DNA from: Streptomyces sp. NBC_01689
Lineage (GTDB): Bacteria > Actinomycetota > Actinomycetes > Streptomycetales > Streptomycetaceae
Assembly (NCBI RefSeq): GCF_036250675.1
Contig: NZ_CP109592.1
Location: forward strand, 2,356,001 to 2,420,000
Length of the DNA: 64,000 nt
Direction: 5' to 3'
Shown here: positions 1-64,000 of the stretch, piece after piece
How positions within the stretch are numbered: position 1 is the first letter of the stretch
Layout of the letters: the number at the start of each line of letters is the position of its first letter
Notes under the pieces: generated by a model
Databases searched by the model: none
What the model was told of the DNA's origin: nothing
What the model saw: the letters and a program-made list of their open reading frames with translations, nothing else
Position numbers and translations under genes: made by a program

Positions 1-284
1 CCGCTCGCCGCGGGCCTGGCGAGGTCGGCGAGCGTCGTGGGGTGCACCGGCACCGCGCCCGCGGGGGCGCGGCGGACACGCTCCTCCCTGCGGAAGAAGA
101 CCTTCGCGAACTCGATCATGGAGCCGTCGGGGCGGGTCCGGGCGCTCACCGGGTTCTGGAAGACCCCGTCCGCGAAATTCGGGGATCTGCGGATGCGCTC
201 CATGCGCTCACCGCCCGGCTCCGCGCCGAAGGCGGCGGGCTGCAGCGCGCGGAGCCCGGAGCTCAACGTACGGAAACCGGTCAC
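1..284 (-). CDS. MBL-fold metallo-hydrolase, N-terminal part
   Basis: Partial gene running off the left edge; only about the first 94 residues are present. The start is a GTG at 284 with a GGAGG ribosome site a few bases upstream. The N-terminal pattern (ERIRRSPNF followed by DGVFQNP) is the one I know from actinobacterial UlaG/NAPE-PLD-like metallo-beta-lactamase-fold hydrolases, which carry this pro-region ahead of the metal-binding HxHxDH motif. That motif would lie outside the window, so catalytic competence cannot be judged. The family call rests on this short N-terminus alone. Confidence 0.6.
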   Translation of the reverse strand, partial: MTGFRTLSSGLRALQPAAFGAEPGGERMERIRRSPNFADGVFQNPVSARTRPDGSMIEFAKVFFRREERVRRAPAGAVPVHPTTLADLARPAAS

Positions 285-723
285 GGTACCTCCAATGGAG
301 TCGGTCAGGCCTCCCATTATGGTCGGCCCCTCTGACAGCGCCGGGTCGACGGTGTCACGGCGCGGTGTCCCCCGGCACACACACCGCGAGCGCGGCCTCC
401 CCGCGCCCGCGGTATCGGGCGGGCGCGCCGCGAAGGCCCGTCCACCCGTAACGCGCAACCCCGGGGCGTCCGCACTTCTTCCGCACCGGGCGACGGAATT
501 CCGGGCGGCACTCCTCCCGCACCGGGCGCGGGGATTCAGGGCTCGCGGCTCCGCCCGGCGCGACACGGGGACGGACCGGACCCCGGCGCGTCCCGGACCG
601 CCCGGACCGTCGCGTCATCACCGCGCGTCCGGCCGCTCGCGCACACCCCGACCGCCCCTCGACCTCCCGTCGGCCGTCCCCCGTACGGTCGTCCGTCCCG
701 CGGACCGACGGCGGACGAACGGC

Positions 724-785
724 GGATCGGCCGCGGATCGGCCGCGGGTCAACACGGTCGGCACGGTCGGCACGGTCGGCACGGC
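724..785. repeat. Short tandem direct repeats (11-bp x2, then 9-bp x3.5)
   Basis: An 11-bp unit, cggatcggccg, occurs twice back to back from about 724. It is followed from 753 by three full copies and one partial copy of the 9-bp unit cacggtcgg. The repeats are non-coding and lie immediately upstream of the 793-812 palindrome. Confidence 0.75.
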
Positions 786-792
786 CCTACGA

Positions 793-812
793 TACTGACT
801 CGCGATTCAGTA
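793..812. promoter_or_regulatory. 20-bp TetR-type palindrome upstream of the dehydrogenase
   Basis: The sequence tactgaCTCGCGATtcagta is an inverted repeat with a single mismatched pair, centred on TCGCGA. Size and symmetry are typical of TetR-family operators. A TetR gene lies just beyond the dehydrogenase (start 2419), so it is a plausible ligand-responsive repressor for this site; that link is inference. Confidence 0.5.
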
Positions 813-979
813 AAGGTTCCGGTCGGGGGCGTTCGCGCCGGACCGTCCGCGCCGGGAGGTACGAGAGGATGCCGACGCTCCCGCCGAGGACGGCCGCTTC
901 CTGGAGGAGTGCCGTTCCCGAGCGGCACCCACGCACGCCCCTCCGCCCCACCCCGATCGCCGCCCCCCGAGGAGACCCC

Positions 980-2182
980 ATGACCGCGCCGTCGACCGTG
1001 CCCCCGGCCTCGCCACTGATCACCCTCACCTGGACCGACCACGTCACCGGCCGCCCGGGTTTCCTGGTGGTCGACCGTCTGGTCCGCGGTGTCTCCAGCG
1101 GCGGGCTGCGGATGCGTGAGGGCTGCACCCTGGACGAGGTCGCCGGACTGGCGCGGGGCATGACGATGAAGGAGGCCCTGCACTACAACCCCGAGGGCCG
1201 CTACATCCCGCTGGGCGGCGCGAAGGGCGGCATCGACTGCGACCCCCGGGACCCGGCGGCGTACGGCCTCCTGGTGCGCTACCTGCGGGCCATGCGCCCG
1301 TACATCGAGGCCTTCTGGACGACGGGCGAGGACCTCGGGCTCACCCAGGACCTCGTCGACCGGGCCGCCGCGGAAGCGGGACTCGTCTCGTCCATCCAGG
1401 CCGTGTACCCGCTGCTCGACGACGAGAAGAGCGCGCGGAGCCGTCTCGCCGACGCCTTCGCGGTCGAGGTGGACGGGATCGGGCTCGACGAACTGGTCGG
1501 CGGCTGCGGTGTCGCCGAGTCGGTGCTCGCGGCCCTCGACCGGGCCGGGACCGCGTACAGGGGAACGCGCGTCGCCGTGCAGGGCTTCGGCACCATGGGC
1601 GGTGCCACGGCGCGCTTCCTCGCGCGGGCCGGCCTCACCGTCGTGGCCGTCGCCGACGTCAGGGGCACGATCGGGAACCCCGGAGGGCTCGACGTCGACG
1701 CGCTGCTCGCGGCGCGGGACGCCTACGGGACGGTGGACCGCGCGGCGCTGCGCCCGGCCGACCGTGAACTCCCCGCCGACGCCTGGCTGTCGGCCGACGC
1801 GGACGTCCTGGTGCCCGCGGCGGTCTCGTACGCGATCGACACCACGAACCAGGGTCGCGTCACGGCCCGTTGGATCGTGGAGGCGGCCAACATGCCGGTC
1901 CTGCCCGAGGCGGAGGACCTGCTCGCCGCGCGCGGCGTCCTCGTGCTGCCGGACGTGGTCGTCAACTCCGGTACGAACGCCTGGTGGTGGTGGACCCTCT
2001 TCGGCGACATCGGCGCGGACGCCGAGGAGGCGTTCGCGTACACCCGGCGTTCGATGCGTGGTCTGATCGACCGGGTGCTGGCCCGCGCGGAGGCCGACGG
2101 CACGACGCCCCGGGCCGCCGCGCACGCCATCGTCGCCGACCGGCTCCCGGTGATCGCGGAACGCTTCGGGTGGTACCGCTGA
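980..2182 (+). CDS. Glu/Leu/Phe/Val dehydrogenase family protein
   Basis: A 400-residue NAD(P)-dependent amino-acid dehydrogenase that oxidatively deaminates an amino acid to its 2-oxo acid, or the reverse. The dimerisation/catalytic domain contains MTMKEA (Lys about 64) and GGAKGGI (Lys82, the family's catalytic lysine). The Rossmann domain carries GFGTMGG at about 202-208. The ATG at 980 was chosen over an in-frame ATG at 869 because GGAG stands 8 bases before it and the family N-terminus begins here. The gene stands alone, with a palindrome and repeats upstream. Substrate choice cannot be read from sequence; leucine, valine or phenylalanine dehydrogenase are all possible, and streptomycetes use a valine dehydrogenase of this family to supply polyketide precursors. 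Confidence 0.85.
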   Translation: MTAPSTVPPASPLITLTWTDHVTGRPGFLVVDRLVRGVSSGGLRMREGCTLDEVAGLARGMTMKEALHYNPEGRYIPLGGAKGGIDCDPRDPAAYGLLVRYLRAMRPYIEAFWTTGEDLGLTQDLVDRAAAEAGLVSSIQAVYPLLDDEKSARSRLADAFAVEVDGIGLDELVGGCGVAESVLAALDRAGTAYRGTRVAVQGFGTMGGATARFLARAGLTVVAVADVRGTIGNPGGLDVDALLAARDAYGTVDRAALRPADRELPADAWLSADADVLVPAAVSYAIDTTNQGRVTARWIVEAANMPVLPEAEDLLAARGVLVLPDVVVNSGTNAWWWWTLFGDIGADAEEAFAYTRRSMRGLIDRVLARAEADGTTPRAAAHAIVADRLPVIAERFGWYR

Positions 2183-2406
2183 CCGTCCCGGGGCTCCGGG
2201 CCGGCCGCCCGTGCCGGGCCTTCGCACCGGCCCTCGCACCAGTCGTCCGGGTCCCGCGGTCCGGGCCGCTCCTCCGTACCGCCCTTCGCCCGAGGACCCC
2301 ACGCCTCACCCAACTCGCCTGAGCGATACGGGAGTTCGGGGGCGCCGGAAAGGGCGGCCCGCGTCCGGATCGGGCGGTGCCCCGCCGTGCCGCCCCGGCG
2401 AGGCAC

Positions 2407-2412
2407 TAGGGT
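2407..2412 (+). promoter_or_regulatory. -10 element of a leaderless promoter (TetR gene)
   Basis: TAGGGT lies six bases before the GTG at 2419, and there is no ribosome site between. This spacing puts the transcript start at or beside the start codon, as in leaderless Streptomyces messages. No clear -35 was seen. Confidence 0.5.
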
Positions 2413-2418
2413 TACCGC

Positions 2419-3039
2419 GTGGCAAGGGTGCGGTTGAGCGTGGCGGAGCGGCGTCAGGAGTTGCTGCGGGCCGCCGTCGGACAGATCGAGGCACGGGGCG
2501 TCGCGGCGGTGCGGATCGCCGACGTCGCCTCCTCCCTCGGGGTGAGCAACGCGTTGGTGCTGTACCACTTCTCCACCAAGGAGAAGCTGGTCGCGGCCGC
2601 GTTCACCCATGCCGCCGAGGACGACCTCGCCCATCTGCGCAAGCTGCTCGGCCGTCGCACGTCCGCGCTGCGGCGGCTCCGCTCGGCCGTCCGCTGGTAC
2701 GCCCCGACCGGCCAGGCCAAGGGGTGGCGGCTGTGGATCGAGGGCTGGGGCGCGGCGCTGCGCGAGCCCGCGCTGCGGGAGGTCACCCGCCATCTCGACA
2801 GCCAGTGGAAGGCGGCGATCACCGAGGTGATCGCGGAAGGCGTGGCCGGCGGGGAGTTCCGGTGCCCGGATCCCGCGGGTGCCGCGCTGCGGCTGACCGC
2901 CCTGCTCGACGGGCTTGCGGTGCAGATGACCGCGTACACGGGCGCCGTGTCACGGACGCGGGCCCAGGAGTGGGTGGACGACGCGCTGGCGCGTGAGCTG
3001 GGACTCGACCGCGCGGCCCTGACGGCGGCGGTGCGCTGA
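2419..3039 (+). CDS. TetR/AcrR-family transcriptional regulator
   Basis: A 206-residue one-component repressor. Residues about 10-57 form the TetR helix-turn-helix, with the family signature IADVASSLGVSNALVLYHF and a following K-E-K-L. The remainder is an all-helical ligand and dimer domain similar to the BetI-like C-terminal group (TetR_C_6), including the W-R-L-W-I-E segment typical of actinobacterial members. The GTG start is supported by the TAGGGT element six bases upstream and by alignment of the HTH near residue 10. It follows the amino-acid dehydrogenase after 236 bp and could control it through the palindrome at 793-812. The ligand is unknown. Confidence 0.85.
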   Translation: MARVRLSVAERRQELLRAAVGQIEARGVAAVRIADVASSLGVSNALVLYHFSTKEKLVAAAFTHAAEDDLAHLRKLLGRRTSALRRLRSAVRWYAPTGQAKGWRLWIEGWGAALREPALREVTRHLDSQWKAAITEVIAEGVAGGEFRCPDPAGAALRLTALLDGLAVQMTAYTGAVSRTRAQEWVDDALARELGLDRAALTAAVR

Positions 3040-3140
3040 GCAGTCCGCCCCCGCGCACCGTCCCCGTCAGGGCCGGCGTCCCCGCGGACCCGTCCGCCGT
3101 CCGTCCCGCCGCCTCGCGCGGCCCATACGACTCATACGGC

Positions 3141-3959
3141 TCAGGCGACGGACCCGATCCGCATCTTGATGTCGTCCGGCGACAGGCTCCCCTTGGCCGC
3201 CACGTGGTCGCCCGAGGACTCCCCGCGCAACCGCCGCCCGATCCACGGCACCAGGTACTCGCGCGCCCAGTGGATGTCGTCCCGCCGTACCTCCAGCGTG
3301 CCCCTGGGCGGAAGGGGAGGCCACGGCTGGTCCGGGTCGGCGGGCACGTCGAGGCCGAGCACCTGACCGGCCCGCAGCGCGACCCGCGTGTGGCCCTCCG
3401 GCGACAGGTGCAGCCGGTCGCCGTCCCAGGCGCGCCGGTCCTGGACCGTCTTCAGGGACCACAGGTCGAGGACCGGACAGCCGTACCGGTCGGCGATGGC
3501 CCGGACGTGCCCGTTGTACGTGGCGATCTTGCCGCGCAGGTGCTTGAGCACCGGGACGCCACGGGTGTCGAAGCCGGTCGTCACCATGACGGTGCCGACG
3601 GCGGAGGTGAGGTCGGCGACGGCGCGCTCGAAGCGCTCCGCCACCTCGTCGGGGTCGGTGCCGGGCCGGATGATGTCGTTGCCGCCCGCGCAGAAGGAGA
3701 CCAGGTCCGGGGCGAGTTCCTTGGCCCTCCCGAGCTGGTCCTCGACGACCTGGTCGAGCAGCTTCCCGCGGACCGCGAGGTTGGTGTAGGTGAAGTCGCC
3801 CTCCGGCTGCCGGTCCGCGAGCAGGACCGCGAAACGGTCCGCCCAGCCGACGAAGGCTCCTTCGGGGCCGGGGTCGCCGACGCCTTCGGTGAAGCTGTCC
3901 CCCACCGCCACGTACGACCCGATCACCGCTCTGTTGTCACTCTTCGAATCGTCTGCCAC
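3141..3959 (-). CDS. SGNH/GDSL hydrolase family protein
   Basis: A 272-residue esterase/lipase of the SGNH fold with no signal peptide, so probably cytoplasmic. Block I is GDSFTEG with nucleophile Ser22, an oxyanion Gly lies near 64, block III is GGND with Asn94, and block V is DRLHLSPEGH with Asp181 and His184 completing the triad. All catalytic elements are present and the length is normal. The start is a GTG at 3959; ribosome binding is weak (AGGTGA about 13 bases upstream). A 5+4+5 inverted repeat lies 30-44 bp ahead of the start. The acyl substrate is unknown. It converges with the TetR gene. Confidence 0.88.
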   Translation of the reverse strand: MADDSKSDNRAVIGSYVAVGDSFTEGVGDPGPEGAFVGWADRFAVLLADRQPEGDFTYTNLAVRGKLLDQVVEDQLGRAKELAPDLVSFCAGGNDIIRPGTDPDEVAERFERAVADLTSAVGTVMVTTGFDTRGVPVLKHLRGKIATYNGHVRAIADRYGCPVLDLWSLKTVQDRRAWDGDRLHLSPEGHTRVALRAGQVLGLDVPADPDQPWPPLPPRGTLEVRRDDIHWAREYLVPWIGRRLRGESSGDHVAAKGSLSPDDIKMRIGSVA

Positions 3960-3989
3960 GTCGAGCCATGATTCACCTTGGGATGTGAG

Positions 3990-4003
3990 CTACGCGACCG
4001 TAG
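3990..4003. promoter_or_regulatory. Inverted repeat CTACG-N4-CGTAG in SGNH promoter
   Basis: ctacgcgaccgtag is a perfect 5+4+5 inverted repeat 31-44 bp before the SGNH hydrolase start, where a promoter would lie. It is a candidate repressor site; the binding protein is unknown. Confidence 0.4.
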
Positions 4004-4096
4004 GAATGGGTTGACGGGTGGTGATATAAGCCACTCATAAAGAATGGCCGAAATCCGGAATAGGGCTTCCCCAGGCGTGGTTGAACAGCCGACACA

Positions 4097-4137
4097 CCGC
4101 GGGCCGGACCCCTTGCTTCAAGGGGTCCGGCCCGCGG
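4097..4137 (-). terminator. Strong hairpin terminator of the M23 peptidase gene
   Basis: Perfect 19-bp GC-rich stem (4097-4115 with 4119-4137) closed by a 3-nt loop, 16 bp downstream of the peptidase stop codon. There is no U tract, as usual in Streptomyces. Confidence 0.85.
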
Positions 4138-4153
4138 GACGTGTGGGGGTGCG

Positions 4154-5014
4154 TCAGCCGACGACGACGCCGTGCGCGCGCAGGTACGCGACCGGGTCCA
4201 GGTCCGAGCCGTAGTCCGGTGTCGTGCGGATCTCGAAGTGCAGGTGCGGACCGGTGACGTTGCCGGTCGCGCCGGAGAGGCCGATGCGCTGCCCCACGGT
4301 CACGCTCTGCCCCGCCGAGACGGAGAGCGCGGACAGGTGGGCGTACTGCGAGTACCGGCCGTCGGCGTGCTGGATGACGACCTGGTTGCCGTAGGCGCCG
4401 CCCCAGCCGGCCGAGACGACCGTGCCCGCGGCGACGGACCTGACCGTGGTGCCGGTCGGGACCACGAAGTCCACACCGGTGTGATAGCCGCTCGACCACA
4501 TGCTGCCGGGCACCTTGTAGCCGGTGCCGATGGTGGCCCCTTCGACCGGGAGGGTGTACGCCGCGGCGGCGGCCTGGGGAGCCTTGGCGGCGGCCTCGAC
4601 CGCGGGCCCGACGGAGGTCGGGGTGGCGGTGGACACGGACGAGTGCGTGGTGTCCGGCCCCGCGATCGTCAGCTTCAGACCGGGCCGGATCGCCGCCGGA
4701 TCGGCGCCCACGACCGCGCGGTTGTCGGCGTAGAGCTTCTTCCAGCCGCCGCTGACGTGCTGACGGTCGGCGATCTTCGCGAGCGTGTCACCGGCCTTCA
4801 CGACATAGGTCTTCTCCACCGCGGTTCCGGCGGACACGGAGACCGTCGCGATCTTCTGCGCGGCGGACGGGACGGCGGCCGCCGGGGCCGCGGCGTGGGC
4901 GCAGACGGCCCCCATCAACGGCAGTGCGAGCGCGGCACCACCGGTGCCGGCCACGGCGATCGAGCGGGGCAGACGCAGGAACTTGGGACGACGGTGCTTA
5001 CCCTTCGCGGGCAT
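4154..5014 (-). CDS. Secreted LysM + M23 cell-wall peptidase
   Basis: A 286-residue exported peptidoglycan hydrolase. Residues 1-11 are basic, a hydrophobic signal segment spans about 18-40, and cleavage is likely after A-H-A near 41. A LysM module (about 70-117, YVVKAGDTLAKIA) anchors it to the wall. The C-terminal LytM/M23 endopeptidase domain (about 155-280) has both zinc motifs: HTGVD (His178, Asp182) and HLHFE (257-261). The ATG at 5012-5014 follows GGAGAGG by nine bases; longer in-frame extensions lack a signal-peptide context. A predicted c-di-AMP riboswitch fills the leader and a strong hairpin follows the gene, so it is a single-gene unit tied to cell-wall and osmotic signalling. Confidence 0.92.
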   Translation of the reverse strand: MPAKGKHRRPKFLRLPRSIAVAGTGGAALALPLMGAVCAHAAAPAAAVPSAAQKIATVSVSAGTAVEKTYVVKAGDTLAKIADRQHVSGGWKKLYADNRAVVGADPAAIRPGLKLTIAGPDTTHSSVSTATPTSVGPAVEAAAKAPQAAAAAYTLPVEGATIGTGYKVPGSMWSSGYHTGVDFVVPTGTTVRSVAAGTVVSAGWGGAYGNQVVIQHADGRYSQYAHLSALSVSAGQSVTVGQRIGLSGATGNVTGPHLHFEIRTTPDYGSDLDPVAYLRAHGVVVG

Positions 5015-5023
5015 GGCGCATTT

Positions 5024-5175
5024 CCTCTCCGGCGCCTGCGAGGTGAGCTGTCGGGTGCGGACTGGAGATGTCCGGCCGCGCGACGGCACGGCTGTACCCC
5101 TAGCCGTTCCGGAGACCGGAACAGGCGCGATACCTGTGGGTCCCCCGCTCCTGCCGTGTACGGGTGAGTGCGGAT
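5024..5175 (-). promoter_or_regulatory. ydaO-type c-di-AMP riboswitch in peptidase leader
   Basis: Read on the minus strand, the leader contains GAGCGGGGGACCCA (complement of 5137-5150), a GGGGU-containing helix, and the 3' block ACCCGACAGCTCACCTCG (complement of about 5038-5055) running into GGCGCCGGAGAGG. These are the conserved blocks I recall for actinobacterial ydaO/c-di-AMP riboswitches, which sit before rpf and LysM/M23 hydrolase genes. The element ends about 9 nt before the ATG and includes the ribosome site. In this class c-di-AMP generally turns expression off. No covariance search was run. Confidence 0.75.
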
Positions 5176-5601
5176 TCCGGGCGGCGGCAGGATTGGGCGT
5201 CCGTCCGGATTGAGGGCGAACGTAGGCGAGGGACCGGCGCGGCGACAACCGTCCGCGAACCCGGTACGCACCTCTTTCTTGATCGATGCCCTGATTGCCC
5301 GTCACCCTCCGTGCACGAAGAGCCCTCCACCCGGGTCCCCGCCCGGCCGCACGGGCGCACCGGAAATCGGATGCCGCAACGCATCGTCACATGTATGACG
5401 CTGCTCACGCACGTCACCCCATGAGTGCATATTCCAGGGCCAGTTCCATCACATCCGACAGATTGCACATATGGGACCTATGGGTGATATCAACCCTGTG
5501 GACAACTCATTGCCCCAGGAACCCATGTCGTATCGTCGAGAGGCGATTCCCGTCGGCGGGCGACGACGAGCGGTGCCGACGGACCTATGGGAGGAGCCCC
5601 C
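5176..5601. other. Divergent promoter region, peptidase / phosphatase
   Basis: A 426-bp spacer with a local AT-rich stretch (about 5390-5540), unlike its surroundings, which probably holds both promoters. TTGCAC with an AT-rich element about 17 bp downstream near 5463-5490 could serve the phosphatase. No small gene was recognised. Confidence 0.4.
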
Positions 5602-6399
5602 GTGACGCAGCAGGTCCCGTCGACCGAGCCCGAACTGACCGGCGTGCGCAACTTCCGGGACGTGGGCGGCCTGCCCACCGTGGACGGCCGGCGGGTGCGG
5701 CCCGGGCGGCTGTTCCGCAGCGGTCACCTCGCGCACGCCACGCCGGAGGACACCGCGTTCCTCTCCTCCCTCGGGCTGCACACCGTCTTCGACTTCCGCA
5801 ACGCCTCGGACCAGAAGCTGGAGGGGCCGGACGTCGAGCTTCCGGGTGTGCGGAACGTGAATCTGCCGCTGACCGACCCGGCCGACGGCAGCGAGTTCTG
5901 GAAGATGGTCCGCGACGGCGAGCTGGACCAGCTCCGCGCCCACCTCGGCAACGGCGGAGCGGCGGCCCGGATGATCGGCTCGTACCGCGCGATCATCACC
6001 GAGCGGACCGCCGAGCACACCCAGGTGCTGCACGCCCTGGCCGAGGACAGCGTGCCCGCGCTGATGCACTGCGCGGCGGGCAAGGACCGCGCGGGCCTGT
6101 CCATAGCCGTGACGCTCCTCGCCGTGGGCGTCGAGCGCGACGCGATCGTCGCCGACTACCTGGAGTCGAACGCCCGGCACCGCCGCTACAAGGTCCACCG
6201 CAACGGCACCTCCGACGCGGCCCGCTCCCCCGAGGTCATGGAGCTGCTCAGCCCGCTGTTCGACGCGCGGGTCGAATATCTGACGGCGGCCTTCGAGACG
6301 ATCGAGGAGACCTGGGGCGGTGTCGACGGCTATCTGGAGAAGGCCCTGCGCCTGACCCCGGAGCTGCGCGACCGGCTGCGCGAGCGCCTCCTCGACTGA
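5602..6399 (+). CDS. Tyrosine-protein phosphatase (MptpB/DSP-like)
   Basis: A 265-residue phosphatase of the Y_phosphatase3 group (M. tuberculosis PtpB-like). The N-terminus GVRNFRDVGG (14-23) and FRSGHL are family hallmarks. The P-loop HCAAGKDRAG gives the C(x)5R signature (Cys157, Arg163); the Asp at +5 and Lys at +4 are typical of the group with mixed phosphoprotein/phosphoinositide activity. No signal peptide was found. The GTG at 5602 was preferred to the ATG at 5587 because GGGAGGAG stands six bases upstream of it. The gene is monocistronic and convergent with the small membrane-protein/XRE pair. Its substrate is unknown. Confidence 0.88.
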   Translation: MTQQVPSTEPELTGVRNFRDVGGLPTVDGRRVRPGRLFRSGHLAHATPEDTAFLSSLGLHTVFDFRNASDQKLEGPDVELPGVRNVNLPLTDPADGSEFWKMVRDGELDQLRAHLGNGGAAARMIGSYRAIITERTAEHTQVLHALAEDSVPALMHCAAGKDRAGLSIAVTLLAVGVERDAIVADYLESNARHRRYKVHRNGTSDAARSPEVMELLSPLFDARVEYLTAAFETIEETWGGVDGYLEKALRLTPELRDRLRERLLD

Positions 6400-6475
6400 C
6401 GTCGGCGCCCGTACGTACGGCCGCGCCCGTACAGCCATGTGGACACGGCCGTACGGGCACGGGTCGGTCCCGGCT

Positions 6476-6628
6476 CTACTGGTTCTGCGCTCCCAGCGTG
6501 AACAGCAGGTAGATGAAGGCCGCGAAGAGGTGGCCGACAGCGACGTAGATGATCAGCCGCACCCACAGCGCACGGGGGAACTTGTCCTCCATGGACCGCC
6601 GGGGGCCGGGCTCCGTGGGTTCCGTCAT
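6476..6628 (-). CDS. 50-aa small membrane protein (DUF6126-like)
   Basis: A 50-residue protein with a polar N-terminus, the motif KFPRALWVRL, one membrane helix (about 22-45) with an internal G-H, and a short polar tail. It resembles the Streptomyces small-protein family I recall as DUF6126. Its ATG overlaps the stop of the upstream XRE regulator by ATGA, so the two are translationally coupled. The pairing suggests the regulator controls, or senses something through, this peptide. The molecular function is unknown. Confidence 0.7.
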   Translation of the reverse strand: MTEPTEPGPRRSMEDKFPRALWVRLIIYVAVGHLFAAFIYLLFTLGAQNQ

Positions 6629-7278
6629 GACGTCTCTCCCAGGGTCGGGTGCGCCGCCGCCGGGCCGAGGCACAGCGCGGCGGCGGGGCTCTGCAGCAGG
6701 GTGTGTACGAAGAGGAGATCGGCCCCCGCCTGGTCGGCGGCGGCTATCCGGTGCGGGGTCAACGAGTCGAAGTGCGCGCTGTCCCCGGGCGCCAGGACCT
6801 GCGTGGTGTCGCCCAGGCGCAGCCGCAGCCGTCCCTGGAGCACGTGGAGCCACTCCTCGCCGGGATGGACGCGCACGATGTCGCCCTGGGACCCGTGGGG
6901 GACGTGCACACGCAGTGCCTGCATCCCGCGGCCCGGGGAACCGGCCTGCCAGTAGGTCCAGCCGCCCGCCGCGGTCGGCTCCATGTCCGCCGCCCGGACG
7001 ATCGCGTCACGTTCGGCGGCCCTCTCGCCCAGCAGCTCCGAGACCGTCGTACCGTAGATGCGGGCGAGGGCGAGCAGCATCGGCAGCGAGGGCTGGCGCT
7101 GTCCCGTCTCCAGCCTGGAGAGATGCGCGGCCGAGAGGCCGGCGGCGCGGGCCGCGGCCTCCAGGGTCAGTGCGGCGCGCCGCCGCAGTTCACGCAGTTG
7201 CGGCGCGACGACGGGCAGCACCTCGGCTGCCCCGGGCTCGGGCGGCGTGTCCGCCGCCCCCGGCTCGATGGGGCTCAT
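6625..7278 (-). CDS. XRE-family regulator with C-terminal cupin domain
   Basis: A 217-residue regulator. Residues about 26-82 form an XRE/Cro helix-turn-helix (LRELRRRAALTLEAAARAAG, then SRLETGQRQPS). Residues about 120-195 form a cupin_2 beta-barrel (PGEEWLHVLQG, later PGDSAHF). The architecture is that of SutR/PuuR-like ligand-sensing repressors. Two 15-bp palindromes 20 bp apart lie just before the ATG and are the probable autoregulatory operators. The downstream 50-aa gene overlaps by 4 bp. It lies next to the hopanoid operon end but is transcribed separately. The effector is unknown. Confidence 0.88.
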   Translation of the reverse strand: MSPIEPGAADTPPEPGAAEVLPVVAPQLRELRRRAALTLEAAARAAGLSAAHLSRLETGQRQPSLPMLLALARIYGTTVSELLGERAAERDAIVRAADMEPTAAGGWTYWQAGSPGRGMQALRVHVPHGSQGDIVRVHPGEEWLHVLQGRLRLRLGDTTQVLAPGDSAHFDSLTPHRIAAADQAGADLLFVHTLLQSPAAALCLGPAAAHPTLGETS

Positions 7279-7298
7279 GCCTCCATTGAGCCGCAGAC

Positions 7299-7333
7299 TT
7301 GCCTCTCGGGCAAATTTATTGCCTCAGAGGCAA
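7299..7333. promoter_or_regulatory. Twin 15-bp palindromic operators of the XRE gene
   Basis: Copy 2, ttgcctcagaggcaa (7319-7333), is a perfect palindrome apart from its centre. Copy 1, ttgcctctcgggcaa (7299-7313), is a near-identical degenerate copy. They are exactly 20 bp apart, about two helical turns, on one DNA face and 21-55 bp before the regulator's start, which fits cooperative binding of two dimers. Confidence 0.7.
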
Positions 7334-7437
7334 AGAACTCACGACCGCCCCCACCCCGAGGACCGGACGGCACTCGGGACGGGGCGGATCGGGATACAAA
7401 AAGTGTGACGAAACAGGGCGGGACAGGAGCGGTTCGC

Positions 7438-8838
7438 CTAGCGGTTCGCCACTGCCTGCTTGACCAGCGTCTTCCCGAAGTCCCACATCAGCCCGCCGCC
7501 GCTGTGCGCGTCGTCCATCACGGCGACGAAGGCCTCCATGAAGCGGTCCACGTCCCGCTCGCCGACGATCAGCGGCGGGATCAGCTTGATCACCTCCAGA
7601 TGGTCCCCGGAGACCTGGGTGAGGATGCGGTGCCGCTGCAACAGCGGGACCACGACCATCTGCGCGAAGAGCCCCTTGCGCGCGGCCTGCAGCATGGTCC
7701 AGCGGCTGCGGAGTTTCAGCGACTTGGGCCGCCCGAACTCGATGCCGATCATCAGCCCCCGGCCGCGGACGTCACTGAGCAGTTCGTACGTGTCGACGAG
7801 CGCCGCGAGCCGGGTCTTCAGCAGTTCACCCGTGGCCCGCGCGTTCGCGACGATCTGCTCGTTCTCCATCACCGAGAGCACGGCGAGCCCGGCCGCCATG
7901 GCCTGCGCGTTGGCCCCGAAGCTCGCCGAGTGGACGAGGACCCGGTCCATCGACGAGTAGACCTTCTTGAAGATCCAGTCCTTGCCGAGGGTGGCGCCGA
8001 CCGGGACGTAGCCCCCGGAGAGCGCCTTGGCCACGCACACCAGGTCGGGTTCCACGCCGTCCTCGTGCTGGTAGGCGTAGAAGTCCCCGGTCCGTCCCAG
8101 GCCCGTCTGCACCTCGTCCGCGATGAGCAGCGCCTTGTGCCGGTGCAGCAGCTCCTGTGCGGCGCGCAGATAGCCCGGCGGGGCCTCGTGCACGCCCTTG
8201 CCCTGGATGGGTTCGACGATGAGCCCGGCGACGTCGCCCCGCGCCAGCTCGCGGCCGAGCGCGTCGAGGTCGCCGAGCGGGACGGCGGTGTCCGGCAGCA
8301 GCGGGGCGAAGCCGTCCCGGAACCCGTCCTCGCCGTTCACGGAGAGCGACCCGGTGGTCAGGCCGTGGAAGGCGTGGGAGCAGTAGAGGATCCTCGGTCT
8401 GCCGGTGGCGCACCGGGCGAACTTCAGGGCGGTCTCCACGGCCTCCGTACCGCTGTTGGCGAAGAACACCCGGTCCAGGTGCGGGCTGTGGGTGAGCAGC
8501 TTCTCGGCCAGCAGCCCGGGCAGCGGCTGGCAGTCGAAGCGCGTCAGGTCGGCGAGCGAGGCGTCCAGGACGTCGTGCAGCGCCTGCCGGACGACGGGGT
8601 GATGGCGGCCCAGGCCCATCACCCCGAACCCGGCGAGCATGTCCAGGTAGTCGTTGCCGTCCGCGTCCCAGAAGTGCGCGCCCTCGGCCCGCTCGTAGAC
8701 CTTGTCGAAGCCGATGGTGTGCAGCATGCGCGGGAGTTGGTGGTTCAGGTACTTGGTGTGCAGCTCGTACCGCTCGGCCCCGCGCTCCGCCAGCAGCGCG
8801 CCGAGGTCGAACTCCCGCTTCCCGGAAGGGGTCGTCAT
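7438..8838 (-). CDS. hpnO: HpnO-type aminotransferase (hopanoid side chain)
   Basis: A 466-residue class-III PLP aminotransferase. The cofactor regions are [13 protein letters not shown] (128-140), [11 protein letters not shown] (241-251) and the Schiff-base lysine in VAKALSGGY (Lys271). In the hopanoid pathway HpnO aminates the ribosylhopane-derived side chain to give aminobacteriohopanetriol; position as the last gene of this operon supports that role over ornithine or acetylornithine amination. The ATG overlaps the dxs stop by ATGA. Length and motifs are intact. Reaction specificity is inferred from context. Confidence 0.85.
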
Positions 8839-10733
8839 TCCTGTTTCTCCTTGGACAACTCGTCCTTGACGGCCAGGCAGGCCCCGATCCGCCCGGCGAT
8901 CTCGACGGGCGTGAGCCCGATGTCGGCCAGCACCTCCGCGCGCTTGGCGTGCGCAAGGAACTGCTCCGGGATCCCGAACCTCCTTACCGGTACGTCCACG
9001 TCGGCGTCCCCGAGGGCCAGCGCGACCGCCGAGCCGACGCCGGCCGCCCGGCTGTTGTCCTCGACGACCGCCACGAGCCGGTGCTCGGCGGCGAGGCCGG
9101 GCAGCGCCGGGTCGACGGGTTTGACCCAGCGGGGATCGACGACGGTGCAGGCGATCCCCCGGGCCTCCAGCAGGTCGGCGGCCTGGAGGCAGACCGGCGC
9201 CATCACGCCGACGGCCACCAGGAGGACCTGCGGGGTCTCCGCGGACCGGTGCAGGACGTCGAGGCCGCCCACCCGGTCGGTCGCCGGGACCGCCGGGCCC
9301 ACCGACTCCTTGGGGAAGCGGATCAGCGTCGGCGCGTCGTCGACGGCGACCGCCTCCCGCAGCTGGGCGCGGAGCTGGTCGGCGTCGCGCGGCGCGGCGA
9401 TCCTGAGACCCGGCACGACCTGCAGGACGGACATGTCCCACATGCCGTTGTGCGAGGCGCCGTCGACTCCGGTGACACCGGCCCGGTCCAGGACGAAGGT
9501 GACGCCGCAGCGGTGCAGGGCGACGTCCATCAGGAGCTGGTCGAAGGCTCGGTTGAGGAAGGTGGCGTAGACGGCGACGACCGGATGGAGGCCGCCGGTG
9601 GCGAGTCCGGCCGCGGAGACCGTGGCGTGCTGCTCGGCGATCCCCACGTCCCACACACGGTCCGGGAACCGCTCGGCGAACCTGCCGAGCCCCACCGGGT
9701 GCAGCATCGCGGCGGTTATCGCCACGACGTCCTCGCGCTCGGCCCCGATCCGGGCGATCTCGTCGCCGAACACCGAGGTCCAGGATGGTCCGTTGGAGGG
9801 CGCGAGCGGCTCGCAGGTCAGCGGGTCCATCACACCCACGGTGTGGAAGCGGTCCTCCTCGTGCGCGAGGGCCGGTTCGTAGCCGCGGCCCTTCTCCGTC
9901 AGGCAGTGGACCAGCACCGGCCCGTGGAAGCGCTTCGCGCGCCGCAGCGCGGACTCCACGGCCCTCGTGTCGTGTCCGTCGATGGGGCCGACGTACTTCA
10001 GTCCCAGGTCCTCGAACATGCCCTGCGGGGCGAAGGCGTCCTTGAAGCCCTTCTTGGCGCCGTGCAGGGACTCGTAGAGCGTGGCCCCGACCACAGGGGT
10101 GCGCAGCAGTACGTCCTTGCCCCAGGCCAGCACCCGCTCGTAGCCGTCCGTCGTGCGCAGGGTGGCGAGGTGGTTGGCGAGTCCGCCGATGGTCGGTGCG
10201 TAGGAGCGTTCGTTGTCGTTGACGACGATGATCAGCGGGCGGTCCTTCGCGGCGGCGATGTTGTTCAGTGCCTCCCACGCCATTCCGCCGGTCAGCGCGC
10301 CGTCGCCGATGACCGCGACGACATGGCCCTTCTCCCCCTGCACCTGACGGGCCTTGGCCAGGCCGTCCGCCCAGCCGAGCGCCGTGGAGGCGTGGCTGTT
10401 CTCGATGATGTCGTGCTCGGACTCCTCGCGCGAGGGGTAGCCGGACAGGCCGCCCTTGCCCCGCAGCTTGGAGAAGTCCTGACGTCCCGTCAGCAGCTTG
10501 TGCACATAACTCTGGTGACCGGTGTCCCACAGGATGCGGTCGACGGGTGACTCGAAGACCCTGTGGAGTGCGATGGAGAGTTCCACCACCCCCAGATTGG
10601 GCCCGAGATGTCCACCGGTCCTGGTGACCGCGTGCACCAGGAACTCCCGGATCTCATCGGCCAGTTCACCGACCTCCGCCTCGGACAGCGCCTTCAGGTC
10701 GCGTGGTCCCCGGATGCTCTCCAGAATCGTCAC
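8835..10733 (-). CDS. dxs: 1-deoxy-D-xylulose-5-phosphate synthase
   Basis: A 632-residue thiamine-diphosphate enzyme that condenses pyruvate and glyceraldehyde-3-phosphate, the first step of the MEP pathway. The TPP-binding motif GDGALTGG...NN lies at about 143-157, and catalytic histidines occur in GGHLGPN (His42) and DTGHQSY (His73). The transketolase pyrimidine-binding and C-terminal domains follow, with AEQHA about two-thirds along. It lies inside the hopanoid operon, 28 bp after ispG and overlapping hpnO by 4 bp, so it is probably a pathway-dedicated copy raising isoprenoid flux; streptomycetes usually have a second housekeeping dxs elsewhere. Confidence 0.95.
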
Positions 10734-10761
10734 GCTCGGGCCCCCTCTCGGTCCGTGCTGA

Positions 10762-11919
10762 TCAACTCACGGTGACGGCCGGTTCCCCGGACCCGACGCC
10801 GTCGTTCTCCATCTGCTCGGCGATCTTCATGGCTTCCTCGATGAGGGTCTCGACGATCTTCGACTCGGGCACGGTCTTGATGACCTCGCCCTTGACGAAG
10901 ATCTGCCCCTTGCCGTTGCCGGAGGCGACCCCCAGGTCCGCCTCCCGCGCCTCCCCGGGGCCGTTGACGACGCAGCCCATGACCGCGACGCGCAAAGGGA
11001 CCTCCATCCCCTCCAGACCGGCGGTGACCTCGTCGGCCAGCTTGTAGACGTCCACCTGGGCGCGCCCGCAGGACGGGCACGAGACGATCTCCAGTCGCCG
11101 CTGCCGCAGGCCCAGCGACTCCAGGATCTGGATACCGACCTTGCACTCCTCGGCCGGCGGCGCGCTCAGCGAGACCCGGATGGTGTCCCCGATGCCCTCG
11201 GACAGCAACGCCCCGAAGGCCACGGCGGACTTGATGGTCCCCTGGAACGCCGGTCCGGCCTCCGTGACGCCCAGGTGGAGCGGGTAGTCACAGGCCGCCG
11301 CCAGTTGCCGGTAGGCGTTGACCATGACGACCGGGTCGTTGTGCTTCACCGAGATCTTGAGGTCCCGGAACCCGTGCTCCTCGAAGAGGGACGCCTCCCA
11401 CAGCGCCGACTCGACGAGCGCCTCCGGCGTCGCCTTCCCGTACTTCTGGAGCAGCCGCCGGTCCAGCGAGCCCGCGTTCACGCCGATCCGGATGGGGATG
11501 CCCGCCTGGGAAGCGGCGCGCGCGATCTCCTTCACCTTGTCGTCGAACTGCTTGATGTTGCCCGGGTTCACCCGGACCGCGGCGCAGCCGGCGTCGATGG
11601 CCGCGAAGACGTACTTGGGCTGGAAGTGGATGTCCGCGATCACCGGGATCTGCGACTTGCGGGCGATCGTCGCGAGGGCGTCCGCGTCGTCCTGCGTGGG
11701 GCAGGCGACGCGGACGATCTGGCAGCCGGACGCGGTGAGTTCCGCGATCTGCTGCAAGGTGGCGCCGACGTCCGACGTACGCGTCGTCGTCATCGACTGC
11801 ACGGAGACGGGTGCTCCTCCCCCGACCGCCACCGGTCCGACCTGGATCCGCCGTGACACACGGCGTTCCGCGATCGGTCGGACCGGCACCTCGGGGAGGC
11901 CCAAGGAAACGGCGGTCAT
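10762..11919 (-). CDS. ispG: 4-hydroxy-3-methylbut-2-enyl-diphosphate synthase
   Basis: A 385-residue [4Fe-4S] enzyme (GcpE) converting MEcPP to HMBPP, the penultimate MEP step. The TIM-barrel N-terminus has [10 protein letters not shown] and [12 protein letters not shown]. The C-terminal cluster domain contains [10 protein letters not shown] and [11 protein letters not shown], giving the three iron-sulfur cysteines; the conserved Glu of NGPGE is also present. The ATG start is four bases after the hpnH stop, which indicates co-translation. As with dxs, inclusion in the operon implies a dedicated isoprenoid-supply role. Confidence 0.95.
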
Positions 11920-11923
11920 GACG

Positions 11924-12946
11924 TCACCCGCGGCTTTCCGTGAACGTCTCGCGGGCGGCGCGCAGGGACTCCTTGAGGGACCCCATGGTGGCGAGGACGG
12001 CGGTCGGCTCGTAGCCGCAGTGCGCCATGCAGTTGGCGCACCGGTCGTCCTTGCCGCGGCCGTAGGAGTCCCAGTCGGTCTCCTCCAGGAGCTGCTTGTA
12101 CGTCTGCACGTACCCGTCGCTCATCAGGTAGCAGGGCTTCTGCCAGCCGAAGAGCGAGTAGCTCGGAATCGCCCACGCGGTGCACGGGAAGTCGACCTTG
12201 CCCTCCAGGAAGTCCAGGAAGAGCGGGCTCTGGTTGAGCCGCCAGCGGCGCCGGTTGCCGCCCGCGAAGGCCTTCTTGAACAGTTCCCGGGTCTGCTGGA
12301 CGCCGAGGAAGTGCTCCTGGTCGGGAGCCTTCTCGTAGGCGTAGGCGGGCGAGAGCATCATCTCGTCGACCTTCAGGTCGTCGTTGAGGTAGTTGAGGAC
12401 CTCGATGACGGTCTGCGGGGTGTCGGTGTTGAAGAAGGTCGAGTTGGTGGTGACCCGGAAGCCGCGCCGCTTGGCCTCCTTGATGGCCTCGACCGCCTCG
12501 TCGAAGACGCCTTCCTTGGCCACGGACTCGTCGTGCCGCTCACGCAGCCCGTCGATGTGCACGGCCCACGCGAAGTACGGCGAGGGCTTGAACTTGTCCA
12601 TCTTCTTGCGCAGCAACATCGCGTTGGTGCACAGGAAGACGAACTTCTTCTTGGCCACCAACTGCCGCACGATCTCGTCGATCTGCGGGTGCATCAGAGG
12701 TTCGCCGCCCGCGATGGACACCATCGGGGCGCCGGACTCCAGTACCGCGCCCACCGCCTGGGCCACCGGCATCCGCTGCTTCAGCACGCCCGCGGGGTGC
12801 TGGATCTTGCCACATCCCTCGCATGCGAGATTGCACGCGAAGAGGGGTTCCAACTCGACAATCAGCGCGAACTTGTCCCGCTTCCTGAGTTTCTGTTCAA
12901 ACAGGTATGCAGCGACCTTCATGGACTGCCGAAGCGGCATGGCCAT
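11924..12946 (-). CDS. hpnH: Adenosyl-hopene transferase HpnH (radical SAM)
   Basis: A 340-residue radical-SAM enzyme that adds a 5'-deoxyadenosyl group to diploptene to start the C35 hopanoid side chain. The cluster motif is CNLACEGC, i.e. Cx3Cx2C, at Cys38, 42 and 45, preceded by the ELEPLFAC context typical of HpnH. A C-terminal DUF3463 region contains CMAHCG near residue 310. The ATG at 12946 follows GGAGGTGAG and was chosen over an upstream in-frame ATG at 12985, which would lie inside hpnG. The gene begins 5 bp after hpnG. Confidence 0.93.
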
Positions 12947-12951
12947 CTGGC

Positions 12952-13593
12952 TCACCTCCGAGGGAGCAGCAAAGAACGGTGCCATTCAAAGAAAGCGGGA
13001 AGGATGGCACGGAGAACACGGAAAGCTGATATTCCACCGCGCACCGTGCCGATACGGACGAGTTCATGTTCTGGAGCGTCCACGACCACCCGGACGGCCG
13101 CAACCGGACGTGGACCCGCGCGGACGGCGCTGTGCAGCGTGGCCGCGGACTCCATGTCGACCGCGATGGCGCCGGTCGCGAACAGGTCCGACCGTTCGTG
13201 ACCGCGGACGACGTGATCGGAGCCGGTGAGCGGCCCCGTGTGGACGGTGCGCCCGGGCGCGGCGCGCGCCAGCTCCTTGACCAGCAGTTCGGTGCCCGCG
13301 CACGGGGTGCTGCCGTGCGGGTCGCGGGTCTCCTCGGCGACCACCAGGTCGCCGGGGTGCATGCCCGGGGCGAGCCCCGCGCAGAACCCGGTGGCCAGGA
13401 CGGCCGCCCCGCGCAGATCCGGTCCGGCGAGGGCCCGGGTGAGCGCGAGCTCGGCGGCCCTGGGTCCCATGCCGGTGCGCAGGACGGTGACGGGCCCGTC
13501 GGAACCGCTCCGGTCGCCGGTGCGCAGGGCGAGGTGCTCGATGCCGAGCGCACAGGCGATCAGCAGCGGCGCCGCTTCGGGCTTGGTGCTCAT
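12952..13593 (-). CDS. hpnG: Hopanoid nucleoside phosphorylase HpnG
   Basis: A 213-residue member of the purine-nucleoside phosphorylase/MTA-SAH nucleosidase superfamily. It removes adenine from adenosylhopane to give phosphoribosyl/ribosylhopane. Visible family features are the glycine-rich TGMGPRAAELA near residue 41, GFCAGL, and the ribose-binding VDMESAA motif around 165. The ATG overlaps the shc stop by one base (TGATG). The protein is short and lacks a clear adenine-binding Asp in the usual place, as in other HpnG proteins I remember. Context strongly supports the assignment. Confidence 0.87.
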   Translation of the reverse strand: MSTKPEAAPLLIACALGIEHLALRTGDRSGSDGPVTVLRTGMGPRAAELALTRALAGPDLRGAAVLATGFCAGLAPGMHPGDLVVAEETRDPHGSTPCAGTELLVKELARAAPGRTVHTGPLTGSDHVVRGHERSDLFATGAIAVDMESAATLHSAVRAGPRPVAAVRVVVDAPEHELVRIGTVRGGISAFRVLRAILPAFFEWHRSLLLPRR

Positions 13594-15596
13594 CAACCCC
13601 CCTTGACCTCGATGAACGGCTCGCCGTTGACATAGCGGCCGAGCGCGGTGAGCGGGAAGACCTGCCGGTAGAGGTGGTAGTTGATCGAGAAGTCCCACGG
13701 GAACCCGGTGCCGGTGAAGTACGGCTCGTCCCAGGAGCCGTCCGCCAGCTGGGTCTCCGCGAGCCAGGCGACGCCGCGCTCCACCGCCTTGGAGTCGCGC
13801 TCCCCGGCCGCGAGCAGCGCGAGGAGCGCCCACCCGGTCTGGGAGGCGGTCGAGGCGCCCCGGCCGCTCCATTCGGCGGCGTCGTCGTAGGAGCGCAGGT
13901 CCTCGCCCCAGCCGCCGTCCTCGTTCTGGACGGTCTCCAGCCAGCCGACCGCCCGGCGGATCGCCGGGTGCGAGGCGGGCAGACCGGCGGCCGCCAGTGC
14001 GGGCACCACCGACCCCGTGCCGTAGATGTAGTTGACGCCCCAGCGCCCGAACCAGGAGCCGTTCGGCTCCTGTTCGGCGAGCAGCCACTCGATGCCCCGG
14101 CGGGTACGCGGGTCGTGCGCGAGGCCCTCCACCGCGAGCATCTCGACCACGTGCGCGGTGACGTCCGCCGACGGCGGGTCGATCACCTCGCCGAAGTCGC
14201 AGAACGGCAGCCGGTTGGGGAAGGAGCTGGTGTTGTCGACGTCGAACGCACCCCAGCCGCCGTCCTTCGACTGCATGCCCAGGTTCCAGCGCACTCCGCG
14301 CCCGATCGCCTTCTCGACGCGTTCCGGGTCGTGATGGCGCACGCGGCGCAGCGCGAGGACCACCTCGGCGGTGTCGTCGATGTCGGGGTAGTTGTCGTTG
14401 TGGAACTCGAACGCCCAGCCGCCGGGCGGGAGATGGGGGCGCTTCACCGACCAGTCGCCGGGTCTGACGATCTCCTCGCCGAGCATCCAGTCCGCGGCCT
14501 TGACCAGTTGCGGGTGATCGGCGGGCAGGCCCGCGTCGGCGAGCGCGATGGTGGCCAGGCAGGTGTCCCAGACCGGCGACTGGCAGGCCTCGATCATCCG
14601 GGCGCCGTCCTCGCGCCAGACCGTGAAGCGTTCCAGGGACTCCAGTCCGGCGCGCATCACGGGGTGTTCGAGGTCGTAGCCGAGCAGGTGCAGCGCGATG
14701 ACCGAGTACACCGCGGGCGGCTGGATGCCGCCCCAGCAGCCGTCGTTCTCCTGCCGTTCGATGATCCAGCGTGCCGCCGCGTTCATCGCGGCCCGGCGCA
14801 GCGGTCCCGGCGCGACCTTGCGGTACTGGTGCAGCGCCTTGTCCAGCCGCTGGAAGACGCCGTCCCAACTCGCCATGGGGGCGATGGGCCCGACCGGGTT
14901 CGGGTGGTCCGGGTCGGTGTGCAGCTCGTCCAGCGGGAACGGCGCGGGCCGCACCGGGCGCTTCGCCGAGACGATGGTGAGCGGCACGATCGTCTGCCGT
15001 GCCCAGCACCCGAAGTCGTAGATGTTGAGCGGCATCCACTTCGGGAAGTAGATGAGTTCCGGCGGGAGTTCGGGGAGGTCGTCCCACTTCCACCAGCCGA
15101 ACAGGGCGAGCCAGATGCGGGTGAAGACGCGGGCCGAGGCGATGCCGCCCCGTTCCCGCACCCAGGCGGCGGCCTTCGTCATGTGCGGCGCTTCGGGGGC
15201 GTCCCCGGTCAGCCGCAGGGCGACATACGCCTCGACGGTGGCGGAGAGGTCGCCCGGACCGTTGTAGAACGTGGCCCAGGCGCCGTCCGCGCGCTGCTCT
15301 CCGCGGATGAACAGGCCGGCGGCGTGGGTGGTCTTCTCGTCGCGGATGCCCAGGAACTGACGCAGCAGCAGGTCCTCGGCGTCCATGGTGACGTTGGTCT
15401 CGAGGTCGCCCTTCCACCAGCCCTCGGCGTCCTGCCGTGCGAGCAGGTGGTCGACGGCACGCTCTATGGCGATCTTGGCGACGTCTCGGGTCTCGACCGT
15501 CCCGGCCGCCACGGGAGTCGTCTCTGGATGGGTTTCGCTGGCCGCGGCAGCCCGGGGCGGCACGGCCCCGGTGCTTCCGTCGGTCGTCGCTGTCAT
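13593..15596 (-). CDS. shc: Squalene-hopene cyclase
   Basis: A 667-residue class-II triterpene cyclase converting squalene to hopene/hopanol at the membrane. The catalytic acid motif DIDDTA is at 405-410. QW repeats are spread through both alpha-barrels (for example QDAEGWW near 55-61, QENDGCWGG near 282-290, QSKDGGWGAFD, QNEDGGWGED, QLADGSWDE). The length matches the family (630-680). The N-terminal 35 residues are Ala/Thr-rich and variable. The ATG follows AAGGGGAA. A 149-bp gap separates it from the prenyl synthase gene upstream, the largest in the operon. Confidence 0.96.
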   Translation of the reverse strand: MTATTDGSTGAVPPRAAAASETHPETTPVAAGTVETRDVAKIAIERAVDHLLARQDAEGWWKGDLETNVTMDAEDLLLRQFLGIRDEKTTHAAGLFIRGEQRADGAWATFYNGPGDLSATVEAYVALRLTGDAPEAPHMTKAAAWVRERGGIASARVFTRIWLALFGWWKWDDLPELPPELIYFPKWMPLNIYDFGCWARQTIVPLTIVSAKRPVRPAPFPLDELHTDPDHPNPVGPIAPMASWDGVFQRLDKALHQYRKVAPGPLRRAAMNAAARWIIERQENDGCWGGIQPPAVYSVIALHLLGYDLEHPVMRAGLESLERFTVWREDGARMIEACQSPVWDTCLATIALADAGLPADHPQLVKAADWMLGEEIVRPGDWSVKRPHLPPGGWAFEFHNDNYPDIDDTAEVVLALRRVRHHDPERVEKAIGRGVRWNLGMQSKDGGWGAFDVDNTSSFPNRLPFCDFGEVIDPPSADVTAHVVEMLAVEGLAHDPRTRRGIEWLLAEQEPNGSWFGRWGVNYIYGTGSVVPALAAAGLPASHPAIRRAVGWLETVQNEDGGWGEDLRSYDDAAEWSGRGASTASQTGWALLALLAAGERDSKAVERGVAWLAETQLADGSWDEPYFTGTGFPWDFSINYHLYRQVFPLTALGRYVNGEPFIEVKGG

Positions 15597-15745
15597 GGCT
15601 TCCCCTTCGTGCAGTGGTACGTCTCTGCTGTGGGTCCGCCGTCGGCCGGTGTGTCGCTCTCGTGGATCCCCGGTCCGGTACGGAACGAAGGACCCGGGGA
15701 AGACGCCGGCCGGCGACTACGCGAGGTTTATTCGACCGATAGTGA

Positions 15746-16813
15746 TCATCTCTTCCGTACGACGACGAAGTCGGCGAGCGCCACGAGTTCGGCCCGCACC
15801 CGGTCGGGCATCTCGACGGCGTTCAGGGCCTCGATGGCGATGGTGTGCTGACGGCGTGCCTCCTGGGCGGTCCACTCGCGGCCGCCCGCCTCCTCGATGA
15901 GCGCGGCGCGGGCCGCGAACTCCTCCTCGGAGAAGTTCTCGAAGTCGCTGGCCTTGGCGTCCTCGGCCAGCAGCCGGCCGAGCCGTTCCGAGGCGGGCCC
16001 GCCCGCGGCGAGCGCCGCCACGACCGGCAGGGACTTCTTGCGCTGGCGCAGATCACTCCAGGTCTGCTTGCCGGTGGCCTCCGGGTCGCCCCAGATGCCG
16101 AGGAGGTCGTCGACGGCCTGGAAGGCCAGTCCGAGGTGGTAGCCGTACCGCTCCAGGGTGTCGGCGGTGCGGTCGTCCGCGCCGCCGAGGACCGCGCCGA
16201 TCGAGCAGGCGCAGGCGAGCAGGGCGCCCGTCTTGTTGCCCTCCATCTCCAGGCACTCCTCGACGCTGACCCGGTCGCGGTGCTCGTAGGAGATGTCCTG
16301 TGCCTGGCCGTCGATGAGGGCGCGGGTGGCGGTGGTCAGGCGGCGGGTGGCGCGGCCGGCCTCGGCGGTGCCGAGTTCGAGGAGGATCTCGTTGGCCAGC
16401 GCGAACAGGGCGTCGCCGACCAGGATCGCCTGGGCGGGGCCGTGCACCTTCCAGACGGTGTCGCGGTGACGGCGCTGCTCGTCGCCGTCCATCAGGTCGT
16501 CGTGCAGCAGCGAGAAGTTGTGCACCAGCTCCACCGCGACCGCGCCGGGCACGCCGACCTCCGGAGCGGCCCCGGCGGCCTGCGCGGACAGCACGGCCAG
16601 CGCCGGGCGCACCGCCTTGCCGCCGTCGCCGTCGGCGGGGTTGCCCGCCGCGTCGATCCAGCCGAAGTGGTAGGCGGCGACCGTGTCCATGGGCGACGCC
16701 AGACGGTCGACGGCCGCTTTCAGCACCGGTGTGGCCAGGGTCCGGCCGCGCTCCAGGAGCGCGGTCACGTCCACCGCGTCGGCAGCCGATTCGGCCGGGG
16801 GCACAGTGGGCAC
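15746..16813 (-). CDS. Polyprenyl (farnesyl) diphosphate synthase
   Basis: A 355-residue all-helical trans-prenyltransferase making the FPP precursor for squalene. The first aspartate-rich motif is DDLMD (105-109). The second is DDLLGIWGD (from 235), where the fifth position is Gly instead of Asp, as in several actinobacterial enzymes. The GTG at 16813 is preferred because GAGGAG lies six bases upstream; another in-frame GTG at 16876 overlaps the hpnE stop as GTGA and would add 21 residues. Product chain length is inferred from operon context (hpnC/D/E need C15), not from residues upstream of the first motif. Confidence 0.88.
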   Translation of the reverse strand: MPTVPPAESAADAVDVTALLERGRTLATPVLKAAVDRLASPMDTVAAYHFGWIDAAGNPADGDGGKAVRPALAVLSAQAAGAAPEVGVPGAVAVELVHNFSLLHDDLMDGDEQRRHRDTVWKVHGPAQAILVGDALFALANEILLELGTAEAGRATRRLTTATRALIDGQAQDISYEHRDRVSVEECLEMEGNKTGALLACACSIGAVLGGADDRTADTLERYGYHLGLAFQAVDDLLGIWGDPEATGKQTWSDLRQRKKSLPVVAALAAGGPASERLGRLLAEDAKASDFENFSEEEFAARAALIEEAGGREWTAQEARRQHTIAIEALNAVEMPDRVRAELVALADFVVVRKR

Positions 16814-16872
16814 AGTCTCTCCTCTTGTTGCGGTACCGGGGGTGCGGGGGTCCACCGCGCGCTGCTCGACCC

Positions 16873-18414
16873 TCACCTGAGTCCACCTCGCGGTGAAGCG
16901 CCGGTTCCCGCCGGTGTCCGGCCGGACGCCGGGGGTGCGTCCCCCGGCAGGGTGCGGGCCGTCTCCTCGAACCGGAGGAGGTGATCGCGCGGCCGGCCCA
17001 GGGCGCCCAGTGCGGCTGCCGCCGCAACGGCACCGCTGCGGACCGCGCTCTCCATGGTCGCGGGCCACCCGGTGGCGGTCCACGCGCCGGCCAGATACAG
17101 GCCGGGAGCCTTGGTACGGGCGCCGGGCCGCAGCCGCCCGACGCCGGGGGCGGGGGCGAACGTCGCGGTGCGCTCCCGGGTCACGAAGAAGTCCTTCACC
17201 TCCGCGTCGCGGGCGGCGGGCAGCAGCCGCTCCAGCTCCGGCAGATAGCGCTCGCGCAGCACGGCGACGGGCTCCTCGATCTCCAGCTGCGCGGCCGACT
17301 GGGACAGGGCCAGGTACTGCCCCTCCCGCAGCCCCGACGCCTCGGTGCGGTCGAAGACCCACTGCACCGGCGAGCCGAGCGCGGCGAAGAACGGACGGGT
17401 GAGCACCTTGCGGTCGTAGACCACGTGGACGTTGAGGATCGGCGCGTCGCCGATCTCCAGGAGCCGCTCGGGGGCGTCCAGGGCGCCCGCCGGCAGCAGA
17501 TCGTGCGCCTCGCGCTGGGGCACGGCGAGCACCACGGTGTCCGCGTCGAGTGTCTCGCCGGGAACCTGAACGCTCCAACGCCCGTTCTCGTGTCGGGAGA
17601 TGGAGGTGACTCGTGTACGGACCTCGGTACGGACGCCCGCGGAGCCGAGCGCCTTGCGGGCCAGCGTGTCGTGCAGTTCGCCCAGCGGGACGCGTGCCCA
17701 GCCGATGTCGGCCGCGCCCGGGTCGGACAGCAGACCGGTCTTGAACACCATCGCGGCGAGCCCGAGCGAGGAGTCTCCGGCCACCGCGTTGAGGGTGGCG
17801 ACCCCCACGAGGTCCCACAGTGCCTCGACGGCACGCTCCGACTGACCGTGCGCGGCGAGCCAGCTGCCGAAGTCCTGGTCGTCGAGCGCCGGGTCGTCCA
17901 GGTCGAGCGCCTTGAGCGCCAGAGCGGCACGGCCGACCTTGGCGCGCTCGGTGAGCGAGAGATGCTGATAGGTCGCCAGGCTGCGCGCGAGATGCAGGGG
18001 CACCGGCAGCGCGGTGCGGCCGATTCTCCCGAGCCGCCGTCCCGGGGTGCCGTCCGCGTCGAGAACGGGCACGTCGAGACGATCCTGCAGCGGTGCCAGC
18101 GAGGTCGCGTCGATGCGGTCGAGGAACCACCGGTAGGCGGTGCAGCAGCGCAGGAACACGTGCTGGCCGTTGTCGACGGTGAGCTCGCCGCGCCGGAAGG
18201 AGAAGGCCAGCCCGCCGAGCCGCGGTCTGCCCTCCAGCAGCGTCACGCGCACCCCGGCGTCGGCGAGCGAGAGCGCGGCGGTGATCCCGGCGAGCCCGCC
18301 ACCGACCACCACGGCGGACGTGCCCGTCCCGGCCGTGCCCGCGGACGTGCCGGCACGGTCCGGGCCGACCGGACCGTCCGCGCCCGGCTCCCCCGGCTGC
18401 GTGGCCTCGCTCAT
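16873..18414 (-). CDS. hpnE: Hydroxysqualene dehydroxylase HpnE
   Basis: A 513-residue FAD-dependent amine-oxidase/phytoene-desaturase-like enzyme that reduces hydroxysqualene to squalene in the HpnC/D/E route. The dinucleotide-binding motif VVVGGGLAGI is near residues 36-45, followed by LLEGRPRLGGLAFSF. The C-terminal FAD motif is YLAGAWTATGWPATMESAV. The ATG follows GGGGGAGGGCGC and overlaps the stop of the 46-aa gene by ATGA. The N-terminal 30 residues are Gly/Thr-rich and probably disordered. Confidence 0.93.
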   Translation of the reverse strand: MSEATQPGEPGADGPVGPDRAGTSAGTAGTGTSAVVVGGGLAGITAALSLADAGVRVTLLEGRPRLGGLAFSFRRGELTVDNGQHVFLRCCTAYRWFLDRIDATSLAPLQDRLDVPVLDADGTPGRRLGRIGRTALPVPLHLARSLATYQHLSLTERAKVGRAALALKALDLDDPALDDQDFGSWLAAHGQSERAVEALWDLVGVATLNAVAGDSSLGLAAMVFKTGLLSDPGAADIGWARVPLGELHDTLARKALGSAGVRTEVRTRVTSISRHENGRWSVQVPGETLDADTVVLAVPQREAHDLLPAGALDAPERLLEIGDAPILNVHVVYDRKVLTRPFFAALGSPVQWVFDRTEASGLREGQYLALSQSAAQLEIEEPVAVLRERYLPELERLLPAARDAEVKDFFVTRERTATFAPAPGVGRLRPGARTKAPGLYLAGAWTATGWPATMESAVRSGAVAAAAALGALGRPRDHLLRFEETARTLPGDAPPASGRTPAGTGASPRGGLR

Positions 18415-18551
18415 CGTGCGCCCTCCCCCTGCGGCCCGCCGCGGTACTCGAACGGTGTACGACCGGCCGTCGCAGTCAGGGACGCCGCGGACCACCGGAG
18501 GGTTGCCTGCCGCTTTCCTCCGGCGGAATCACCTTGGACCGGATTGTCCAT
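18411..18551 (-). CDS. 46-aa small protein between hpnD and hpnE (DUF6380-like)
   Basis: A 46-residue reading frame fills the hpnD-hpnE gap exactly. Its ATG overlaps the hpnD stop as TGATG, and its TGA overlaps the hpnE ATG as ATGA. The peptide is basic and polar with no membrane helix, and contains GGKRQATLRWSAASLTATAGRT with a C-terminal GEGAR. It resembles the short Streptomyces family I recall as DUF6380. Double coupling argues it is translated. Its role could be a chaperone or assembly peptide for the HpnD/HpnE complex, or only a coupler for HpnE translation; neither is demonstrated. Confidence 0.65.
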   Translation of the reverse strand: MDNPVQGDSAGGKRQATLRWSAASLTATAGRTPFEYRGGPQGEGAR

Positions 18552-19501
18552 CAGGTGCGCCTCCTGACGGTGCGGCGGGACACGTGCCGCGCGTCCAGAC
18601 CGGACAGGCCGCGCACGGCGACGTACGCCTTCTCCCGGCCCGGCAGCGAGACGCGTCCGCGCAGCACCGCCTCCGGGTCCCGCTCGATACGGTCCAGCAG
18701 CCGCCGGTAGATGCCGGCCATCGCCGCGACGCAGGCGCCGCTGCGCCGGTCCAGCATGGGCAGCAGCCGGTAACCCTCCGCGAAGAGGGTCCGGGCCCGT
18801 CTCACCTCGAAGTGCACCAGGCCCGCGAAGTCGGAGCCCTCCGGCGGCGTCGGCCCGTCGAAACCGGCCGAGCAGCCGAACTTCGCGAGGTCGTCGGCGG
18901 GCAGGTAGGTGCGCCCGTCGCCGGCGTCCTCGCGGACGTCCCGCAGGATGTTGGTGAGCTGGAGCGCGAGCCCGAGCGTGTCGGCGTACTCCGGCGCGCG
19001 TTCGGCGCCTCGCGCCCCCGGTTCCGTGCCGAACACACCGAGCGAGAGCCGCCCGATCGCCCCGGCCACGCAGCGGCAGTACACCTTGAGGTCGTCCCAG
19101 GTCTCGTACGTCTCACCGCGTACGTCCATGAGGACGCCGTCGATGAGCTCGTCGAGGCCGCCGAGCGGCACCGGGAAGGACGCCGCGGTGTGACTGAGGG
19201 CGACCGCGACCGGGTCGGTGTCGTCCTCGTCGACCCGGCCCTCGCGGACCCGGGTGAGCAGCGCCCTGGTGTCCTGCAGACGGGCCGCCTTCACGTCCGG
19301 TGCGAGCGTGCCGTCGCCGATGTCGTCGACACGCCGTGAGAACGCGTAGAGCGCCGACATCGCACGACGCTTGGGCGTCGGGAGAAGTCGGATGCCGTAC
19401 GCGAAATTGCGCGCCTGCTGACCGGTCACTGCTTCGCAGTAGCTGTAAGCGGCGAGTACCGGTGCGGACACGTGTTGTTCCGACTCCACGGTCCGGATCA
19501 C
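18551..19501 (-). CDS. hpnD: Presqualene diphosphate synthase HpnD
   Basis: A 316-residue squalene/phytoene-synthase-family enzyme joining two FPP to presqualene diphosphate. The first Asp-rich motif is in FSRRVDDIGDG (about 54-64) and the second in NILRDVREDAGDGR (about 185-198). Residues for the family's YCxxVAG signature (YCRCVAGAIG) are present. It starts with a GTG that overlaps the hpnC stop as GTGA. The sequence is intact and of normal length. With HpnC and HpnE it replaces a single squalene synthase. Confidence 0.93.
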   Translation of the reverse strand: MIRTVESEQHVSAPVLAAYSYCEAVTGQQARNFAYGIRLLPTPKRRAMSALYAFSRRVDDIGDGTLAPDVKAARLQDTRALLTRVREGRVDEDDTDPVAVALSHTAASFPVPLGGLDELIDGVLMDVRGETYETWDDLKVYCRCVAGAIGRLSLGVFGTEPGARGAERAPEYADTLGLALQLTNILRDVREDAGDGRTYLPADDLAKFGCSAGFDGPTPPEGSDFAGLVHFEVRRARTLFAEGYRLLPMLDRRSGACVAAMAGIYRRLLDRIERDPEAVLRGRVSLPGREKAYVAVRGLSGLDARHVSRRTVRRRT

Positions 19502-20400
19502 CCCTTTCCTCGCAGAGTCACTCCCACCTCGCGCAGCAACTGGAGCTTGCCGGGCTTGGGCGGGCCGGGAAGTACGTCGTATTCAGCGGCGGCGATCGCA
19601 CGGATCGCCGCCCTTCCCCCTGCCACGAACCCCGCGAGCAGCAGCTTGAGCCTGCCGTGGACGCTACCCACGAGGGGGGTGCCTTCATTCAGGAGGTGGA
19701 GCGCGCGTTCTGCTTCGTATGCAACCAGCGCGCGCGCCGATGCGCCTGCTGTGGCCGTGGCGAGATCCGCCTCCTGGACATGGAAACGCTTCATGTCCTC
19801 GGCGGGAAGGTAGATGCGGTCGCGGCCGAGGTCCTCGGCGACGTCCTGGAGGTGCTCGACGATCTGCAGCGCCGTGCACACCGCGTCGGAGCGGCGGATC
19901 CGCTCGGGCGTCGAGGTACCGGTGACCGAGAGGACCAGGCGGCCCACCGGGTTGGCGGACAGTTCGCAGTAGGCCAACAGGTCGTCGTACGTCTCGTAGC
20001 GCGTGACGACCTGGTCCTGGCGGTTGGCCCCGATCAGGCCGAGGAAGGGCTCGGGGGTGAGGCCGGCGCGGCGGACCGTGGGCCGCAGGCGCAGCAGCAG
20101 CGGGTGGCGCGGGGTCGAATCGAACACCCGGTGGAGGTCCGCCTCGAGGGCGTCGAGCAGGAGGAGCCGGTCCTCGGCCCCCTCCGGCGACACGCCGAGC
20201 AGCCGGGCGTCGGCGCCGCCGGGGGCGAGGTCGCCGTCACCGATGTCGTCGACGAGGCGGGCGAAGCCGTAGACCGCCATCAGGTCGTCGCGCCACGCCC
20301 GGGGCAGGAAGAAGGGCGCGACGGGGAAGTTCTCGTCCGCGGCCTTGTCGAGGGTGCCGCGCTCCGGGTCTCCGGAGCGGGCCGTCCCGGCTTCGGTCAC
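19498..20400 (-). CDS. hpnC: Hydroxysqualene synthase HpnC
   Basis: A 300-residue paralogue of HpnD that converts presqualene diphosphate to hydroxysqualene. Motif I is FARLVDDIGDG, motif II is LQDVAEDLGRDR, and YCELSANPVGR is the HpnC version of the family signature. The GTG at 20400 is the likeliest start: it overlaps the stop of a 21-codon leader ORF as GTGA, although its own ribosome site is poor; a GTG at 20430 is an alternative. It is the first enzyme gene of the operon. Confidence 0.92.
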   Translation of the reverse strand: MTEAGTARSGDPERGTLDKAADENFPVAPFFLPRAWRDDLMAVYGFARLVDDIGDGDLAPGGADARLLGVSPEGAEDRLLLLDALEADLHRVFDSTPRHPLLLRLRPTVRRAGLTPEPFLGLIGANRQDQVVTRYETYDDLLAYCELSANPVGRLVLSVTGTSTPERIRRSDAVCTALQIVEHLQDVAEDLGRDRIYLPAEDMKRFHVQEADLATATAGASARALVAYEAERALHLLNEGTPLVGSVHGRLKLLLAGFVAGGRAAIRAIAAAEYDVLPGPPKPGKLQLLREVGVTLRGKG

Positions 20401-20462
20401 CGCTCGCCGCCCGGCGCGGGGACGGCACACGCATCGCGGAGCTGGAGAGTTTCCGTAGCCAT
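20397..20462 (-). CDS. 21-aa leader ORF coupled to hpnC
   Basis: ATG at 20462 preceded by CGGGAG (about 11 bases), 21 codons, then a TGA overlapping the hpnC GTG as GTGA. The peptide begins MATETLQLRDACAV and ends PAPGGER; I recognise no family. Because hpnC itself has a weak ribosome site, this small frame may deliver ribosomes to it. It could also be a regulatory leader or a real small protein. It was judged from arrangement only. Confidence 0.45.
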   Translation of the reverse strand: MATETLQLRDACAVPAPGGER

Positions 20463-20603
20463 TGCCGTCACATCTCCCGTTCTACACTGCCGACCCAATA
20501 CTGCCCATTTCGGACACGCCGCCCGGAGGTCCGCGCAGCGCGCAGGTACCGGGCGTCGCGCAATATCGCCCCACTTGCCGCGATTCAGCACCGGTACAGC
20601 TTA

Positions 20604-20615
20604 CGTTGTACAACG
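20604..20615. promoter_or_regulatory. 12-bp perfect palindrome upstream of hopanoid operon
   Basis: cgttgtacaacg is a perfect 12-bp palindrome about 140 bp before the leader ORF, in the only AT-richer patch of the upstream region. It is a possible operator for the hopanoid operon. Clear -35/-10 hexamers could not be assigned. Confidence 0.35.
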
Positions 20616-20714
20616 CTGCACGGTCCGTCGGGGTGTCCTGCACATCACAACAACACACCGATTGGCGTCAAGATTCCTAAGGGCAGCCGGAGTTGGCGTT
20701 TCCTTTGCAGACGC

Positions 20715-20746
20715 AGGGCCCCGCCGAACCGTTCCGGCGGGGCCCT
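20715..20746 (-). terminator. Hairpin terminator of the ABC exporter operon
   Basis: Perfect 12-bp stem, agggccccgccg with cggcggggccct, and an 8-nt loop, 13 bp after the ATPase stop codon. It separates the exporter operon from the hopanoid promoter region. Confidence 0.8.
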
Positions 20747-20758
20747 GGTCGAGACGGG

Positions 20759-21532
20759 TCATTTGCCCGTGAACTTCTCGTACTCCTTGAGGACCTCTTC
20801 GGTCGGGCCGTCCATCCGCAGCTCACCGCGTTCCAGCCACAGGACGCGGTCGCAGGTGTCGCGGATCGACTTGTTGTTGTGGCTGACCAGGAACACCGTG
20901 CCCGCGCTCTTGCGCAGCTCGCGGATGCGCTGCTCGGAGCGCTTCTGGAAGGAGCGGTCGCCGGTGGCCAGCGCCTCGTCGATCATCAGCACGTCGTGGT
21001 CCTTGGCCGCCGCGATGGAGAAGCGCAGCCGCGCCGCCATGCCGGAGGAGTAGGTCCGCATCGGCAGGGTGATGAAGTCGCCCTTCTCGTTGATGCCCGA
21101 GAAGTCGACGATCTCCTGGTAGCGCTCCTTGATCTGCTCGCGGGACATGCCCATCGCGAGGCCGCCCAGGATGACGTTCCGCTCGCCCGTGAGGTCGTTC
21201 ATCAGGGCCGCGTTCACGCCCAGCAGCGAGGGCTGGCCGTCGGTGTAGACCTTGCCCTTCTCGGCGGGCAGCAGTCCGGCGATGGCCCGCAGCAGGGTCG
21301 ACTTGCCGGAGCCGTTGGAGCCGATCAGGCCGATCGCCTCACCGCGGTAGGCGGTGAAGGAGACGCCCCTGACGGCGTGCACCTTGCGCACGCCCCGCTC
21401 CTCGCCGCGCTTGACGATGCGGCTGAGCGCGGCGGTGGCGCTGCCCTTGCCGGTCTTGGCGCCGTTCACGCGGTAGACGATGTGCAGCTCGTCCGCGATG
21501 ACGGTGGGGATGTGGGACACCTGGTCAGCCAC
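20759..21532 (-). CDS. Polysaccharide-type ABC exporter, ATPase subunit
   Basis: A 257-residue Wzt/TagH-type ATPase that powers export of a lipid-linked glycan or teichoic-acid-like polymer. Walker A is GSNGSGKS (about 71-78), the signature is the divergent YSSGMAARLRF typical of Wzt/TagH, Walker B is VLMIDEAL, and the H-loop is in FLVSHN. No C-terminal carbohydrate-binding extension is present, so substrate is not selected by a Wzt-C domain. The GTG at 21532 overlaps the permease stop by 8 bp and has GAGAGG upstream. It is the last gene of the seven-gene operon. Confidence 0.9.
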   Translation of the reverse strand: MADQVSHIPTVIADELHIVYRVNGAKTGKGSATAALSRIVKRGEERGVRKVHAVRGVSFTAYRGEAIGLIGSNGSGKSTLLRAIAGLLPAEKGKVYTDGQPSLLGVNAALMNDLTGERNVILGGLAMGMSREQIKERYQEIVDFSGINEKGDFITLPMRTYSSGMAARLRFSIAAAKDHDVLMIDEALATGDRSFQKRSEQRIRELRKSAGTVFLVSHNNKSIRDTCDRVLWLERGELRMDGPTEEVLKEYEKFTGK

Positions 21533-22454
21533 GGCCGTACCTCTCTTCCGCCTTCCAGAAGTACACGAACCCGCCCCCGGCGAGGAGCACGGCCCAGAAG
21601 GTGGCGATCGCCCACACGTGCGGGGGCAGGTGCGAGGCACCGTATCCGTCGATGAGCGCGAAGCGCATCAGGTCCATGTAGACCGCGGCCGGGTTCACCT
21701 GGAGCGCGCGGATGACCCACTCCGGGCGGCCCACGAGCATGTTGCTGATGGAGAACATGACACCCGAGGTGTACATCCAGGTGCGCAGGATGAACGGCAT
21801 CAGCTGGGCGAGGTCCGGCGTCTTCGCGCCCAGCCTGGCCACGATGAGTGCGAGGCCGGTGTTGAAGAGGAACTGCAGCACGAGCACCGGCACGATCAGC
21901 AGCCAGGACAGACCCGGGTAGCTGCCGAAGGCGATCGCCACGACGAACAGCACGAGCATCGAGAACAGCAGCTGCTGGAGCTGCTGGAGCGCGAAGGAGA
22001 TGGGCAGCGAGGCGCGCGGGAAGTGCAGGGCGCGGACCAGGCCGAGGTTCCCCGAGATCGCGCGGACGCCGGCCATGATCGAGCTCTGGGTGAAGGTGAA
22101 GACGAAGACCCCGGTCACCAGGAAGGGGATGTAGGTGTCGTGCGACATCCCTCGGCTGGCCTTGAGGATCAGACCGAAGATGAAGTAGTACACGGCGGCG
22201 TTCAGCAGCGGCGTCGCCACCTGCCACAGCTGGCCCAGCTTGGCCTGGCTGTACTGGGCGGTCAGCTTCGCCTGCGAGAAGGCGAGGATGAAGTGCCGGC
22301 GCCCCCACAGCTGACGCACGTACTCGACGAGACCGGGCCGGGCGCCGCTGACGGCGAGCCCGTACTTTCCGGCCAGCTCGGCGGCGGAGAGCCCGTCATC
22401 GGGCGACGGGCGGTCGCTCACCGCGACCGCTCCGTCCTGCGTTGTGTCACTCAC
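21525..22454 (-). CDS. Polysaccharide-type ABC exporter, permease subunit
   Basis: A 309-residue ABC-2 permease of the Wzm/TagG kind with about six membrane helices between residues 70 and 300. The N-terminal cytoplasmic WGRRHFILAFSQAKLTAQYSQAKLG segment is the amphipathic gate region of this family. The start is uncertain: the GTG at 22454 gives the usual N-terminus but has a weak ribosome site, while a GTG at 22421 has GGAG eight bases upstream. It pairs with the overlapping ATPase gene; together they would flip or export the product of the upstream enzymes. Confidence 0.9.
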   Translation of the reverse strand: MSDTTQDGAVAVSDRPSPDDGLSAAELAGKYGLAVSGARPGLVEYVRQLWGRRHFILAFSQAKLTAQYSQAKLGQLWQVATPLLNAAVYYFIFGLILKASRGMSHDTYIPFLVTGVFVFTFTQSSIMAGVRAISGNLGLVRALHFPRASLPISFALQQLQQLLFSMLVLFVVAIAFGSYPGLSWLLIVPVLVLQFLFNTGLALIVARLGAKTPDLAQLMPFILRTWMYTSGVMFSISNMLVGRPEWVIRALQVNPAAVYMDLMRFALIDGYGASHLPPHVWAIATFWAVLLAGGGFVYFWKAEERYGRG

Positions 22455-22551
22455 AAGGGGAAACTTTCGTCTTCGGATGCGCACGGCCGGGTGGGGCAGG
22501 GCCATGGCACGGGACCGGGGTCGGGACCACGTGCTCACAGGAACGAGCTTG

Positions 22552-23436
22552 TCAGATGACGGGAGGACGGCCCAGTCTGGTCAGCCGCCACACCGTACGC
22601 CACTTCATGGGCCGCCTGCGTCCGCACGGGCTGGTCCAGCCCTCCTTGAACCCGCCGAACCAGGCCTTCAGCGCGGGTGCGGAGGGGCGGCGGGCCAGGG
22701 TCAGGAGCATCCACACCCCCAGATACACGGGGACGAGCGGTGCGGGAAGGTTCCGGCGGGCGAGCCAGACGCGGTTGCGGGCCACCATCCGGTGGTAGAC
22801 CGCGTGCCGCGAGGGCGCCGTGGTCGGGTGGTTCAGCACCATGTCGGACCGGTAGTCGATCATCCAGCCCGCGTCGAGCGCCCGCCAGGCCAGGTCGGTC
22901 TCCTCGTGGGCGTAGAAGAACTCGTCGGGGAGCCCTCCGACCTGGCCGAAGACCTTTGTGCGGACCGCGTTGGCGCCGCCGAGGAAGGTCGTGACCCGGG
23001 AGGAGCGCATGGGGTCCGAGGCACGCAGCCGCGGCACGTGCCGGCGCTGGGTCTCGCCGGTCTCCGGGTCGGCGATCCGGAAGCTGATGATCCCGAGCTC
23101 CGGGTCGTCGGCGAAGGCCCGGCGGCACAGCTCGGCGGTGTCGTGGGTGGCCAGGAGTCCGTCGTCGTCGAGGAAGAGCAGGATGTCCATGTCGGCGCCG
23201 CCGGGCCCGAAGGCCTCGATACCGACGTTGCGGCCGCCGGGTATGCCGAGGTTCTCGGGCAGCTCGACGGTGCGTATGCCCTCGGGGACGTCCGGGACGG
23301 GCGAACCGTTGCCGACCACGACCACCTCGACACGGTCGCCGTCCTGCTTCGCCACGGAGTCCAGCAGGGCCCGGAGCTCGTCGGGACGGTTGCCCATGGT
23401 GATGACGACTGCGCCGACCTTCATCGCCGCGCTCAC
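22552..23436 (-). CDS. Family-2 glycosyltransferase
   Basis: A 294-residue GT-A glycosyltransferase without membrane helices. VITMGNRP and a VVVGNGS segment form the nucleotide-sugar site, FLDDDG (about 90-95) is the DxD metal motif, and FFYAHEETDLAWR carries the ED general-base motif of GT2 enzymes. The GTG at 23436 overlaps the stop of the CDP-alcohol transferase gene as GTGA; an ATG four codons later is an alternative. Donor and acceptor are unknown. It probably decorates or extends the molecule built by the neighbouring CDP-alcohol enzymes before export. Confidence 0.88.
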   Translation of the reverse strand: MSAAMKVGAVVITMGNRPDELRALLDSVAKQDGDRVEVVVVGNGSPVPDVPEGIRTVELPENLGIPGGRNVGIEAFGPGGADMDILLFLDDDGLLATHDTAELCRRAFADDPELGIISFRIADPETGETQRRHVPRLRASDPMRSSRVTTFLGGANAVRTKVFGQVGGLPDEFFYAHEETDLAWRALDAGWMIDYRSDMVLNHPTTAPSRHAVYHRMVARNRVWLARRNLPAPLVPVYLGVWMLLTLARRPSAPALKAWFGGFKEGWTSPCGRRRPMKWRTVWRLTRLGRPPVI

Positions 23437-24212
23437 TTGAGCCTGCTGGACGCGAGGATGGACACGAGGTGCAGCAGGGTCTGCACGAGCGCGATGCCGG
23501 CGAGCACCGCGGTGCCGAGGCGGGTGAAGAACAGGTCGCCCCTGACCTGGTCGGCGATGGCGAGGACCAGGATCAGCAGCGACGCCTCGATGCCGAGGAT
23601 CAGCCGGTGGAACCTGAGCGCGCCGGCGGCCCGGCGCGCGAGGGCCATGCCGGACGAGCGGGGCTCGGACGCCGCCTCCTTGACCGGCGGCAGCCCGCCC
23701 TGGTGGCGGGCGACGCCGACGAGGTCGGTCTCGGCCTTGACCAGGATCGCGCCGAGGGCCGCCAGGGTGCCGAGGAAGGCCCACAGCCAGTCGACGCGCC
23801 CGGTGCCCCACAGGTCGGCGGCGCGCAGCCCGAGGCCGACGAGGACGGCCGCGTCGGTCAGGTAGGCGCCGACGCGGTCCAGGTAGACCCCGCCGAGCGA
23901 GTACTGCTTCTTCCAGCGCGCGATCTCGCCGTCGACGCAGTCAAGCAGCAGGTACAGCTGGACCGCGACCACGCCGAGCACGGCGCCCGCGATCCCCGGC
24001 ACCAGCAGGGCCGGGGCCGCGAGCACGCCGCAGACGGTCATCAGGTAGGTGAGCTGGTTGGGCGTGACCCTGGTGTTCACCAGGTAGCGGTCGCAGCGCA
24101 GCGAGATCTCTCGCATGTACAGGCGTCCCGCCCAATGCTCACCGCTGCGCCGGTCCTTCACCCCTGCGGGATGAACGACGGGGCGGAGTTCAGCTACTGA
24201 TGGCCTTGGCAT
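23433..24212 (-). CDS. CDP-alcohol phosphatidyltransferase-like, motif incomplete
   Basis: A 259-residue integral membrane protein with about six helices. The CDP-alcohol phosphotransferase motif Dx2DGx2ARx8Gx3Dx3D reads DCVDGEIAR...GGVYLDRVGA. Asp91, Asp94 and Asp112 (metal and CDP ligands) are present, but the fourth Asp, proposed as the general base, is Ala116. Either another acid (Asp120 is four residues on) takes over or the protein binds without normal catalysis. Its ATG overlaps the dehydrogenase stop by 23 bp. A complete paralogue is encoded three genes upstream, so the two may be partners. Confidence 0.85.
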   Translation of the reverse strand: MPRPSVAELRPVVHPAGVKDRRSGEHWAGRLYMREISLRCDRYLVNTRVTPNQLTYLMTVCGVLAAPALLVPGIAGAVLGVVAVQLYLLLDCVDGEIARWKKQYSLGGVYLDRVGAYLTDAAVLVGLGLRAADLWGTGRVDWLWAFLGTLAALGAILVKAETDLVGVARHQGGLPPVKEAASEPRSSGMALARRAAGALRFHRLILGIEASLLILVLAIADQVRGDLFFTRLGTAVLAGIALVQTLLHLVSILASSRLK

Positions 24213-25251
24213 AGTCGGAGTAGATGTCCTTGATCTGGTGGGTTTTCAGGTCGAGGTGTTCGAGGATCGTGTAGCGGCCCGGCCGGGTCTGGGGGGCGAA
24301 CTCCACGACCTGGACGAACTCGTCCACCGTGAAGCCGATCTCCTCGGGCAGCACCGGCAGCCCGTGGCGGTGCAGTACCTCGGCCATGTACACCGACTCC
24401 TCGTGCGCCCCCCGCAGGTACATCGCGAAGGCCGCCCCCAGGCCGCACTGCTCGCCGTGGCTCGCGGCGCGCTTGGGGAAGAGGAGGTCGAAGGCGTGGT
24501 TGATCTCGTGGCAGGCGCCCGAGGAGGGCCTTGAGTCGCCCGACACGGACATGGCGATGCCGCTGAGGACCAGTGCCTCGGCGAGCACCTGGAGGAAGTC
24601 GTTGTCCCCGACGCCGCCGGGGTGACGCAGCACGGCCTCGCCGGCCTGCCGTGCCATCGCGGCGGCCAGGCCGTCGATCTTCTCCCCCTTGACGCGGTTG
24701 GCCAGTTCCCAGTCCGCGATCGCGGAGATGTTGGAGACGGCGTCGCCGATGCCGGCCCGGACGAAGCGCACGGGGGCCTCGCGGATCACGTCGAGGTCGA
24801 TGACGACCGCGATCGGGTTCGGCACGCCGTAGGACCCGCGGCCCGCGTCGTTGTCGAGCGTGGCGACCGGGGAGCACAGGCCGTCGTGAGCGAGGTTCGT
24901 CGGCACGGCGACCAGGGGCAGGCCGACCCGCGCGGCGGCGAACTTCGCACAGTCGATGATCTTGCCGCCGCCCAGTCCCACGACGGCGTCGTAGTGGCCG
25001 GCCCTTATGGCGCCGGCGAGCCGGATCGCGTCGTCGAGGGTGCCGCCGCCGACCTCGTACCAGGTGGCGCCGGGCAGGGCGGGGGCGAGCCGCTCGCGCA
25101 GCCCGGCTCCCGAGCCGCCGCTGACCGCCACGGCCAGCTTGCCCGAGTGGGAGATCCGCTCGTCGGAGAGCACGCTCGCCAGGTCGTCCAGGGCACCCGG
25201 ACGGATGTCGACGACGACCGGCGAGGGAATGAGCCTCGTCAGTACTGGCAC
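24190..25251 (-). CDS. Glycerol-1-phosphate dehydrogenase-like Fe-ADH family enzyme
   Basis: A 353-residue enzyme of the iron-containing alcohol dehydrogenase/dehydroquinate-synthase superfamily, closest in motif to EgsA/AraM sn-glycerol-1-phosphate dehydrogenases. GLGGGKIIDCAK binds NAD(P). PTNLAHDG, HEINHAFD and SHGEQC supply the Asp and two His metal ligands. The likely reaction is reduction of a keto-polyol phosphate (dihydroxyacetone phosphate in known members) to a chiral polyol phosphate, which the adjacent nucleotidyltransferase could activate. It starts at a GTG overlapping the nucleotidyltransferase stop by 13 bp. The substrate is inferred. Confidence 0.83.
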   Translation of the reverse strand: MPVLTRLIPSPVVVDIRPGALDDLASVLSDERISHSGKLAVAVSGGSGAGLRERLAPALPGATWYEVGGGTLDDAIRLAGAIRAGHYDAVVGLGGGKIIDCAKFAAARVGLPLVAVPTNLAHDGLCSPVATLDNDAGRGSYGVPNPIAVVIDLDVIREAPVRFVRAGIGDAVSNISAIADWELANRVKGEKIDGLAAAMARQAGEAVLRHPGGVGDNDFLQVLAEALVLSGIAMSVSGDSRPSSGACHEINHAFDLLFPKRAASHGEQCGLGAAFAMYLRGAHEESVYMAEVLHRHGLPVLPEEIGFTVDEFVQVVEFAPQTRPGRYTILEHLDLKTHQIKDIYSDYAKAISS

Positions 25252-25991
25252 GCGATCTCACGTCCCTTGGCGAGGTCCTCGTGGTTGTCGATCTCGACCC
25301 ACTTGACGTCGCCGATCGGTGCCACGTCGATCCGGAAGCCCCGGTTCACGAGCTCCTGGTAGCCGTGCTCGTAGAACTGCTGCGGGTCCGTCTCCCACAC
25401 CGTCTTCAGGGCGTCGGCGAGATCGGCGGCGGCCGCGCCCTCGATGAGGGTGACGCCGATGTACTCGCCGGTGGCCTCCGCGGGGTCCATGAGCTTGGTG
25501 ATCCTGCGGACACCCTTGGCGGGGTCCACGACCACCTTCATCTCCTCGTCGGCGAGCTTCTTGACCGTGTCCAGGGCCAGGATGATCCGCTTGCCCTCGC
25601 CACGGGCGGCGAGCAGGGTCCGCTCGACGGAGACCGGGTGCACGGTGTCGCCGTTGGCGAGGATCACACCGTCCGTGAGGGCGTCACGGCCGCACCACAG
25701 GGAGTAGGCGTTGTTCCACTCCTCGGCCTTGTCGTTGTCGATGAGGGTGATCCGCAGGCCGTACTTCTCCTCCAGGGCCGCCTTGCGGTCGTAGACGGCC
25801 TCCTTGCGGTAGCCGACGATGATGCCGACCTCGGTGAGACCGATCTCCGCGAAGTTGCCGAGGGTCAGGTCCAGGACCGTGATGCTGTCCTCTATGCCCG
25901 CGGGACCAACCGGCACGAGAGCCTTGGGGAGGCTGTCGGTGTAGGGGCGCAGACGCCGTCCGGCGCCGGCCGCCAGCACGAGGCCGATCAT
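25239..25991 (-). CDS. CTP/NTP:alcohol-phosphate nucleotidyltransferase
   Basis: A 250-residue GT-A-type nucleotidyltransferase. The nucleotide-binding motif is LAAGAGRRLRPYT (6-18), followed by the PKALVPV pyrophosphorylase signature; ANGDTV is the metal-binding Asp region. It resembles phosphocholine/inositol-phosphate cytidylyltransferases (LicC, the IPCT half of IPCT/DIPPS) more than glucose-1-phosphate enzymes in length. With a polyol-phosphate dehydrogenase after it and CDP-alcohol transferases on both sides, CDP-polyol formation is the natural reading. The ATG overlaps the previous stop by ATGA. Confidence 0.82.
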   Translation of the reverse strand: MIGLVLAAGAGRRLRPYTDSLPKALVPVGPAGIEDSITVLDLTLGNFAEIGLTEVGIIVGYRKEAVYDRKAALEEKYGLRITLIDNDKAEEWNNAYSLWCGRDALTDGVILANGDTVHPVSVERTLLAARGEGKRIILALDTVKKLADEEMKVVVDPAKGVRRITKLMDPAEATGEYIGVTLIEGAAAADLADALKTVWETDPQQFYEHGYQELVNRGFRIDVAPIGDVKWVEIDNHEDLAKGREIACQY

Positions 25992-27790
25992 GCGGGTTCT
26001 CCTTCATCGTGTACGGCGGGCGCCCCGGAGGACGCCCAGAAGCGGATGCTCTCGAAGAGCACCAGCACGGCCACGGCCACGGCGAGCACCGTGAGCGCGA
26101 CCTCGAACTGTGCGGCGGTGAGCACCGCGGCCAGGACGGTGACCAGCAGCGTCCTGCCCTCGTGGCCGCCGGTCGCCCGCACCAGCCACTGCGGCGGCGC
26201 GCCCGCGTTGCCGCGGATGCGGTACACCGTGTCGTAGTGATGGTAGGCGACCGCGGCCACCAGGCCGAAAGCCGCCGGAAGCGCTCCGTTCACGTCGGCT
26301 TCGACTGCCAGTACCAGAACGGTGAGGTACTCGGCGGCCCGGAAGACCGGGGGGACGAGCCAGTCGAGGGCGCCCTTGAGGGGGCGGGCGACGGCGACGG
26401 CGGACATGAGCGTGTGGACGACGGCGAACACGACGGTCTGCCAGCCGGGGCCCCACAGCACGGCCGAGGCGACCACGAGGAAGCCGCCGACGAAGGCGCT
26501 GACGGGCGCGGCGTGCCGGACGGTGCCGCGGACGCGGCGGACCAGCAGTTCGACGAGCGGTCCGCTGTCCGCGAGGTCGGCCAGCGCCTGCGCGGCCCGG
26601 TCCGTGCGCCGGGCCTTGCGGGTGAGCGAGCGCAGCACGCGGCCGGCCGTGGTGTACGTGGCCGCGAAGGCGCAGCCGGCGAGCAGCGCGTAGAAGGTGA
26701 TGCGGGGTGTGGTCAGAGCCGTGAGAACGGCGATCATCGCCCATCGTTCGCCGATGGGCAGGACTATCATCCGGCGCACCCAGACCGTCCAGCCGACGCT
26801 GTCGAGCTTGCCGGAGAGGGCCGCGGTGGGGCTGGTGTTGGCCGTGGCGTCGTGGTTCGCCTCGTTGAAGGAGAAGTCGACGACGTGCCGGCAGGTCTGC
26901 AGGATCATCGCGCCCAGGGCGAGCGCCCACACGTCGTCGCCGCCGCGGGCCGCGCCGAGGGCGAGTCCGGCGTAGTAGGCGTACTCCTTGGCGCGGTCGA
27001 AGGTCGCGTCCAGCCAGGCGCCGAGTGTCGAGTACTGCAGGGAGTAGCGGGCGAGCTGCCCGTCGGTGCAGTCCAGGACGAAGGAGAAGAGGAGCAGCAG
27101 GCCGGCCGCGACGAACCCGGCGCGGGTGCCGGTGGCGGCACAGCCCGCGGCGATCAGCGCGGTCAGCAGCGAGGCGGTGGTGACCTGGTTCGGGGTCAGG
27201 CCGCGGCGGGCGCACCAGCGGGCGAGGTAGCGGGAGTACGGGCTGATGCAGTACGTGGTGAAGAAGCCGTCGCGGGCCTTCACGGCGCTGCGCAGCCGGA
27301 CCGCCTCGTCGTCCACGGAGGCGACGGCCTGCCGGATCTCGTTGCGCTCCTGCGGGTCACCGGGGACCGCGGCGACCAGGGACCCCAGTTCCGGGCGGTG
27401 GACGGCGACGCCGTCCGCGTCGAGGGCCGCGGTGAGACGCTCGGCGAGGTTGTCGGTCGCGACGGCCAGGCCGCCGGCGGCGGAGCTCTCGCGGGCCAGG
27501 GCGCGGGTCAGCGCCCGGCGGGCCTCCGGCTGCACGGCGACGGCGCCGGGGACGGCGGAGGCCGGGAAGCGGGGGTCGGTGAGGCCGAGGCGCAGGGCGT
27601 GCGGGTGCCCGACGAAGCGGGCGTCGACGAGGGCGACCCGCTCCCCCGCGGGCACGGCTGCCAGCAGGGTCTCGGCGTCACCGGCCTCCGCGGCGGAGTG
27701 GACGTCGAACCCGAGCGACCGCAGATCGCCCTCGAGCGACGATCCGGGGACCGGCTGGCCGGTGAGGATGGCGGTCGACAGCGAACTCAC
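25988..27790 (-). CDS. CDP-alcohol phosphatidyltransferase with N- and C-terminal extensions
   Basis: A roughly 600-residue membrane protein heading the operon. Residues 1-165 are soluble and unrecognised. Residues about 175-400 form a CDP-alcohol phosphotransferase with the full motif DCTDGQLAR...LGAWLDATFD (Asp240, 243, 261, 265). The remainder has further helices and a region I associate with DUF5941. The IPCT/DIPPS enzymes of thermophiles join a cytidylyltransferase to such a domain; here the two are separate neighbours. The start is uncertain: the GTG at 27790 fits the expected N-terminus, but its ribosome site (AGGGA) is unusually close; an ATG at 27928 is in frame. Confidence 0.82.
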   Translation of the reverse strand: MSSLSTAILTGQPVPGSSLEGDLRSLGFDVHSAAEAGDAETLLAAVPAGERVALVDARFVGHPHALRLGLTDPRFPASAVPGAVAVQPEARRALTRALARESSAAGGLAVATDNLAERLTAALDADGVAVHRPELGSLVAAVPGDPQERNEIRQAVASVDDEAVRLRSAVKARDGFFTTYCISPYSRYLARWCARRGLTPNQVTTASLLTALIAAGCAATGTRAGFVAAGLLLLFSFVLDCTDGQLARYSLQYSTLGAWLDATFDRAKEYAYYAGLALGAARGGDDVWALALGAMILQTCRHVVDFSFNEANHDATANTSPTAALSGKLDSVGWTVWVRRMIVLPIGERWAMIAVLTALTTPRITFYALLAGCAFAATYTTAGRVLRSLTRKARRTDRAAQALADLADSGPLVELLVRRVRGTVRHAAPVSAFVGGFLVVASAVLWGPGWQTVVFAVVHTLMSAVAVARPLKGALDWLVPPVFRAAEYLTVLVLAVEADVNGALPAAFGLVAAVAYHHYDTVYRIRGNAGAPPQWLVRATGGHEGRTLLVTVLAAVLTAAQFEVALTVLAVAVAVLVLFESIRFWASSGAPAVHDEGEPA

Positions 27791-28147
27791 TCCCTGGGTG
27801 CCGGGCGGCCTGGCGCCGGCATGTGCGTGGTGGGACGGCCCGGGCCGGGCCCTCTCCTCGTCCTCCCGCCGTCCGACCCGGGGCGGGCGGGAGCGCGCGG
27901 AGAGCGCCTGTGGCCGCCGGGGCGGCATGTCGGCAGAGGCTATCGGATGATGGGAAGCGGGTGTTCACCACCCGTTCACGGTCCGATCAACCTGGTCTGA
28001 GCGGCCGCCTCCGCCGCGATCATCATCGGTGATCCGGGGTCCGCGCGACAAACCGCGGCCCCAGACCGGACCATCGGGGGCATTGCGTACGAGAACCGGC
28101 GCACCGGTCCGGATCACGGCAGGACGGACGGGGCGCCGGGTCCGGCA

Positions 28148-28153
28148 TAGGGT
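28148..28153 (+). promoter_or_regulatory. -10 element of a leaderless promoter (galE-like gene)
   Basis: TAGGGT eight bases before the ATG at 28162 with no ribosome site between them; consistent with a leaderless transcript. Confidence 0.5.
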
Positions 28154-28161
28154 GGTCGTCC

Positions 28162-29139
28162 ATGACATGGCTGATCACCGGCGGGGCCGGATACATCGGG
28201 GCACACGTGGCGCGGGCGATGGCGGAGGCCGGGGAGCGCGTGGTCGCCCTGGACGACCTCTCGGCCGGGGTGGCGCGGCGGCTCCCGGAGGGCATCCCGC
28301 TGGTCCGGGGCTCGTCCCTGGACGGGGACCTGCTCAAGCGGGTCCTGGCGGAGCACGAAGTGACCGGTGTGGTGCATCTCGCGGCGCGCAAGCAGGTCGG
28401 CGAGTCCGTGGAGCAGCCCACGCGCTACTACCAGGAGAACGTGGGCGGGCTCGCGACGCTCCTGGAGGCGGTGGCCGAGGCGGGTGTGCGGCGGTTCCTC
28501 TTCTCCTCGTCCGCGGCCGTGTACGGCAATCCGGACGTGGACCTCATCACGGAGGACACCCCCTGCGCGCCGATGAGCCCGTACGGCGAGACGAAGCTCG
28601 CCGGGGAGTGGCTGGTGCGCGCGGCGGGCCGGGCGCACGGCATCGCGACGGTCTGCCTGCGCTACTTCAACGTGGCGGGCGCGGCCGCGCCCGAGCTGGC
28701 CGACACCGGGGTGTTCAACGTCATCCCGATGGTCTTCGACCGCCTCACCCGGGGCGAGGCCCCGCGGATCTTCGGCGGCGACTATCCGACGCCGGACGGC
28801 ACGTGCGTCCGCGACTACATCCATGTCGCCGACCTCGCCGAGGCCCATCTCGCGGCGGCCCGCCGGCTCGCGGGTGACGCGACGGGCGATCTGACCGTGA
28901 ACATCGGCCGGGGCGAGGGTGTCTCGGTACGTGAGCTGATCACGCTCGTCGCGGAGGTCAGCGGTGACGCCACGGAGCCGGTCGTCGAGCCGCGCCGTCC
29001 CGGTGACGCGCCGCGCGCGGTCGCCTCGGCCGCGCTGGCCGCCCGCGAGCTGGACTGGAGCGCGCGGCGCGGGGTGCGCGAGATGGTCGCGTCGGCCTGG
29101 GACGGATGGCGACTTCATCACCCCCCGACCCAGGATTAA
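28162..29139 (+). CDS. galE: UDP-glucose 4-epimerase family (GalE-like)
   Basis: A 325-residue extended short-chain dehydrogenase. GGAGYIG (7-13) binds NAD; the catalytic triad is Ser in LFSSSAAVYG plus YGETK (Tyr/Lys). DYIHVADLAEAH is the usual GalE C-terminal signature. The probable reaction is UDP-Glc/UDP-Gal (or the N-acetyl forms) interconversion. It is divergent from the CDP-alcohol/glycosyltransferase/ABC operon, so it may supply the sugar donor for that system. It starts from an apparently leaderless promoter and is followed by a strong hairpin, so it is a single-gene unit. Confidence 0.88.
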   Translation: MTWLITGGAGYIGAHVARAMAEAGERVVALDDLSAGVARRLPEGIPLVRGSSLDGDLLKRVLAEHEVTGVVHLAARKQVGESVEQPTRYYQENVGGLATLLEAVAEAGVRRFLFSSSAAVYGNPDVDLITEDTPCAPMSPYGETKLAGEWLVRAAGRAHGIATVCLRYFNVAGAAAPELADTGVFNVIPMVFDRLTRGEAPRIFGGDYPTPDGTCVRDYIHVADLAEAHLAAARRLAGDATGDLTVNIGRGEGVSVRELITLVAEVSGDATEPVVEPRRPGDAPRAVASAALAARELDWSARRGVREMVASAWDGWRLHHPPTQD

Positions 29140-29150
29140 CGATCTTCACC

Positions 29151-29187
29151 TGCTCTGACCTGCGTCTCGTCCACGCAGGTCAGAGCA
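29151..29187 (+). terminator. Hairpin terminator after galE-like gene
   Basis: Perfect 15-bp stem, tgctctgacctgcgt with acgcaggtcagagca, and a 7-nt loop, 12 bp after the stop codon. Confidence 0.85.
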
Positions 29188-29280
29188 GATGACAACGGTC
29201 TTCAGCGCGGCCTTGGCCCGATACCCCCCACCCGTAGTTCACTGTTCCTCCGGGCGGCGGCGGACGGGAGGCGGCTTTCC

Positions 29281-30219
29281 ATGGGGGCTGGACACGATCA
29301 CGGGCACGCGCACGGCGGGCAGACGACCGGCACCGCCGCGGCGGCGTACCGCGGGAGGCTGCGGGTCGCGCTGTCGATCACCCTGGCCGTCACGGCGGTG
29401 GAGATCGCGGGCGCCGTCCTCGCCGACTCGCTCGCGCTCGTCGCGGACGCGGCGCACATGGCGACGGACGCGCTGGGCCTGGGCATGGCCCTGCTCGCGA
29501 TCCACTTCGCCAACCGCCCGGCCGGCCACAACCGCACCTTCGGGTACGCGCGGGCCGAGATCCTCGCCGCGCTCGCCAACTGCCTGCTGCTCCTCGGTGT
29601 CGGGGGCTACGTCCTGTTCGAGGCGGTCCAGCGCTTCGTGACGCCCACGGCGACCGCGGGCGGCCCGACCGTCGTCATCGGCCTGTTCGGCCTGGCCGCG
29701 AACACGGTCTCGCTCGCGCTGCTGATGGGCGGCCGCCGCGACAGCCTGAACGTGCGCGGCGCCTTCCTGGAGGTCGCGGCGGACGCGCTGGGTTCGGTGG
29801 CCGTCGTCGTCTCCGCGGTGGTGATCATGGCCACCGGCCGGCAGGCCGCCGACCCGATCGCCTCGATCCTCATCGGGCTGATGATCGTCCCGCGTACCTG
29901 CAAGCTGCTCCGGGAGACGCTGAACGTGCTCCTGGAGGCGGCGCCCCAGCATGTCGACATGGCGGAGGTGCGCGCCCACATCGTGGCGCTGCCCGGCGTC
30001 GAGGACGTCCACGATCTGCACGCCTGGACGATCACCTCCGGTCTGCCGGTCCTCTCCGCCCACGTGGTCGTCGCCGAGGACGTGCTCGACGCCCGCCGGC
30101 ACGAGAAGGTGCTCCTCGAACTCCGGGACTGCCTGGGCCACCACTTCGATCTGGAGCACTGCACCTTCCAGCTGGAGCCGGACGGACACGCGCGGCACGA
30201 GGCACGGCTCTGTCACTGA
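29281..30219 (+). CDS. Cation diffusion facilitator (zinc/cobalt exporter)
   Basis: A 312-residue CDF antiporter exporting divalent metal in exchange for protons. A His-rich N-terminus (GHDHGHAHG) precedes six membrane helices. The metal site is formed by the D-x3-D pairs DAAHMATD in helix II and DALGS in helix V, giving the H-D/D-D arrangement typical of Zn/Cd/Co exporters. The cytoplasmic C-terminal dimerisation domain (about 215-300) contains HDLHAW and later HCTFQLE. GGGAGG ribosome site 9 bases before the ATG. No metal regulator is adjacent. Confidence 0.92.
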   Translation: MGAGHDHGHAHGGQTTGTAAAAYRGRLRVALSITLAVTAVEIAGAVLADSLALVADAAHMATDALGLGMALLAIHFANRPAGHNRTFGYARAEILAALANCLLLLGVGGYVLFEAVQRFVTPTATAGGPTVVIGLFGLAANTVSLALLMGGRRDSLNVRGAFLEVAADALGSVAVVVSAVVIMATGRQAADPIASILIGLMIVPRTCKLLRETLNVLLEAAPQHVDMAEVRAHIVALPGVEDVHDLHAWTITSGLPVLSAHVVVAEDVLDARRHEKVLLELRDCLGHHFDLEHCTFQLEPDGHARHEARLCH

Positions 30220-30248
30220 GCGAGCGGGCGGGACGGGGTGCGGGTCCC

Positions 30249-30290
30249 GGGCGACGGGCGACGGGCGACGGGCGACGGGCGACGGGCGAC
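30249..30290. repeat. 7-bp tandem repeat gggcgac x6
   Basis: Six exact copies of gggcgac, starting 30 bp after the CDF stop codon, non-coding. It is immediately followed by a second, unrelated tandem array. Confidence 0.95.
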
Positions 30291-30293
30291 GAT

Positions 30294-30389
30294 TGACCGG
30301 CTGACCGGCTGACCGGCTGACCGGCTGACCGGCTGACCGGCTGACCGGCTGACCGGCTGACCGGCTGACCGGCTGACCGGCTGACCGGC
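30294..30389. repeat. 8-bp tandem repeat tgaccggc x12
   Basis: Twelve exact copies of tgaccggc over 96 bp, non-coding, between the CDF gene and the methyltransferase promoter. Perfect identity suggests recent slippage expansion and probable strain-to-strain length variation. Confidence 0.95.
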
Positions 30390-30472
30390 TGGGGAGGGTG
30401 CCCGGCCCCGGCCCCAACCCCCTGGTCGGCCGGGCGGGAAATACCCGAGTGCGGGGCCGTACCGGCCGGTGC

Positions 30473-30478
30473 TAGCGT
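30473..30478 (+). promoter_or_regulatory. -10 element ahead of the methyltransferase unit
   Basis: TAGCGT, matching the TAnnnT -10 consensus used by neighbouring genes. It would start a transcript near 30485 and give a roughly 20-nt leader to the short ORF at 30507. Confidence 0.45.
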
Positions 30479-30506
30479 GACGGCCGTCCTGGGAGGAGAT
30501 GGGTCG

Positions 30507-30575
30507 ATGACTGTCGTGTACGCCGCCACCGCGCGCGGCGACAGGTGTGTCCCCGTCCTCCGGGTCCACGGCTGA
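30507..30575 (+). CDS. 22-aa upstream ORF before methyltransferase
   Basis: ATG with a near-ideal GGGAGGAG ribosome site seven bases upstream, 22 codons (MTVVYAATARGDRC and eight more), ending 54 bp before the methyltransferase ATG. The ribosome site is better than that of the methyltransferase itself. It may be a regulatory leader or a small protein; no family was recognised. Confidence 0.4.
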   Translation: MTVVYAATARGDRCVPVLRVHG

Positions 30576-30629
30576 CCCACGCCGTACGGCGTGCTCGGCG
30601 GTCCGGGCCCCGCATCCGAAGGTCTGCCC

Positions 30630-31394
30630 ATGCTCCCCGACCACGACCCCTCCCTCGACGCCTCCCACGAGGCCTTCTTCGCCCTGCACCACGGGCTTCC
30701 CCGGCAGGGTCCCGGCTCCGACGCCACCACCCGGTATCTGCTCTCGCTCGCCGGTCCGCTTCCGGACCGCCCGCGCGTGCTCGACCTGGGCTGCGGTCCC
30801 GGCCGCTCCGCGCTGCTGCTCGCCGAGGAGGCCGGGGCGCGGGTGACCGCCGTCGACCTGCACCAACCGTTCCTCGACGAACTGCGGGCGGCCGCCGAGG
30901 CCCGCTCCCTCTCCGCCTCCGTCCACGCCGTGCGCGCGGACATGGGCGAACTCCCCTACGAGGACGGTTCGTTCGACCTCGTCTGGGCCGAGGGATCGGC
31001 GTATCTGATCGGCTTCGACACCGCCCTGCGAAGCTGGCGGCGGCTGCTCGCTCCCGGCGGCACGCTGGTGCTCACGCACTGTGCGTGGACGGTCGAGATG
31101 CCCTCCGACCGGGCCCGCGCCTTCTGGGAGGACCTGCTGCGCACGACCGCGCAGGACACCCGGGCCGCGCGGGACGCCGGCTACGAGGTGCTCGGCACGG
31201 TGCTCCTGCCCGACTCCGACTGGCACGAGTACTACCGGCCGCTCGCAGCCCACGCGGACGCGGCCGACCTCGGCCGGCCGGGCATGGCCGCGGCCGTCGC
31301 CGACGCCCGGGCGGAGATCGCCCTGCGCCGCGCGCACGGCAGGGAGTACGGCTACGTCGGGTATGTGCTGCGCCCGGCGGCCGACGCCGGCTGA
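30630..31394 (+). CDS. Class I SAM-dependent methyltransferase
   Basis: A 254-residue methyltransferase of the Methyltransf_11/25 type. Motif I is VLDLGCGPGRS (about 52-62), the acidic end of beta-2 is VTAVDLH, motif II/III is SFDLVWAEGSAYLIGF, and LLAPGGTLVLT is the post-motif strand. The sequence starts HEAFFALHHGLPRQGPGSD, a pattern of small-molecule methyltransferases of the UbiE/Coq5-like group. The ATG at 30630 was chosen by conservation of this N-terminus; AAGG lies 8-10 bases upstream. The substrate cannot be inferred. Confidence 0.85.
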   Translation: MLPDHDPSLDASHEAFFALHHGLPRQGPGSDATTRYLLSLAGPLPDRPRVLDLGCGPGRSALLLAEEAGARVTAVDLHQPFLDELRAAAEARSLSASVHAVRADMGELPYEDGSFDLVWAEGSAYLIGFDTALRSWRRLLAPGGTLVLTHCAWTVEMPSDRARAFWEDLLRTTAQDTRAARDAGYEVLGTVLLPDSDWHEYYRPLAAHADAADLGRPGMAAAVADARAEIALRRAHGREYGYVGYVLRPAADAG

Positions 31395-32010
31395 CCCCAC
31401 GGGCGGGCGGGTTCGCCCCAGGACCCGCCCGCCTGCACTCCCCTGCCCGCCTGCCCGAGACGGTCCCGGAGCCGACGAACCGACCCACCGGACGGCCGGT
31501 CCGACGGAGACGCCGACGGCCACGATGCCCCGAGTCCGGTGCCGACGGCGGACCCGGCGCCCTCCGGTGGAACACCCACCCCCCGCGTACGACCCGCCCC
31601 CACCGCGTACGACCCGCCCGGTCCGGACGCGGACCGGCCCGGACCCGGGCCGCACGGGCCACCCGGCGTACGCCCCCGTCGCCGTGCGGTCCGTCCGTCA
31701 TCCGCCGTGCGCTGCTCGTCGTACTCGTCCGGGTCACGGCGTCCGGACCGGGCCGGACCGGGCCGGTGCGCCCGTCAAGGAACCGGGAGGGGAGTGCGAG
31801 GCGAACATCTGTCGGCCCCCGTCCTGGACGATTCCCCGTCCGCGGCACCGGGCACGATCAGGTGTCCGGCCACGTCCGGCGCCCGTGGCCGACCGGCCGT
31901 CCGTCCCGCCCCCGGAGTCCGGAGCGGGACATGCGGGGAGCCGCGAAGTGCCGGGAGTGCCGGTTTCGTACGGCAGACTTGGGGCTCGAAGACCGATGCG
32001 AAGGATGGGT
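31395..32010. other. 616-bp intergenic region upstream of idi
   Basis: Very GC-rich spacer with many open but low-quality frames and short repeats of tacgacccgcc. No hairpin or recognisable gene was found; it presumably carries the idi promoter near its right end. Confidence 0.5.
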
Positions 32011-32604
32011 ATGCCGATCACACCTGCCACCGCGACGCACAGTTCGTCGAACGGCACCGTTGAAGCGATCTTGCTCGAACTGGTCGACGAGGACGGCAAT
32101 ACGATCGGCACGGCGGAGAAGCTCGCCGCCCATCAGCCGCCCGGACAGCTGCACCGGGCCTTCTCCGTCTTCCTCTTCGACGAGCGCGGACGCCTGCTGC
32201 TCCAGCAGCGCGCCCTGGGCAAGTACCACTCCCCCGGGGTGTGGTCCAACACCTGCTGCGGCCACCCCTACCCCGGCGAGGCCCCCTTCGCGGCCGCCGC
32301 CCGCCGGACGTACGAGGAGCTCGGGGTCTCCCCCTCGCTGCTCGCGGAGGCGGGTACGGTCCGCTACAACCACCCGGACCCGGAGTCGGGCCTGGTCGAG
32401 CAGGAGTACAACCACCTCTTCGTCGGCATGGTGCAGGCCTCGCTGCGCCCCGACGCGGAGGAGGTCGGCGACACGGCCTTCGTGACCGCCGCCGAGCTCG
32501 CCGAGCGGCACGAGAAGGACCCCTTCTCGTCGTGGTTCATGACCGTCCTGGACGCGGCCCGTCCGGCGGTCAGGGAGCTGACGGGCCCGTCCGCCGGCTG
32601 GTGA
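32011..32604 (+). CDS. idi: Isopentenyl-diphosphate delta-isomerase, type I
   Basis: A 197-residue Nudix-fold isomerase interconverting IPP and DMAPP. SPGVWSNTCCGHPYPGE (74-90) carries the catalytic Cys and metal-binding His; RRTYEELG (98-105) holds the Nudix glutamates; His41/His48 are further metal ligands. Of three close in-frame ATGs, the one at 32011 has AAGG at the right distance. The MEP pathway makes both isomers, but Idi balances them; together with operon-borne dxs and ispG it fits high isoprenoid demand for hopanoids 12 kb away. It converges with the ATPase gene after 30 bp. Confidence 0.95.
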   Translation: MPITPATATHSSSNGTVEAILLELVDEDGNTIGTAEKLAAHQPPGQLHRAFSVFLFDERGRLLLQQRALGKYHSPGVWSNTCCGHPYPGEAPFAAAARRTYEELGVSPSLLAEAGTVRYNHPDPESGLVEQEYNHLFVGMVQASLRPDAEEVGDTAFVTAAELAERHEKDPFSSWFMTVLDAARPAVRELTGPSAGW

Positions 32605-32634
32605 CGGACCCGCGGGGGCGCTTCCCGGCCGGAC

Positions 32635-33141
32635 CTACCCGACGCCCGGCGTGAGCGGCAGGGCCGCCCAGATCACCTTGCCGCCGCTCGCCGTGTGCTC
32701 GACGTCGCACACCCCGCCCGACTCCTTGGTGACCTCTCGTACCAGCAGCAGTCCGCGCCCGCCGGTCTGGCCGTGGTCCGCCTCCAGGGCCGTCGGGCGG
32801 TAGGGGTGGTTGTCCTCCACCGAGACCCGCACCCACTCGGCCCCGACGGCGACCTCGACGGCCAGCGTCGGGGACAGCAGCGCCGCGTGCCGGACGGCGT
32901 TCGTGACCAGTTCCGAGACGATCAGCAGGAGTCCCTGCACGAGGTCGTCCGAGGCGGGCACCCGCTGCCGTACGAGCAGGTCACGAACCGCGTGTCGCGC
33001 CTGCGGCACGGAGGCGTCCACGGCGGGCGCGGTGAACCGCCACACCCCCTCGTACGGCAGCGGACCCGGCGGTCTTTGATCGAGTGGCCCGTCCCCGCCG
33101 ACTTCGGGACGGGAGCCGGACCCCCGCCCGTGGTTCTCCAT
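32635..33141 (-). CDS. ATP-binding protein, anti-sigma (RsbW/SpoIIAB-like) type
   Basis: A 168-residue HATPase_c_2 protein of the group abundant in Streptomyces. The N box is SELVTNAVRHA (about 90-100), G1 is VSVEDNHPYRP and G2 is GRGLLLV. The G1 Asp is kept but the usual following Gly is replaced by His, as in many Streptomyces relatives. No sigma factor or anti-anti-sigma partner lies next to it. The ATG at 33141 was chosen (AAGGGTGG upstream); an in-frame GTG lies 33 bases earlier. It probably acts as a serine kinase or sequestering anti-sigma factor; the partner is unknown. Confidence 0.82.
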   Translation of the reverse strand: MENHGRGSGSRPEVGGDGPLDQRPPGPLPYEGVWRFTAPAVDASVPQARHAVRDLLVRQRVPASDDLVQGLLLIVSELVTNAVRHAALLSPTLAVEVAVGAEWVRVSVEDNHPYRPTALEADHGQTGGRGLLLVREVTKESGGVCDVEHTASGGKVIWAALPLTPGVG

Positions 33142-33452
33142 CGTCCGGTCGCCACCCTTGCGCTCGATTGTCACCACACGTCGAGTGTGGGAACACGCTG
33201 GTCCGGACCCGAGGACTGAACAGAAGTCAGCGATTATCGACGGATTCCGACCGTCGACGCACGAACCGGTCGACCTGGTGACCAGTCCTGCCCCTGTTGT
33301 GCCCACTTCGAGAACTATTCGGGTTGTACGGGTTTGCCACCGGGGTCTCCCGGCGGCAAACCCCACCCGCGCCCGGGCGGGGCCCCGGAGGCGCTCGCCC
33401 CCTTTCCCGCCCGCGCCGCCCGCACGCCGGCGGCCCGGATAGCATCCGGCGT
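33142..33452. other. Divergent promoter region, ATPase / crotonase
   Basis: A 311-bp spacer. A moderately AT-rich patch at about 33160-33350 probably carries the promoter of the minus-strand ATPase gene; the crotonase promoter abuts its own ATG. No small gene was seen. Confidence 0.45.
33440..33445 (+). promoter_or_regulatory. -10 element of a leaderless promoter (crotonase gene)
   Basis: TAGCAT seven bases before the ATG at 33453, with no ribosome site; consistent with a leaderless transcript. Confidence 0.55.
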
Positions 33453-34223
33453 ATGGAGCCGCAGCTGCTGCACAGTGTCGGCGACGGCATCGCCACCGTC
33501 GTCATCCACCACCCCGCCAAGCGCAACGCCATGACGGCCGGGATGTGGCGGGCGCTGCCGCCCCTGCTCGACGAACTGGCCGCCGACCCGGGCGTCCGCG
33601 CGCTGGTGCTCACCGGCGAGGGCGCCACCTTCTGCGCGGGGGCCGACATCTCGGCCCTGCGGGACTCCGCGGACGAGGCGCAGGGCCTCGCGGTGCGGGC
33701 CGAGGACGCGCTCGCCGCCTTCCCCAAGCCGACGCTCGCGGCCGTCCGCGGGTACTGCGTCGGCGGCGGGTCCCAGCTCGCGGCCGCCTGCGATCTGCGG
33801 TTCGCGGAGACCGGCGCGCTGTTCGGGGTGACCCCGGCGAAGCTGGGCATCGTCTACCCGGCCTCCGCGACCCGGCGCCTGGTCTCGCTCGTGGGACCCG
33901 CCACGGCCAAGTACCTGCTCTTCTCGGGCGAGTTGATCGACTCCGAGCGGGCGCTGCGGACAGGTCTGGTGGACGAGGTGCTGGCGGAGGACGAACTCGA
34001 CAAGCGGGTCGCGGAGTTCACCCGGGTGCTGGCGGCGCGGTCGCTGCTGACGCAGGCGTCGGCGAAGGAGTTCGCGAACGGACGCACCGACCGGGACGCC
34101 CACTGGGCGCGGCAGGCGCGCGGCAGCGGCGACACCGCGGAGGGCGTCGCCGCCTTCCTGGAGCGCCGCCCGCCACGGTTCACCTGGACCACGCCGGATC
34201 CCGGCACGGCTAGCGCAGGATGA
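33453..34223 (+). CDS. Enoyl-CoA hydratase/isomerase family, catalytic Glu missing
   Basis: A 256-residue crotonase-fold protein acting on an acyl-CoA. The oxyanion-hole segments FCAGADISAL (60-69) and GYCVGGGSQLA (100-110) are present. Of the two hydratase glutamates, the first is Gln108 (GGGSQLA for GGGcELA) and the second falls on Pro128 in FGVTPAKLG (for FGxPExxLG). A normal syn-hydratase reaction is therefore unlikely; isomerase, decarboxylase or thioesterase chemistry is possible. Its stop overlaps that of the convergent DJ-1 gene by 14 bp. Confidence 0.85.
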   Translation: MEPQLLHSVGDGIATVVIHHPAKRNAMTAGMWRALPPLLDELAADPGVRALVLTGEGATFCAGADISALRDSADEAQGLAVRAEDALAAFPKPTLAAVRGYCVGGGSQLAAACDLRFAETGALFGVTPAKLGIVYPASATRRLVSLVGPATAKYLLFSGELIDSERALRTGLVDEVLAEDELDKRVAEFTRVLAARSLLTQASAKEFANGRTDRDAHWARQARGSGDTAEGVAAFLERRPPRFTWTTPDPGTASAG

Positions 34224-34845
34224 ACCGGCTCCTCCCGCGCAGCTCCTCCACCAGGTGCGCGGGCGCCTTCCGCGGGGATCCCGCGTCGTAGGGCGGCTGC
34301 GGGTCGTACTCGGTCAGCAGTTGCACGGCCTGGGCGTGTTCGTCGCCCGCGATCCGCCCGAGCAGGTGGAGTCCCATGTCGATGCCGGACGAGACGCCGG
34401 CGGCCGTCACGTACTTCCCGTCGAAGACGACCCGCTCCCCGGTCGGCTCGGCGCCGAACTCCGCGAGGGTGCCGAGGGCGAGCCAGTGCGAGGTGGCCCG
34501 GCGGCCGTCGAGGAGCCCGGCCGCGGCCAGCAGCAGCGAGCCGGTGCACACGGAGGTCGTCCAGGTGCTCGTGGCGTCGGCGGCCCGCAGCCAGTCCAGG
34601 AGGACCCGGTTGTCCATCTGCGGGGTCTGCCCCGGGCCGCCGGGGACCACGACGATGTCCGGGTGCGGCACCTCGTCGAGGGAGCGGTCGGCGGTGAGCG
34701 CCAGATCGCCGGTCTCGTTGCGGACCGGGCCGGTGCGTTCGGCGACGAAGACGGTCCCGGCACCGGGCAGCCTGCCGAGGCTCTCGTAGGGGCCCACCGC
34801 GTCCAGGGCGGTGAAGCGGTCGTAGAGGACGATGGCGATCTGCAT
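34210..34845 (-). CDS. DJ-1/PfpI family protein (isonitrile hydratase-like)
   Basis: A 211-residue DJ-1/PfpI glutamine-amidotransferase-fold protein. FDGVQ-like N-terminal strand (LYDRFTALDAVGPYE), VVPGGPG elbow, and SVCTGSLLLAAAGLLDG with the nucleophile Cys near 99; GVSSGIDMGLHL is the matching family signature. The closest characterised group is isonitrile hydratase-like, but the substrate is unproven. GGGAAGGGA precedes the ATG. It lies 17 bp downstream of the GlxA-type regulator, whose own N-terminal domain is a DJ-1 paralogue, so the two form an operon in which the regulator probably controls this enzyme. Confidence 0.85.
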   Translation of the reverse strand: MQIAIVLYDRFTALDAVGPYESLGRLPGAGTVFVAERTGPVRNETGDLALTADRSLDEVPHPDIVVVPGGPGQTPQMDNRVLLDWLRAADATSTWTTSVCTGSLLLAAAGLLDGRRATSHWLALGTLAEFGAEPTGERVVFDGKYVTAAGVSSGIDMGLHLLGRIAGDEHAQAVQLLTEYDPQPPYDAGSPRKAPAHLVEELRGRSRFILR

Positions 34846-34862
34846 CGGGGTCCCTTCCCGGT

Positions 34863-35815
34863 TCAGTGCGTGGGTACGGGGTGGAAACGGCGCCGGTACT
34901 CGGCGGGGGCCGCGCCGAGCGCCCGGAGGAACGCGCGGCATGGCCTCCGGGGGTGCCGTAGCCGCAGGCGCGGGATATCTCCGTGACGCCGTCGGCGGTC
35001 TCCTCCAGGAGGCGCCGGGCGTGTTCGAGGCGGACCCGGTCGACGTACCGGCCCGGCGTGACGCCGGTCTCCGGCCGGAAGACGCGCGCGAAGTGCCGGG
35101 GCGAGAGCCGGGCGCGGGCGGCGAGCGACTCGACGGAGAGGTCCTCGCCGGGGTGTTCGGTGATCCACTGCTGGACCTCGCGCAGCGGCTCGCGTCGGGC
35201 CGTCTGCGCGGCGAGCTGGGCGCTGAACTGGGCCTGGCTGCCCGGGCGCCGCAGGAACACGACCAGATGGCGGGCGACGACGAGGGCGGCCTCGCGGCCG
35301 AGGTCCTCCTCGACGAGCGCGAGGGCGAGGTCGATGCCGGAGGTGACGCCCGCGGAGGTGGAGACCCGGCCGTCGCGTACGTAGATGGGGTCGGGGTCGG
35401 CCCGCACGGCCGGGTGGTCCCGGGCGAGCCTGTCGCAGTACGCCCAGTGGGTGGTCGCGCGCCGGCCGTCCAGCAGGCCCGCCCGGGCGAGCAGCAGCGC
35501 GCCGGTGCAGACGGAGACCAGCCGGTCGGCACGGGGACCGTGCGTCCGCAGCCAGTCGGTGAACCGGGGGTCCGGCTGCCGGGTGCCCGGCCCGCCCGGG
35601 ACGAGCAGGGTGTGCGCGGCGGGCGCCTCGGCGAGGGTGCCGTCGGGGACGAGGGTCAGACCGCTGGAGGTACGGACCGCCACCCCGTGGAGGGAGGCGG
35701 TACGGACGCGGTACGCGCCGGCACGCCAGGTCCCGGCGCCCGAGAAGACCTCCGCGGGCCCGGTGACGTCGAGGCTCTGCACCCCGTCGAAGAGGACGAC
35801 CAGAACGGTTCGCAT
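34863..35815 (-). pseudogene. GlxA-type AraC regulator with disrupted C-terminus
   Basis: A DJ-1 domain (VLFDGVQSLDVTGPAEVF, SVCTGALLLARAG) followed by a double AraC helix-turn-helix, normally about 316 residues. The frame is intact to ACGYGTP in the second HTH. There one extra base (about 34948) and a missing pair (about 34938), within roughly 15 bp, shift the frame: the rest (RAFLRALGAAPAEYRRRF, stop at 34863) is read in another frame, and the total length is not a multiple of three. As written the protein would lose its last HTH helix and run on across the DJ-1 gene. Either a young pseudogene or a GC-rich assembly error. Confidence 0.75.
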
Positions 35816-35928
35816 CTCCTCGATTCTTGGCGGTCGCCACGATGGCCGCAAGGACGGACATCCCACCTTTCCTGCCACCTCCGTGCGGGGCTCCGCGCCC
35901 ACCGGTTCCCCGCGTACCGACCAGTCGG

Positions 35929-35934
35929 TAACCT
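35929..35934 (+). promoter_or_regulatory. -10 element of a leaderless promoter (SCO6745-family gene)
   Basis: TAACCT six bases before the ATG at 35941 with no ribosome site; consistent with a leaderless transcript. Confidence 0.45.
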
Positions 35935-35940
35935 GCGGGC

Positions 35941-36807
35941 ATGACGACTCCTCTGCCCGAGCGCGCCGGACGGCGCTGCCACAACGTCCTCAATCCGCTG
36001 CACTCCACCCACTACTTCTCGCCGGACCTGGGCCGCGAGCTCGCCGCGGTCGGCATCGACGACAGCCGGGGCGCGTACTTCGCGGTGCGGGCGGCGGCCA
36101 TGGGGGCGGTGGGACCGGGCACGGTGACGGCGACGTTCTACAACTTCCGCCACGGACTCGTGGCCCGGCACGTGCCCGCGGTGTGGGAGAAGGCCTCCCC
36201 CGGGACGGTGCTGGCGGCACGCGCGCGGGCCGTCGACGCGACGCTGCGCCGGCTGCTCGGCGAGGAGACGCTCGCCTCCAAGGAGATGGCCGAGGCGGCC
36301 GAGCTGGCCCTGCGGGCGGCCGAGGCGTGCACCAGGACCGCGCGTCCGCTCTACGCCGCGCACGCGGACCTGCCCGTGCCCGACGCGCCGCACCTCGCGC
36401 TCTGGCACGCGGCCACGCTGCTGCGCGAACACCGCGGCGACGGCCACCTCGCCGTGCTGCTCGCGGCGGAACTCGACCCGGTCGAGGCGCTGGTGAGCCA
36501 CACCGCGACCGGCAAGGGGATGGCCCCGAAGTGGGCGCTGGGCACCCGCGGCTGGTCGCGGACCGACTGGGAGGCGGCGGTCGAGCGGCTGCACGGGCGC
36601 GGACTGCTCGACGCGGAGGGCGAGTTGACGCCGTCCGGTGTCGCGCTGCGCCAGGAGATCGAGGCCCGGACGGACCAGCTGGACCGCGCCCCGTACGAGC
36701 ATCTGGGCGCCGCGGGCGTGGAGCGCCTCACCGAACTGGCGAAGGGACTGCTGATGACGGCTCTCGCGGCCGGCGCGTTCCCCGAGGGCATGACCGGCAA
36801 GGGCTGA
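35941..36807 (+). CDS. SCO6745-family protein (SalK-like)
   Basis: A 288-residue, mainly helical soluble protein of the actinobacterial family I know as SCO6745, related to the SalK helix-turn-helix-like group. Hallmarks are HSTHYFS near the N-terminus, [36 protein letters not shown] in the middle and [11 protein letters not shown] with a winged-helix-like C-terminal stretch LTPSGVALR. No catalytic motif is visible. The middle block is well conserved across the family, which suggests ligand binding. Biochemical function unknown. It is divergent from the GlxA-type regulator. Confidence 0.75.
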
Positions 36808-36895
36808 CACCCCCGATCGGCGCCCTGATCCCCCGTTGTCGGTGTCACCTGCCACAATTGCCGCGCAACCTCAGTGGAGAAGGCGGTACGGGATC

Positions 36896-39289
36896 GTGAC
36901 GACACCCCTCGTAGGGTCCATCGAAAGCAGGATCGCCGAGGAGCTCGGCGTACGGGAACGGCAGGTCAGGTCCGCCGTCGACTTGCTCGACGGCGGCTCG
37001 ACGGTGCCCTTCATCGCCCGCTACCGCAAGGAAGCGACCGAGATGCTCGACGATGCGCAGCTGCGCACCCTCGAGGAGCGGCTGCGCTATCTGCGGGAGC
37101 TGGAGGACCGGCGTACGGCGATCCTCGAATCGGTGCGCGAGCAGGGCAAGCTCACCGAGGAGGTCGAGGCGCGGATCCGGGGCGCGGAGACGAAGGCGCG
37201 CCTGGAGGACATCTATCTGCCGTTCAAGCCCAAGCGGCGCACGAAGGCGCAGATCGCCCGGGAGGCGGGGCTGGAGCCGCTGGCCGAGGGCCTGCTCGGC
37301 GACCCGACGGTCGACCCGCTCGCCGCGGCGACGGCCTTCGTCGACGCCGACAAGGGCGTCGCCGACCCGCAGGCCGCGCTCGACGGCGCCCGCTCGATCC
37401 TCACCGAGCGCTTCTCGGAGGACGCCGACCTGATCGGCGAGCTGCGGGAGCGCATGTGGACGCGCGGACGTCTGGTGGCCAAGGTGCGGGCCGGCAAGGA
37501 GGAGGCGGGCGCCAAGTTCGCCGACTACTTCGACTTCGCCGAGCCCTTCAAGGAGCTGCCCTCGCACCGCGTCCTCGCCATGCTGAGGGGCGAGAAGGAG
37601 GAGGTCCTCGACCTGGTCCTGGAGCCCGAGGAGCCCGCCGAGTCCCCGTCCGCCCCTTCGTCGTACGAGGGGATGGTCGCCCACCGCTTCGGGATCGCCG
37701 ACCGCGGCCGTCCCGCCGACAAGTGGCTTCAGGACACGGTGCGCTGGGCCTGGCGGACCCGCCTGCTCGTGCACCTCGGCATCGACCTCAGGCTGCGGCT
37801 GCGCACCGCCGCGGAGGACGAGGCGGTCGACGTCTTCGCGGCGAACCTGCGTGACCTGCTGCTGGCCGCCCCGGCCGGTACCCGCGCGACGCTCGGTCTG
37901 GACCCCGGCTTCCGCACGGGCGTGAAGGTCGCCGTGGTCGACGCGACCGGCAAGGTCGTCGCCACCGACGTCATCCACCCCCACGTACCGGCGAACAGGT
38001 GGGACGAGGCCGTGGCCAAGCTCGCCCGCCTCGCCAAGGAACACGCGGTCGATCTGATCGCCATCGGCAACGGCACGGCGTCCCGCGAGACCGACAAGCT
38101 CGCCGGTGAACTCATCGCCGGCCACCCCGAGCTGCAGCTCACCAAGGTGATGGTCTCCGAGGCCGGGGCGTCGGTGTACTCCGCGTCCGCGTTCGCCTCG
38201 CAGGAGCTGCCCGACATGGACGTGTCGCTGCGTGGCGCCGTCTCCATCGCGCGCCGGCTCCAGGACCCGCTGGCCGAGCTGGTGAAGATCGACCCGAAGT
38301 CCATCGGCGTCGGGCAGTACCAGCACGACCTCTCCGAGGTGAAGCTCTCCCGCTCCCTGGACGCGGTCGTGGAGGACTGTGTGAACGGCGTGGGCGTGGA
38401 CGTGAACACGGCGTCCGCCCCGCTGCTCTCCCGGGTCTCCGGCATCACGTCGGGGCTCGCCGAGAACATCGTGGCGCACCGCGACGCCAACGGCCCCTTC
38501 CGCTCCCGTACGGCCCTGAAGAACGTGGCCCGGCTCGGCCCCAAGGCGTACGAGCAGTGCGCGGGCTTCCTCCGCATCCGCGGCGGCGACGACCCGCTGG
38601 ACGCGTCCAGCGTGCACCCCGAGGCGTACCCCGTGGTGCGCCGGATGGTGAAGTCGGCGGGCGGCGGGGTCGCGACCCTGATCGGCAACACCGGTGTGCT
38701 GCGCTCGCTCAGCCCGGCCGACTTCGTGGACGACACGTTCGGTCTGCCGACCGTCTCGGACATCCTGAAGGAGCTGGAGAAGCCCGGCCGTGACCCGCGG
38801 CCCGCGTTCAAGACGGCCACGTTCAAGGAGGGCGTCGAGAAGATCTCCGACCTGACGTCCGGGATGGTGCTCGAAGGGGTCGTCACGAACGTGGCCGCCT
38901 TCGGCGCCTTCGTCGACATCGGCGTCCACCAGGACGGTCTGGTCCACGTCTCGGCGATGTCCAGGACGTTCGTGAAGGACCCGCGGGACGTCGTGAAGCC
39001 GGGCGACATCGTCAAGGTGAAGGTGCTCGACATCGACATCCCGCGCAAGCGGATCTCGCTGACGCTGCGTCTGGACGACGAGGCCGCCCCGCAGGACCAG
39101 CAGGGCGACGGACGCCCGCAGCGCGGCGGCGGACGGCCTCCGCAGCAGCGCGGGCAGCAGCGTCAGGCGCGCGGCGGCTCGGGCGGCGGGGGCGGTGCGC
39201 GGCAGGCCTCGCCGCCGCCCGCGAACAGCGCGATGGCCGACGCGCTGCGCCGTGCGGGGCTCGTGGACCCGAAGAAGGGCAGGCGCTGA
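36896..39289 (+). CDS. tex: Tex transcription accessory protein
   Basis: A 797-residue RNA-binding protein conserved in bacteria and related to Spt6. In order: N-terminal helical domain with PFIARYRKE, YqgF-like RNase-H fold domain ([17 protein letters not shown] near 340), helix-hairpin-helix pairs ([18 protein letters not shown]), and a C-terminal S1 domain ([21 protein letters not shown]) before a Gln/Gly/Arg-rich tail of about 60 residues. The GTG at 36896 aligns with the family start. Streptomyces-type length. It functions in transcription processivity or RNA quality control; its tail is low-complexity and probably disordered. Confidence 0.95.
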
Positions 39290-39344
39290 CCCCGGAGCGG
39301 CAGGGCTGAACCACCGGGGAGCAGTGCGGTGGGACCGTCACCGC

Positions 39345-39382
39345 GTACGTGCCCGCGTCCCGTTCGGGGCGCGGGCACGTAC
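39345..39382 (+). terminator. Hairpin terminator of tex
   Basis: An 18-bp stem with one G-U wobble (39345-39362 with 39365-39382) and a minimal 2-nt loop, 55 bp after the tex stop. Its right arm forms part of the first units of the adjacent 22-bp tandem repeat. Confidence 0.75.
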
Positions 39383-39529
39383 CGGTTCGTTGCGCGGCAC
39401 GACCCGTCCGTGGCACGGGCACGACCCGTCCGGAGCGCGGGCGCGACCCGTCCGTAGCACGGACACGACCCGTCCGGAGCGCGGGCGCGACTCGTCCGAG
39501 ATGCGGGCACGGCCCGTTCGGGAGTGACC
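39354..39529. repeat. 22-bp imperfect tandem repeat, about 8 copies
   Basis: Consensus cacgacccgtccggagcgcggg recurs with an exact 22-bp period from 39354 to 39529; the outer copies are more degenerate. It is non-coding, lies between convergent tex and the ABC-F gene, and overlaps the tex terminator. There are no unique spacers, so it is not a CRISPR array. Confidence 0.85.
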
Positions 39530-39714
39530 GTACGGCCGGTTCACGGGTCGTCACCGGCAGGGTGCCGTCGGCGGGTTGTCCGGGAGCGGGGTGCCGGGCC
39601 TCCCGGATCGCGTCCGCGCGCCCGCACGGCGTGCGCGGCGCGGACCGCGTGCGCGGCGCGGACGGGGGTGCGGCGAGGGCTGTCGCGAGGAAGCGCGGTG
39701 TCCGGGCGGGCCGG

Positions 39715-41355
39715 TCAGCGCTCCGTCACCTTGCCCGCGGCCACCTCCAGACGGCGCGTGGTGCGGACGGCGTCGAGCATGCGGCGGTCGTGGGTCACCA
39801 GCAGCAGCGTGCCCTCATAGCTGTCGAGGGCCGACTCCAGCTGCTCGATCGCGGGCAGGTCGAGGTGGTTGGTCGGCTCGTCGAGGACGAGGAGGTTGAC
39901 CCCGCGCCCCTGGAGCAGGGCCAGTGCCGAACGGGTGCGCTCACCCGGGGAGAGGGTCGCGGCCGGACGCAGCACATGGTCCGCCTTCAGCCCGAACTTG
40001 GCGAGCAGCGTGCGGACTTCGGCCGGCTCGGTGTCGGGAACGGCCGCGCAGAACGCGTCCAGCAGGGACTCGGGGCCGTGGAAGAGCTTCCGGGCCTGGT
40101 CGACCTCGCCGACGACGACACCGGACCCGAGGACGGCGTGCCCGGCGTCCAGCGGGACGCGGCCGAGCAGGGCTCCCAGGAGGGTCGACTTGCCCGCGCC
40201 GTTGGCGCCCGTGACGGCCACCCGGTCCGCCCAGTCGATCTGGAGCGTGGCGGGCCCGAAGGTGAAGTCGCCGCGATGCACCTCGGCGTCGCGCAGGGTG
40301 GCGACCACGGCTCCGGAGCGCGGCGCAGCCGCGATCTCCATGCGCAGTTCCCACTCCTTGCGCGGCTCGTCGACGACGTCGAGCCGTTCGATCATGCGCT
40401 GTGTCTGGCGGGCCTTCGCGGCCTGCTTCTCACTGGCCTCGCTGCGGAACTTGCGGCCGATCTTGTCATTGTCGTTGTTCGCCTTGCGCCGGGCGTTCTT
40501 CACGCCCTTGTCCATCCAGGACCGCTGCATCTGGGCGCGTCCTTCGAGGGCGGACCGCTTGTCCGCGTACTCGTCGTAGTCCTCGCGGGCGTGCCGACGG
40601 GCGGTGTCCCGCTCCTCCAGATACGCCTCGTAGCCGCCTCCGTACAGCGTGATCTGCTGCTGCGCGAGGTCGAGTTCGAGCACCTTGGTGACCGTGCGGG
40701 TGAGGAACTCGCGGTCGTGGCTGACGACGACGGTGCCCGCGCGCAGGCCGGAGACGAACCGTTCGAGCCGCTCCAGGCCGTCCAGGTCGAGGTCGTTGGT
40801 GGGCTCGTCGAGCAGAAAGACGTCGTAACGGGAGAGCAGCAGCGAGGCCAGGCCCGCGCGGGCGGCCTGGCCGCCGGACAGGGCCGTCATGGGCTGGTCC
40901 AGGTCGACCGCCAGTCCGAGGGAGTCGGCGATCTCCTCCGCCCGCTCGTCGAGGTCGGCACCGCCGAGGCCGAGCCAGCGCTCCAGGCTCTCGGCGTAGG
41001 CGTCGTCCGCGCCCGGAGCGCCGTCGACGAGTCCCTGGGTCGCCTCGTCCATCACTCGCTGGGCGTCGGCCACACCGGTGCGGCGCGCGAGGAAGGCCCG
41101 TACGGTCTCGCCGTCCCGGCGCTCCGGTTCCTGCGGGAGGTGTCCGACCGCGGCGGACGGCGGGGAGAGCCGCAGCTCTCCCTGCTCGGGGGTGAGCAGC
41201 CCGGCGAGCAGCCGCAGCAGTGTGGACTTGCCCGCGCCGTTGGCACCGACGAGCCCGATCACGTCGCCGGGCGCGACGACGAGGTCGAGCCCGGTGAAGA
41301 GCGAGCGGTCGCCGTGTCCGGCGGCGAGGTTCTTGGCGACGAGGGTGGCAGTCAT
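39715..41355 (-). CDS. ABC-F family ATPase
   Basis: A 546-residue protein with two ABC ATPase domains and no membrane segment. Walker A motifs are GANGAGKS (about 36 and 360), signatures are LSGGQ and LSPGE, and both Walker B sequences read LLDEPTN/VLDEPTN. The inter-domain linker (about 245-320) is charged and helical with RKANNDNDK, the ribosome-contacting P-site motif region. ABC-F proteins act on the ribosome as translation factors or antibiotic protectors; streptomycetes have several of each. Which group this is cannot be decided. TAGGAT ten bases before the ATG suggests a near-leaderless message. Confidence 0.9.
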   Translation of the reverse strand: MTATLVAKNLAAGHGDRSLFTGLDLVVAPGDVIGLVGANGAGKSTLLRLLAGLLTPEQGELRLSPPSAAVGHLPQEPERRDGETVRAFLARRTGVADAQRVMDEATQGLVDGAPGADDAYAESLERWLGLGGADLDERAEEIADSLGLAVDLDQPMTALSGGQAARAGLASLLLSRYDVFLLDEPTNDLDLDGLERLERFVSGLRAGTVVVSHDREFLTRTVTKVLELDLAQQQITLYGGGYEAYLEERDTARRHAREDYDEYADKRSALEGRAQMQRSWMDKGVKNARRKANNDNDKIGRKFRSEASEKQAAKARQTQRMIERLDVVDEPRKEWELRMEIAAAPRSGAVVATLRDAEVHRGDFTFGPATLQIDWADRVAVTGANGAGKSTLLGALLGRVPLDAGHAVLGSGVVVGEVDQARKLFHGPESLLDAFCAAVPDTEPAEVRTLLAKFGLKADHVLRPAATLSPGERTRSALALLQGRGVNLLVLDEPTNHLDLPAIEQLESALDSYEGTLLLVTHDRRMLDAVRTTRRLEVAAGKVTER

Positions 41356-41586
41356 CAGGACGCCGATCCTAACGGCCCGGCCGACCGTCCGAGGACCCCG
41401 GATTCCCGGCGCCGCGGACCCGTGGGCGGGTCCTGCCCCGGGTCCGCCCGCGACCGAGCCACACACCGACCGAGCCACACACCGACCGGGCCGCACGACG
41501 ACCAGGCCGCGTGTCCGCCGAGCCGTACGTCCGCCCGGCCCGAGCCGTACGTCCGCAGGGGGTGAGCGCGGCGGGGGCTGGTGCGC

Positions 41587-41592
41587 TAGCGT
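41587..41592 (+). promoter_or_regulatory. -10 element of a leaderless promoter (DAO gene)
   Basis: TAGCGT eight bases before the GTG at 41601 with no ribosome site; consistent with a leaderless transcript. Confidence 0.5.
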
Positions 41593-41600
41593 CCCGAGGC

Positions 41601-42572
41601 GTGGAGAACGCTCGGGGCGACGACGTGATCGTGGTGGGCAGCGGTGTCATCGGGCTGACGACGGCCGTCGTCCTGGCCGAGCGCGGCCTGCGGGTGCGGG
41701 TGTGGACGCGGGAGCCCGCCGAGCGGGCCACCTCCGCGGTGGCCGGCGCGTTGTGGTGGCCGTACCGCATCGAGCCCGAGGAGCTCGTCGGCGCATGGGC
41801 GCTCGCGTCGCTCTCCGTGTACGAGGAGCTGGCCGCGCGACCGGACATCACGGGCGTGCGCATGGCCGACGGCGTCCTGGCCGGGGCCCGGCTGGACGGT
41901 CAGGCCCCTTGGGCCGCCCGGGTACCGGGGCTGCGCGCGGCCACGGCCGAGGAGTACGCGGGGGTCGGGCTGCGCGCGCGACTGCCGCTGATCGACATGC
42001 CGGTGTATCTGCGCCGGCTGTGCGAGAGGCTCACCGCAGCCGGCGGAACCGTCGAGATCCGGACGGTGACCGACCTCGCCCGGGTGCCGGCGCCGGTCGT
42101 CGTCAACTGCACGGGGCTGGGGGCACGGACGCTGGTCCCGGACCCGGCCGTCCGGCCCGTGCGGGGACAGCTCGTGATCACGGAGAACCCGGGGCTCGAC
42201 TCCTGGATCGTCGCCACCGACGACGTCACCGGGACGAGTACGTACGTCTTCCCGCAGCCGGACCGGCTGGTGCTCGGCGGGACCGGCGACGAGGACGACT
42301 GGTCGCTCACCCCCGACCCTGCGGTGGCCGCGGCCATCATCGAGCGGTGCGGCGCCCTGCGCCCGGAGATCGCGGGGGCGCGCGTCCTCGGTCATCTGGT
42401 GGGGCTGCGGCCGGCGCGCGCCTCCGTGCGACTGGAACGCGAGGTACGGGCAGACGGGCCGGTCGTGGTGCATCACTACGGCCACGGCGGCGCGGGCGTC
42501 ACCGTGGCCTGGGGATGCGCCCTGGAGGCTGCCGCGCTCGTCACGGACGGGGATCGGGTCACGACGCCCTGA
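41601..42572 (+). CDS. FAD-dependent D-amino-acid oxidase family protein
   Basis: A 323-residue DAO-fold flavoenzyme. VIVVGSGVIGLTTAVVLAERG (9-29) is the Rossmann FAD site; VVNCTGLGARTLVPD and VRPVRGQLV are the DAAO signature blocks, and HHYGHGGAGVTVAWGCA is the C-terminal FAD motif of true D-amino-acid oxidases (HxYGHGGxG). It therefore looks like a bacterial DAAO converting D-amino acids to 2-oxo acids with H2O2, more than like glycine oxidase ThiO. Peroxisomal targeting is irrelevant here. It starts at a leaderless-type GTG and ends at a shared bidirectional terminator. Confidence 0.88.
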   Translation: MENARGDDVIVVGSGVIGLTTAVVLAERGLRVRVWTREPAERATSAVAGALWWPYRIEPEELVGAWALASLSVYEELAARPDITGVRMADGVLAGARLDGQAPWAARVPGLRAATAEEYAGVGLRARLPLIDMPVYLRRLCERLTAAGGTVEIRTVTDLARVPAPVVVNCTGLGARTLVPDPAVRPVRGQLVITENPGLDSWIVATDDVTGTSTYVFPQPDRLVLGGTGDEDDWSLTPDPAVAAAIIERCGALRPEIAGARVLGHLVGLRPARASVRLEREVRADGPVVVHHYGHGGAGVTVAWGCALEAAALVTDGDRVTTP

Positions 42573-42587
42573 ACCGCCCGGGATACG

Positions 42588-42626
42588 ACCGGGGCCGTAC
42601 CGGTGAGTGACCGGTACGGCCCCGGT
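42588..42626. terminator. Bidirectional hairpin terminator
   Basis: Perfect 17-bp stem, accggggccgtaccggt with its complement, and a 5-nt loop, between the convergent DAO gene (stop 42572) and the Xaa-Pro peptidase gene (stop 42644). It probably serves both. Confidence 0.9.
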
Positions 42627-42643
42627 CCGGGTCCGGGGTGCCG

Positions 42644-44605
42644 TCAGTGGCGGTCGCCCGGGATCCGGCGGGCGGTGCCCGGATCGCGTACGCCCTCGTG
42701 GACGGCCGGGCCGGCGGCCCTGCCGGTCCCCGCGGTCGCCCTGCCGAAGGCCTCGGCCCCTCCGACCACCGGGACCCGCGCCGAGGTTCGGGCCAGGTCG
42801 AGTGTCAGGCTCGGGGTGCTCGACGGCGGGTCGATGAGATCCCGGTCGGTGCCGGCGACGATCAGCGCGAGCCGGTGGCCCGCCGGCACGACGTGGTCGG
42901 TGGGGGCCAGGTCGAGCGTGATCGTGTAGGCCTTGCCGGGAATCAGGGGTACTCCCTTGCGCGGCGAGGCGGAGGTGCCCAGGTCGGCCCAGCCCCGGCT
43001 GAGGACGGTGGCGTCGACGGCGGTCGTCGCCGCCGCGGTGACCTTGTAGCAGGAGCTGTCGCCCGCGGTGCTGGCTCCCCAGCAGGTCCGGTCGGTGAGG
43101 GTGGTGATGCCCTCGCCGCCGCCCGCGTAGTCCCGGATGGTGTCGGCGCCGAGGTCGACCAGGACCGCGCTGAGGTGGGCGGTGGAGGTGGTCGGCGTCG
43201 CGGTGACCGTCACCGCGGAGGAGCCGGACAGCCGCAGGTCCTCGGTCAGCGGCCTGGTGACGAACCCGGCCTTCTCCGCGGTGGACCGGTCGACGTGGGC
43301 CGCCCAGTCGGTCTCGCTCAGGGACGGGTCGTCGGTGAACGTCTCCGTTCCGGAGCCCTTGCGCAGTCCGAGGGTGCCGACGCCCTGCTGGGCGCCGGTG
43401 CCGGGACGGAGCGTGGTCGTCCGGGTGGAGCGGGGCGGCCAGACGGACGTGGTGACCCACTGGTCGGGATGGCGTTCGATGTCCGCCATGGGGGCGCGGT
43501 CGATCCCGTTGTCGTAGCCGAGGAGTTCGTGGTCGAACCAGCGGTGCAGGGTGTCGACCCAGGCGCCGCGGCGGTAGTCGAACGGGTCGACGTGACCGGT
43601 CTGGGAGAGCCAGATCTTGCGTTCGACGCCGTGCTTGGCGAGGGCGCTCCACCACTGGCCGAAGTTCTTGGTGCGGACGTTGAGGTCCTGCATGCCGTGC
43701 ACGAGGAAGACGCTGGCCCGGACCTTGCCGGCGTCCTTCACGTAGTCGCGCTCGGTCCAGAACGGCGTCCAGTCGCCGGTGCGCGGGGCGCCCGCGACGA
43801 TCTTCTGCTGGACGGCGGCGCACCTGGCCCGGGCGTCGGGACTGTCGACGTAGTCGGAGAGCCAGTCGGGGCCCGAGTCGTAGAGCGGGGCGCCCTGGGC
43901 GAAGTAGTAGTCGTACCAGGAGGAGATGGCGCTGATCGGCACGATGGTCTTCAGACCCTCGACGCCGGTGGCCGCGACTCCGTTGGCGATGGTGCCGTCC
44001 CAGCTCTTGCCGATCATGCCGGTCCGGCCGTTGGTCCAGGTGGCCCTGGCCCGGTCGGCGCCGGTACGGGTGGTGTAGGCCCTGGCCCGGCCGTTCAGCC
44101 AGTCGACGACCGCTTTCGCGGACTGGATGTCGGAGCGGCCCCCGACATCCACGCAGCCGTCGGAGCGATTGGTTCCGGCCAGGTCGACGCCGACGACCGC
44201 GTAGCCGCGGGGTACGAAGAAATTGTCGTAGAAGAGGGGCATCTGGACGACGTCGCCGTGGGCGTCGTACGTCTTGAGCTGGCTCTCGTTGCCGCGTCCG
44301 CAGCAGGAGTAGTACGGACTGGCGTCCATGATCACGGGCACCTTGCGGCCCTGCTGGGCGGGTTCCCGGGGTCGCACGATGTCGACGGCGACGCGGTCGT
44401 TCCTTCCGTCTCCGTCGCCGTCGAGGCCGGTGTCCACCCAGACGGACTCGCGGACGGCGTTGTCGTAGGAGTAGACCGGGGCGCTCTCCCGCACGGCGGC
44501 GTGCGCGGCGGCGGGGGTGAGGAAGGCGGCCATGAGTGCGGCCGTGGCCACCGTCGCGAGCGATCTCCAGGTCGTGAAGCGCCTGCGGCGCGCTGGTATC
44601 GGCAT
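42644..44605 (-). CDS. Secreted Xaa-Pro dipeptidyl-peptidase (S15/CocE-NonD)
   Basis: A 653-residue exported hydrolase. An Arg-rich N-terminus, hydrophobic helix (about 13-33) and A-A-H-A-A cleavage site form a signal peptide, possibly Tat because of RRRR. The alpha/beta-hydrolase core has the nucleophile in GKSWDGT (Ser near 197), Asp in the LVHGMQDLNV block and His in SQTGHVDPF. The C-terminal jelly-roll domain (about 400-610) is that of S15 peptidases. It removes X-Pro dipeptides from peptide N-termini outside the cell. A family alternative is a CocE-type esterase. It is divergent from a secreted M1 aminopeptidase, which makes a peptide-scavenging pair. Confidence 0.9.
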   Translation of the reverse strand: MPIPARRRRFTTWRSLATVATAALMAAFLTPAAAHAAVRESAPVYSYDNAVRESVWVDTGLDGDGDGRNDRVAVDIVRPREPAQQGRKVPVIMDASPYYSCCGRGNESQLKTYDAHGDVVQMPLFYDNFFVPRGYAVVGVDLAGTNRSDGCVDVGGRSDIQSAKAVVDWLNGRARAYTTRTGADRARATWTNGRTGMIGKSWDGTIANGVAATGVEGLKTIVPISAISSWYDYYFAQGAPLYDSGPDWLSDYVDSPDARARCAAVQQKIVAGAPRTGDWTPFWTERDYVKDAGKVRASVFLVHGMQDLNVRTKNFGQWWSALAKHGVERKIWLSQTGHVDPFDYRRGAWVDTLHRWFDHELLGYDNGIDRAPMADIERHPDQWVTTSVWPPRSTRTTTLRPGTGAQQGVGTLGLRKGSGTETFTDDPSLSETDWAAHVDRSTAEKAGFVTRPLTEDLRLSGSSAVTVTATPTTSTAHLSAVLVDLGADTIRDYAGGGEGITTLTDRTCWGASTAGDSSCYKVTAAATTAVDATVLSRGWADLGTSASPRKGVPLIPGKAYTITLDLAPTDHVVPAGHRLALIVAGTDRDLIDPPSSTPSLTLDLARTSARVPVVGGAEAFGRATAGTGRAAGPAVHEGVRDPGTARRIPGDRH

Positions 44606-44821
44606 GCGCGGACGGTACCCCGGTCAACTCCTGTGCAAAAGGGGGCACTTGGAGGGCCGGTGGAAGAAGGCCCCGGGACGGGCCGAAGGGGTGCGGGCCG
44701 CCCGCGAAAGGTGTCGGCCGAATGGCGATCGTGTGACAGGGGTGGCCATGGACACGATCGGGGTCACAGGGACTCAATAGGCTCCGAACAGACTTTGTGC
44801 CCCCACGACTTGGAGCTTGAC

Positions 44822-46321
44822 GTGCATCGCAGACTCATCGCCCCGGGCGCGCTCGCCGCCGCCCTGCTGCTGGCCGTCCCGGCCTCGGCGGCGGACTACA
44901 CCCCCGGGGCGCCGGGCATCGGCGACCCCTACTACCCGGCCTACGGCAACGGCGGGTACGACGTCTCGCACTACGACCTCCGGCTCACCTACCGGCCCAC
45001 GACGGACGAGTTGGAGGGCACGGCCACCCTGTCGGCCACCACCACACAGGACCTCTCACGTTTCGACCTGGACTTCCTGCTGGACGTGAGCGAGGTGCGG
45101 GTCAACGGCGCGAAGGCCTCGTTCGCCGCCTCGGGCCGGCACGAGCTGGAGATCACGCCGGCGACCCCGCTGCCGAAGGGCACGCCCGTCACGGTGGTGG
45201 TCCGCTACAGCGGAGTGCCCTCGACGAAGAGCGCCTACGGTTTCTCGACCTGGCACCGCACCCCGGACGGCGCCGTCGCGGCGGACGAGCCCGAGTCGGC
45301 GTGGTGGTGGTACCCGAGCAACGACCACCCGAGCGACAAGGCGACCTACGACGTCTCGGTGGCCGTGCCGGACGGCACCCAGGCCATCTCCAACGGCACG
45401 CTCCAGTCGTCGAGTTCGCGGCTGGGCTGGACCCGCTACAACTGGCGCTCGAACAAGCCGCAGGCGACCTATCTGACCACGCTCGCGATCGGCAGGTTCG
45501 ACCTCACCACCGGGACGACCTCCGACGGGGTTCCGGTCGTCAACGCGTACAGCAAGGACCTCGGCGACAACGACGGGGCCGCGCGGGCGAGCGTCGAGCG
45601 GACCGGGGAGATCGTCGACTGGCTGACCGGCTACTTCGGGCCGTATCCCTTCAACTCGGTGGGCGGTTACGTCCCGAACACCACCACCGGGTACGCGCTG
45701 GAGACGCAGACGCGCGTCTACTACAGCCCCCGGCAGTTCGCGAACGGCTCCAACACCTCTGTGGTCGTTCACGAGTTGGCGCACCAGTGGTACGGCGACG
45801 ACGTGTCACTGGCCGGGTGGAAGGACATCTGGATCAACGAGGGCTTCGCACGGTACGCGCAGTGGCTCTGGTCGGAGCACGAGGGCGAGGGGACGACACA
45901 GGAGCTCGCGGACTACACGTACGCGTCGCACCCTGCGGACGACGTCTTCTGGACCGTGAAGCCCGGTGACCCCGGCCCGGACAACCAGTTCGACACCGCC
46001 GTCTACGACCGCGGGGCGCTGGCGATCCAGGCGCTGCGCGACGAGATCGGGGACGACGCGTTCTTCACCGTGCTGAAGGGGTGGCCGAAGCAGCACCCGT
46101 ACGGGAACGCCACGGTCGAGGACTTCCGCACGTACGCCGAGGCGGTCTCCGGCCGGTCCCTCGCGGGCCTCTTCGACACCTGGCTGTTCCAGCCCTCGAA
46201 GCCGGCCGGACCCGCGGCGCGGGGCGTCTCGCTCGCCGGGGCGCGGACCGCGAAGACGATTCCGGCGCGGCCCAGGTCGTGGAAGAAGATCGAGGCGACC
46301 GACTCCGTGCACTCCGGCTGA
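44822..46321 (+). CDS. Secreted M1-family metallopeptidase
   Basis: A 499-residue exported zinc peptidase. The signal peptide (about 1-25) ends at PASAAD. The zinc site is HELAHQW followed 18 residues on by NEGFARY (HExxH-x18-E). The exopeptidase motif GxMEN of classical aminopeptidases is replaced by GYALETQTR, as in other Streptomyces secreted members; its Glu probably still binds the substrate N-terminus. The C-terminal domain is short compared with the 850-residue PepN type. The GTG at 44822 follows TTGGAG. It is divergent from the Xaa-Pro peptidase and ends at a hairpin. Confidence 0.9.
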   Translation: MHRRLIAPGALAAALLLAVPASAADYTPGAPGIGDPYYPAYGNGGYDVSHYDLRLTYRPTTDELEGTATLSATTTQDLSRFDLDFLLDVSEVRVNGAKASFAASGRHELEITPATPLPKGTPVTVVVRYSGVPSTKSAYGFSTWHRTPDGAVAADEPESAWWWYPSNDHPSDKATYDVSVAVPDGTQAISNGTLQSSSSRLGWTRYNWRSNKPQATYLTTLAIGRFDLTTGTTSDGVPVVNAYSKDLGDNDGAARASVERTGEIVDWLTGYFGPYPFNSVGGYVPNTTTGYALETQTRVYYSPRQFANGSNTSVVVHELAHQWYGDDVSLAGWKDIWINEGFARYAQWLWSEHEGEGTTQELADYTYASHPADDVFWTVKPGDPGPDNQFDTAVYDRGALAIQALRDEIGDDAFFTVLKGWPKQHPYGNATVEDFRTYAEAVSGRSLAGLFDTWLFQPSKPAGPAARGVSLAGARTAKTIPARPRSWKKIEATDSVHSG

Positions 46322-46359
46322 GCGCGGCCCGGCGGCCCGCCGGGGTCCGGTGCGCTTTT

Positions 46360-46399
46360 CGGTCGGCCGTCCGTCCCGTCCGGGGCGGGCGGCCGACCG
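46360..46399. terminator. Hairpin terminator after M1 peptidase
   Basis: An 18-bp stem with two G-U pairs (46360-46377 with 46382-46399) and a 4-nt loop, between the convergent M1 and ATP-synthase-b-like genes. It is followed by a short ccgg repeat. Confidence 0.7.
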
Positions 46400-46495
46400 G
46401 CCGGCCGGCCGGCCGTCGCAAGGTGTGCGAGCCGTCCCGGACACGGGCGGCCCCCCGCGGGTCCGGCGACCGGGCCCACGCGGTGACGACAGGAT

Positions 46496-46972
46496 TCAGC
46501 CGCCCTGTTCCGCGGGGGCGCCGAGTCCCTCCCCCACGATCCGGCTCACCAGGTTCGAGGCCAGTTCGGACACCGATATGCGCAGTTCGACCTCGGCGGC
46601 CGCGCGGTCGGCGTCGTTCCGGGCACGGTCCCCGGCCGGGGCGGCGTCGTGGGCGCGCGGCGCGGCCTGCCGGGTCTGGAGGTTCACGACAGCGGCCTGG
46701 GACGGGACCCGCGGCCGGATCCGGACGGTGTCGCGCGGGGCCTCGGCCAGCAGCGCCTCGGTCTGGGCGCGTTCACGTTCGGCGCGGGCGCGCACGGCCT
46801 CGGACCGCTCCCCGGTGCAGTCGTCCGCGTCGCGCCGCGCCGTGAGCAGCCGGTTCACCCGGGGCAGGGCACGGGCGACGAGCAGGCCGACGAGGGCGAC
46901 CAGCGGCAACGCGAGCAGCAGATCCCGAACCTTCGGGTCGAGCGGGCCGATCGGGTACGGGACGCGATCCAT
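46496..46972 (-). CDS. Orphan F-type ATP synthase b-subunit-like protein
   Basis: A 158-residue protein with one N-terminal membrane helix (about 13-32) ending in ARALPRVNRLL, then a long charged, Ala/Glu/Arg-rich helical stalk, and a C-terminus VSELASNLVSRIVGE. This is the layout and end motif of AtpF (b subunit), compare LLPNINKVL and LASRIVGE in the actinobacterial subunit. No other atp gene is nearby, so it cannot simply be the main b subunit. The start is uncertain (ATG 46972 or GTG 46993). It may be a stalk variant or an unrelated membrane-anchored coiled coil. Confidence 0.6.
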   Translation of the reverse strand: MDRVPYPIGPLDPKVRDLLLALPLVALVGLLVARALPRVNRLLTARRDADDCTGERSEAVRARAERERAQTEALLAEAPRDTVRIRPRVPSQAAVVNLQTRQAAPRAHDAAPAGDRARNDADRAAAEVELRISVSELASNLVSRIVGEGLGAPAEQGG

Positions 46973-47121
46973 GACCGTGATGTACCCGCTCACCGGTACG
47001 GACCAAGCCCGCGCCCGCCACAGTTGGCCGAAATCGACAACCGGCCACGCTCCAGGACCGTCCCACGCGGCGGTCACCCGCCGTGGCGGTCTCCCGTCGT
47101 GGCCGTCACCCGTCGTGGTCG

Positions 47122-47604
47122 TCACCCGTCGTGGCCGTACACCGTCACCGCGATCCCCCGTGCCGCCAGCCGCCCGGTCACGAGGGGCTCCACACGCGCC
47201 CAGGTGCCGCCCGCCAGGCCGCAGCCGATGCGGGGCATGTGGTGGACGGAAGCGTCGAGCCCGGCCGCCCGGTCCGCGAGCCGTCCGAGCGCCGTGTCGA
47301 TCGCCTCGTACCGGACGGGCACCCCCTCGCCGCGGCTCCGGATGCCCCGTTGGCCGATCAGGTTCGCGACCCACAGGGACGGCTCGACCTGGACGAACTG
47401 AGCGGCACCCAGCCCGAAGTCGTTGGATGCGCGGCCGCGGTACCCGGCGCGGTAGGCCCTCTCGGGCTCCGGCCGGCGACGAGAGAGCGCGAGCACGAAG
47501 CCGCGTCCCCAGCCCCCGATGTCGTTGCAGACATGAGCGATCAGCCTGACGCCGCCCGCCGACGGAACGGTGGCGTCACCCCGGACATACGTGATCTCCG
47601 ACAT
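47122..47604 (-). CDS. Macro-domain protein (TARG1/Appr-1''-p processing type)
   Basis: A 160-residue stand-alone macro domain that would bind or hydrolyse ADP-ribose adducts. The N-terminal YVRGDAT, the HVCNDIGGWGRGF loop (24-36) and RIGCGLAGG (near 125-133) are the ADP-ribose-binding segments; the last matches the glycine-rich catalytic loop of TARG1-like enzymes. The Asp of NDIGG and the Gly-rich loop are present, which supports hydrolase activity. Intact. It is followed by a hisATP-synthase-b-like gene and preceded by the permease, both on the same strand, with no toxin or ART gene next to it. Confidence 0.87.
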   Translation of the reverse strand: MSEITYVRGDATVPSAGGVRLIAHVCNDIGGWGRGFVLALSRRRPEPERAYRAGYRGRASNDFGLGAAQFVQVEPSLWVANLIGQRGIRSRGEGVPVRYEAIDTALGRLADRAAGLDASVHHMPRIGCGLAGGTWARVEPLVTGRLAARGIAVTVYGHDG

Positions 47605-47665
47605 GACGCCACCGTAGAAGCGGGGTCTGACAACGCCCGCGGTACGACCGCCGGGCGGCGGGCCG

Positions 47666-49135
47666 CTACCTCGTCATACCGCTGAGCTCCTCCTCCGCGG
47701 TCCTCTCGACCCGGCGGCGGACCGCGAACCAGCCGCCGACCAGCAGGGCCGCGATCACCGGGATGAGCAGCAGGGTCTTGCGGCCGACCTCCGGGTCGTC
47801 CCACATCAGGGCGAGCACGGACAGCAGGAAGAGGATCGTCACGGTCTCCGTGACGGGGCTGCCGGGGAGGCGGAAGGACGGACGGGTGAGCAGGCCGGCC
47901 CTGGCGCGGCGGACGAAGACCAGGTGGCAGATCATGATGATCACCCAGGTGCTGATGATGCCCAGCGACGCCACGTTCAGGACGATCTCGAAGGCCTGGT
48001 CGGGCATGAGGTAGTTGAGGACGACACCGAGCACGCACACCGCGCAGGTGAGCAGGATGCCGCCGTAGGGCACCTGGCTGCGGTTCATCCGGGCGGTGAA
48101 CCGGGGCGCGGAGCCCGCGGTCGCCATGGAGCGCAGGATGCGTCCGGTGGAGTACAGGCCGGAGTTCAGCGAGGACATCGCCGCGGTGAGCACGACCAGG
48201 TTCATGACGTCACCGGCGCCCGAGACACCGATCTTCGAGAGGACCGTGACGAAGGGGCTCTCGTCGGCCGAGTAGACCGAGCCGGGGAGCAGCAGCGCGA
48301 GCAGCACGACCGAGCCGACGTAGAAGAGGCCGACGCGCCACATGATCGAGTTCACCGCGCGCGGCACGACCTTCTGGGGCTCGGCGGTCTCGCCGGCCGC
48401 GACACCCACCAGTTCCAGGGCCGCGTATGCGAAGATCACGCCCTGCATCACGAGGACGACCGGCATCAGGCCGTGCGGGAGGAGGCCGCCGTGGTCGGTG
48501 ATGACGCTCAGACCGGGCTTGCGGCCGTCCACGTCGTGCTGGGTGGCCAGCAGGAAGATGCCGACCAGCATGAAGGCGACGAGGGTGGCGACCTTGATGA
48601 TCGCGAACCAGAACTCCATCTCGCCGAAGATCTTGACCGAGATCAGGTTGACGGCCAGGACCACCGCGAGGGCGATCAGGGCCAGCACCCACTGCGGGAT
48701 GTCGGTGAAGAAGCTCCAGTAGTGGGTGTAGAGCGCGATCGCGGTGATGTCGGCGATACCGGTCGTCGACCAGTTGAGGAAGTACATCCACCCGGCGACG
48801 TAGGCGCCCTTCTCGCCGAGGAACTCTCGCGCGTACGACACGAAGGACCCGGAGGAGGGCCGGTAGAGGACCAGCTCGCCGAGGGCGCGCACGACGAAGA
48901 AGGCGAAGGTTCCGCAGACGAGGTACGCGATCGCCAGCGCGGGGCCCGCGGTGTGGAGGCGGCCGCCCGCGCCCAGGAAGAGTCCGGTGCCGATCGCGCC
49001 ACCGATGGCGATCATGTTGACGTGGCGTGGCTTGAGGGCCTTGCTGTAGCCGGCGTCGCCCGCGTCCGCGGGCGGGCGGGCGGCGTCGGTACGGGATGCG
49101 GTGGCCTTGGCCGTGTCTACGGCGTCCTTGCTCAC
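47666..49135 (-). CDS. Amino-acid permease (AnsP/GabP-like APC)
   Basis: A 489-residue APC-superfamily symporter with 12 predicted membrane helices. The first-helix motif [17 protein letters not shown] (41-57) and the following [11 protein letters not shown] are typical of the AnsP/CycA/GabP cluster that imports neutral amino acids; the E-W-T-like [14 protein letters not shown] segment is also conserved. The N-terminal 30 residues are polar and variable. The GTG at 49135 was chosen; another in-frame GTG lies twelve bases earlier. Two stacked palindromes lie about 150 bp upstream. The substrate is unproven. Confidence 0.88.
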
Positions 49136-49282
49136 GGGTGGATCCACTCTCTGGTGCGCCCGGCGCACTGTGCACGCGGGTCCGGACATGTCGCGGCCCG
49201 TACCTCCCCTGTCGCGGCACGGACCAAGGAGCCACCTTCCCCACGAGTCCGCGCGTACGCGATGGCACACCTCACATCGCGG

Positions 49283-49304
49283 AACATCTCACATGTTGAT
49301 CAAC
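49283..49304. promoter_or_regulatory. Stacked palindromes upstream of the permease
   Basis: aacatCTCACatgtt (5+5+5, 49283-49297) overlaps the perfect 10-bp palindrome gttgatcaac (49295-49304); CTCACAT also repeats directly at 49271. This AT-richer patch is where the permease promoter should lie, just beyond the ligase gene end. Candidate regulator site. Confidence 0.35.
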
Positions 49305-49321
49305 AACGTCTCCGTCGCAGG

Positions 49322-51172
49322 TCAGGAGGTGTACAGCTGCTCTATCAGGTCCCCGTAGCGCTCCCGCACCACTTCCCGGCGCAGCTTCAGCGAGGGCGTG
49401 AGCTCGCCTGTGGCGGGGCCCCATTCCCGGTCGAGCACGCGGTAGCGCCGGATCTGCTCGGTGCGGCTCAGGCGTGCGTTCGCCCGCGCCACCGCCCCGG
49501 CTACCGCCTCCGCCAGTTCCGCCGGGGATCCCACCGCCGCGGGGTCCGGGACGAGCAGGGCCACCAGGTAGGGGCGGCCGTCGCCGTGGACGTAGGCCTG
49601 GTCGACGACGGGGTGCTCCTTGAGCGTGTTCTCCACGTGGGCGGGCGCGACGTTCTTGCCCGTCGAGGTCACGATCATCTCCTTCTTGCGGCCGGTCAGG
49701 AGGAGGAAGCCGTCCTCGTCGATCCGTCCGATGTCGCCGGTCGCGAACCAGCCCTCCGCGTCGCGGGCGTCCTCGACCGTGCCGTCCTCGCGCAGATAGC
49801 CGTCGAAGACGGTCGCGCCGCGCACCAGGATCTCGCCGTCCGCAGCGGTGCGCAGCTCCAGGCCGTCCAGAGGTCTGCCGACCGAACCGCGGCGGAACGC
49901 GGCCGGACCGTTGGTCGTGGCGACGCCCGTCGTCTCGGTCAGCCCCCAGGCGTCCATGATCACCAGTCCGAAGCCCGCCCAGAAGTCCGCCACGTCCGGG
50001 GCCAGCGGAGCCGAGGCGCTCGCCGTCCACACCAGGCGGTCGAATCCGGCGAGGGCGAGGACCGGGTCGAGCACCCGCTCCTTGGCCGTCCGGTACGCCT
50101 GCTCCAGCTCGGCGGACGGCTCCTCCCCCCGTTCCCGGCACGCCACGCGCGTGCGGGCCGTTTCCCTGGCCGCGTCCACCGCCTCCCGGCGCGCCGCCGG
50201 GAGCCCCGCGAGGACCGTCCGTACGGCCGCGGCGAGCTTCTCCCACACCCGCGGGACCCCGAAGAACTGTGCCGGGCGCAGCTGCCGGGCAACCGCCCCG
50301 ACCTGCGCCGGATCGGGGCACAGGTACACGTGCGAGGCGCGGAGGACCGGGAGGTAGATGCCGAGCATGCGCTCCGCGATGTGCGCCAGGGGGAGGTAGC
50401 TGAGGTGCTCGACGTGGTCGGGGAGCTCGACCAGGCGGTTCAGGGCCTGCGCGTTCAGGACCACGTTGCGGTGGGTGACGCGTACGCCTCTGGGCTCACC
50501 CGTGGTGCCCGAGGTGTAGACGACGGTCAGCGGGTCGGTCGCGCGGGTCTCGCGCCAGGCCTTCTCGAAAAGGTCCGTCCGCTCCCGGGCGTCCGCCCCG
50601 AGGAGTCCTCTCTTCTCCAGCACCCCGCCGTTCTTCTCCAGGACGCCCAGGCTCCCGAGCGGCCCGAGGATCTCGTGCTCCTTGAGGGACGCGTACGTCC
50701 GGTGCGGTCCCGCCTCCGCCGCCTCGGCCACCACCAGGCGCTCCAGCCGGGTGTCGGCGTCCGTCAACAACGGTTCCCAGAGGGCGAGTTCGCGGGCGCC
50801 CTCGACGACCGCGAGGCGGGCGCGGCTGTGCCGGGCGATGTGGGCCACCTGTCCGGGCGCCGCGGTGCCGTAGACGGTCACCGGGACCGCGCCCAGGTGG
50901 GTCAGGGCCAGGTCACTGAGCCAGTGTTCGGGGCGGTTGGTCATCATCATCAGGACGTGGTCGCCGCGCTCGACGCCCAGTGCCGCGTATCCGGCGGCCA
51001 GTGCGGCCGCCTCCCGGCGCACCTGACCCCAGCCGAGCGTGGTCCAGCCGGCCGCGGCACCGGTGCGCCAGGACAGGGCCGGGAGGTCCGCGTGGTCCTC
51101 GGCGTTGCGCAACAGCAGGGCGGGGAGCGTGAGTTCGGCGGGGTCCCCGGGGAGTCGCAGGATCTTGGTCAT
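49322..51172 (-). CDS. Long-chain acyl-CoA synthetase (AMP-forming)
   Basis: A 616-residue adenylate-forming ligase that activates fatty acids to acyl-CoA via acyl-AMP. The AMP-binding P-loop is YTSGTTGEPRGV (about 222-233); DAWGLTETTG is the core A5 motif, GWFATGDIGRIDEDGFLLLTGRKKEMI the A7/A8 hinge, and the C-terminal lysine lies in PSLKLRREVV. It has the long-chain FadD15/ACSBG-like architecture with a helical insert (about 330-400). A good ribosome site AGGAGG precedes the ATG. It is divergent from the MerR regulator and precedes the beta-oxidation genes, so it probably feeds them. Confidence 0.92.
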   Translation of the reverse strand: MTKILRLPGDPAELTLPALLLRNAEDHADLPALSWRTGAAAGWTTLGWGQVRREAAALAAGYAALGVERGDHVLMMMTNRPEHWLSDLALTHLGAVPVTVYGTAAPGQVAHIARHSRARLAVVEGARELALWEPLLTDADTRLERLVVAEAAEAGPHRTYASLKEHEILGPLGSLGVLEKNGGVLEKRGLLGADARERTDLFEKAWRETRATDPLTVVYTSGTTGEPRGVRVTHRNVVLNAQALNRLVELPDHVEHLSYLPLAHIAERMLGIYLPVLRASHVYLCPDPAQVGAVARQLRPAQFFGVPRVWEKLAAAVRTVLAGLPAARREAVDAARETARTRVACRERGEEPSAELEQAYRTAKERVLDPVLALAGFDRLVWTASASAPLAPDVADFWAGFGLVIMDAWGLTETTGVATTNGPAAFRRGSVGRPLDGLELRTAADGEILVRGATVFDGYLREDGTVEDARDAEGWFATGDIGRIDEDGFLLLTGRKKEMIVTSTGKNVAPAHVENTLKEHPVVDQAYVHGDGRPYLVALLVPDPAAVGSPAELAEAVAGAVARANARLSRTEQIRRYRVLDREWGPATGELTPSLKLRREVVRERYGDLIEQLYTS

Positions 51173-51369
51173 GACCGCCTCCTGGCGCCATCGGCTCGGC
51201 AATGCGCGTCCCGGCCGTCCTGCCGGGATGACGGATGAACGTACGGAGCGTGCCGGTGGTTCCACGGAGCGTGTCGATCGGGAACCGCTCCGGACGCTTT
51301 CACCACACCGGTGAGACAGCAATACTGTTGCACCTGATCGCTGCACCACCGAAAAGGCGGGGACCTGCC

Positions 51370-52068
51370 ATGACGACGGACACCGAGGGGCCCTCGCTCA
51401 CGGTCGACGAACTGGCCGCGCGCGCGGGCGTCACGGTCCGTACGGTCCGCTTCTACAGCACCAGGGGTCTGCTGCCGCCGCCCGTCATCGGTCCCCGCCG
51501 GGTGGGGCACTACAGCCAGGAGCACCTGGCCCGGCTGGCGCTCATCGAGGAGTTGCAGCGCCAGGGCATGACCCTGGCCGCCATCGAACGTCATCTGCGT
51601 CAGCTGCCGTCCGACCTGAGCGCGCGTGATCTCGCGCTCCACCGTGCGGTGGTGGCCTCCTGGGCGCCGGACGCGGTGGAGGACGTGACGCGCGAGGAGC
51701 TGGAGCGGAGGGCGGGCCGGCCGCTGGACGAGGAGCATCTGGAACGGCTCGTGGCGATGAACGTCGTCGAGCGGGCCGGGGACTCCTTCCGGGTGGACCC
51801 CGGGCTGCTGGGACTCGGTGTCCAGCTCCTCGACGTACCGCTGGCGCACGGGACGATTCTCGCGGCGCAGGGCGTCCTGCTGGAGCACTCGCGGGCCGTG
51901 GCCCACGAGCTGTCAGCGCTGCTGCGGGAGGCGGTGGGCCGGCACGAGTCCGCGGCGGCGGTGCGGTCGCTGTCGGCGCACATGCAGCCGCTGGTGGTGC
52001 AGGCACTGCTGACCACGTTCCAGCGTTCCCTCAAGCGCGAGCTGCGGGAGTGGCTGGAGGAGTCCTGA
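51370..52068 (+). CDS. MerR-family transcriptional regulator
   Basis: A 232-residue MerR-type regulator. Residues about 10-78 form the winged HTH (LTVDELAARAGVTVRTVRFYSTRGLL, then RRVGHYSQEHLARLALIEELQRQG). A linker helix follows, and the C-terminal domain (about 90-232) is an all-helical effector domain without metal-binding cysteines, so it is not a metal sensor. Position opposite the acyl-CoA ligase and beside beta-oxidation genes suggests an acyl-CoA or fatty-acid ligand, as with LiuR/PsrA-type control. The ATG at 51370 follows GGGGACC. Confidence 0.88.
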   Translation: MTTDTEGPSLTVDELAARAGVTVRTVRFYSTRGLLPPPVIGPRRVGHYSQEHLARLALIEELQRQGMTLAAIERHLRQLPSDLSARDLALHRAVVASWAPDAVEDVTREELERRAGRPLDEEHLERLVAMNVVERAGDSFRVDPGLLGLGVQLLDVPLAHGTILAAQGVLLEHSRAVAHELSALLREAVGRHESAAAVRSLSAHMQPLVVQALLTTFQRSLKRELREWLEES

Positions 52069-52259
52069 GCCGTCGGGGTCCTGAGTCTTCGGAGTCCTGG
52101 CGCCCTTGGAGTCCTGCACCAGGAGTCCCGCGCCGAAGGAGTCCCGCACCGTCGGGACGGCGGACCCGTCCGGATCACGGATCCCCTGTGGCCGTGGAGC
52201 CGCCAGGGCCGTGGAGCCGGTCGGGTCCAGCGCCCCCGCGTGCGCCGGGTGGTGCGTAC
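52069..52259. other. Downstream region with irregular ggagtcc repeats
   Basis: Between the MerR stop and the terminator, ggagtcc occurs four times at irregular 14-17 bp spacing (52091-52146). No gene was seen. Confidence 0.5.
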
Positions 52260-52312
52260 CCCCGGGGGCGGGAGCCGGATCGCCGGTCGGCGTCCGGTTC
52301 CCGCCCCCGGGG
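52260..52312. terminator. Long hairpin terminator between MerR and beta-oxidation operon
   Basis: A 20-bp stem with one G-U wobble (52260-52279 with 52293-52312) and a 13-nt loop, between convergent transcripts ending at 52068 and 52370; probably bidirectional. Confidence 0.8.
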
Positions 52313-52369
52313 AGCGGGAGCCAGGCACCCCTCAGGGGCGGTCGTGGTGAAGGTCGTTCCGGTGACGGG

Positions 52370-54574
52370 TCACTGTCCGGCGGACGACGCCGTGCCCCGC
52401 CCGTCGCCGAACCGCTCGCCCTTCTCCGCCTTGTCGACGAGCAGCGCGGGCGGGGTGAACCGCTCCCCGTAACGCTCGGCGAGTTCCCGCGCGCGGGCCA
52501 CGAAACCCGGGAGACCTCCCTCGTAGCCGTTGATGTACTGCAGGACACCTCCCGTCCAGCCCGGGAAGCCGATGCCGAAGACGGACCCGATGTTGGCGTC
52601 CGCGACGGAGGTCAGCACGCCCTCCTCCACGAGCCGGACGGTGTCCAGCGCCTCGGAGAAGAGCATGCGCTCCTGCATGTCCCGGAACGGGATCTCGTAC
52701 CCGGGCTTGGTGTAGTACTCGCGCAGTCCCGGCCACAGCCTGCCGCGGCTGCCGTCCTCGCCGTACTCGTAGAAGCCGGCGCCGCCGCTGCGTCCGGGGC
52801 GGCCGAACTCGTCGACCATGCGGTCGATGACCGCCTCCGCCGGGTGCGTCTGCCAGGTGCCGCCCGCCTCCTCGACGGCCTGCTTCGACTCCTTGCGGAT
52901 CTTGCGCGGCAGGGTGAGCGTCAACTCGTCCATCAGGGACAGCACCTTGGCCGGGTAGCCCGCCTGCGCCGCGGCCTGCTCGACGGAGGCGGGCTCGATG
53001 CCCTCGCCGACCATCGCGACGCCCTCGTTGATGAAGTGGCCGATGACGCGGGAGGTGAAGAAGCCGCGCGAGTCGTTGACGACGATCGGGGTCTTCTTGA
53101 TCTGACGCACCAGGTCGAAGGCGCGGGCCAGCGCCTCGTCCCCGGTCCGCTCGCCCTTGATGATCTCGACCAGCGGCATCTTGTCCACGGGCGAGAAGAA
53201 GTGCAGTCCGATGAAGTCCTCCTGCCGGTCCACGCCCTCGGCGAGCACGGTGATCGGCAGGGTCGAGGTGTTGGAGCAGAGCAGGGCGTCGGGCTCGACG
53301 ACGCCCTGGATCTCCTGGAACACCTTGTGCTTGAGCGAGGTGTCCTCGAAGACGGCCTCGATCACCGCGTCACAGCCGGCCAGGTCGTTCGGGTCGGCGG
53401 TGGGGGTGATGCGGGCGAGGAGCGCGTCGGCCTGCTCCTGGGTGGTACGGCCGCGGGACACGGCCTTGGCGCAGAGCTTCTCGGAGTACGCGCGGCCCTT
53501 GGCCGCCGCCTCCGCGGACACGTCCTTGAGGACGACGTCGATACCGGCCCGGGCGCACGAGTAGGCGATCCCCGCGCCCATCATCCCGGCGCCGAGGACG
53601 GCGACCCTGCGGACCGGCCGCGGCTCGATGCCCTGGGGTCGGTTGGCTCCGGAGTTGACGGCCTGGAGGTCGAAGAAGAACGCCTGGATCATGTTCTTCG
53701 AGGTCTGGCCCGCGGCCAGCTCGACGAAGTAGCGGGCCTCGATGGCCTGGGCCGTCTCGAAGTCCACCTGGGAGCCCTCGACGGCAGCCGCCATGATGTT
53801 GCGCGGGGCGGGGTAGGGGGCGCCGTTCGTCTGCTTGCGCAGGTTGGCCGGGAAGGCGGGCAGGTTGGCCGCGAACTTCGGGTTCGACGGGGTTCCCCCG
53901 GGGATGCGGTAGCCGGGCTTGTCCCAGGGCTGCTGCGACACGGGGTTGGCGTCGATGAACGCGCGGGCCTTGGCGAGCAGTTCCTCCGGGGTGGCGGCCA
54001 CCTCGTGGACGAGGCCGTTGTCGCGGGCGCGCGTCGCGTTGTACTGCGTGCCCTGGAGGAGGACCTTCAGGAGGGCGTCGGCGATGCCCAGCAGGCGTAC
54101 GGTGCGGACGACTCCGCCGCCTCCGGGGAGCAGGCCGAGCGTGACCTCGGGGCAGCCGATCTTGGTGCCGGAGGTGTCGAGGGCGACCCGGTGGTGGCAG
54201 GCGAGGGCGAGCTCGAACCCGCCGCCGAGGGCCGCTCCGTTGATCGCGGCGACGACCGGCTTGCCGAGGGTCTCGATACGGCGCAGGTTGCGCTTGATGG
54301 CGAGGCCGCCGTCGAAGAGGTCCTGGGCCGTCTCGGGCGTGACCCGGATGAGGTCGCGCAGGTCGCCGCCCGCGAAGAAGGTCTTCTTGGCGGAGGTGAG
54401 GATGATGCCCCGGATCGAGTCCTTCTCGGCTTCGAGCCGGTCGGTGACCGCGGCGAGGGAGGCGCGGAACGCCGCGTTCATCGTGTTGGCCGACTGGTTG
54501 GGGTCGTCGAGGACGAGGGTCACGACGCCGGTCTCGTCCTGTTCCCAGCGGATGGTGGTGGGCTCAGTGCTCAT
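52370..54574 (-). CDS. Fused enoyl-CoA hydratase / 3-hydroxyacyl-CoA dehydrogenase
   Basis: A 734-residue FadB/FadJ-type multifunctional beta-oxidation protein. The N-terminal crotonase domain (1-200) keeps both catalytic glutamates (GGFELA and CPEVTLGLLPG). The dehydrogenase half starts near 330 with VAVLGAGMMGAGIAYSCA (NAD site), followed by NTSTLPI and HFFSPVDKMPLVEI with the catalytic His; two 3HCDH C-terminal domains finish the chain. It hydrates and oxidises enoyl-CoA to 3-ketoacyl-CoA, which the adjacent thiolase cleaves. ACGGAG precedes the ATG; the thiolase stop lies 47 bp upstream. Confidence 0.95.
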   Translation of the reverse strand: MSTEPTTIRWEQDETGVVTLVLDDPNQSANTMNAAFRASLAAVTDRLEAEKDSIRGIILTSAKKTFFAGGDLRDLIRVTPETAQDLFDGGLAIKRNLRRIETLGKPVVAAINGAALGGGFELALACHHRVALDTSGTKIGCPEVTLGLLPGGGGVVRTVRLLGIADALLKVLLQGTQYNATRARDNGLVHEVAATPEELLAKARAFIDANPVSQQPWDKPGYRIPGGTPSNPKFAANLPAFPANLRKQTNGAPYPAPRNIMAAAVEGSQVDFETAQAIEARYFVELAAGQTSKNMIQAFFFDLQAVNSGANRPQGIEPRPVRRVAVLGAGMMGAGIAYSCARAGIDVVLKDVSAEAAAKGRAYSEKLCAKAVSRGRTTQEQADALLARITPTADPNDLAGCDAVIEAVFEDTSLKHKVFQEIQGVVEPDALLCSNTSTLPITVLAEGVDRQEDFIGLHFFSPVDKMPLVEIIKGERTGDEALARAFDLVRQIKKTPIVVNDSRGFFTSRVIGHFINEGVAMVGEGIEPASVEQAAAQAGYPAKVLSLMDELTLTLPRKIRKESKQAVEEAGGTWQTHPAEAVIDRMVDEFGRPGRSGGAGFYEYGEDGSRGRLWPGLREYYTKPGYEIPFRDMQERMLFSEALDTVRLVEEGVLTSVADANIGSVFGIGFPGWTGGVLQYINGYEGGLPGFVARARELAERYGERFTPPALLVDKAEKGERFGDGRGTASSAGQ

Positions 54575-54621
54575 CAGGGGTGCTCCGTTAGATGCGTGGG
54601 TCCGGTGATCCGTGGGAAAGG

Positions 54622-55836
54622 TCAGACGCGCTCGACGATGGTGGCGATGCCCATGCCGCCGCCCACGCACAGGGTGGCGAGGCCGTAGCGCTTGTCCTGG
54701 CGCTCCAGTTCGTCGACGAGGCTGCCGAGGATCATCGCGCCGGTGGCGCCGAGCGGGTGGCCGAGCGCGATCGCTCCGCCGTTGACGTTCACCTTGTCCA
54801 GCGAGAGGCCCATGTCCTTGACGAAGCGCAGGACGACCGCGGCGAAGGCCTCGTTGATCTCGACGAGGTCGATGTCGTCGATGCTCAGCCCGGCCTTGGC
54901 GAGCGCCTTGCGGGTGGCGGGCGCGGGGCCGGTCAGCATGATGGTGGGCTCGGACCCGGAGACGGCCGCGGCGACGATCCGCGCGCGGGGGGTGAGGCCG
55001 TAGCGCTCGCCGACCTCCTTGGAGCCGATGGCGACCAGGGAGGCGCCGTCGACGATGCCGGAGGAGTTGCCCGCGTGGTGGACGTGGTCGATCGCCTCTA
55101 CCCAGTGGTACTTCTGGAGCGCCACGGCGTCGAAGCCGCCGAGTTCGCCGATGTCCGCGAAGGACGCCTTCAGCTTGCCGAGCGAGTCGGCCGTGGTGCC
55201 GGGGCGCAGGTGTTCGTCGTGGTCGAGGACGACGAGACCGCTGCGGTCCTTCACGGGGACGACGGAGCGGTCGAAGCGGCCGTCCTTCCACGCGGCGGCG
55301 GCCCGCTCCTGGGAGAGAGCCGCGTACTCGTCGACGTCGCGCCGTGAGAAGCCCTCGATGGTGGCGATGAGGTCCGCGCCGATGCCCTGGGGCACGAAGT
55401 TGGTGGCGATGTTGGTCATCGGGTCGGCGAACCAGGCGCCGCCGTCCGAGGCCATCGGCACCCGCGACATCGACTCGACGCCGCCCGCGAGCACCAGGTC
55501 CTCCCAGCCCGAGCGGACCTTCATCGCGGCCAGGTTGACGGCTTCCAGGCCCGAGGCACAGAAGCGGTTCTCCTGGACGCCGGCGACCGTGTCGGGCAGT
55601 CCGGCGGCGATCGCCGAGATACGCGCGATGTCGGAGCCCTGGTCGCCGACCGGGCCCACGACACCGAGCACGATGTCGTCGATCGCGGCCGGGTCGAGGC
55701 CCGGGAGACGGCGCCGGATCTCGTGGATGAGCCCGACGACCAGGTCGATGGGCTTGGTGCCGTGCAGGGCACCGTTCGCCTTGCCGCGGCCGCGCGGGGT
55801 GCGGATCGCGTCGTACACGTACGCTTCGGTGGTCAC
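54622..55836 (-). CDS. Acetyl-CoA C-acetyltransferase (thiolase)
   Basis: A 404-residue degradative-type thiolase. The acylated cysteine is in [11 protein letters not shown] (Cys93), the catalytic His in [14 protein letters not shown] (near 358) and the proton-donating Cys in LCVGGGMG near the C-terminus; the NEAFA motif is present. It cleaves 3-ketoacyl-CoA to acetyl-CoA and a shortened acyl-CoA. A GTG start with GAAAGG eight bases upstream fits the family N-terminus. It lies 29 bp after the acyl-CoA dehydrogenase gene and 47 bp before the FadB-like gene, consistent with a single operon. Confidence 0.94.
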
Positions 55837-55865
55837 GTTGAGCCTTTCGGGGAGGGTGCGGAGGG

Positions 55866-57008
55866 TCAGCCGAGGAGGGAGCGTCCGATGATCTCCTTCA
55901 TGATCTCGGTGGTCCCGCCGTAGATGGTCTGGATACGGCCGTCGGTGAAGGCCCGGGCGACGCGGTACTCCGTCATGTAGCCGTAGCCGCCGTGCAGTTG
56001 CAGGCAGCGGTCGGCGACCCGCTTCTGCAGTTCGGTGGCCCACCACTTGGCCATCGAGGCGTGCACGGCGTCGAGTTCCCCGTTCGAGTGGTCCACGATG
56101 CAGCGGTCGAGGAACGTCCGGGTGACGGCGCACTCGGTCGCCATCTCGGCTATCTCGAAGCGGATGTGCTGGAGCTTGGACAGCGGACGGCCGAAGGCCT
56201 CGCGCTCCTTGACGTACCGCGTGGTGATCTCCAGCAGGTGCTCGGCGGCGGCGATCCCCGCGACGGCGATGCCCATGCGCTCCTGGGCGAGGTTCGTCAT
56301 GAGATGCACGAAGGCTCCGTTGAGCTCGCCGAGCAGGTTCTCCTTGGGGACGCGGACGTCGTGGAAGAACAGCTCGGCCGTGTCCTGCGCCTTCTGTCCG
56401 ATCTTGTCGAGATTGCGGCCACGCTCGAAGCCTTCCATGCCACGCTCGACGACCAGCAGAGACAGGCCGTGGGCTCCGCCTTCGGGAGTCGTCCGGGCGA
56501 CGACGATGACCAGGTCGGCGAGGATCCCGTTGGAGATGAACGTCTTGGAGCCGTTGAGCAGCCAGTGGTCGCCCCGGTCCTCGGCGTGGGTCCTGATGCC
56601 CTGGAGGTCGGACCCGGCGCCGGGCTCGGTCATCGCGATCGCGGTGATCAGCGAGCCGTCGCAGAAGCCGGGCAGCCAGCGCCCTCGCTGCTCCTCGGTG
56701 CCCAGACCGGTCAGATAGGGCCCGATGATGTCGTTGTGCAGGCCGAGGGCGAGCCCGGCGGCTCCGGCGCGTGTGAACTCCTCGGCGAGGACGGCGCTGT
56801 AGCGGAAGTCGGCGTTGCCGCCGCCCCCGTACTCCTCCGGTACGGCGAGTCCGAGCAGCCCCTGCGCCCCCGCCGCCCGCCACGCCTCGCGCGAGACGAT
56901 GCCGTCCTGCTCCCACTGCTCGTAGTACGGCGTCACCTCCTTGGCGAGGAAGGTGCGCACGGTCTCGCGGAACGCGTCGTGCTCGGTACCGAAGATCTGC
57001 CGTTTCAT
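55866..57008 (-). CDS. Acyl-CoA dehydrogenase, long-chain type
   Basis: A 380-residue FAD enzyme catalysing alpha,beta-dehydrogenation of acyl-CoA. FAD/substrate signatures are [14 protein letters not shown] (about 125-138) and [13 protein letters not shown]. The C-terminal block [15 protein letters not shown] has Gly where medium-chain enzymes have their catalytic Glu, the arrangement of LCAD/IVD-type enzymes that use a Glu on helix G instead; [12 protein letters not shown] also resembles LCAD. AGGAGGGG precedes the ATG. It is part of the beta-oxidation operon; the upstream CoA-transferase gene is 301 bp away, so transcription may restart in that gap. Confidence 0.93.
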
Positions 57009-57309
57009 GCGTGTCCCCTCCTGGAGCCGGCTCGTGACGGTCTCGGCCGGCCGGCCCGGTTCCGGACCCCGGTCGGGGTGACGCCGGGAAGCTCCGTCGC
57101 CGCTTCCCGGGGGACGTCGGCGCGTCCGGGCGGACGGTCGCCGCGGTCTCCCCGGTGGCCGCGCTCAGCCCGGTCGCTGCGGTCTCCCCGGGGCAACGGC
57201 GCGCGGTCCGCGGGCGGTTCTTCGGTCCCCGCCCGCGCGGGCGGGCGGGCGGTACCGGGGGCTGCCCGCCGAAGCCGGCACACGTGGCCGGGCGGGAGGG
57301 CGGTCTCCA
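57009..57309. other. 301-bp gap in the beta-oxidation gene block
   Basis: Very GC-rich spacer with two direct copies of a gcggtctccccgg segment (about 57140-57195). No gene, hairpin or palindromic operator was recognised; it may contain the promoter for the three beta-oxidation genes downstream. Confidence 0.4.
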
Positions 57310-58461
57310 TCAGCCGCCGTCCTTCGGGCGGTCGCCCTCGGCCGGGTGGGGCAGACCCCAGTCGCGGGCCACGCCGGCCGCGCCCGTACCGGGCAGCGCG
57401 GGGCCGGAGCGGACGGACGTGGGGGTCGCGGAGAAGCGGGGCGCGGGGGCCGGCTGGGTGATGCCGCCGTGGTCGGTGAAGGTGCCGCGGGCGGCGAGGT
57501 GGGGGTGCGCGGGGGCCTCGGCCAGCGACAGGACCGGGGCCACGCACGCGTCGGAGCCGTCGAAGACAGCGGTCCACTCATCCCGGGTACGGGTCCGGAA
57601 GCGGGCGGCGACCGCCGTGCGCAGCGCGTCCCAGCGGGCGATGTCCGTCCGGGCGCCCGCGTGCTCCTCGACGCCCAGCAGCCGGACGAACTCGTCGTAG
57701 AACCGGGCTTCGAGGGCGCCCACCGCCATGTACTTCCCGTCGGACGTCTCGTACGTCCCGTAGTACGGGCAGCCGCCGTCCAGGAGGTTGGCGCCCCGCC
57801 GGTCCTGCCAGCCGCCCGCGGCGGCCATGCCGTGGATCATCGAGGCGAGGTGTGCGGTGCCGTCCACGATCGCCGCGTCCACGACCTGCCCGACGCCGGT
57901 CGCGCGGGCGTGGTGCAGCGCGGCGAGGACGCCGACGACGAGGTAGAGCGAGCCGCCCGCGTAGTCCCCGACGAGGTTCGCCGGGACCGCCGGGGGTTCG
58001 TCCGGCCGGCCGGACAGGCCGAGGACGCCGGTCGGGGCGATGTACGCGATGTCGTGTCCGGCGCGCTCGGCGAGCGGGCCCTGCTGTCCCCAGCCGGTCA
58101 TCCGTCCGTAGACGAGCCGGGGGTTGCGCGCGTGACAGGTCCCGGGGCCGACGCCGAGGCGCTCGGCCACGCCGGGGCGGAACCCCTCGACGAGGATGTC
58201 CGCGCGGTCGGCGAGTTCGAGGACGCGGGCCGGACCGTCCACGGACTTGAGGTCGATCACGACCGACCGCTTGTTGCGGTTGGTGACGTCGTACCGCGGA
58301 TCGATCCCGAGCCCCGGACCGCCGGGCCGGTCCACCCGGACGACGTCCGCGCCGAGGTCGGCGAGGAGCATGGCGGCGAACGGGCCCGGGCCGATGCCCG
58401 CCAGTTCGACCACGCGCACCCCGGCGAGCGGGCCGTGCGCCGTCGTCCCTGCCACTGCCAT
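57310..58461 (-). CDS. CaiB/BaiF CoA-transferase family (AMACR-like)
   Basis: A 383-residue family-III CoA transferase or alpha-methylacyl-CoA racemase. GPLAGVRVVELAGIGPGPFAAMLLADLGADVVRVD is the family N-terminus; RNKRSVVIDLK, the VGDYAGG loop with catalytic Asp near 169, and GGCPYYGTYETSDGKYMAVGALE are the CoA-binding and signature blocks. The close match to AMACR motifs (ELAGIGPGPF) favours racemisation of 2-methylacyl-CoA, which would let branched fatty acids enter the adjacent beta-oxidation genes. A perfect 15-bp palindrome lies 25 bp upstream of the ATG. Confidence 0.9.
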   Translation of the reverse strand: MAVAGTTAHGPLAGVRVVELAGIGPGPFAAMLLADLGADVVRVDRPGGPGLGIDPRYDVTNRNKRSVVIDLKSVDGPARVLELADRADILVEGFRPGVAERLGVGPGTCHARNPRLVYGRMTGWGQQGPLAERAGHDIAYIAPTGVLGLSGRPDEPPAVPANLVGDYAGGSLYLVVGVLAALHHARATGVGQVVDAAIVDGTAHLASMIHGMAAAGGWQDRRGANLLDGGCPYYGTYETSDGKYMAVGALEARFYDEFVRLLGVEEHAGARTDIARWDALRTAVAARFRTRTRDEWTAVFDGSDACVAPVLSLAEAPAHPHLAARGTFTDHGGITQPAPAPRFSATPTSVRSGPALPGTGAAGVARDWGLPHPAEGDRPKDGG

Positions 58462-58485
58462 CAAGCCCCCAGCACTGTGACACCA

Positions 58486-58500
58486 CTGATGTGACATCAG
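58486..58500. promoter_or_regulatory. Perfect 15-bp palindrome upstream of CaiB/AMACR gene
   Basis: ctgatgtGacatcag is a perfect inverted repeat around one central base, 25 bp before the start. TGTGACA is also repeated directly just to its left. Position and symmetry fit a repressor operator for the racemase/beta-oxidation block. Confidence 0.5.
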
Positions 58501-58967
58501 AGATGTTAAGAACGTGTTCCACGCCGGGCAAGCCCCGGCGAGCAAGCGCTTAGTCGAATCCGCGAGGGAATCACGGAGAGATCTCCGGAAACCGGGTGAA
58601 ACCAGCCGGAGGCGGACGTGTCAGCGGGCCGCGCGCTCCGCGGGCCCGGCCACCGGTGCGGCACCGGGGCCCGGCCGGGGTATGCGGGCCCGGTCGCGTC
58701 CGGGCAGGCCGGAGGCGGTCGCTCCCGGGCCGCCCGGCAGGACGCGGGCGGAGCCGCGCGCGCCCGGCGCGCGGCGGGCGGACCCGATGGCACGGGCACG
58801 CCGGCTCGGGGCTCCTCCCCGTACGGCCATGGTCGCCTCCGGCCTCTTCGTCCGACCTCGTGGTCCGGCTGTTCGTCCCTCACGCTAGCCTCAGCCACCG
58901 ACAACGGCGCTGCGCGCACGGCGGCGGGGGCATCGCCCGCTCGGGCGCGGTCGAGAGTGGGAGTGTC
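58501..58967. other. 467-bp divergent promoter region
   Basis: GC-rich spacer between the CaiB/AMACR gene and the reductase. A TAGCCT element near 58886 may be the reductase -10, which would give a roughly 70-nt leader. No gene or strong hairpin was recognised. Confidence 0.4.
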
Positions 58968-60140
58968 ATGAGCAGGGCGAAAGAGACGGACCGCGCGTAC
59001 GACATCGTGCTCTTCGGAGCCACCGGCTTCGTCGGGGCGCTCACCGCGGAGTACCTCGCCGCGCACGCGCCCGAGGGGCTGCGCTGGGCGATCGCGGGGC
59101 GCGACGCGAAGAAGCTGGAGCGGCTGCGCGAGGGGCTGGCCGGTGCCCCCGACGTCATCCGGGCGGACGTCTCCGATCCGGCGTCGCTGCGCGAACTGGC
59201 CCGCCGCGCGCGCGTGGTGGCCACGACGGTGGGCCCGTACATCGTGCACGGCGAGGAACTCGTCGCCGCCTGCGCCGACGCGGGCACCGACTATCTCGAC
59301 CTCACCGGTGAGCCCGAGTTCGTGGACCTGATGTACGTCCGGCACGACGCGCGCGCCCGCGAGACCGGGGCCCGGCTCGTGCACGCCTGCGGTTTCGACT
59401 CGGTGCCGCACGACCTGGGCGCGTACTTCACCGTGCGGCAGCTTCCCGAGGGCGTACCGCTGAGGATCGACGGGTTCGTGCGCACCCGGGCGATGGTCTC
59501 GGGCGGCACGTTCTCCTCCGCGCTCACCCAGTTCGCGCGCGGCCGGCGGATCCTGTCGGCGGCGCGGGACCGGCAGCGGCACGAGCCGCGGCTGATGGAG
59601 CGCCGCGCGACCGCCCCGTTGAGCGGCCCCCGGTACGCCGGCGAGATCGGCGCCTGGGCAATTCCGCTGCCCACGATCGACCCGCAGATCGTGCGCCGTT
59701 CGGCGCGCGCGCTGCAGCGGTACGGACCGGACTTCCGCTACCGCCACTACGCGGCCGTCGAGCGGCTGCCGACCGCGGTGGGCGGGGTCGCCCTCGTCGG
59801 CGCGGTGTTCGCGGCGGCCCAGCTCCCGCCCGCGCGGCGCTGGCTGTCCGACCGGATCAAGCCGGGCGAGGGGCCGAGCGCCGCACGCCGCGCGAGGAGC
59901 TGGTTCTCGGTGCGGTTCGTCGGCGAGGGCGGCGGACAGCGGGTGTTCACGGAGGTCGCGGGCGGCGACCCCGGCTACGACGAGACGGCCAAGATGTTCG
60001 CCGAGGCCGCGCTGTCGCTCGCCTTCGACGATCTGCCGCGGACGGCCGGTCAGGTCACGACGGCGGTGGCGATGGGCGACGCGCTCATCGAGCGGCTCCG
60101 CGCCGCGGGGATCACCTTCCGGGTCGCGGCCACCCGGTAG
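58968..60140 (+). CDS. Saccharopine-dehydrogenase-like / trans-acting enoyl reductase family
   Basis: A 390-residue NAD(P)-binding Rossmann protein. VLFGATGFVGALTAEYL (14-30) is the nucleotide site; VGPYIVHGEELVAACADAGTDYLDLTGE and HACGFDSVPHDLG are signatures of the actinobacterial family that includes mycobacterial trans-acting enoyl reductase Rv2953. One hydrophobic segment (near 275-295) may associate with membrane. In mycobacteria Rv2953 acts with a polyketide synthase on phenolic lipids; streptomycete homologues lie away from such clusters and their role is unknown. GGGAG precedes the ATG. Confidence 0.85.
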   Translation: MSRAKETDRAYDIVLFGATGFVGALTAEYLAAHAPEGLRWAIAGRDAKKLERLREGLAGAPDVIRADVSDPASLRELARRARVVATTVGPYIVHGEELVAACADAGTDYLDLTGEPEFVDLMYVRHDARARETGARLVHACGFDSVPHDLGAYFTVRQLPEGVPLRIDGFVRTRAMVSGGTFSSALTQFARGRRILSAARDRQRHEPRLMERRATAPLSGPRYAGEIGAWAIPLPTIDPQIVRRSARALQRYGPDFRYRHYAAVERLPTAVGGVALVGAVFAAAQLPPARRWLSDRIKPGEGPSAARRARSWFSVRFVGEGGGQRVFTEVAGGDPGYDETAKMFAEAALSLAFDDLPRTAGQVTTAVAMGDALIERLRAAGITFRVAATR

Positions 60141-60220
60141 CGGCCGTCGGGCCCGTCGGCCCTCGGACCGGCGCGGCGGCCGACTGGGTGACCCGCTGAT
60201 GGCCCGCGCACGGGTCCCCG

Positions 60221-60264
60221 GTAGACCGCAGACCGCGGTCCGCGGTCCGCGGTCCGCGGTCTAC
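60221..60264. terminator. Hairpin overlapping the end of the small membrane-protein gene
   Basis: An 18-bp stem with one mismatch (gtagaccgc...gcggtctac) and an 8-nt loop made from ccgcggt repeats. It includes the stop codon of the minus-strand small gene and lies about 80 bp after the reductase stop; probably a shared terminator. Confidence 0.65.
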
Positions 60265-60416
60265 AACGGCCACACCAGCACCGTGTAGATCATTCCGCCC
60301 ACCCAGCCGACCCCTGCGACCACGGAGAGGACCAGCGCGGCCGTCACCGCGGGCGCGACGGCGGGGCCGGTCCGGTCAGGCCGGGCGGCGGACTTCAAGG
60401 AGCGGTGTCTCGTCAT
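60261..60416 (-). CDS. 51-aa small membrane protein
   Basis: A 51-residue protein: about 22 basic and polar residues, then one membrane helix (about 23-49, VTAALVLSVVAGVGWVGGMIYTVL) and a two-residue tail. The ATG at 60416 was chosen; a longer frame would begin further upstream without a ribosome site. I recognise no family, but its size and composition match short actinobacterial proteins with one helix. The stop lies within a terminator hairpin. Function unknown. Confidence 0.55.
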   Translation of the reverse strand: MTRHRSLKSAARPDRTGPAVAPAVTAALVLSVVAGVGWVGGMIYTVLVWPL

Positions 60417-60523
60417 GGGGCACAGCCTGCCGACCAGGCGGGTGACGGCACATCCGTACACATAATCAGATCGTCAGAACGCCCGCGCGGTCGACGGGCG
60501 ATGTCCGGGCGGAGCGACGGCCG

Positions 60524-61222
60524 TCAGGGCGTCGCCTCCCGAAGGGCCCGCCGGCAGAGCGAGTCCGCGCGCCGGGTGGTCTCCGGCAGGCGGTACGCCG
60601 GGGTGAGCGCGAGGATGTGCGCGCAGGCGTTGTCCAGGCTCACCCGGTGGCCGACCGACACGAACACCGGTTTGACGCCGTCCCGGGTGCGCAGCGCCCG
60701 TCCCACCTCCTCCGAGTCGGCGAGCAGGGGGGACGCGCTGCCGCGACGGGCACCGGGCTCCTGGTACGCGAAGGTGAACGGGTTCTTGGCGACGCCGATC
60801 GTGGCGAGCCCGGTGAGGACGCCGAGGTGGGCGGCGAGGCCGAAGCGGCGCGGATGGGCGAGCCCGTAACCGTCGCAGACGACGAGGCCCGGCGGGCAGG
60901 GCAGCGCGTCGAGCGCGGCCAGCACCGCCGGGATCTCACGGAACGCGAGCAGGCCGGGAACGTACGGGAAGGGCACCCGTCCGGCGGCGGTCGCCTCGGC
61001 GACCACGCGGAGGGAGGCCGCGTCGAGCACGACGGCGGCGGCCACGACGAGGTCCCGCTCGTCGTCGTAGGCCACGTCGACCCCCGTCACCCTGCCGGTG
61101 CCGGGCGGCGGTCCCGGCTCGTCGAGCACCACGAGCCCGCGCAGTTCGTCCTGCGTGGCACGGGCCTGCTCCTCCGTCGCGGGCCAACCCGCGGGAACGC
61201 GTACGGTCTTCATGGTGCCCAT
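60524..61222 (-). CDS. nfi: Endonuclease V
   Basis: A 232-residue deoxyinosine-specific nuclease that starts repair of deaminated adenine (and inosine in RNA). The RNase-H-like core has the metal-binding Asp of VTGVDVAYDD (near 48), the second catalytic Asp in VVCDGYGLAHPRRFGLAAHLG and GVAKNPF with the conserved Lys. Length matches the family. Two adjacent ATGs (61222 and 61213) are possible starts. Normally it acts alone, and no partner gene is implied here. Confidence 0.93.
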   Translation of the reverse strand: MGTMKTVRVPAGWPATEEQARATQDELRGLVVLDEPGPPPGTGRVTGVDVAYDDERDLVVAAAVVLDAASLRVVAEATAAGRVPFPYVPGLLAFREIPAVLAALDALPCPPGLVVCDGYGLAHPRRFGLAAHLGVLTGLATIGVAKNPFTFAYQEPGARRGSASPLLADSEEVGRALRTRDGVKPVFVSVGHRVSLDNACAHILALTPAYRLPETTRRADSLCRRALREATP

Positions 61223-61340
61223 GAGCCTACGGGGCCCAACGGCGGCCGGTGGGACCCGGGTTCGCGTCCCGCCGGGCGCGGGACCCCGCCCCTCGCCCGG
61301 CCCGGTGCCGGGAGCCGCCTCTCACGCGGCCCGCGCCGGG

Positions 61341-62432
61341 TCAGCGCTCCAGGCGTGCCACCCGGCCCTTCTCGCCCGCGGCCCAGCAGCCCAGGTCGGG
61401 GGTGCAGTCCACGGTGTCGTACGACCCGGTGTCCACGGTCCGCCAGGTGCGGCCGCCGTCGCTCGTGAGGTCGGTGCCGGTCGGACCGACCGCGAGGGCG
61501 GAGGTACGGCTGTGGGGCAGCCAGGCGACACCGGAGCGGTAGGCGGCCGGCGGGCTGCCCGCGGGCTTCCAGGTCCGGCCGCCGTCGCCGCTGACCGCCG
61601 CCGACCGGGGTGAGGCTTGGTCGGCGCGGTAGTCGCCGCCGACCGCGAGGCCGTGGGCGCGGTCGCGGAAGGCGAGGGCGAAGACGCCGCGTGCCGGGTC
61701 GCCGGCGGGAATCGGCGTGTCGGCCGCCTTCCAGGTCAGCCCCCGGTCCGCGGAGTGCAGCACGCGCGCGCGTGCGGCCCCGCCGGTGGCGAGCCACACG
61801 TCCCGCGGTCCCGCGCTCACGAGACACTGCCCGCTCGCCGCGAAACCCGCCTCGCCCTCCTGCGCGGCGGGCATGCCGGCCCCGGGCAGCACCTTCCAGG
61901 AGCGGCCGCCGTCGCTCGTGGACAGGATGCGGAACCTGCCGTCCACGGGGTCGCTCATCGCGAGGCCGTGGCGCCGGTCGAAGAAGGTGAGGCAGTCGTA
62001 GAAGGCCTTCGGATCGGTGTTGCGGAAGGACTCGGTCCAGGTGGCACCGCCGTCGTCGGTGCGGAAGACCCGGGAGTCCTCGCCCTCGCCGATGGTCAGG
62101 GCCACGGCGCGCCGTGCGTCGAACGCCTCGATGTCACGGAACTCGAGCGCCGCCGCGCCGGGCGGTGAGACGTCGCGCCAGTTCGCGCCGCCGTCCGTGG
62201 TGCGCAGCACCGTGCCCTTCGAACCGGCCACCCAGGCGGTGTCCCGGCTGACGGCGGACAGTCCGCGGAACCGTACGTCGGTACCGCTGGCCTTGAGTTC
62301 CCAGTGGGCGGTGCCTCCCGTTCCGTGTGCCTGTGCGGGCGCCGCCGCCGTCAGCGCGGCGGCGAACGCGGCCGCGCACAGTCCCACGGTGACCGTCCGA
62401 CTCGTACGTCTCGACTTCCCCAAGGCCCTCAT
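61341..62432 (-). CDS. Secreted Ycf48/BNR-type beta-propeller protein
   Basis: A 363-residue exported protein. Basic N-terminus, hydrophobic stretch (about 12-34) and AQA-H cleavage site form a signal peptide. The rest is a seven-bladed propeller of BNR/Asp-box repeats, each with S/T-x-DGG-x-TW (for example TTDGGANWRDV, TDDGGATWTES, TSDGGRSWKVL, SADRGLTWKA, SGDGGRTWKPA, TSDGGRTWRTV). It resembles Ycf48/HCF136-like and oxidoreductase-type propellers without sialidase catalytic residues (no Arg triad, no FRIP). Function unknown; probably extracellular binding. An apparently leaderless promoter precedes the ATG. Confidence 0.85.
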   Translation of the reverse strand: MRALGKSRRTSRTVTVGLCAAAFAAALTAAAPAQAHGTGGTAHWELKASGTDVRFRGLSAVSRDTAWVAGSKGTVLRTTDGGANWRDVSPPGAAALEFRDIEAFDARRAVALTIGEGEDSRVFRTDDGGATWTESFRNTDPKAFYDCLTFFDRRHGLAMSDPVDGRFRILSTSDGGRSWKVLPGAGMPAAQEGEAGFAASGQCLVSAGPRDVWLATGGAARARVLHSADRGLTWKAADTPIPAGDPARGVFALAFRDRAHGLAVGGDYRADQASPRSAAVSGDGGRTWKPAGSPPAAYRSGVAWLPHSRTSALAVGPTGTDLTSDGGRTWRTVDTGSYDTVDCTPDLGCWAAGEKGRVARLER

Positions 62433-62440
62433 GGCGGGCG

Positions 62441-62446
62441 AAGCTA
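62441..62446 (-). promoter_or_regulatory. -10 element of a leaderless promoter (propeller gene)
   Basis: On the minus strand TAGCTT lies eight bases before the ATG at 62432, with no ribosome site between; consistent with a leaderless transcript. Confidence 0.5.
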
Positions 62447-62698
62447 GCCCACTCGCCCGGTACCGTCCAGATGGCCTCGGCGGGAACCCGGGGGCGCCGG
62501 TTGGTGTCCTCTCCGGTATCGCGGGCACGCTGGGGACTGGAATGGATCATCACGGTCCCCCTCGGGGTGCCCGCGCGGGGGCTCGGTGACAGATGTCACT
62601 CGGCTCCCAGGTGCACTGAACGGCTCGTTCTTCCGTCTCTTCAGGTGCCTGGTGTCATCCGCCCGAAGTTCGTCCAGCCGTCACAAGGGAGCAAGGCG

Positions 62699-63115
62699 TT
62701 GTCCACCGTCATCGAGCAGCCCGTTGAGGCCCGTCTCGTCGCCGCCGCGCCGCGGATGCCGAGCATTCCCGCCACGCTCCACTACGACCGCAGCGATCCC
62801 TTCGCCGTCCGGATGACCTTCCCGGCCCCGGCCACACTGGAGGGTGTGGAGGTGTGCTGGACGTTCTCGCGCGAACTGCTCACCTCCGGCCTGGAGGACG
62901 CCGTGGGCCACGGCGACGTACGGGTCCGGCCGTACGGGTACGACCGCACCGTCCTGGAGTTCCACGCCCCCGAGGGCACCGCCGTGGTCCATGTGCGGTC
63001 GGGCGAGATGCGGCACTTCCTGCGGCGCACGACCGAACTGGTGCCCGTCGGGCACGAACATCTCCAGGTGGACCTGGACCACGACCTGGCGGAACTCATG
63101 CGCGGCACCTGCTGA
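62699..63115 (+). CDS. ssgD: SsgA-family sporulation/cell-division regulator SsgD
   Basis: A 138-residue SsgA-like protein, a family found only in morphologically complex actinomycetes, with a whirly-like fold that controls septum-site and cell-wall assembly. Family features are YDRSDPFAVRMTF (about 29-41), WTFSRELLTSGL, GDVRVRPYG and the acidic C-terminal end. The TTG at 62699 is the start: it aligns with the family N-terminus (STVIEQP) and GGGAG lies nine bases before it, and no ATG or GTG fits. By position relative to the hopanoid cluster it corresponds to SsgD, thought to act in lateral wall integrity. Confidence 0.8.
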   Translation: MSTVIEQPVEARLVAAAPRMPSIPATLHYDRSDPFAVRMTFPAPATLEGVEVCWTFSRELLTSGLEDAVGHGDVRVRPYGYDRTVLEFHAPEGTAVVHVRSGEMRHFLRRTTELVPVGHEHLQVDLDHDLAELMRGTC

Positions 63116-63254
63116 GGCGGGACGCCGCCCCGCGCGGGTGCCGCCTCAGCCGGGCGCGCCCCGGTGCCCCCGCGGACGGCGACGCCCCGACCCCCCGCGA
63201 CGCCCCGACGGCACGGACCGGGACCACGAGTACGAACACGAGCACAAGTACAAG

Positions 63255-63296
63255 CACCAGCACCAGCACCAGCACCAGCACCAGCACCAGCACCAG
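63255..63296. repeat. 6-bp tandem repeat caccag x7
   Basis: Seven exact copies of caccag, flanked on the left by degenerate cacgag/cacaag units, followed by two 20-bp copies of a ggccagggtgccggtcag segment (63304-63342). It lies between ssgD and the GPP34 gene and is non-coding. Confidence 0.9.
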
Positions 63297-63337
63297 CACA
63301 GCCGGCCAGGGTGCCGGTCAGTCGGCCAGGGTGCCGG

Positions 63338-64000
63338 TCAGGCGCCCGACGACGCGCCCGCGGTGGCGGCCGCGGTGGCCGCCACGATCATCGCCGTACG
63401 CACCTCCTGGATGACCTTCTTCAGCGCCGGGGCCGCCGCTCCACTGCGTTCGGTGAGCTCCTCGATGCGCTCCTTGTGGAGCTTGCGGTCCTTGCCCGGC
63501 GCGAGGGTGCGCAGCTCGGCCGCCGCGGCCAGGGCGACGAGGGCCGCGTCCCGGTCGGAGACCTCCGCGACGGGCACGGGGCCGCGCAGGACCGCCCGCG
63601 CCTCCTCCCGCAGCGCGTCCACCGCCTCCACCCGCTCCAGCTGGTAGTCGACGGACGGGAAAAGCCCCAGTACCCGCTTCTTCCCGGCCCGTAGATACCC
63701 CTCGGCGGCGAGCTGCGCGCGGACCGCGTCGAGGGTGACGCGTGCCCGCAGGGTCACCCAGGTCTTCCACTTGCGCGGCCGGGACTCCTCGACGAGTTCC
63801 AGCAGCCCGTCGAGGGCGAGGTCACCCGTCCGGACGTCGACGTCCACCGGCGTGGCGATGCCGTCCACGTCGGCGAGCAGCCCGCGCTGGGCCAGTTCCG
63901 TGAGCGCGCCGGCCCGGACCAGATGGTGGAGGTGGGTCTCTCCGGTGACCTTGGGCCGTGTGGTGTCCCAGGACAGCAGGTAGAGCCGGGCGGGCAGCGA
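63338..64000 (-). CDS. GPP34-family (Golgi phosphoprotein 3-like) protein, partial
   Basis: C-terminal 220 residues of a protein that runs off the right edge. In this frame it reads LPARLYLLSWDTTRPKVTG at the window end, followed by LHHLVRAGALTELAQRGLL, the N-terminal helical block of bacterial GPP34 proteins, then VDYQLERVEAVDALREE and a helical end LKKVIQEVRTAMIVAATAAATAG. Eukaryotic GPP34 binds phosphatidylinositol-4-phosphate; bacterial homologues, common in Streptomyces, have no assigned role. The start lies outside the window. The stop is preceded by repeats. Confidence 0.75.
   Translation of the reverse strand, partial: SLPARLYLLSWDTTRPKVTGETHLHHLVRAGALTELAQRGLLADVDGIATPVDVDVRTGDLALDGLLELVEESRPRKWKTWVTLRARVTLDAVRAQLAAEGYLRAGKKRVLGLFPSVDYQLERVEAVDALREEARAVLRGPVPVAEVSDRDAALVALAAAAELRTLAPGKDRKLHKERIEELTERSGAAAPALKKVIQEVRTAMIVAATAAATAGASSGA

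Follow-up and report, generated by a model that had tools for sequence, protein, structure and literature searches.

A conserved seven-gene block in Streptomyces as a candidate route to a glycerol-1-phosphate-based envelope polymer

Gene content of the block

The window analysed here is a stretch of 64,000 nucleotides from Streptomyces sp. NBC_01689 (contig NZ_CP109592.1, positions 2,356,001 to 2,420,000), in which positions 20759-27790 hold seven open minus-strand genes, each ending in TGA and containing no internal stops. Listed from gene 1 onward, with a divergent galE, these are:

25988..27790, minus strand: gene 1, 600 aa, Pfam PF01066 and PF19365
25239..25991, minus strand: gene 2, LicC-like nucleotidyltransferase (NTP), 250 aa, PF00483
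24190..25251, minus strand: gene 3, AraM/EgsA-type glycerol-1-phosphate dehydrogenase (G1PDH), 353 aa, PF13685
23433..24212, minus strand: gene 4, second CDP-alcohol phosphotransferase (CDP2), 259 aa, Pfam CDP-OH_P_transf
22552..23436, minus strand: gene 5, family 2 glycosyltransferase (GT2), 294 aa, PF00535
21525..22454, minus strand: gene 6, ABC-2 permease, Wzm/TagG-like, 309 aa, PF01061
20759..21532, minus strand: gene 7, ABC ATPase, Wzt/TagH-like, 257 aa, PF00005
28162..29139, plus strand: galE (UDP-glucose 4-epimerase), divergent, TIGR01179 above cut-off

Recomputed spacings from gene 1 onward are -4, -13, -23, -4, +97 and -8 bp, with a GTGA overlap shared by genes 4 and 5, and match an earlier sequence-only reading of the locus that had described seven minus-strand genes joined by 4- to 23-bp overlaps with a single 97-bp gap before the permease. 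The gene names offered in that reading agree with the Pfam domains of all seven products (CDP-OH_P_transf with DUF5941, NTP_transferase, Fe-ADH_2, CDP-OH_P_transf, Glycos_transf_2, ABC2_membrane and ABC_tran), and the opposite gene that it called galE-like scores 320 bits against the GalE equivalog, above the cut-off of 262. Two features had escaped it, i.e. the three-part construction of gene 1 and the position of the block directly upstream of hopanoid genes. The best NCBIfam model for gene 7 is TagH (185 bits; the cut-off of 320 is not reached), and gene 6 matches a galactan export permease model weakly, below cut-off.

Conservation of the block

Conservation across actinobacteria, the main test put forward with the earlier reading, was examined directly, and the block is kept in several actinobacterial families. 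NTP, AraM, CDP2 and GT2 occur together in all 18 Streptomyces-type loci (defined by an AraM at least 70% identical; n=18), accompanied by the ABC pair in 17, the sole exception (L064) being ended by its contig; the operon arrangement is therefore not chance, and the seven genes are a conserved module. Among 80 named loci chosen by nucleotidyltransferase alone, the NTP gene is followed by a G1PDH-like gene in 78 and then by a CDP-alcohol transferase in 77. Two loci, L046 and L089, represent one and the same contig (length 69789), and a few counts in this analysis consequently contain one duplicate. This adjacency in 77 of the 80, together with the presence of galE in line with the operon in L053-L055 (between genes 1 and 2, and in the same direction, in L054 and L055), independently supports the pathway logic first read from the gene content: dehydrogenase, activation by CTP, CDP-alcohol transfer, addition of sugar and ABC export. 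The galE gene lies near the block in 10 of the 18 Streptomyces-type loci.

Synteny of araM, tagG, tagH, GT2, CDP-alcohol and nucleotidyltransferase genes appears in the accessible portion of a 2026 report on 929 Streptomyces genomes, filed there under teichoic acid biosynthesis (PMC13118837); on that text, the Streptomyces synteny of the block is already known and is not new. The earlier statement that no product is assigned holds for the literature searched, which contained neither a functional study of the block nor an assigned product.

In the window, hpn/shc genes stand next to the block, with hpnC, hpnD and hpnE adjoining it and all above NCBIfam cut-offs. Although hpnC/D lie near 15 of the 18 Streptomyces-type loci, a functional hopanoid link was rejected and these genes are retained as neighbourhood, since the block occurs in L058 and L059 in their absence and, at the thresholds used, 0 of 88 other loci have them; the remaining locus, L064, is truncated by the end of its contig.

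Predicted enzymes and their relatives

Gene 2 is a predicted CTP:glycerol-1-phosphate cytidylyltransferase, with CTP:phosphocholine cytidylyltransferase 1jyk as its best PDB match (51 bits) and the motif AGxGxRLxPxT..LPK present in 100/100 orthologues. The best PDB matches of gene 3 are the G1PDHs 4rgq and 4rfl (150 bits); its motifs align with 4rgq, and D123, H248 and H265, which we take to be the Asp and the two His that bind the catalytic metal, are invariant by column count on an alignment of 99 sequences (99/99). Among 3394 AraM homologues from a search aimed at fusions and wider taxa, the best 120 are close Streptomyces-type proteins. The NCBIfam names PIP-synthase, PgsA and sugar-nucleotidyltransferase were dropped, every match being far under cut-off.

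Gene 3 does not pass the G1PDH equivalog model PRK00843 (242 bits, cut-off 413), and the motif check covered metal and general motifs as distinct from substrate pocket residues; both points favour a dehydrogenase that uses another ketose phosphate or a keto-cyclitol phosphate, in which case the activated polyol would not be glycerol. We consider this quite improbable, given that the highest-scoring solved structures belong to G1PDHs (135-151 bits), that 3ce9, named glycerol dehydrogenase, scores 145 bits and the next glycerol dehydrogenase just 72, and that published trees, in the parts available, put actinobacterial sequences in the G1PDH family.

The sequence-only reading had called glycerol-1-phosphate stereochemistry unusual in a bacterium; it is less so, since the accessible text of one study describes a bacterial G1PDH clan that is mainly Firmicutes and Actinobacteria (PMC6431249). 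The Bacillus AraM-PcrB ether lipid route also employs a bacterial glycerol-1-phosphate dehydrogenase, from the family to which gene 3 belongs. Unlike in that route, the home genome has no match to PcrB/GGGPS (PF01884), which was found in 7 of 14 controls including B. subtilis and four archaea, and the block joins the dehydrogenase gene to a nucleotidyltransferase gene.

Gene 1 comprises a degenerate cytidylyltransferase-like part (residues ~1-160, from which the G-x-G-x-R...P-K nucleotidyltransferase motif is absent), a CDP-alcohol phosphotransferase core (~175-396) and DUF5941 (398 to the end). In the structure prediction (pLDDT 86.7, pTM 0.84), residues ~4-160 resemble IspD/TarI and 173-593 resemble CEPT1, with modelled cholinephosphotransferase-type helices outside the CDP-OH_P core; by fold, gene 1 would be a dead cytidylyltransferase joined to a cholinephosphotransferase-like enzyme. 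It differs from eukaryotic CHPT1/CEPT1 in being bacterial, at 11-12% identity, and in its N-terminal cytidylyltransferase-like domain. DUF5941, which serves as a marker of the block and is found in 84/84 same-genus genomes, would thereby gain a role for a function-unknown family, as part of such an enzyme.

Both CDP-alcohol transferases noted from the sequence are present, but they are not equivalent. The full D1-D4 motif, which gene 1 carries together with its cholinephosphotransferase-like predicted fold, occurs in 52 of 53 high-scoring gene 1 homologues, whereas the fourth motif aspartate of CDP2 is replaced by Ala (His in most relatives) and is missing in 73/73 second transferases. Assigned by position (a first count, by best match per locus, included 19 short "gene 1" rows that are CDP2 genes), 51 genes of the gene 1 type stand upstream of NTP in the named loci, and 20 of them are without the full motif. 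Eighteen of these belong to Nocardiopsis and kin, where a CDP2 also without D4 accompanies the motif-less gene 1.

In sequence, both transferases are closest to AF2299 and IPCT-DIPPS of Archaeoglobus, the latter a bifunctional CTP:inositol-1-phosphate cytidylyltransferase/CDP-inositol phosphotransferase. As in these systems, a nucleotidyltransferase is paired with a CDP-alcohol transferase, and the model of gene 1 suggests the IPCT-DIPPS layout of a cytidylyltransferase-like domain followed by a membrane CDP-alcohol transferase fold. Unlike in IPCT-DIPPS, the motif-intact nucleotidyltransferase is a separate gene and the fused one is motif-less, the block adds a G1PDH, and gene 1 has extra CEPT-like helices (DUF5941); its score against the IPCT-DIPPS model NF041135 is 49.6 bits, short of the cut-off of 580.

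Links to teichoic acid genes and a proposed pathway

The home genome encodes four GT2-TagF-type proteins (PF04464), all elsewhere than in the operon, and has no match to TagD (TIGR01518), a model whose cut-off is passed in 2 of the 14 controls; matches well below cut-off in 7 of 12 same-genus genomes of the phylum sample make another cytidylyltransferase possible there. The ABC pair has a copy at the home TagF locus (ATPase 88.5% and permease 70% identical). A TagF-type polymerase and the block form one locus in L053-L055, TagF-type genes lie beside the block in some relatives (PF04464 being detected by Pfam in L148 and weakly in one L049 gene, and the other divergent cases by tblastn similarity to the L148 protein), and CDP-ribitol-synthase-like (TarIJ-like) fusions occur in 15 loci. 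The last figure derives from IspD-like matches in 43 records; these are not all teichoic, as the L105 match passes the MEP-pathway IspD cut-off, and the count was therefore confined to the 15 that carry an SDR part.

From gene order, conservation, motifs, folds and these genomic links, we tentatively favour, at a probability somewhat short of even, a reading in which the operon produces CDP-activated sn-glycerol-1-phosphate and consumes it in starting or anchoring a phosphoglycopolymer that is exported and belongs to the teichoic/lipoteichoic class. Counted against it are the scores of AraM, NTP and the ABC genes, all below curated NCBIfam cut-offs, the gene 1 homologues without the full transferase motif, which lowered our confidence in it slightly, and the 4-of-10 co-occurrence being a raw count with respect to phylogeny. 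The gene content resembles the TagD-TagB-TagF-TagGH and TarIJ-TarL systems in its predicted CDP-polyol activation, glycosyltransferase and TagGH-like exporter, and in having TagF or TarIJ-like genes beside it in some relatives; it differs in that AraM and a LicC-like enzyme would replace GpsA and the TagD that the home genome lacks, and in having CDP-OH_P membrane transferases, not TagB-type enzymes, within the operon.

The four home GT2-TagF-type proteins without TagD, the duplicated ABC pair, the single locus in L053-L055 and the genetics of the S. coelicolor TagF homologue SCO2997 (as cited in the available part of PMC7831098) could also be read as CDP-glycerol supply plus an exporter for ordinary TagF-made wall teichoic acid, the CDP-alcohol transferases being accessory. 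That explanation appears unlikely, since two membrane transferases needless for plain CDP-glycerol supply are retained and the block persists in genomes without a full TagF. Full TagF is missing from 6 of 84 same-genus genomes (4 with no PF04464 match, 2 with traces only); five of the six keep all seven block genes, and the sixth (L176), whose contig begins inside gene 1, has the other six, so the block does not depend on TagF-type genes, which also counts against the reading we favour. Within the stretch examined, none of the 80 named loci has a TagF profile match of at least 100 bits, which likewise makes it less likely that TagF supply explains everything. For the 980-aa GT2-TagF protein of the home genome there is some match in 99/99 genomes, but full-length orthologues, among the matches listed, occur in part of the genus only, and it was dropped as a universal strict partner.

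A small or lipid-bound glycerophosphodiester (e.g. of glycerophosphoinositol type, or a glycerophosphoglycolipid), made by IPCT-DIPPS-like synthesis without a teichoic polymer, is a rather unlikely core product, although the kinship of both transferases with the Archaeoglobus enzymes and the retained layout of gene 1 speak for it, as does, though only as a hint, the fact that relatives of the distant NTP from L075 include Archaeoglobus, Geoglobus and Ferroglobus proteins. In addition, 23 of the 80 named loci, 22 of which we take by name to be Micromonosporaceae, contain only NTP, AraM and a short transferase, with neither an adjoining GT2 nor an exporter within the stretch examined, which fits a smaller product and counts against the exported polymer. 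Set against this, GT2 follows CDP2 in 54 of the 80, nearly all Streptomyces-type loci carry the ABC pair, and in several families the block has teichoic genes as neighbours.

For the exported polymer that we favour, the AraM-type enzyme would convert DHAP to sn-glycerol-1-phosphate, as its family and conserved metal site suggest, and the LicC-like nucleotidyltransferase would use CTP to form CDP-1-glycerol, a step indicated by its coupling to the first and by its nearest structure. The membrane transferases would then pass glycerol phosphate from the soluble CDP-alcohol to a hydroxyl group, carried either by a membrane lipid or by a lipid-linked sugar. The full motif and predicted fold make gene 1 the likelier catalyst in the window, where CDP2 would be its partner or the enzyme for a second unit; in Nocardiopsis and kin, where gene 1 has lost the motif, catalysis would have to fall to CDP2 (His at D4), and the two may function together. 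GT2 would add sugar, one option being UDP-galactose via GalE, whose product is a possible sugar donor supply, and the TagGH-like ABC pair would export the product, which strains with TagF-type polymerases would extend into teichoic acid.

The operon appears to be a testable candidate for the teichoic-type envelope polymer route of Streptomyces-type bacteria, and makes two questions testable at one locus. Some actinomycetes contain lipoteichoic acid of the polyglycerol-phosphate type without having clear LtaS orthologues, the route being unknown according to the accessible text of PMC3196553; and the literature searched held no account of what Actinobacteria use their glycerol-1-phosphate dehydrogenases for, enzymes that figure in lipid-divide debates. 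A broader proposition, which we regard as doubtful, is that Streptomyces-type bacteria possess a CDP-sn-1-glycerol pathway, of a kind that bacteria have been held probably to lack, with CEPT-like membrane transferases attaching glycerol phosphate of archaeal handedness to a lipid, and that this is both the missing LtaS-independent route to a lipoteichoic/teichoic anchor or backbone and the reason why Actinobacteria keep the dehydrogenase. The literature searched gave no handedness for the glycerol phosphate of Streptomyces polymers; if the operon makes CDP-1-glycerol, glycerol-1-phosphate there would serve an envelope polymer and not ether lipids, and that handedness would provide a direct chemical test.

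Layout and conservation of the block

The sequence-only reading had described seven consecutive minus-strand genes with no assigned product and proposed that they make, activate, transfer, glycosylate and export a polyol phosphate. The seven-gene observation proved correct, Pfam returned the same families as had been named, and the core of the pathway idea is supported by the comparisons below.

20759-27790, minus strand: the block, in order gene 1 (degenerate cytidylyltransferase-like, CDP-alcohol transferase and DUF5941 regions), nucleotidyltransferase (NTP), dehydrogenase (AraM), second CDP-alcohol transferase (CDP2), glycosyltransferase (GT2) and two ABC exporter genes; spacings -4, -13, -23, -4, +97 and -8 bp
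Downstream of the block: hpnC, hpnD, hpnE, polyprenyl synthase and squalene-hopene cyclase
Opposite side of the block: galE and a cation efflux gene

The home genome comprises 9.96 Mb in two contigs, and among the matches listed those nearest to the dehydrogenase come from Streptomyces (88-94% identity). DUF5941 (PF19365) is present in 84/84 same-genus genomes, the home genome included, in 4/15 other genomes of the same order and in 19/396 genomes phylum-wide, 12 of these 19 being of the home genus. A contig scan with the NTP alignment (A1) confirmed at least 573 relatives, the best 80 of which (hereafter the named loci) span Nitriliruptorales/Nitriliruptoraceae, Micromonospora, Actinoplanes and kin, Nocardiopsis, Streptosporangium-type genera, Actinomadura, a few Streptomyces and others. 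Conservation across actinobacteria, left as a question by the sequence-only reading, holds in several families: among these 80, AraM is the next gene after NTP in 78, with a CDP-alcohol transferase behind it in 77 (54 CDP2, 23 of a short type). GT2 comes next in 54, 51 loci have a gene-1-like transferase upstream, and 23 carry both ABC genes somewhere in the locus. The three-gene core stands alone, within the stretch covered, in 23/80; 22 of these carry Micromonosporaceae names, and one is an 'Actinomycetales' MAG.

The AraM start codon lies 13 bp within the NTP gene in 58 of the 78 AraM-bearing loci, as it does in the window. Pairwise distances of NTP, AraM, CDP2 and GT2 correlate across 70 loci (r 0.79-0.93), and the NTP-AraM value was reached by none of 500 permutations, common descent being left in throughout. 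At L053-L055, three loci from a sister family, galE immediately precedes NTP and is in line with it. At the Streptomyces humicola locus L145 no gene 1 (DUF5941) match was detected upstream of the NTP-AraM-CDP2-GT2-ABC block. Two distant actinobacterial genomes (L045, L052) carry sulfotransferase-family genes between GT2 and the ABC genes, a hint that the product there might be sulfated.

Predicted chemistry

The dehydrogenase aligns with solved glycerol-1-phosphate (G1P) dehydrogenases at 135-151 bits (an additional one, 9h4x, at 89 bits) and with 3ce9, a glycerol dehydrogenase according to its depositors, at 145 bits; the next glycerol dehydrogenase, 1kq3, scores 72 bits. Its score falls below the equivalog cut-off for G1P dehydrogenase, and Asp123, His248 and His265, which lie within motifs common to 4rgq, are invariant in 99/99 aligned sequences. 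The nearest structure to NTP is that of the CTP:phosphocholine enzyme LicC (1jyk), and its signature is kept in 100/100 orthologues.

The bacterial G1P dehydrogenase clan is mainly found in Firmicutes and Actinobacteria (PMC6431249; see also PMC5059525), and Bacillus is presented as the notable case in the available text of a 2026 paper (PMC13400652). The prenyltransferase PcrB is absent from the home genome, so Bacillus-type use of G1P is unavailable there. The accessible part of PMC8262930 holds that bacteria likely lack CDP-1-glycerol and calls the archaeal G1P cytidylyltransferase unidentified. A distant NTP relative, L075, has homologues 39-41% identical in Geoglobus, Archaeoglobus and Ferroglobus (P0134, P0136, P0169, P0202), one of which could be that archaeal enzyme.

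CDP2 can be aligned with AF2299 and IPCT-DIPPS. In the CDP-alcohol transferase motif D1xxD2G..AR..G..D3xxxD4 the fourth Asp is the likely base; in CDP2 this position is His in 59/73 sequences and Ala in 14/73, whilst 52/53 high-scoring gene 1 homologues retain the complete motif. Of the 51 gene-1-like genes identified in the named loci by their position before NTP, 31 have the complete motif and 20 do not; 18 of the 20 belong to Nocardiopsis, Streptomonospora or a Nocardiopsaceae record, and 2 to Actinomadura. Since CDP2 lacks the fourth Asp and gene 1 keeps or loses its motif by lineage, the two are not redundant. The catalyst, gene 1 or CDP2, may differ by lineage, and their working as a pair would account for both motif facts. 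L098, L099 and 16 further Nocardiopsis-type loci retain a gene-1 homologue that has lost the motif, as might be expected of a non-catalytic partner.

The most likely pathway, every enzymatic step of which we infer, would convert G1P to CDP-1-glycerol and this to a lipid-anchored glycerophosphate, which would be glycosylated and exported to start or anchor a teichoic-type polymer. The families are known; the gene order and predicted stereochemistry appear to have no counterpart among the characterised pathways found in the literature, and the portions available of PMC11481543 and PMC7831098 give no gene for the proposed step.

Links to teichoic acid synthesis

In L052, L053, L054 and L055 the block is adjoined by a fusion of GT2 to a TagF-type polymerase (PF04464); such a fusion in L050 adjoins gene 1 and an ABC pair, NTP and AraM of the same genome lying elsewhere (L073). 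All four PF04464 genes of the home genome lie in a single region. A gene for a 980-aa GT2-TagF protein and one for a GT4 there share 46% and 44% identity with the two genes that flank the block in L054; next to them is a second TagGH-like ABC pair (L086:17867-19598), 88.5% and 70% identical to that of the window. The simplest history would start from a single ancestral locus arranged like L053-L055, which was divided in Streptomyces while its ABC pair was duplicated. L148 encodes a divergent PF04464 protein that is matched in 14/108 records searched; its neighbour, an IspD-SDR fusion laid out like CDP-ribitol synthases, is matched over both parts in 15/108, and the two occur together in 11 records.

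Across 396 genomes, PF04464 is found in 16/22 with NTP orthologues (at least 100 bits) versus 33/374 of the others, and in 4/10 versus 33/374 when the home genus is excluded (Fisher p 0.01). TagD (TIGR01518) over cut-off occurs in 8 of the 396, none of them among those 22; it is absent from the home genome, and its matches in 7/12 same-genus genomes of the phylum sample all fall below cut-off. Among the 84 same-genus genomes four have zero PF04464 matches and two others mere traces; five of these six have all seven block genes and the sixth has the other six, its contig starting inside gene 1, and one (G485, about 910 contigs) may be incomplete. No TagF profile match of at least 100 bits was found at the 80 named loci. 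Retention of the block without TagF, together with the three-gene core in 23/80, argues for a role more basic than TagF supply.

In the text available, a survey of 929 Streptomyces genomes (PMC13118837, 2026) gives the synteny of the block genes under teichoic acid biosynthesis and offers no mechanism for them. Wall teichoic acid of S. griseus is described as ribitol phosphate with terminal glycerol-phosphate, TagF and TarIJ being named close to the utr locus (excerpts of PMC13274773). Streptomyces and Thermobifida are reported to contain lipoteichoic acid although they have no clear LtaS; for this an alternative pathway that overlaps with teichoic acid synthesis has been proposed (PMC3196553, in part).

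Other features of the window

5018-5176, minus strand: c-di-AMP riboswitch (RF00379, 55.5 bits versus 38), ordinary
15746-16828, minus strand: polyprenyl synthase between hpnE and the hopene cyclase; best model family 2 encapsulin cargo polyprenyl transferase (411.6 bits, slightly below the cut-off of 450)
18488-18576, plus strand: ARAGORN tRNA-Arg(cct) overlapping the hpnD 3' end, probably false as it is missing from the Rfam list at gathering score
30241-30391, downstream of the cation efflux gene: two adjacent, exact short tandem arrays, CGGGCGA (6.3 copies) and TGACCGGC (12.2 copies), with 100% matches
39354-39521: imperfect tandem array, 3.8 copies of a 44-bp unit
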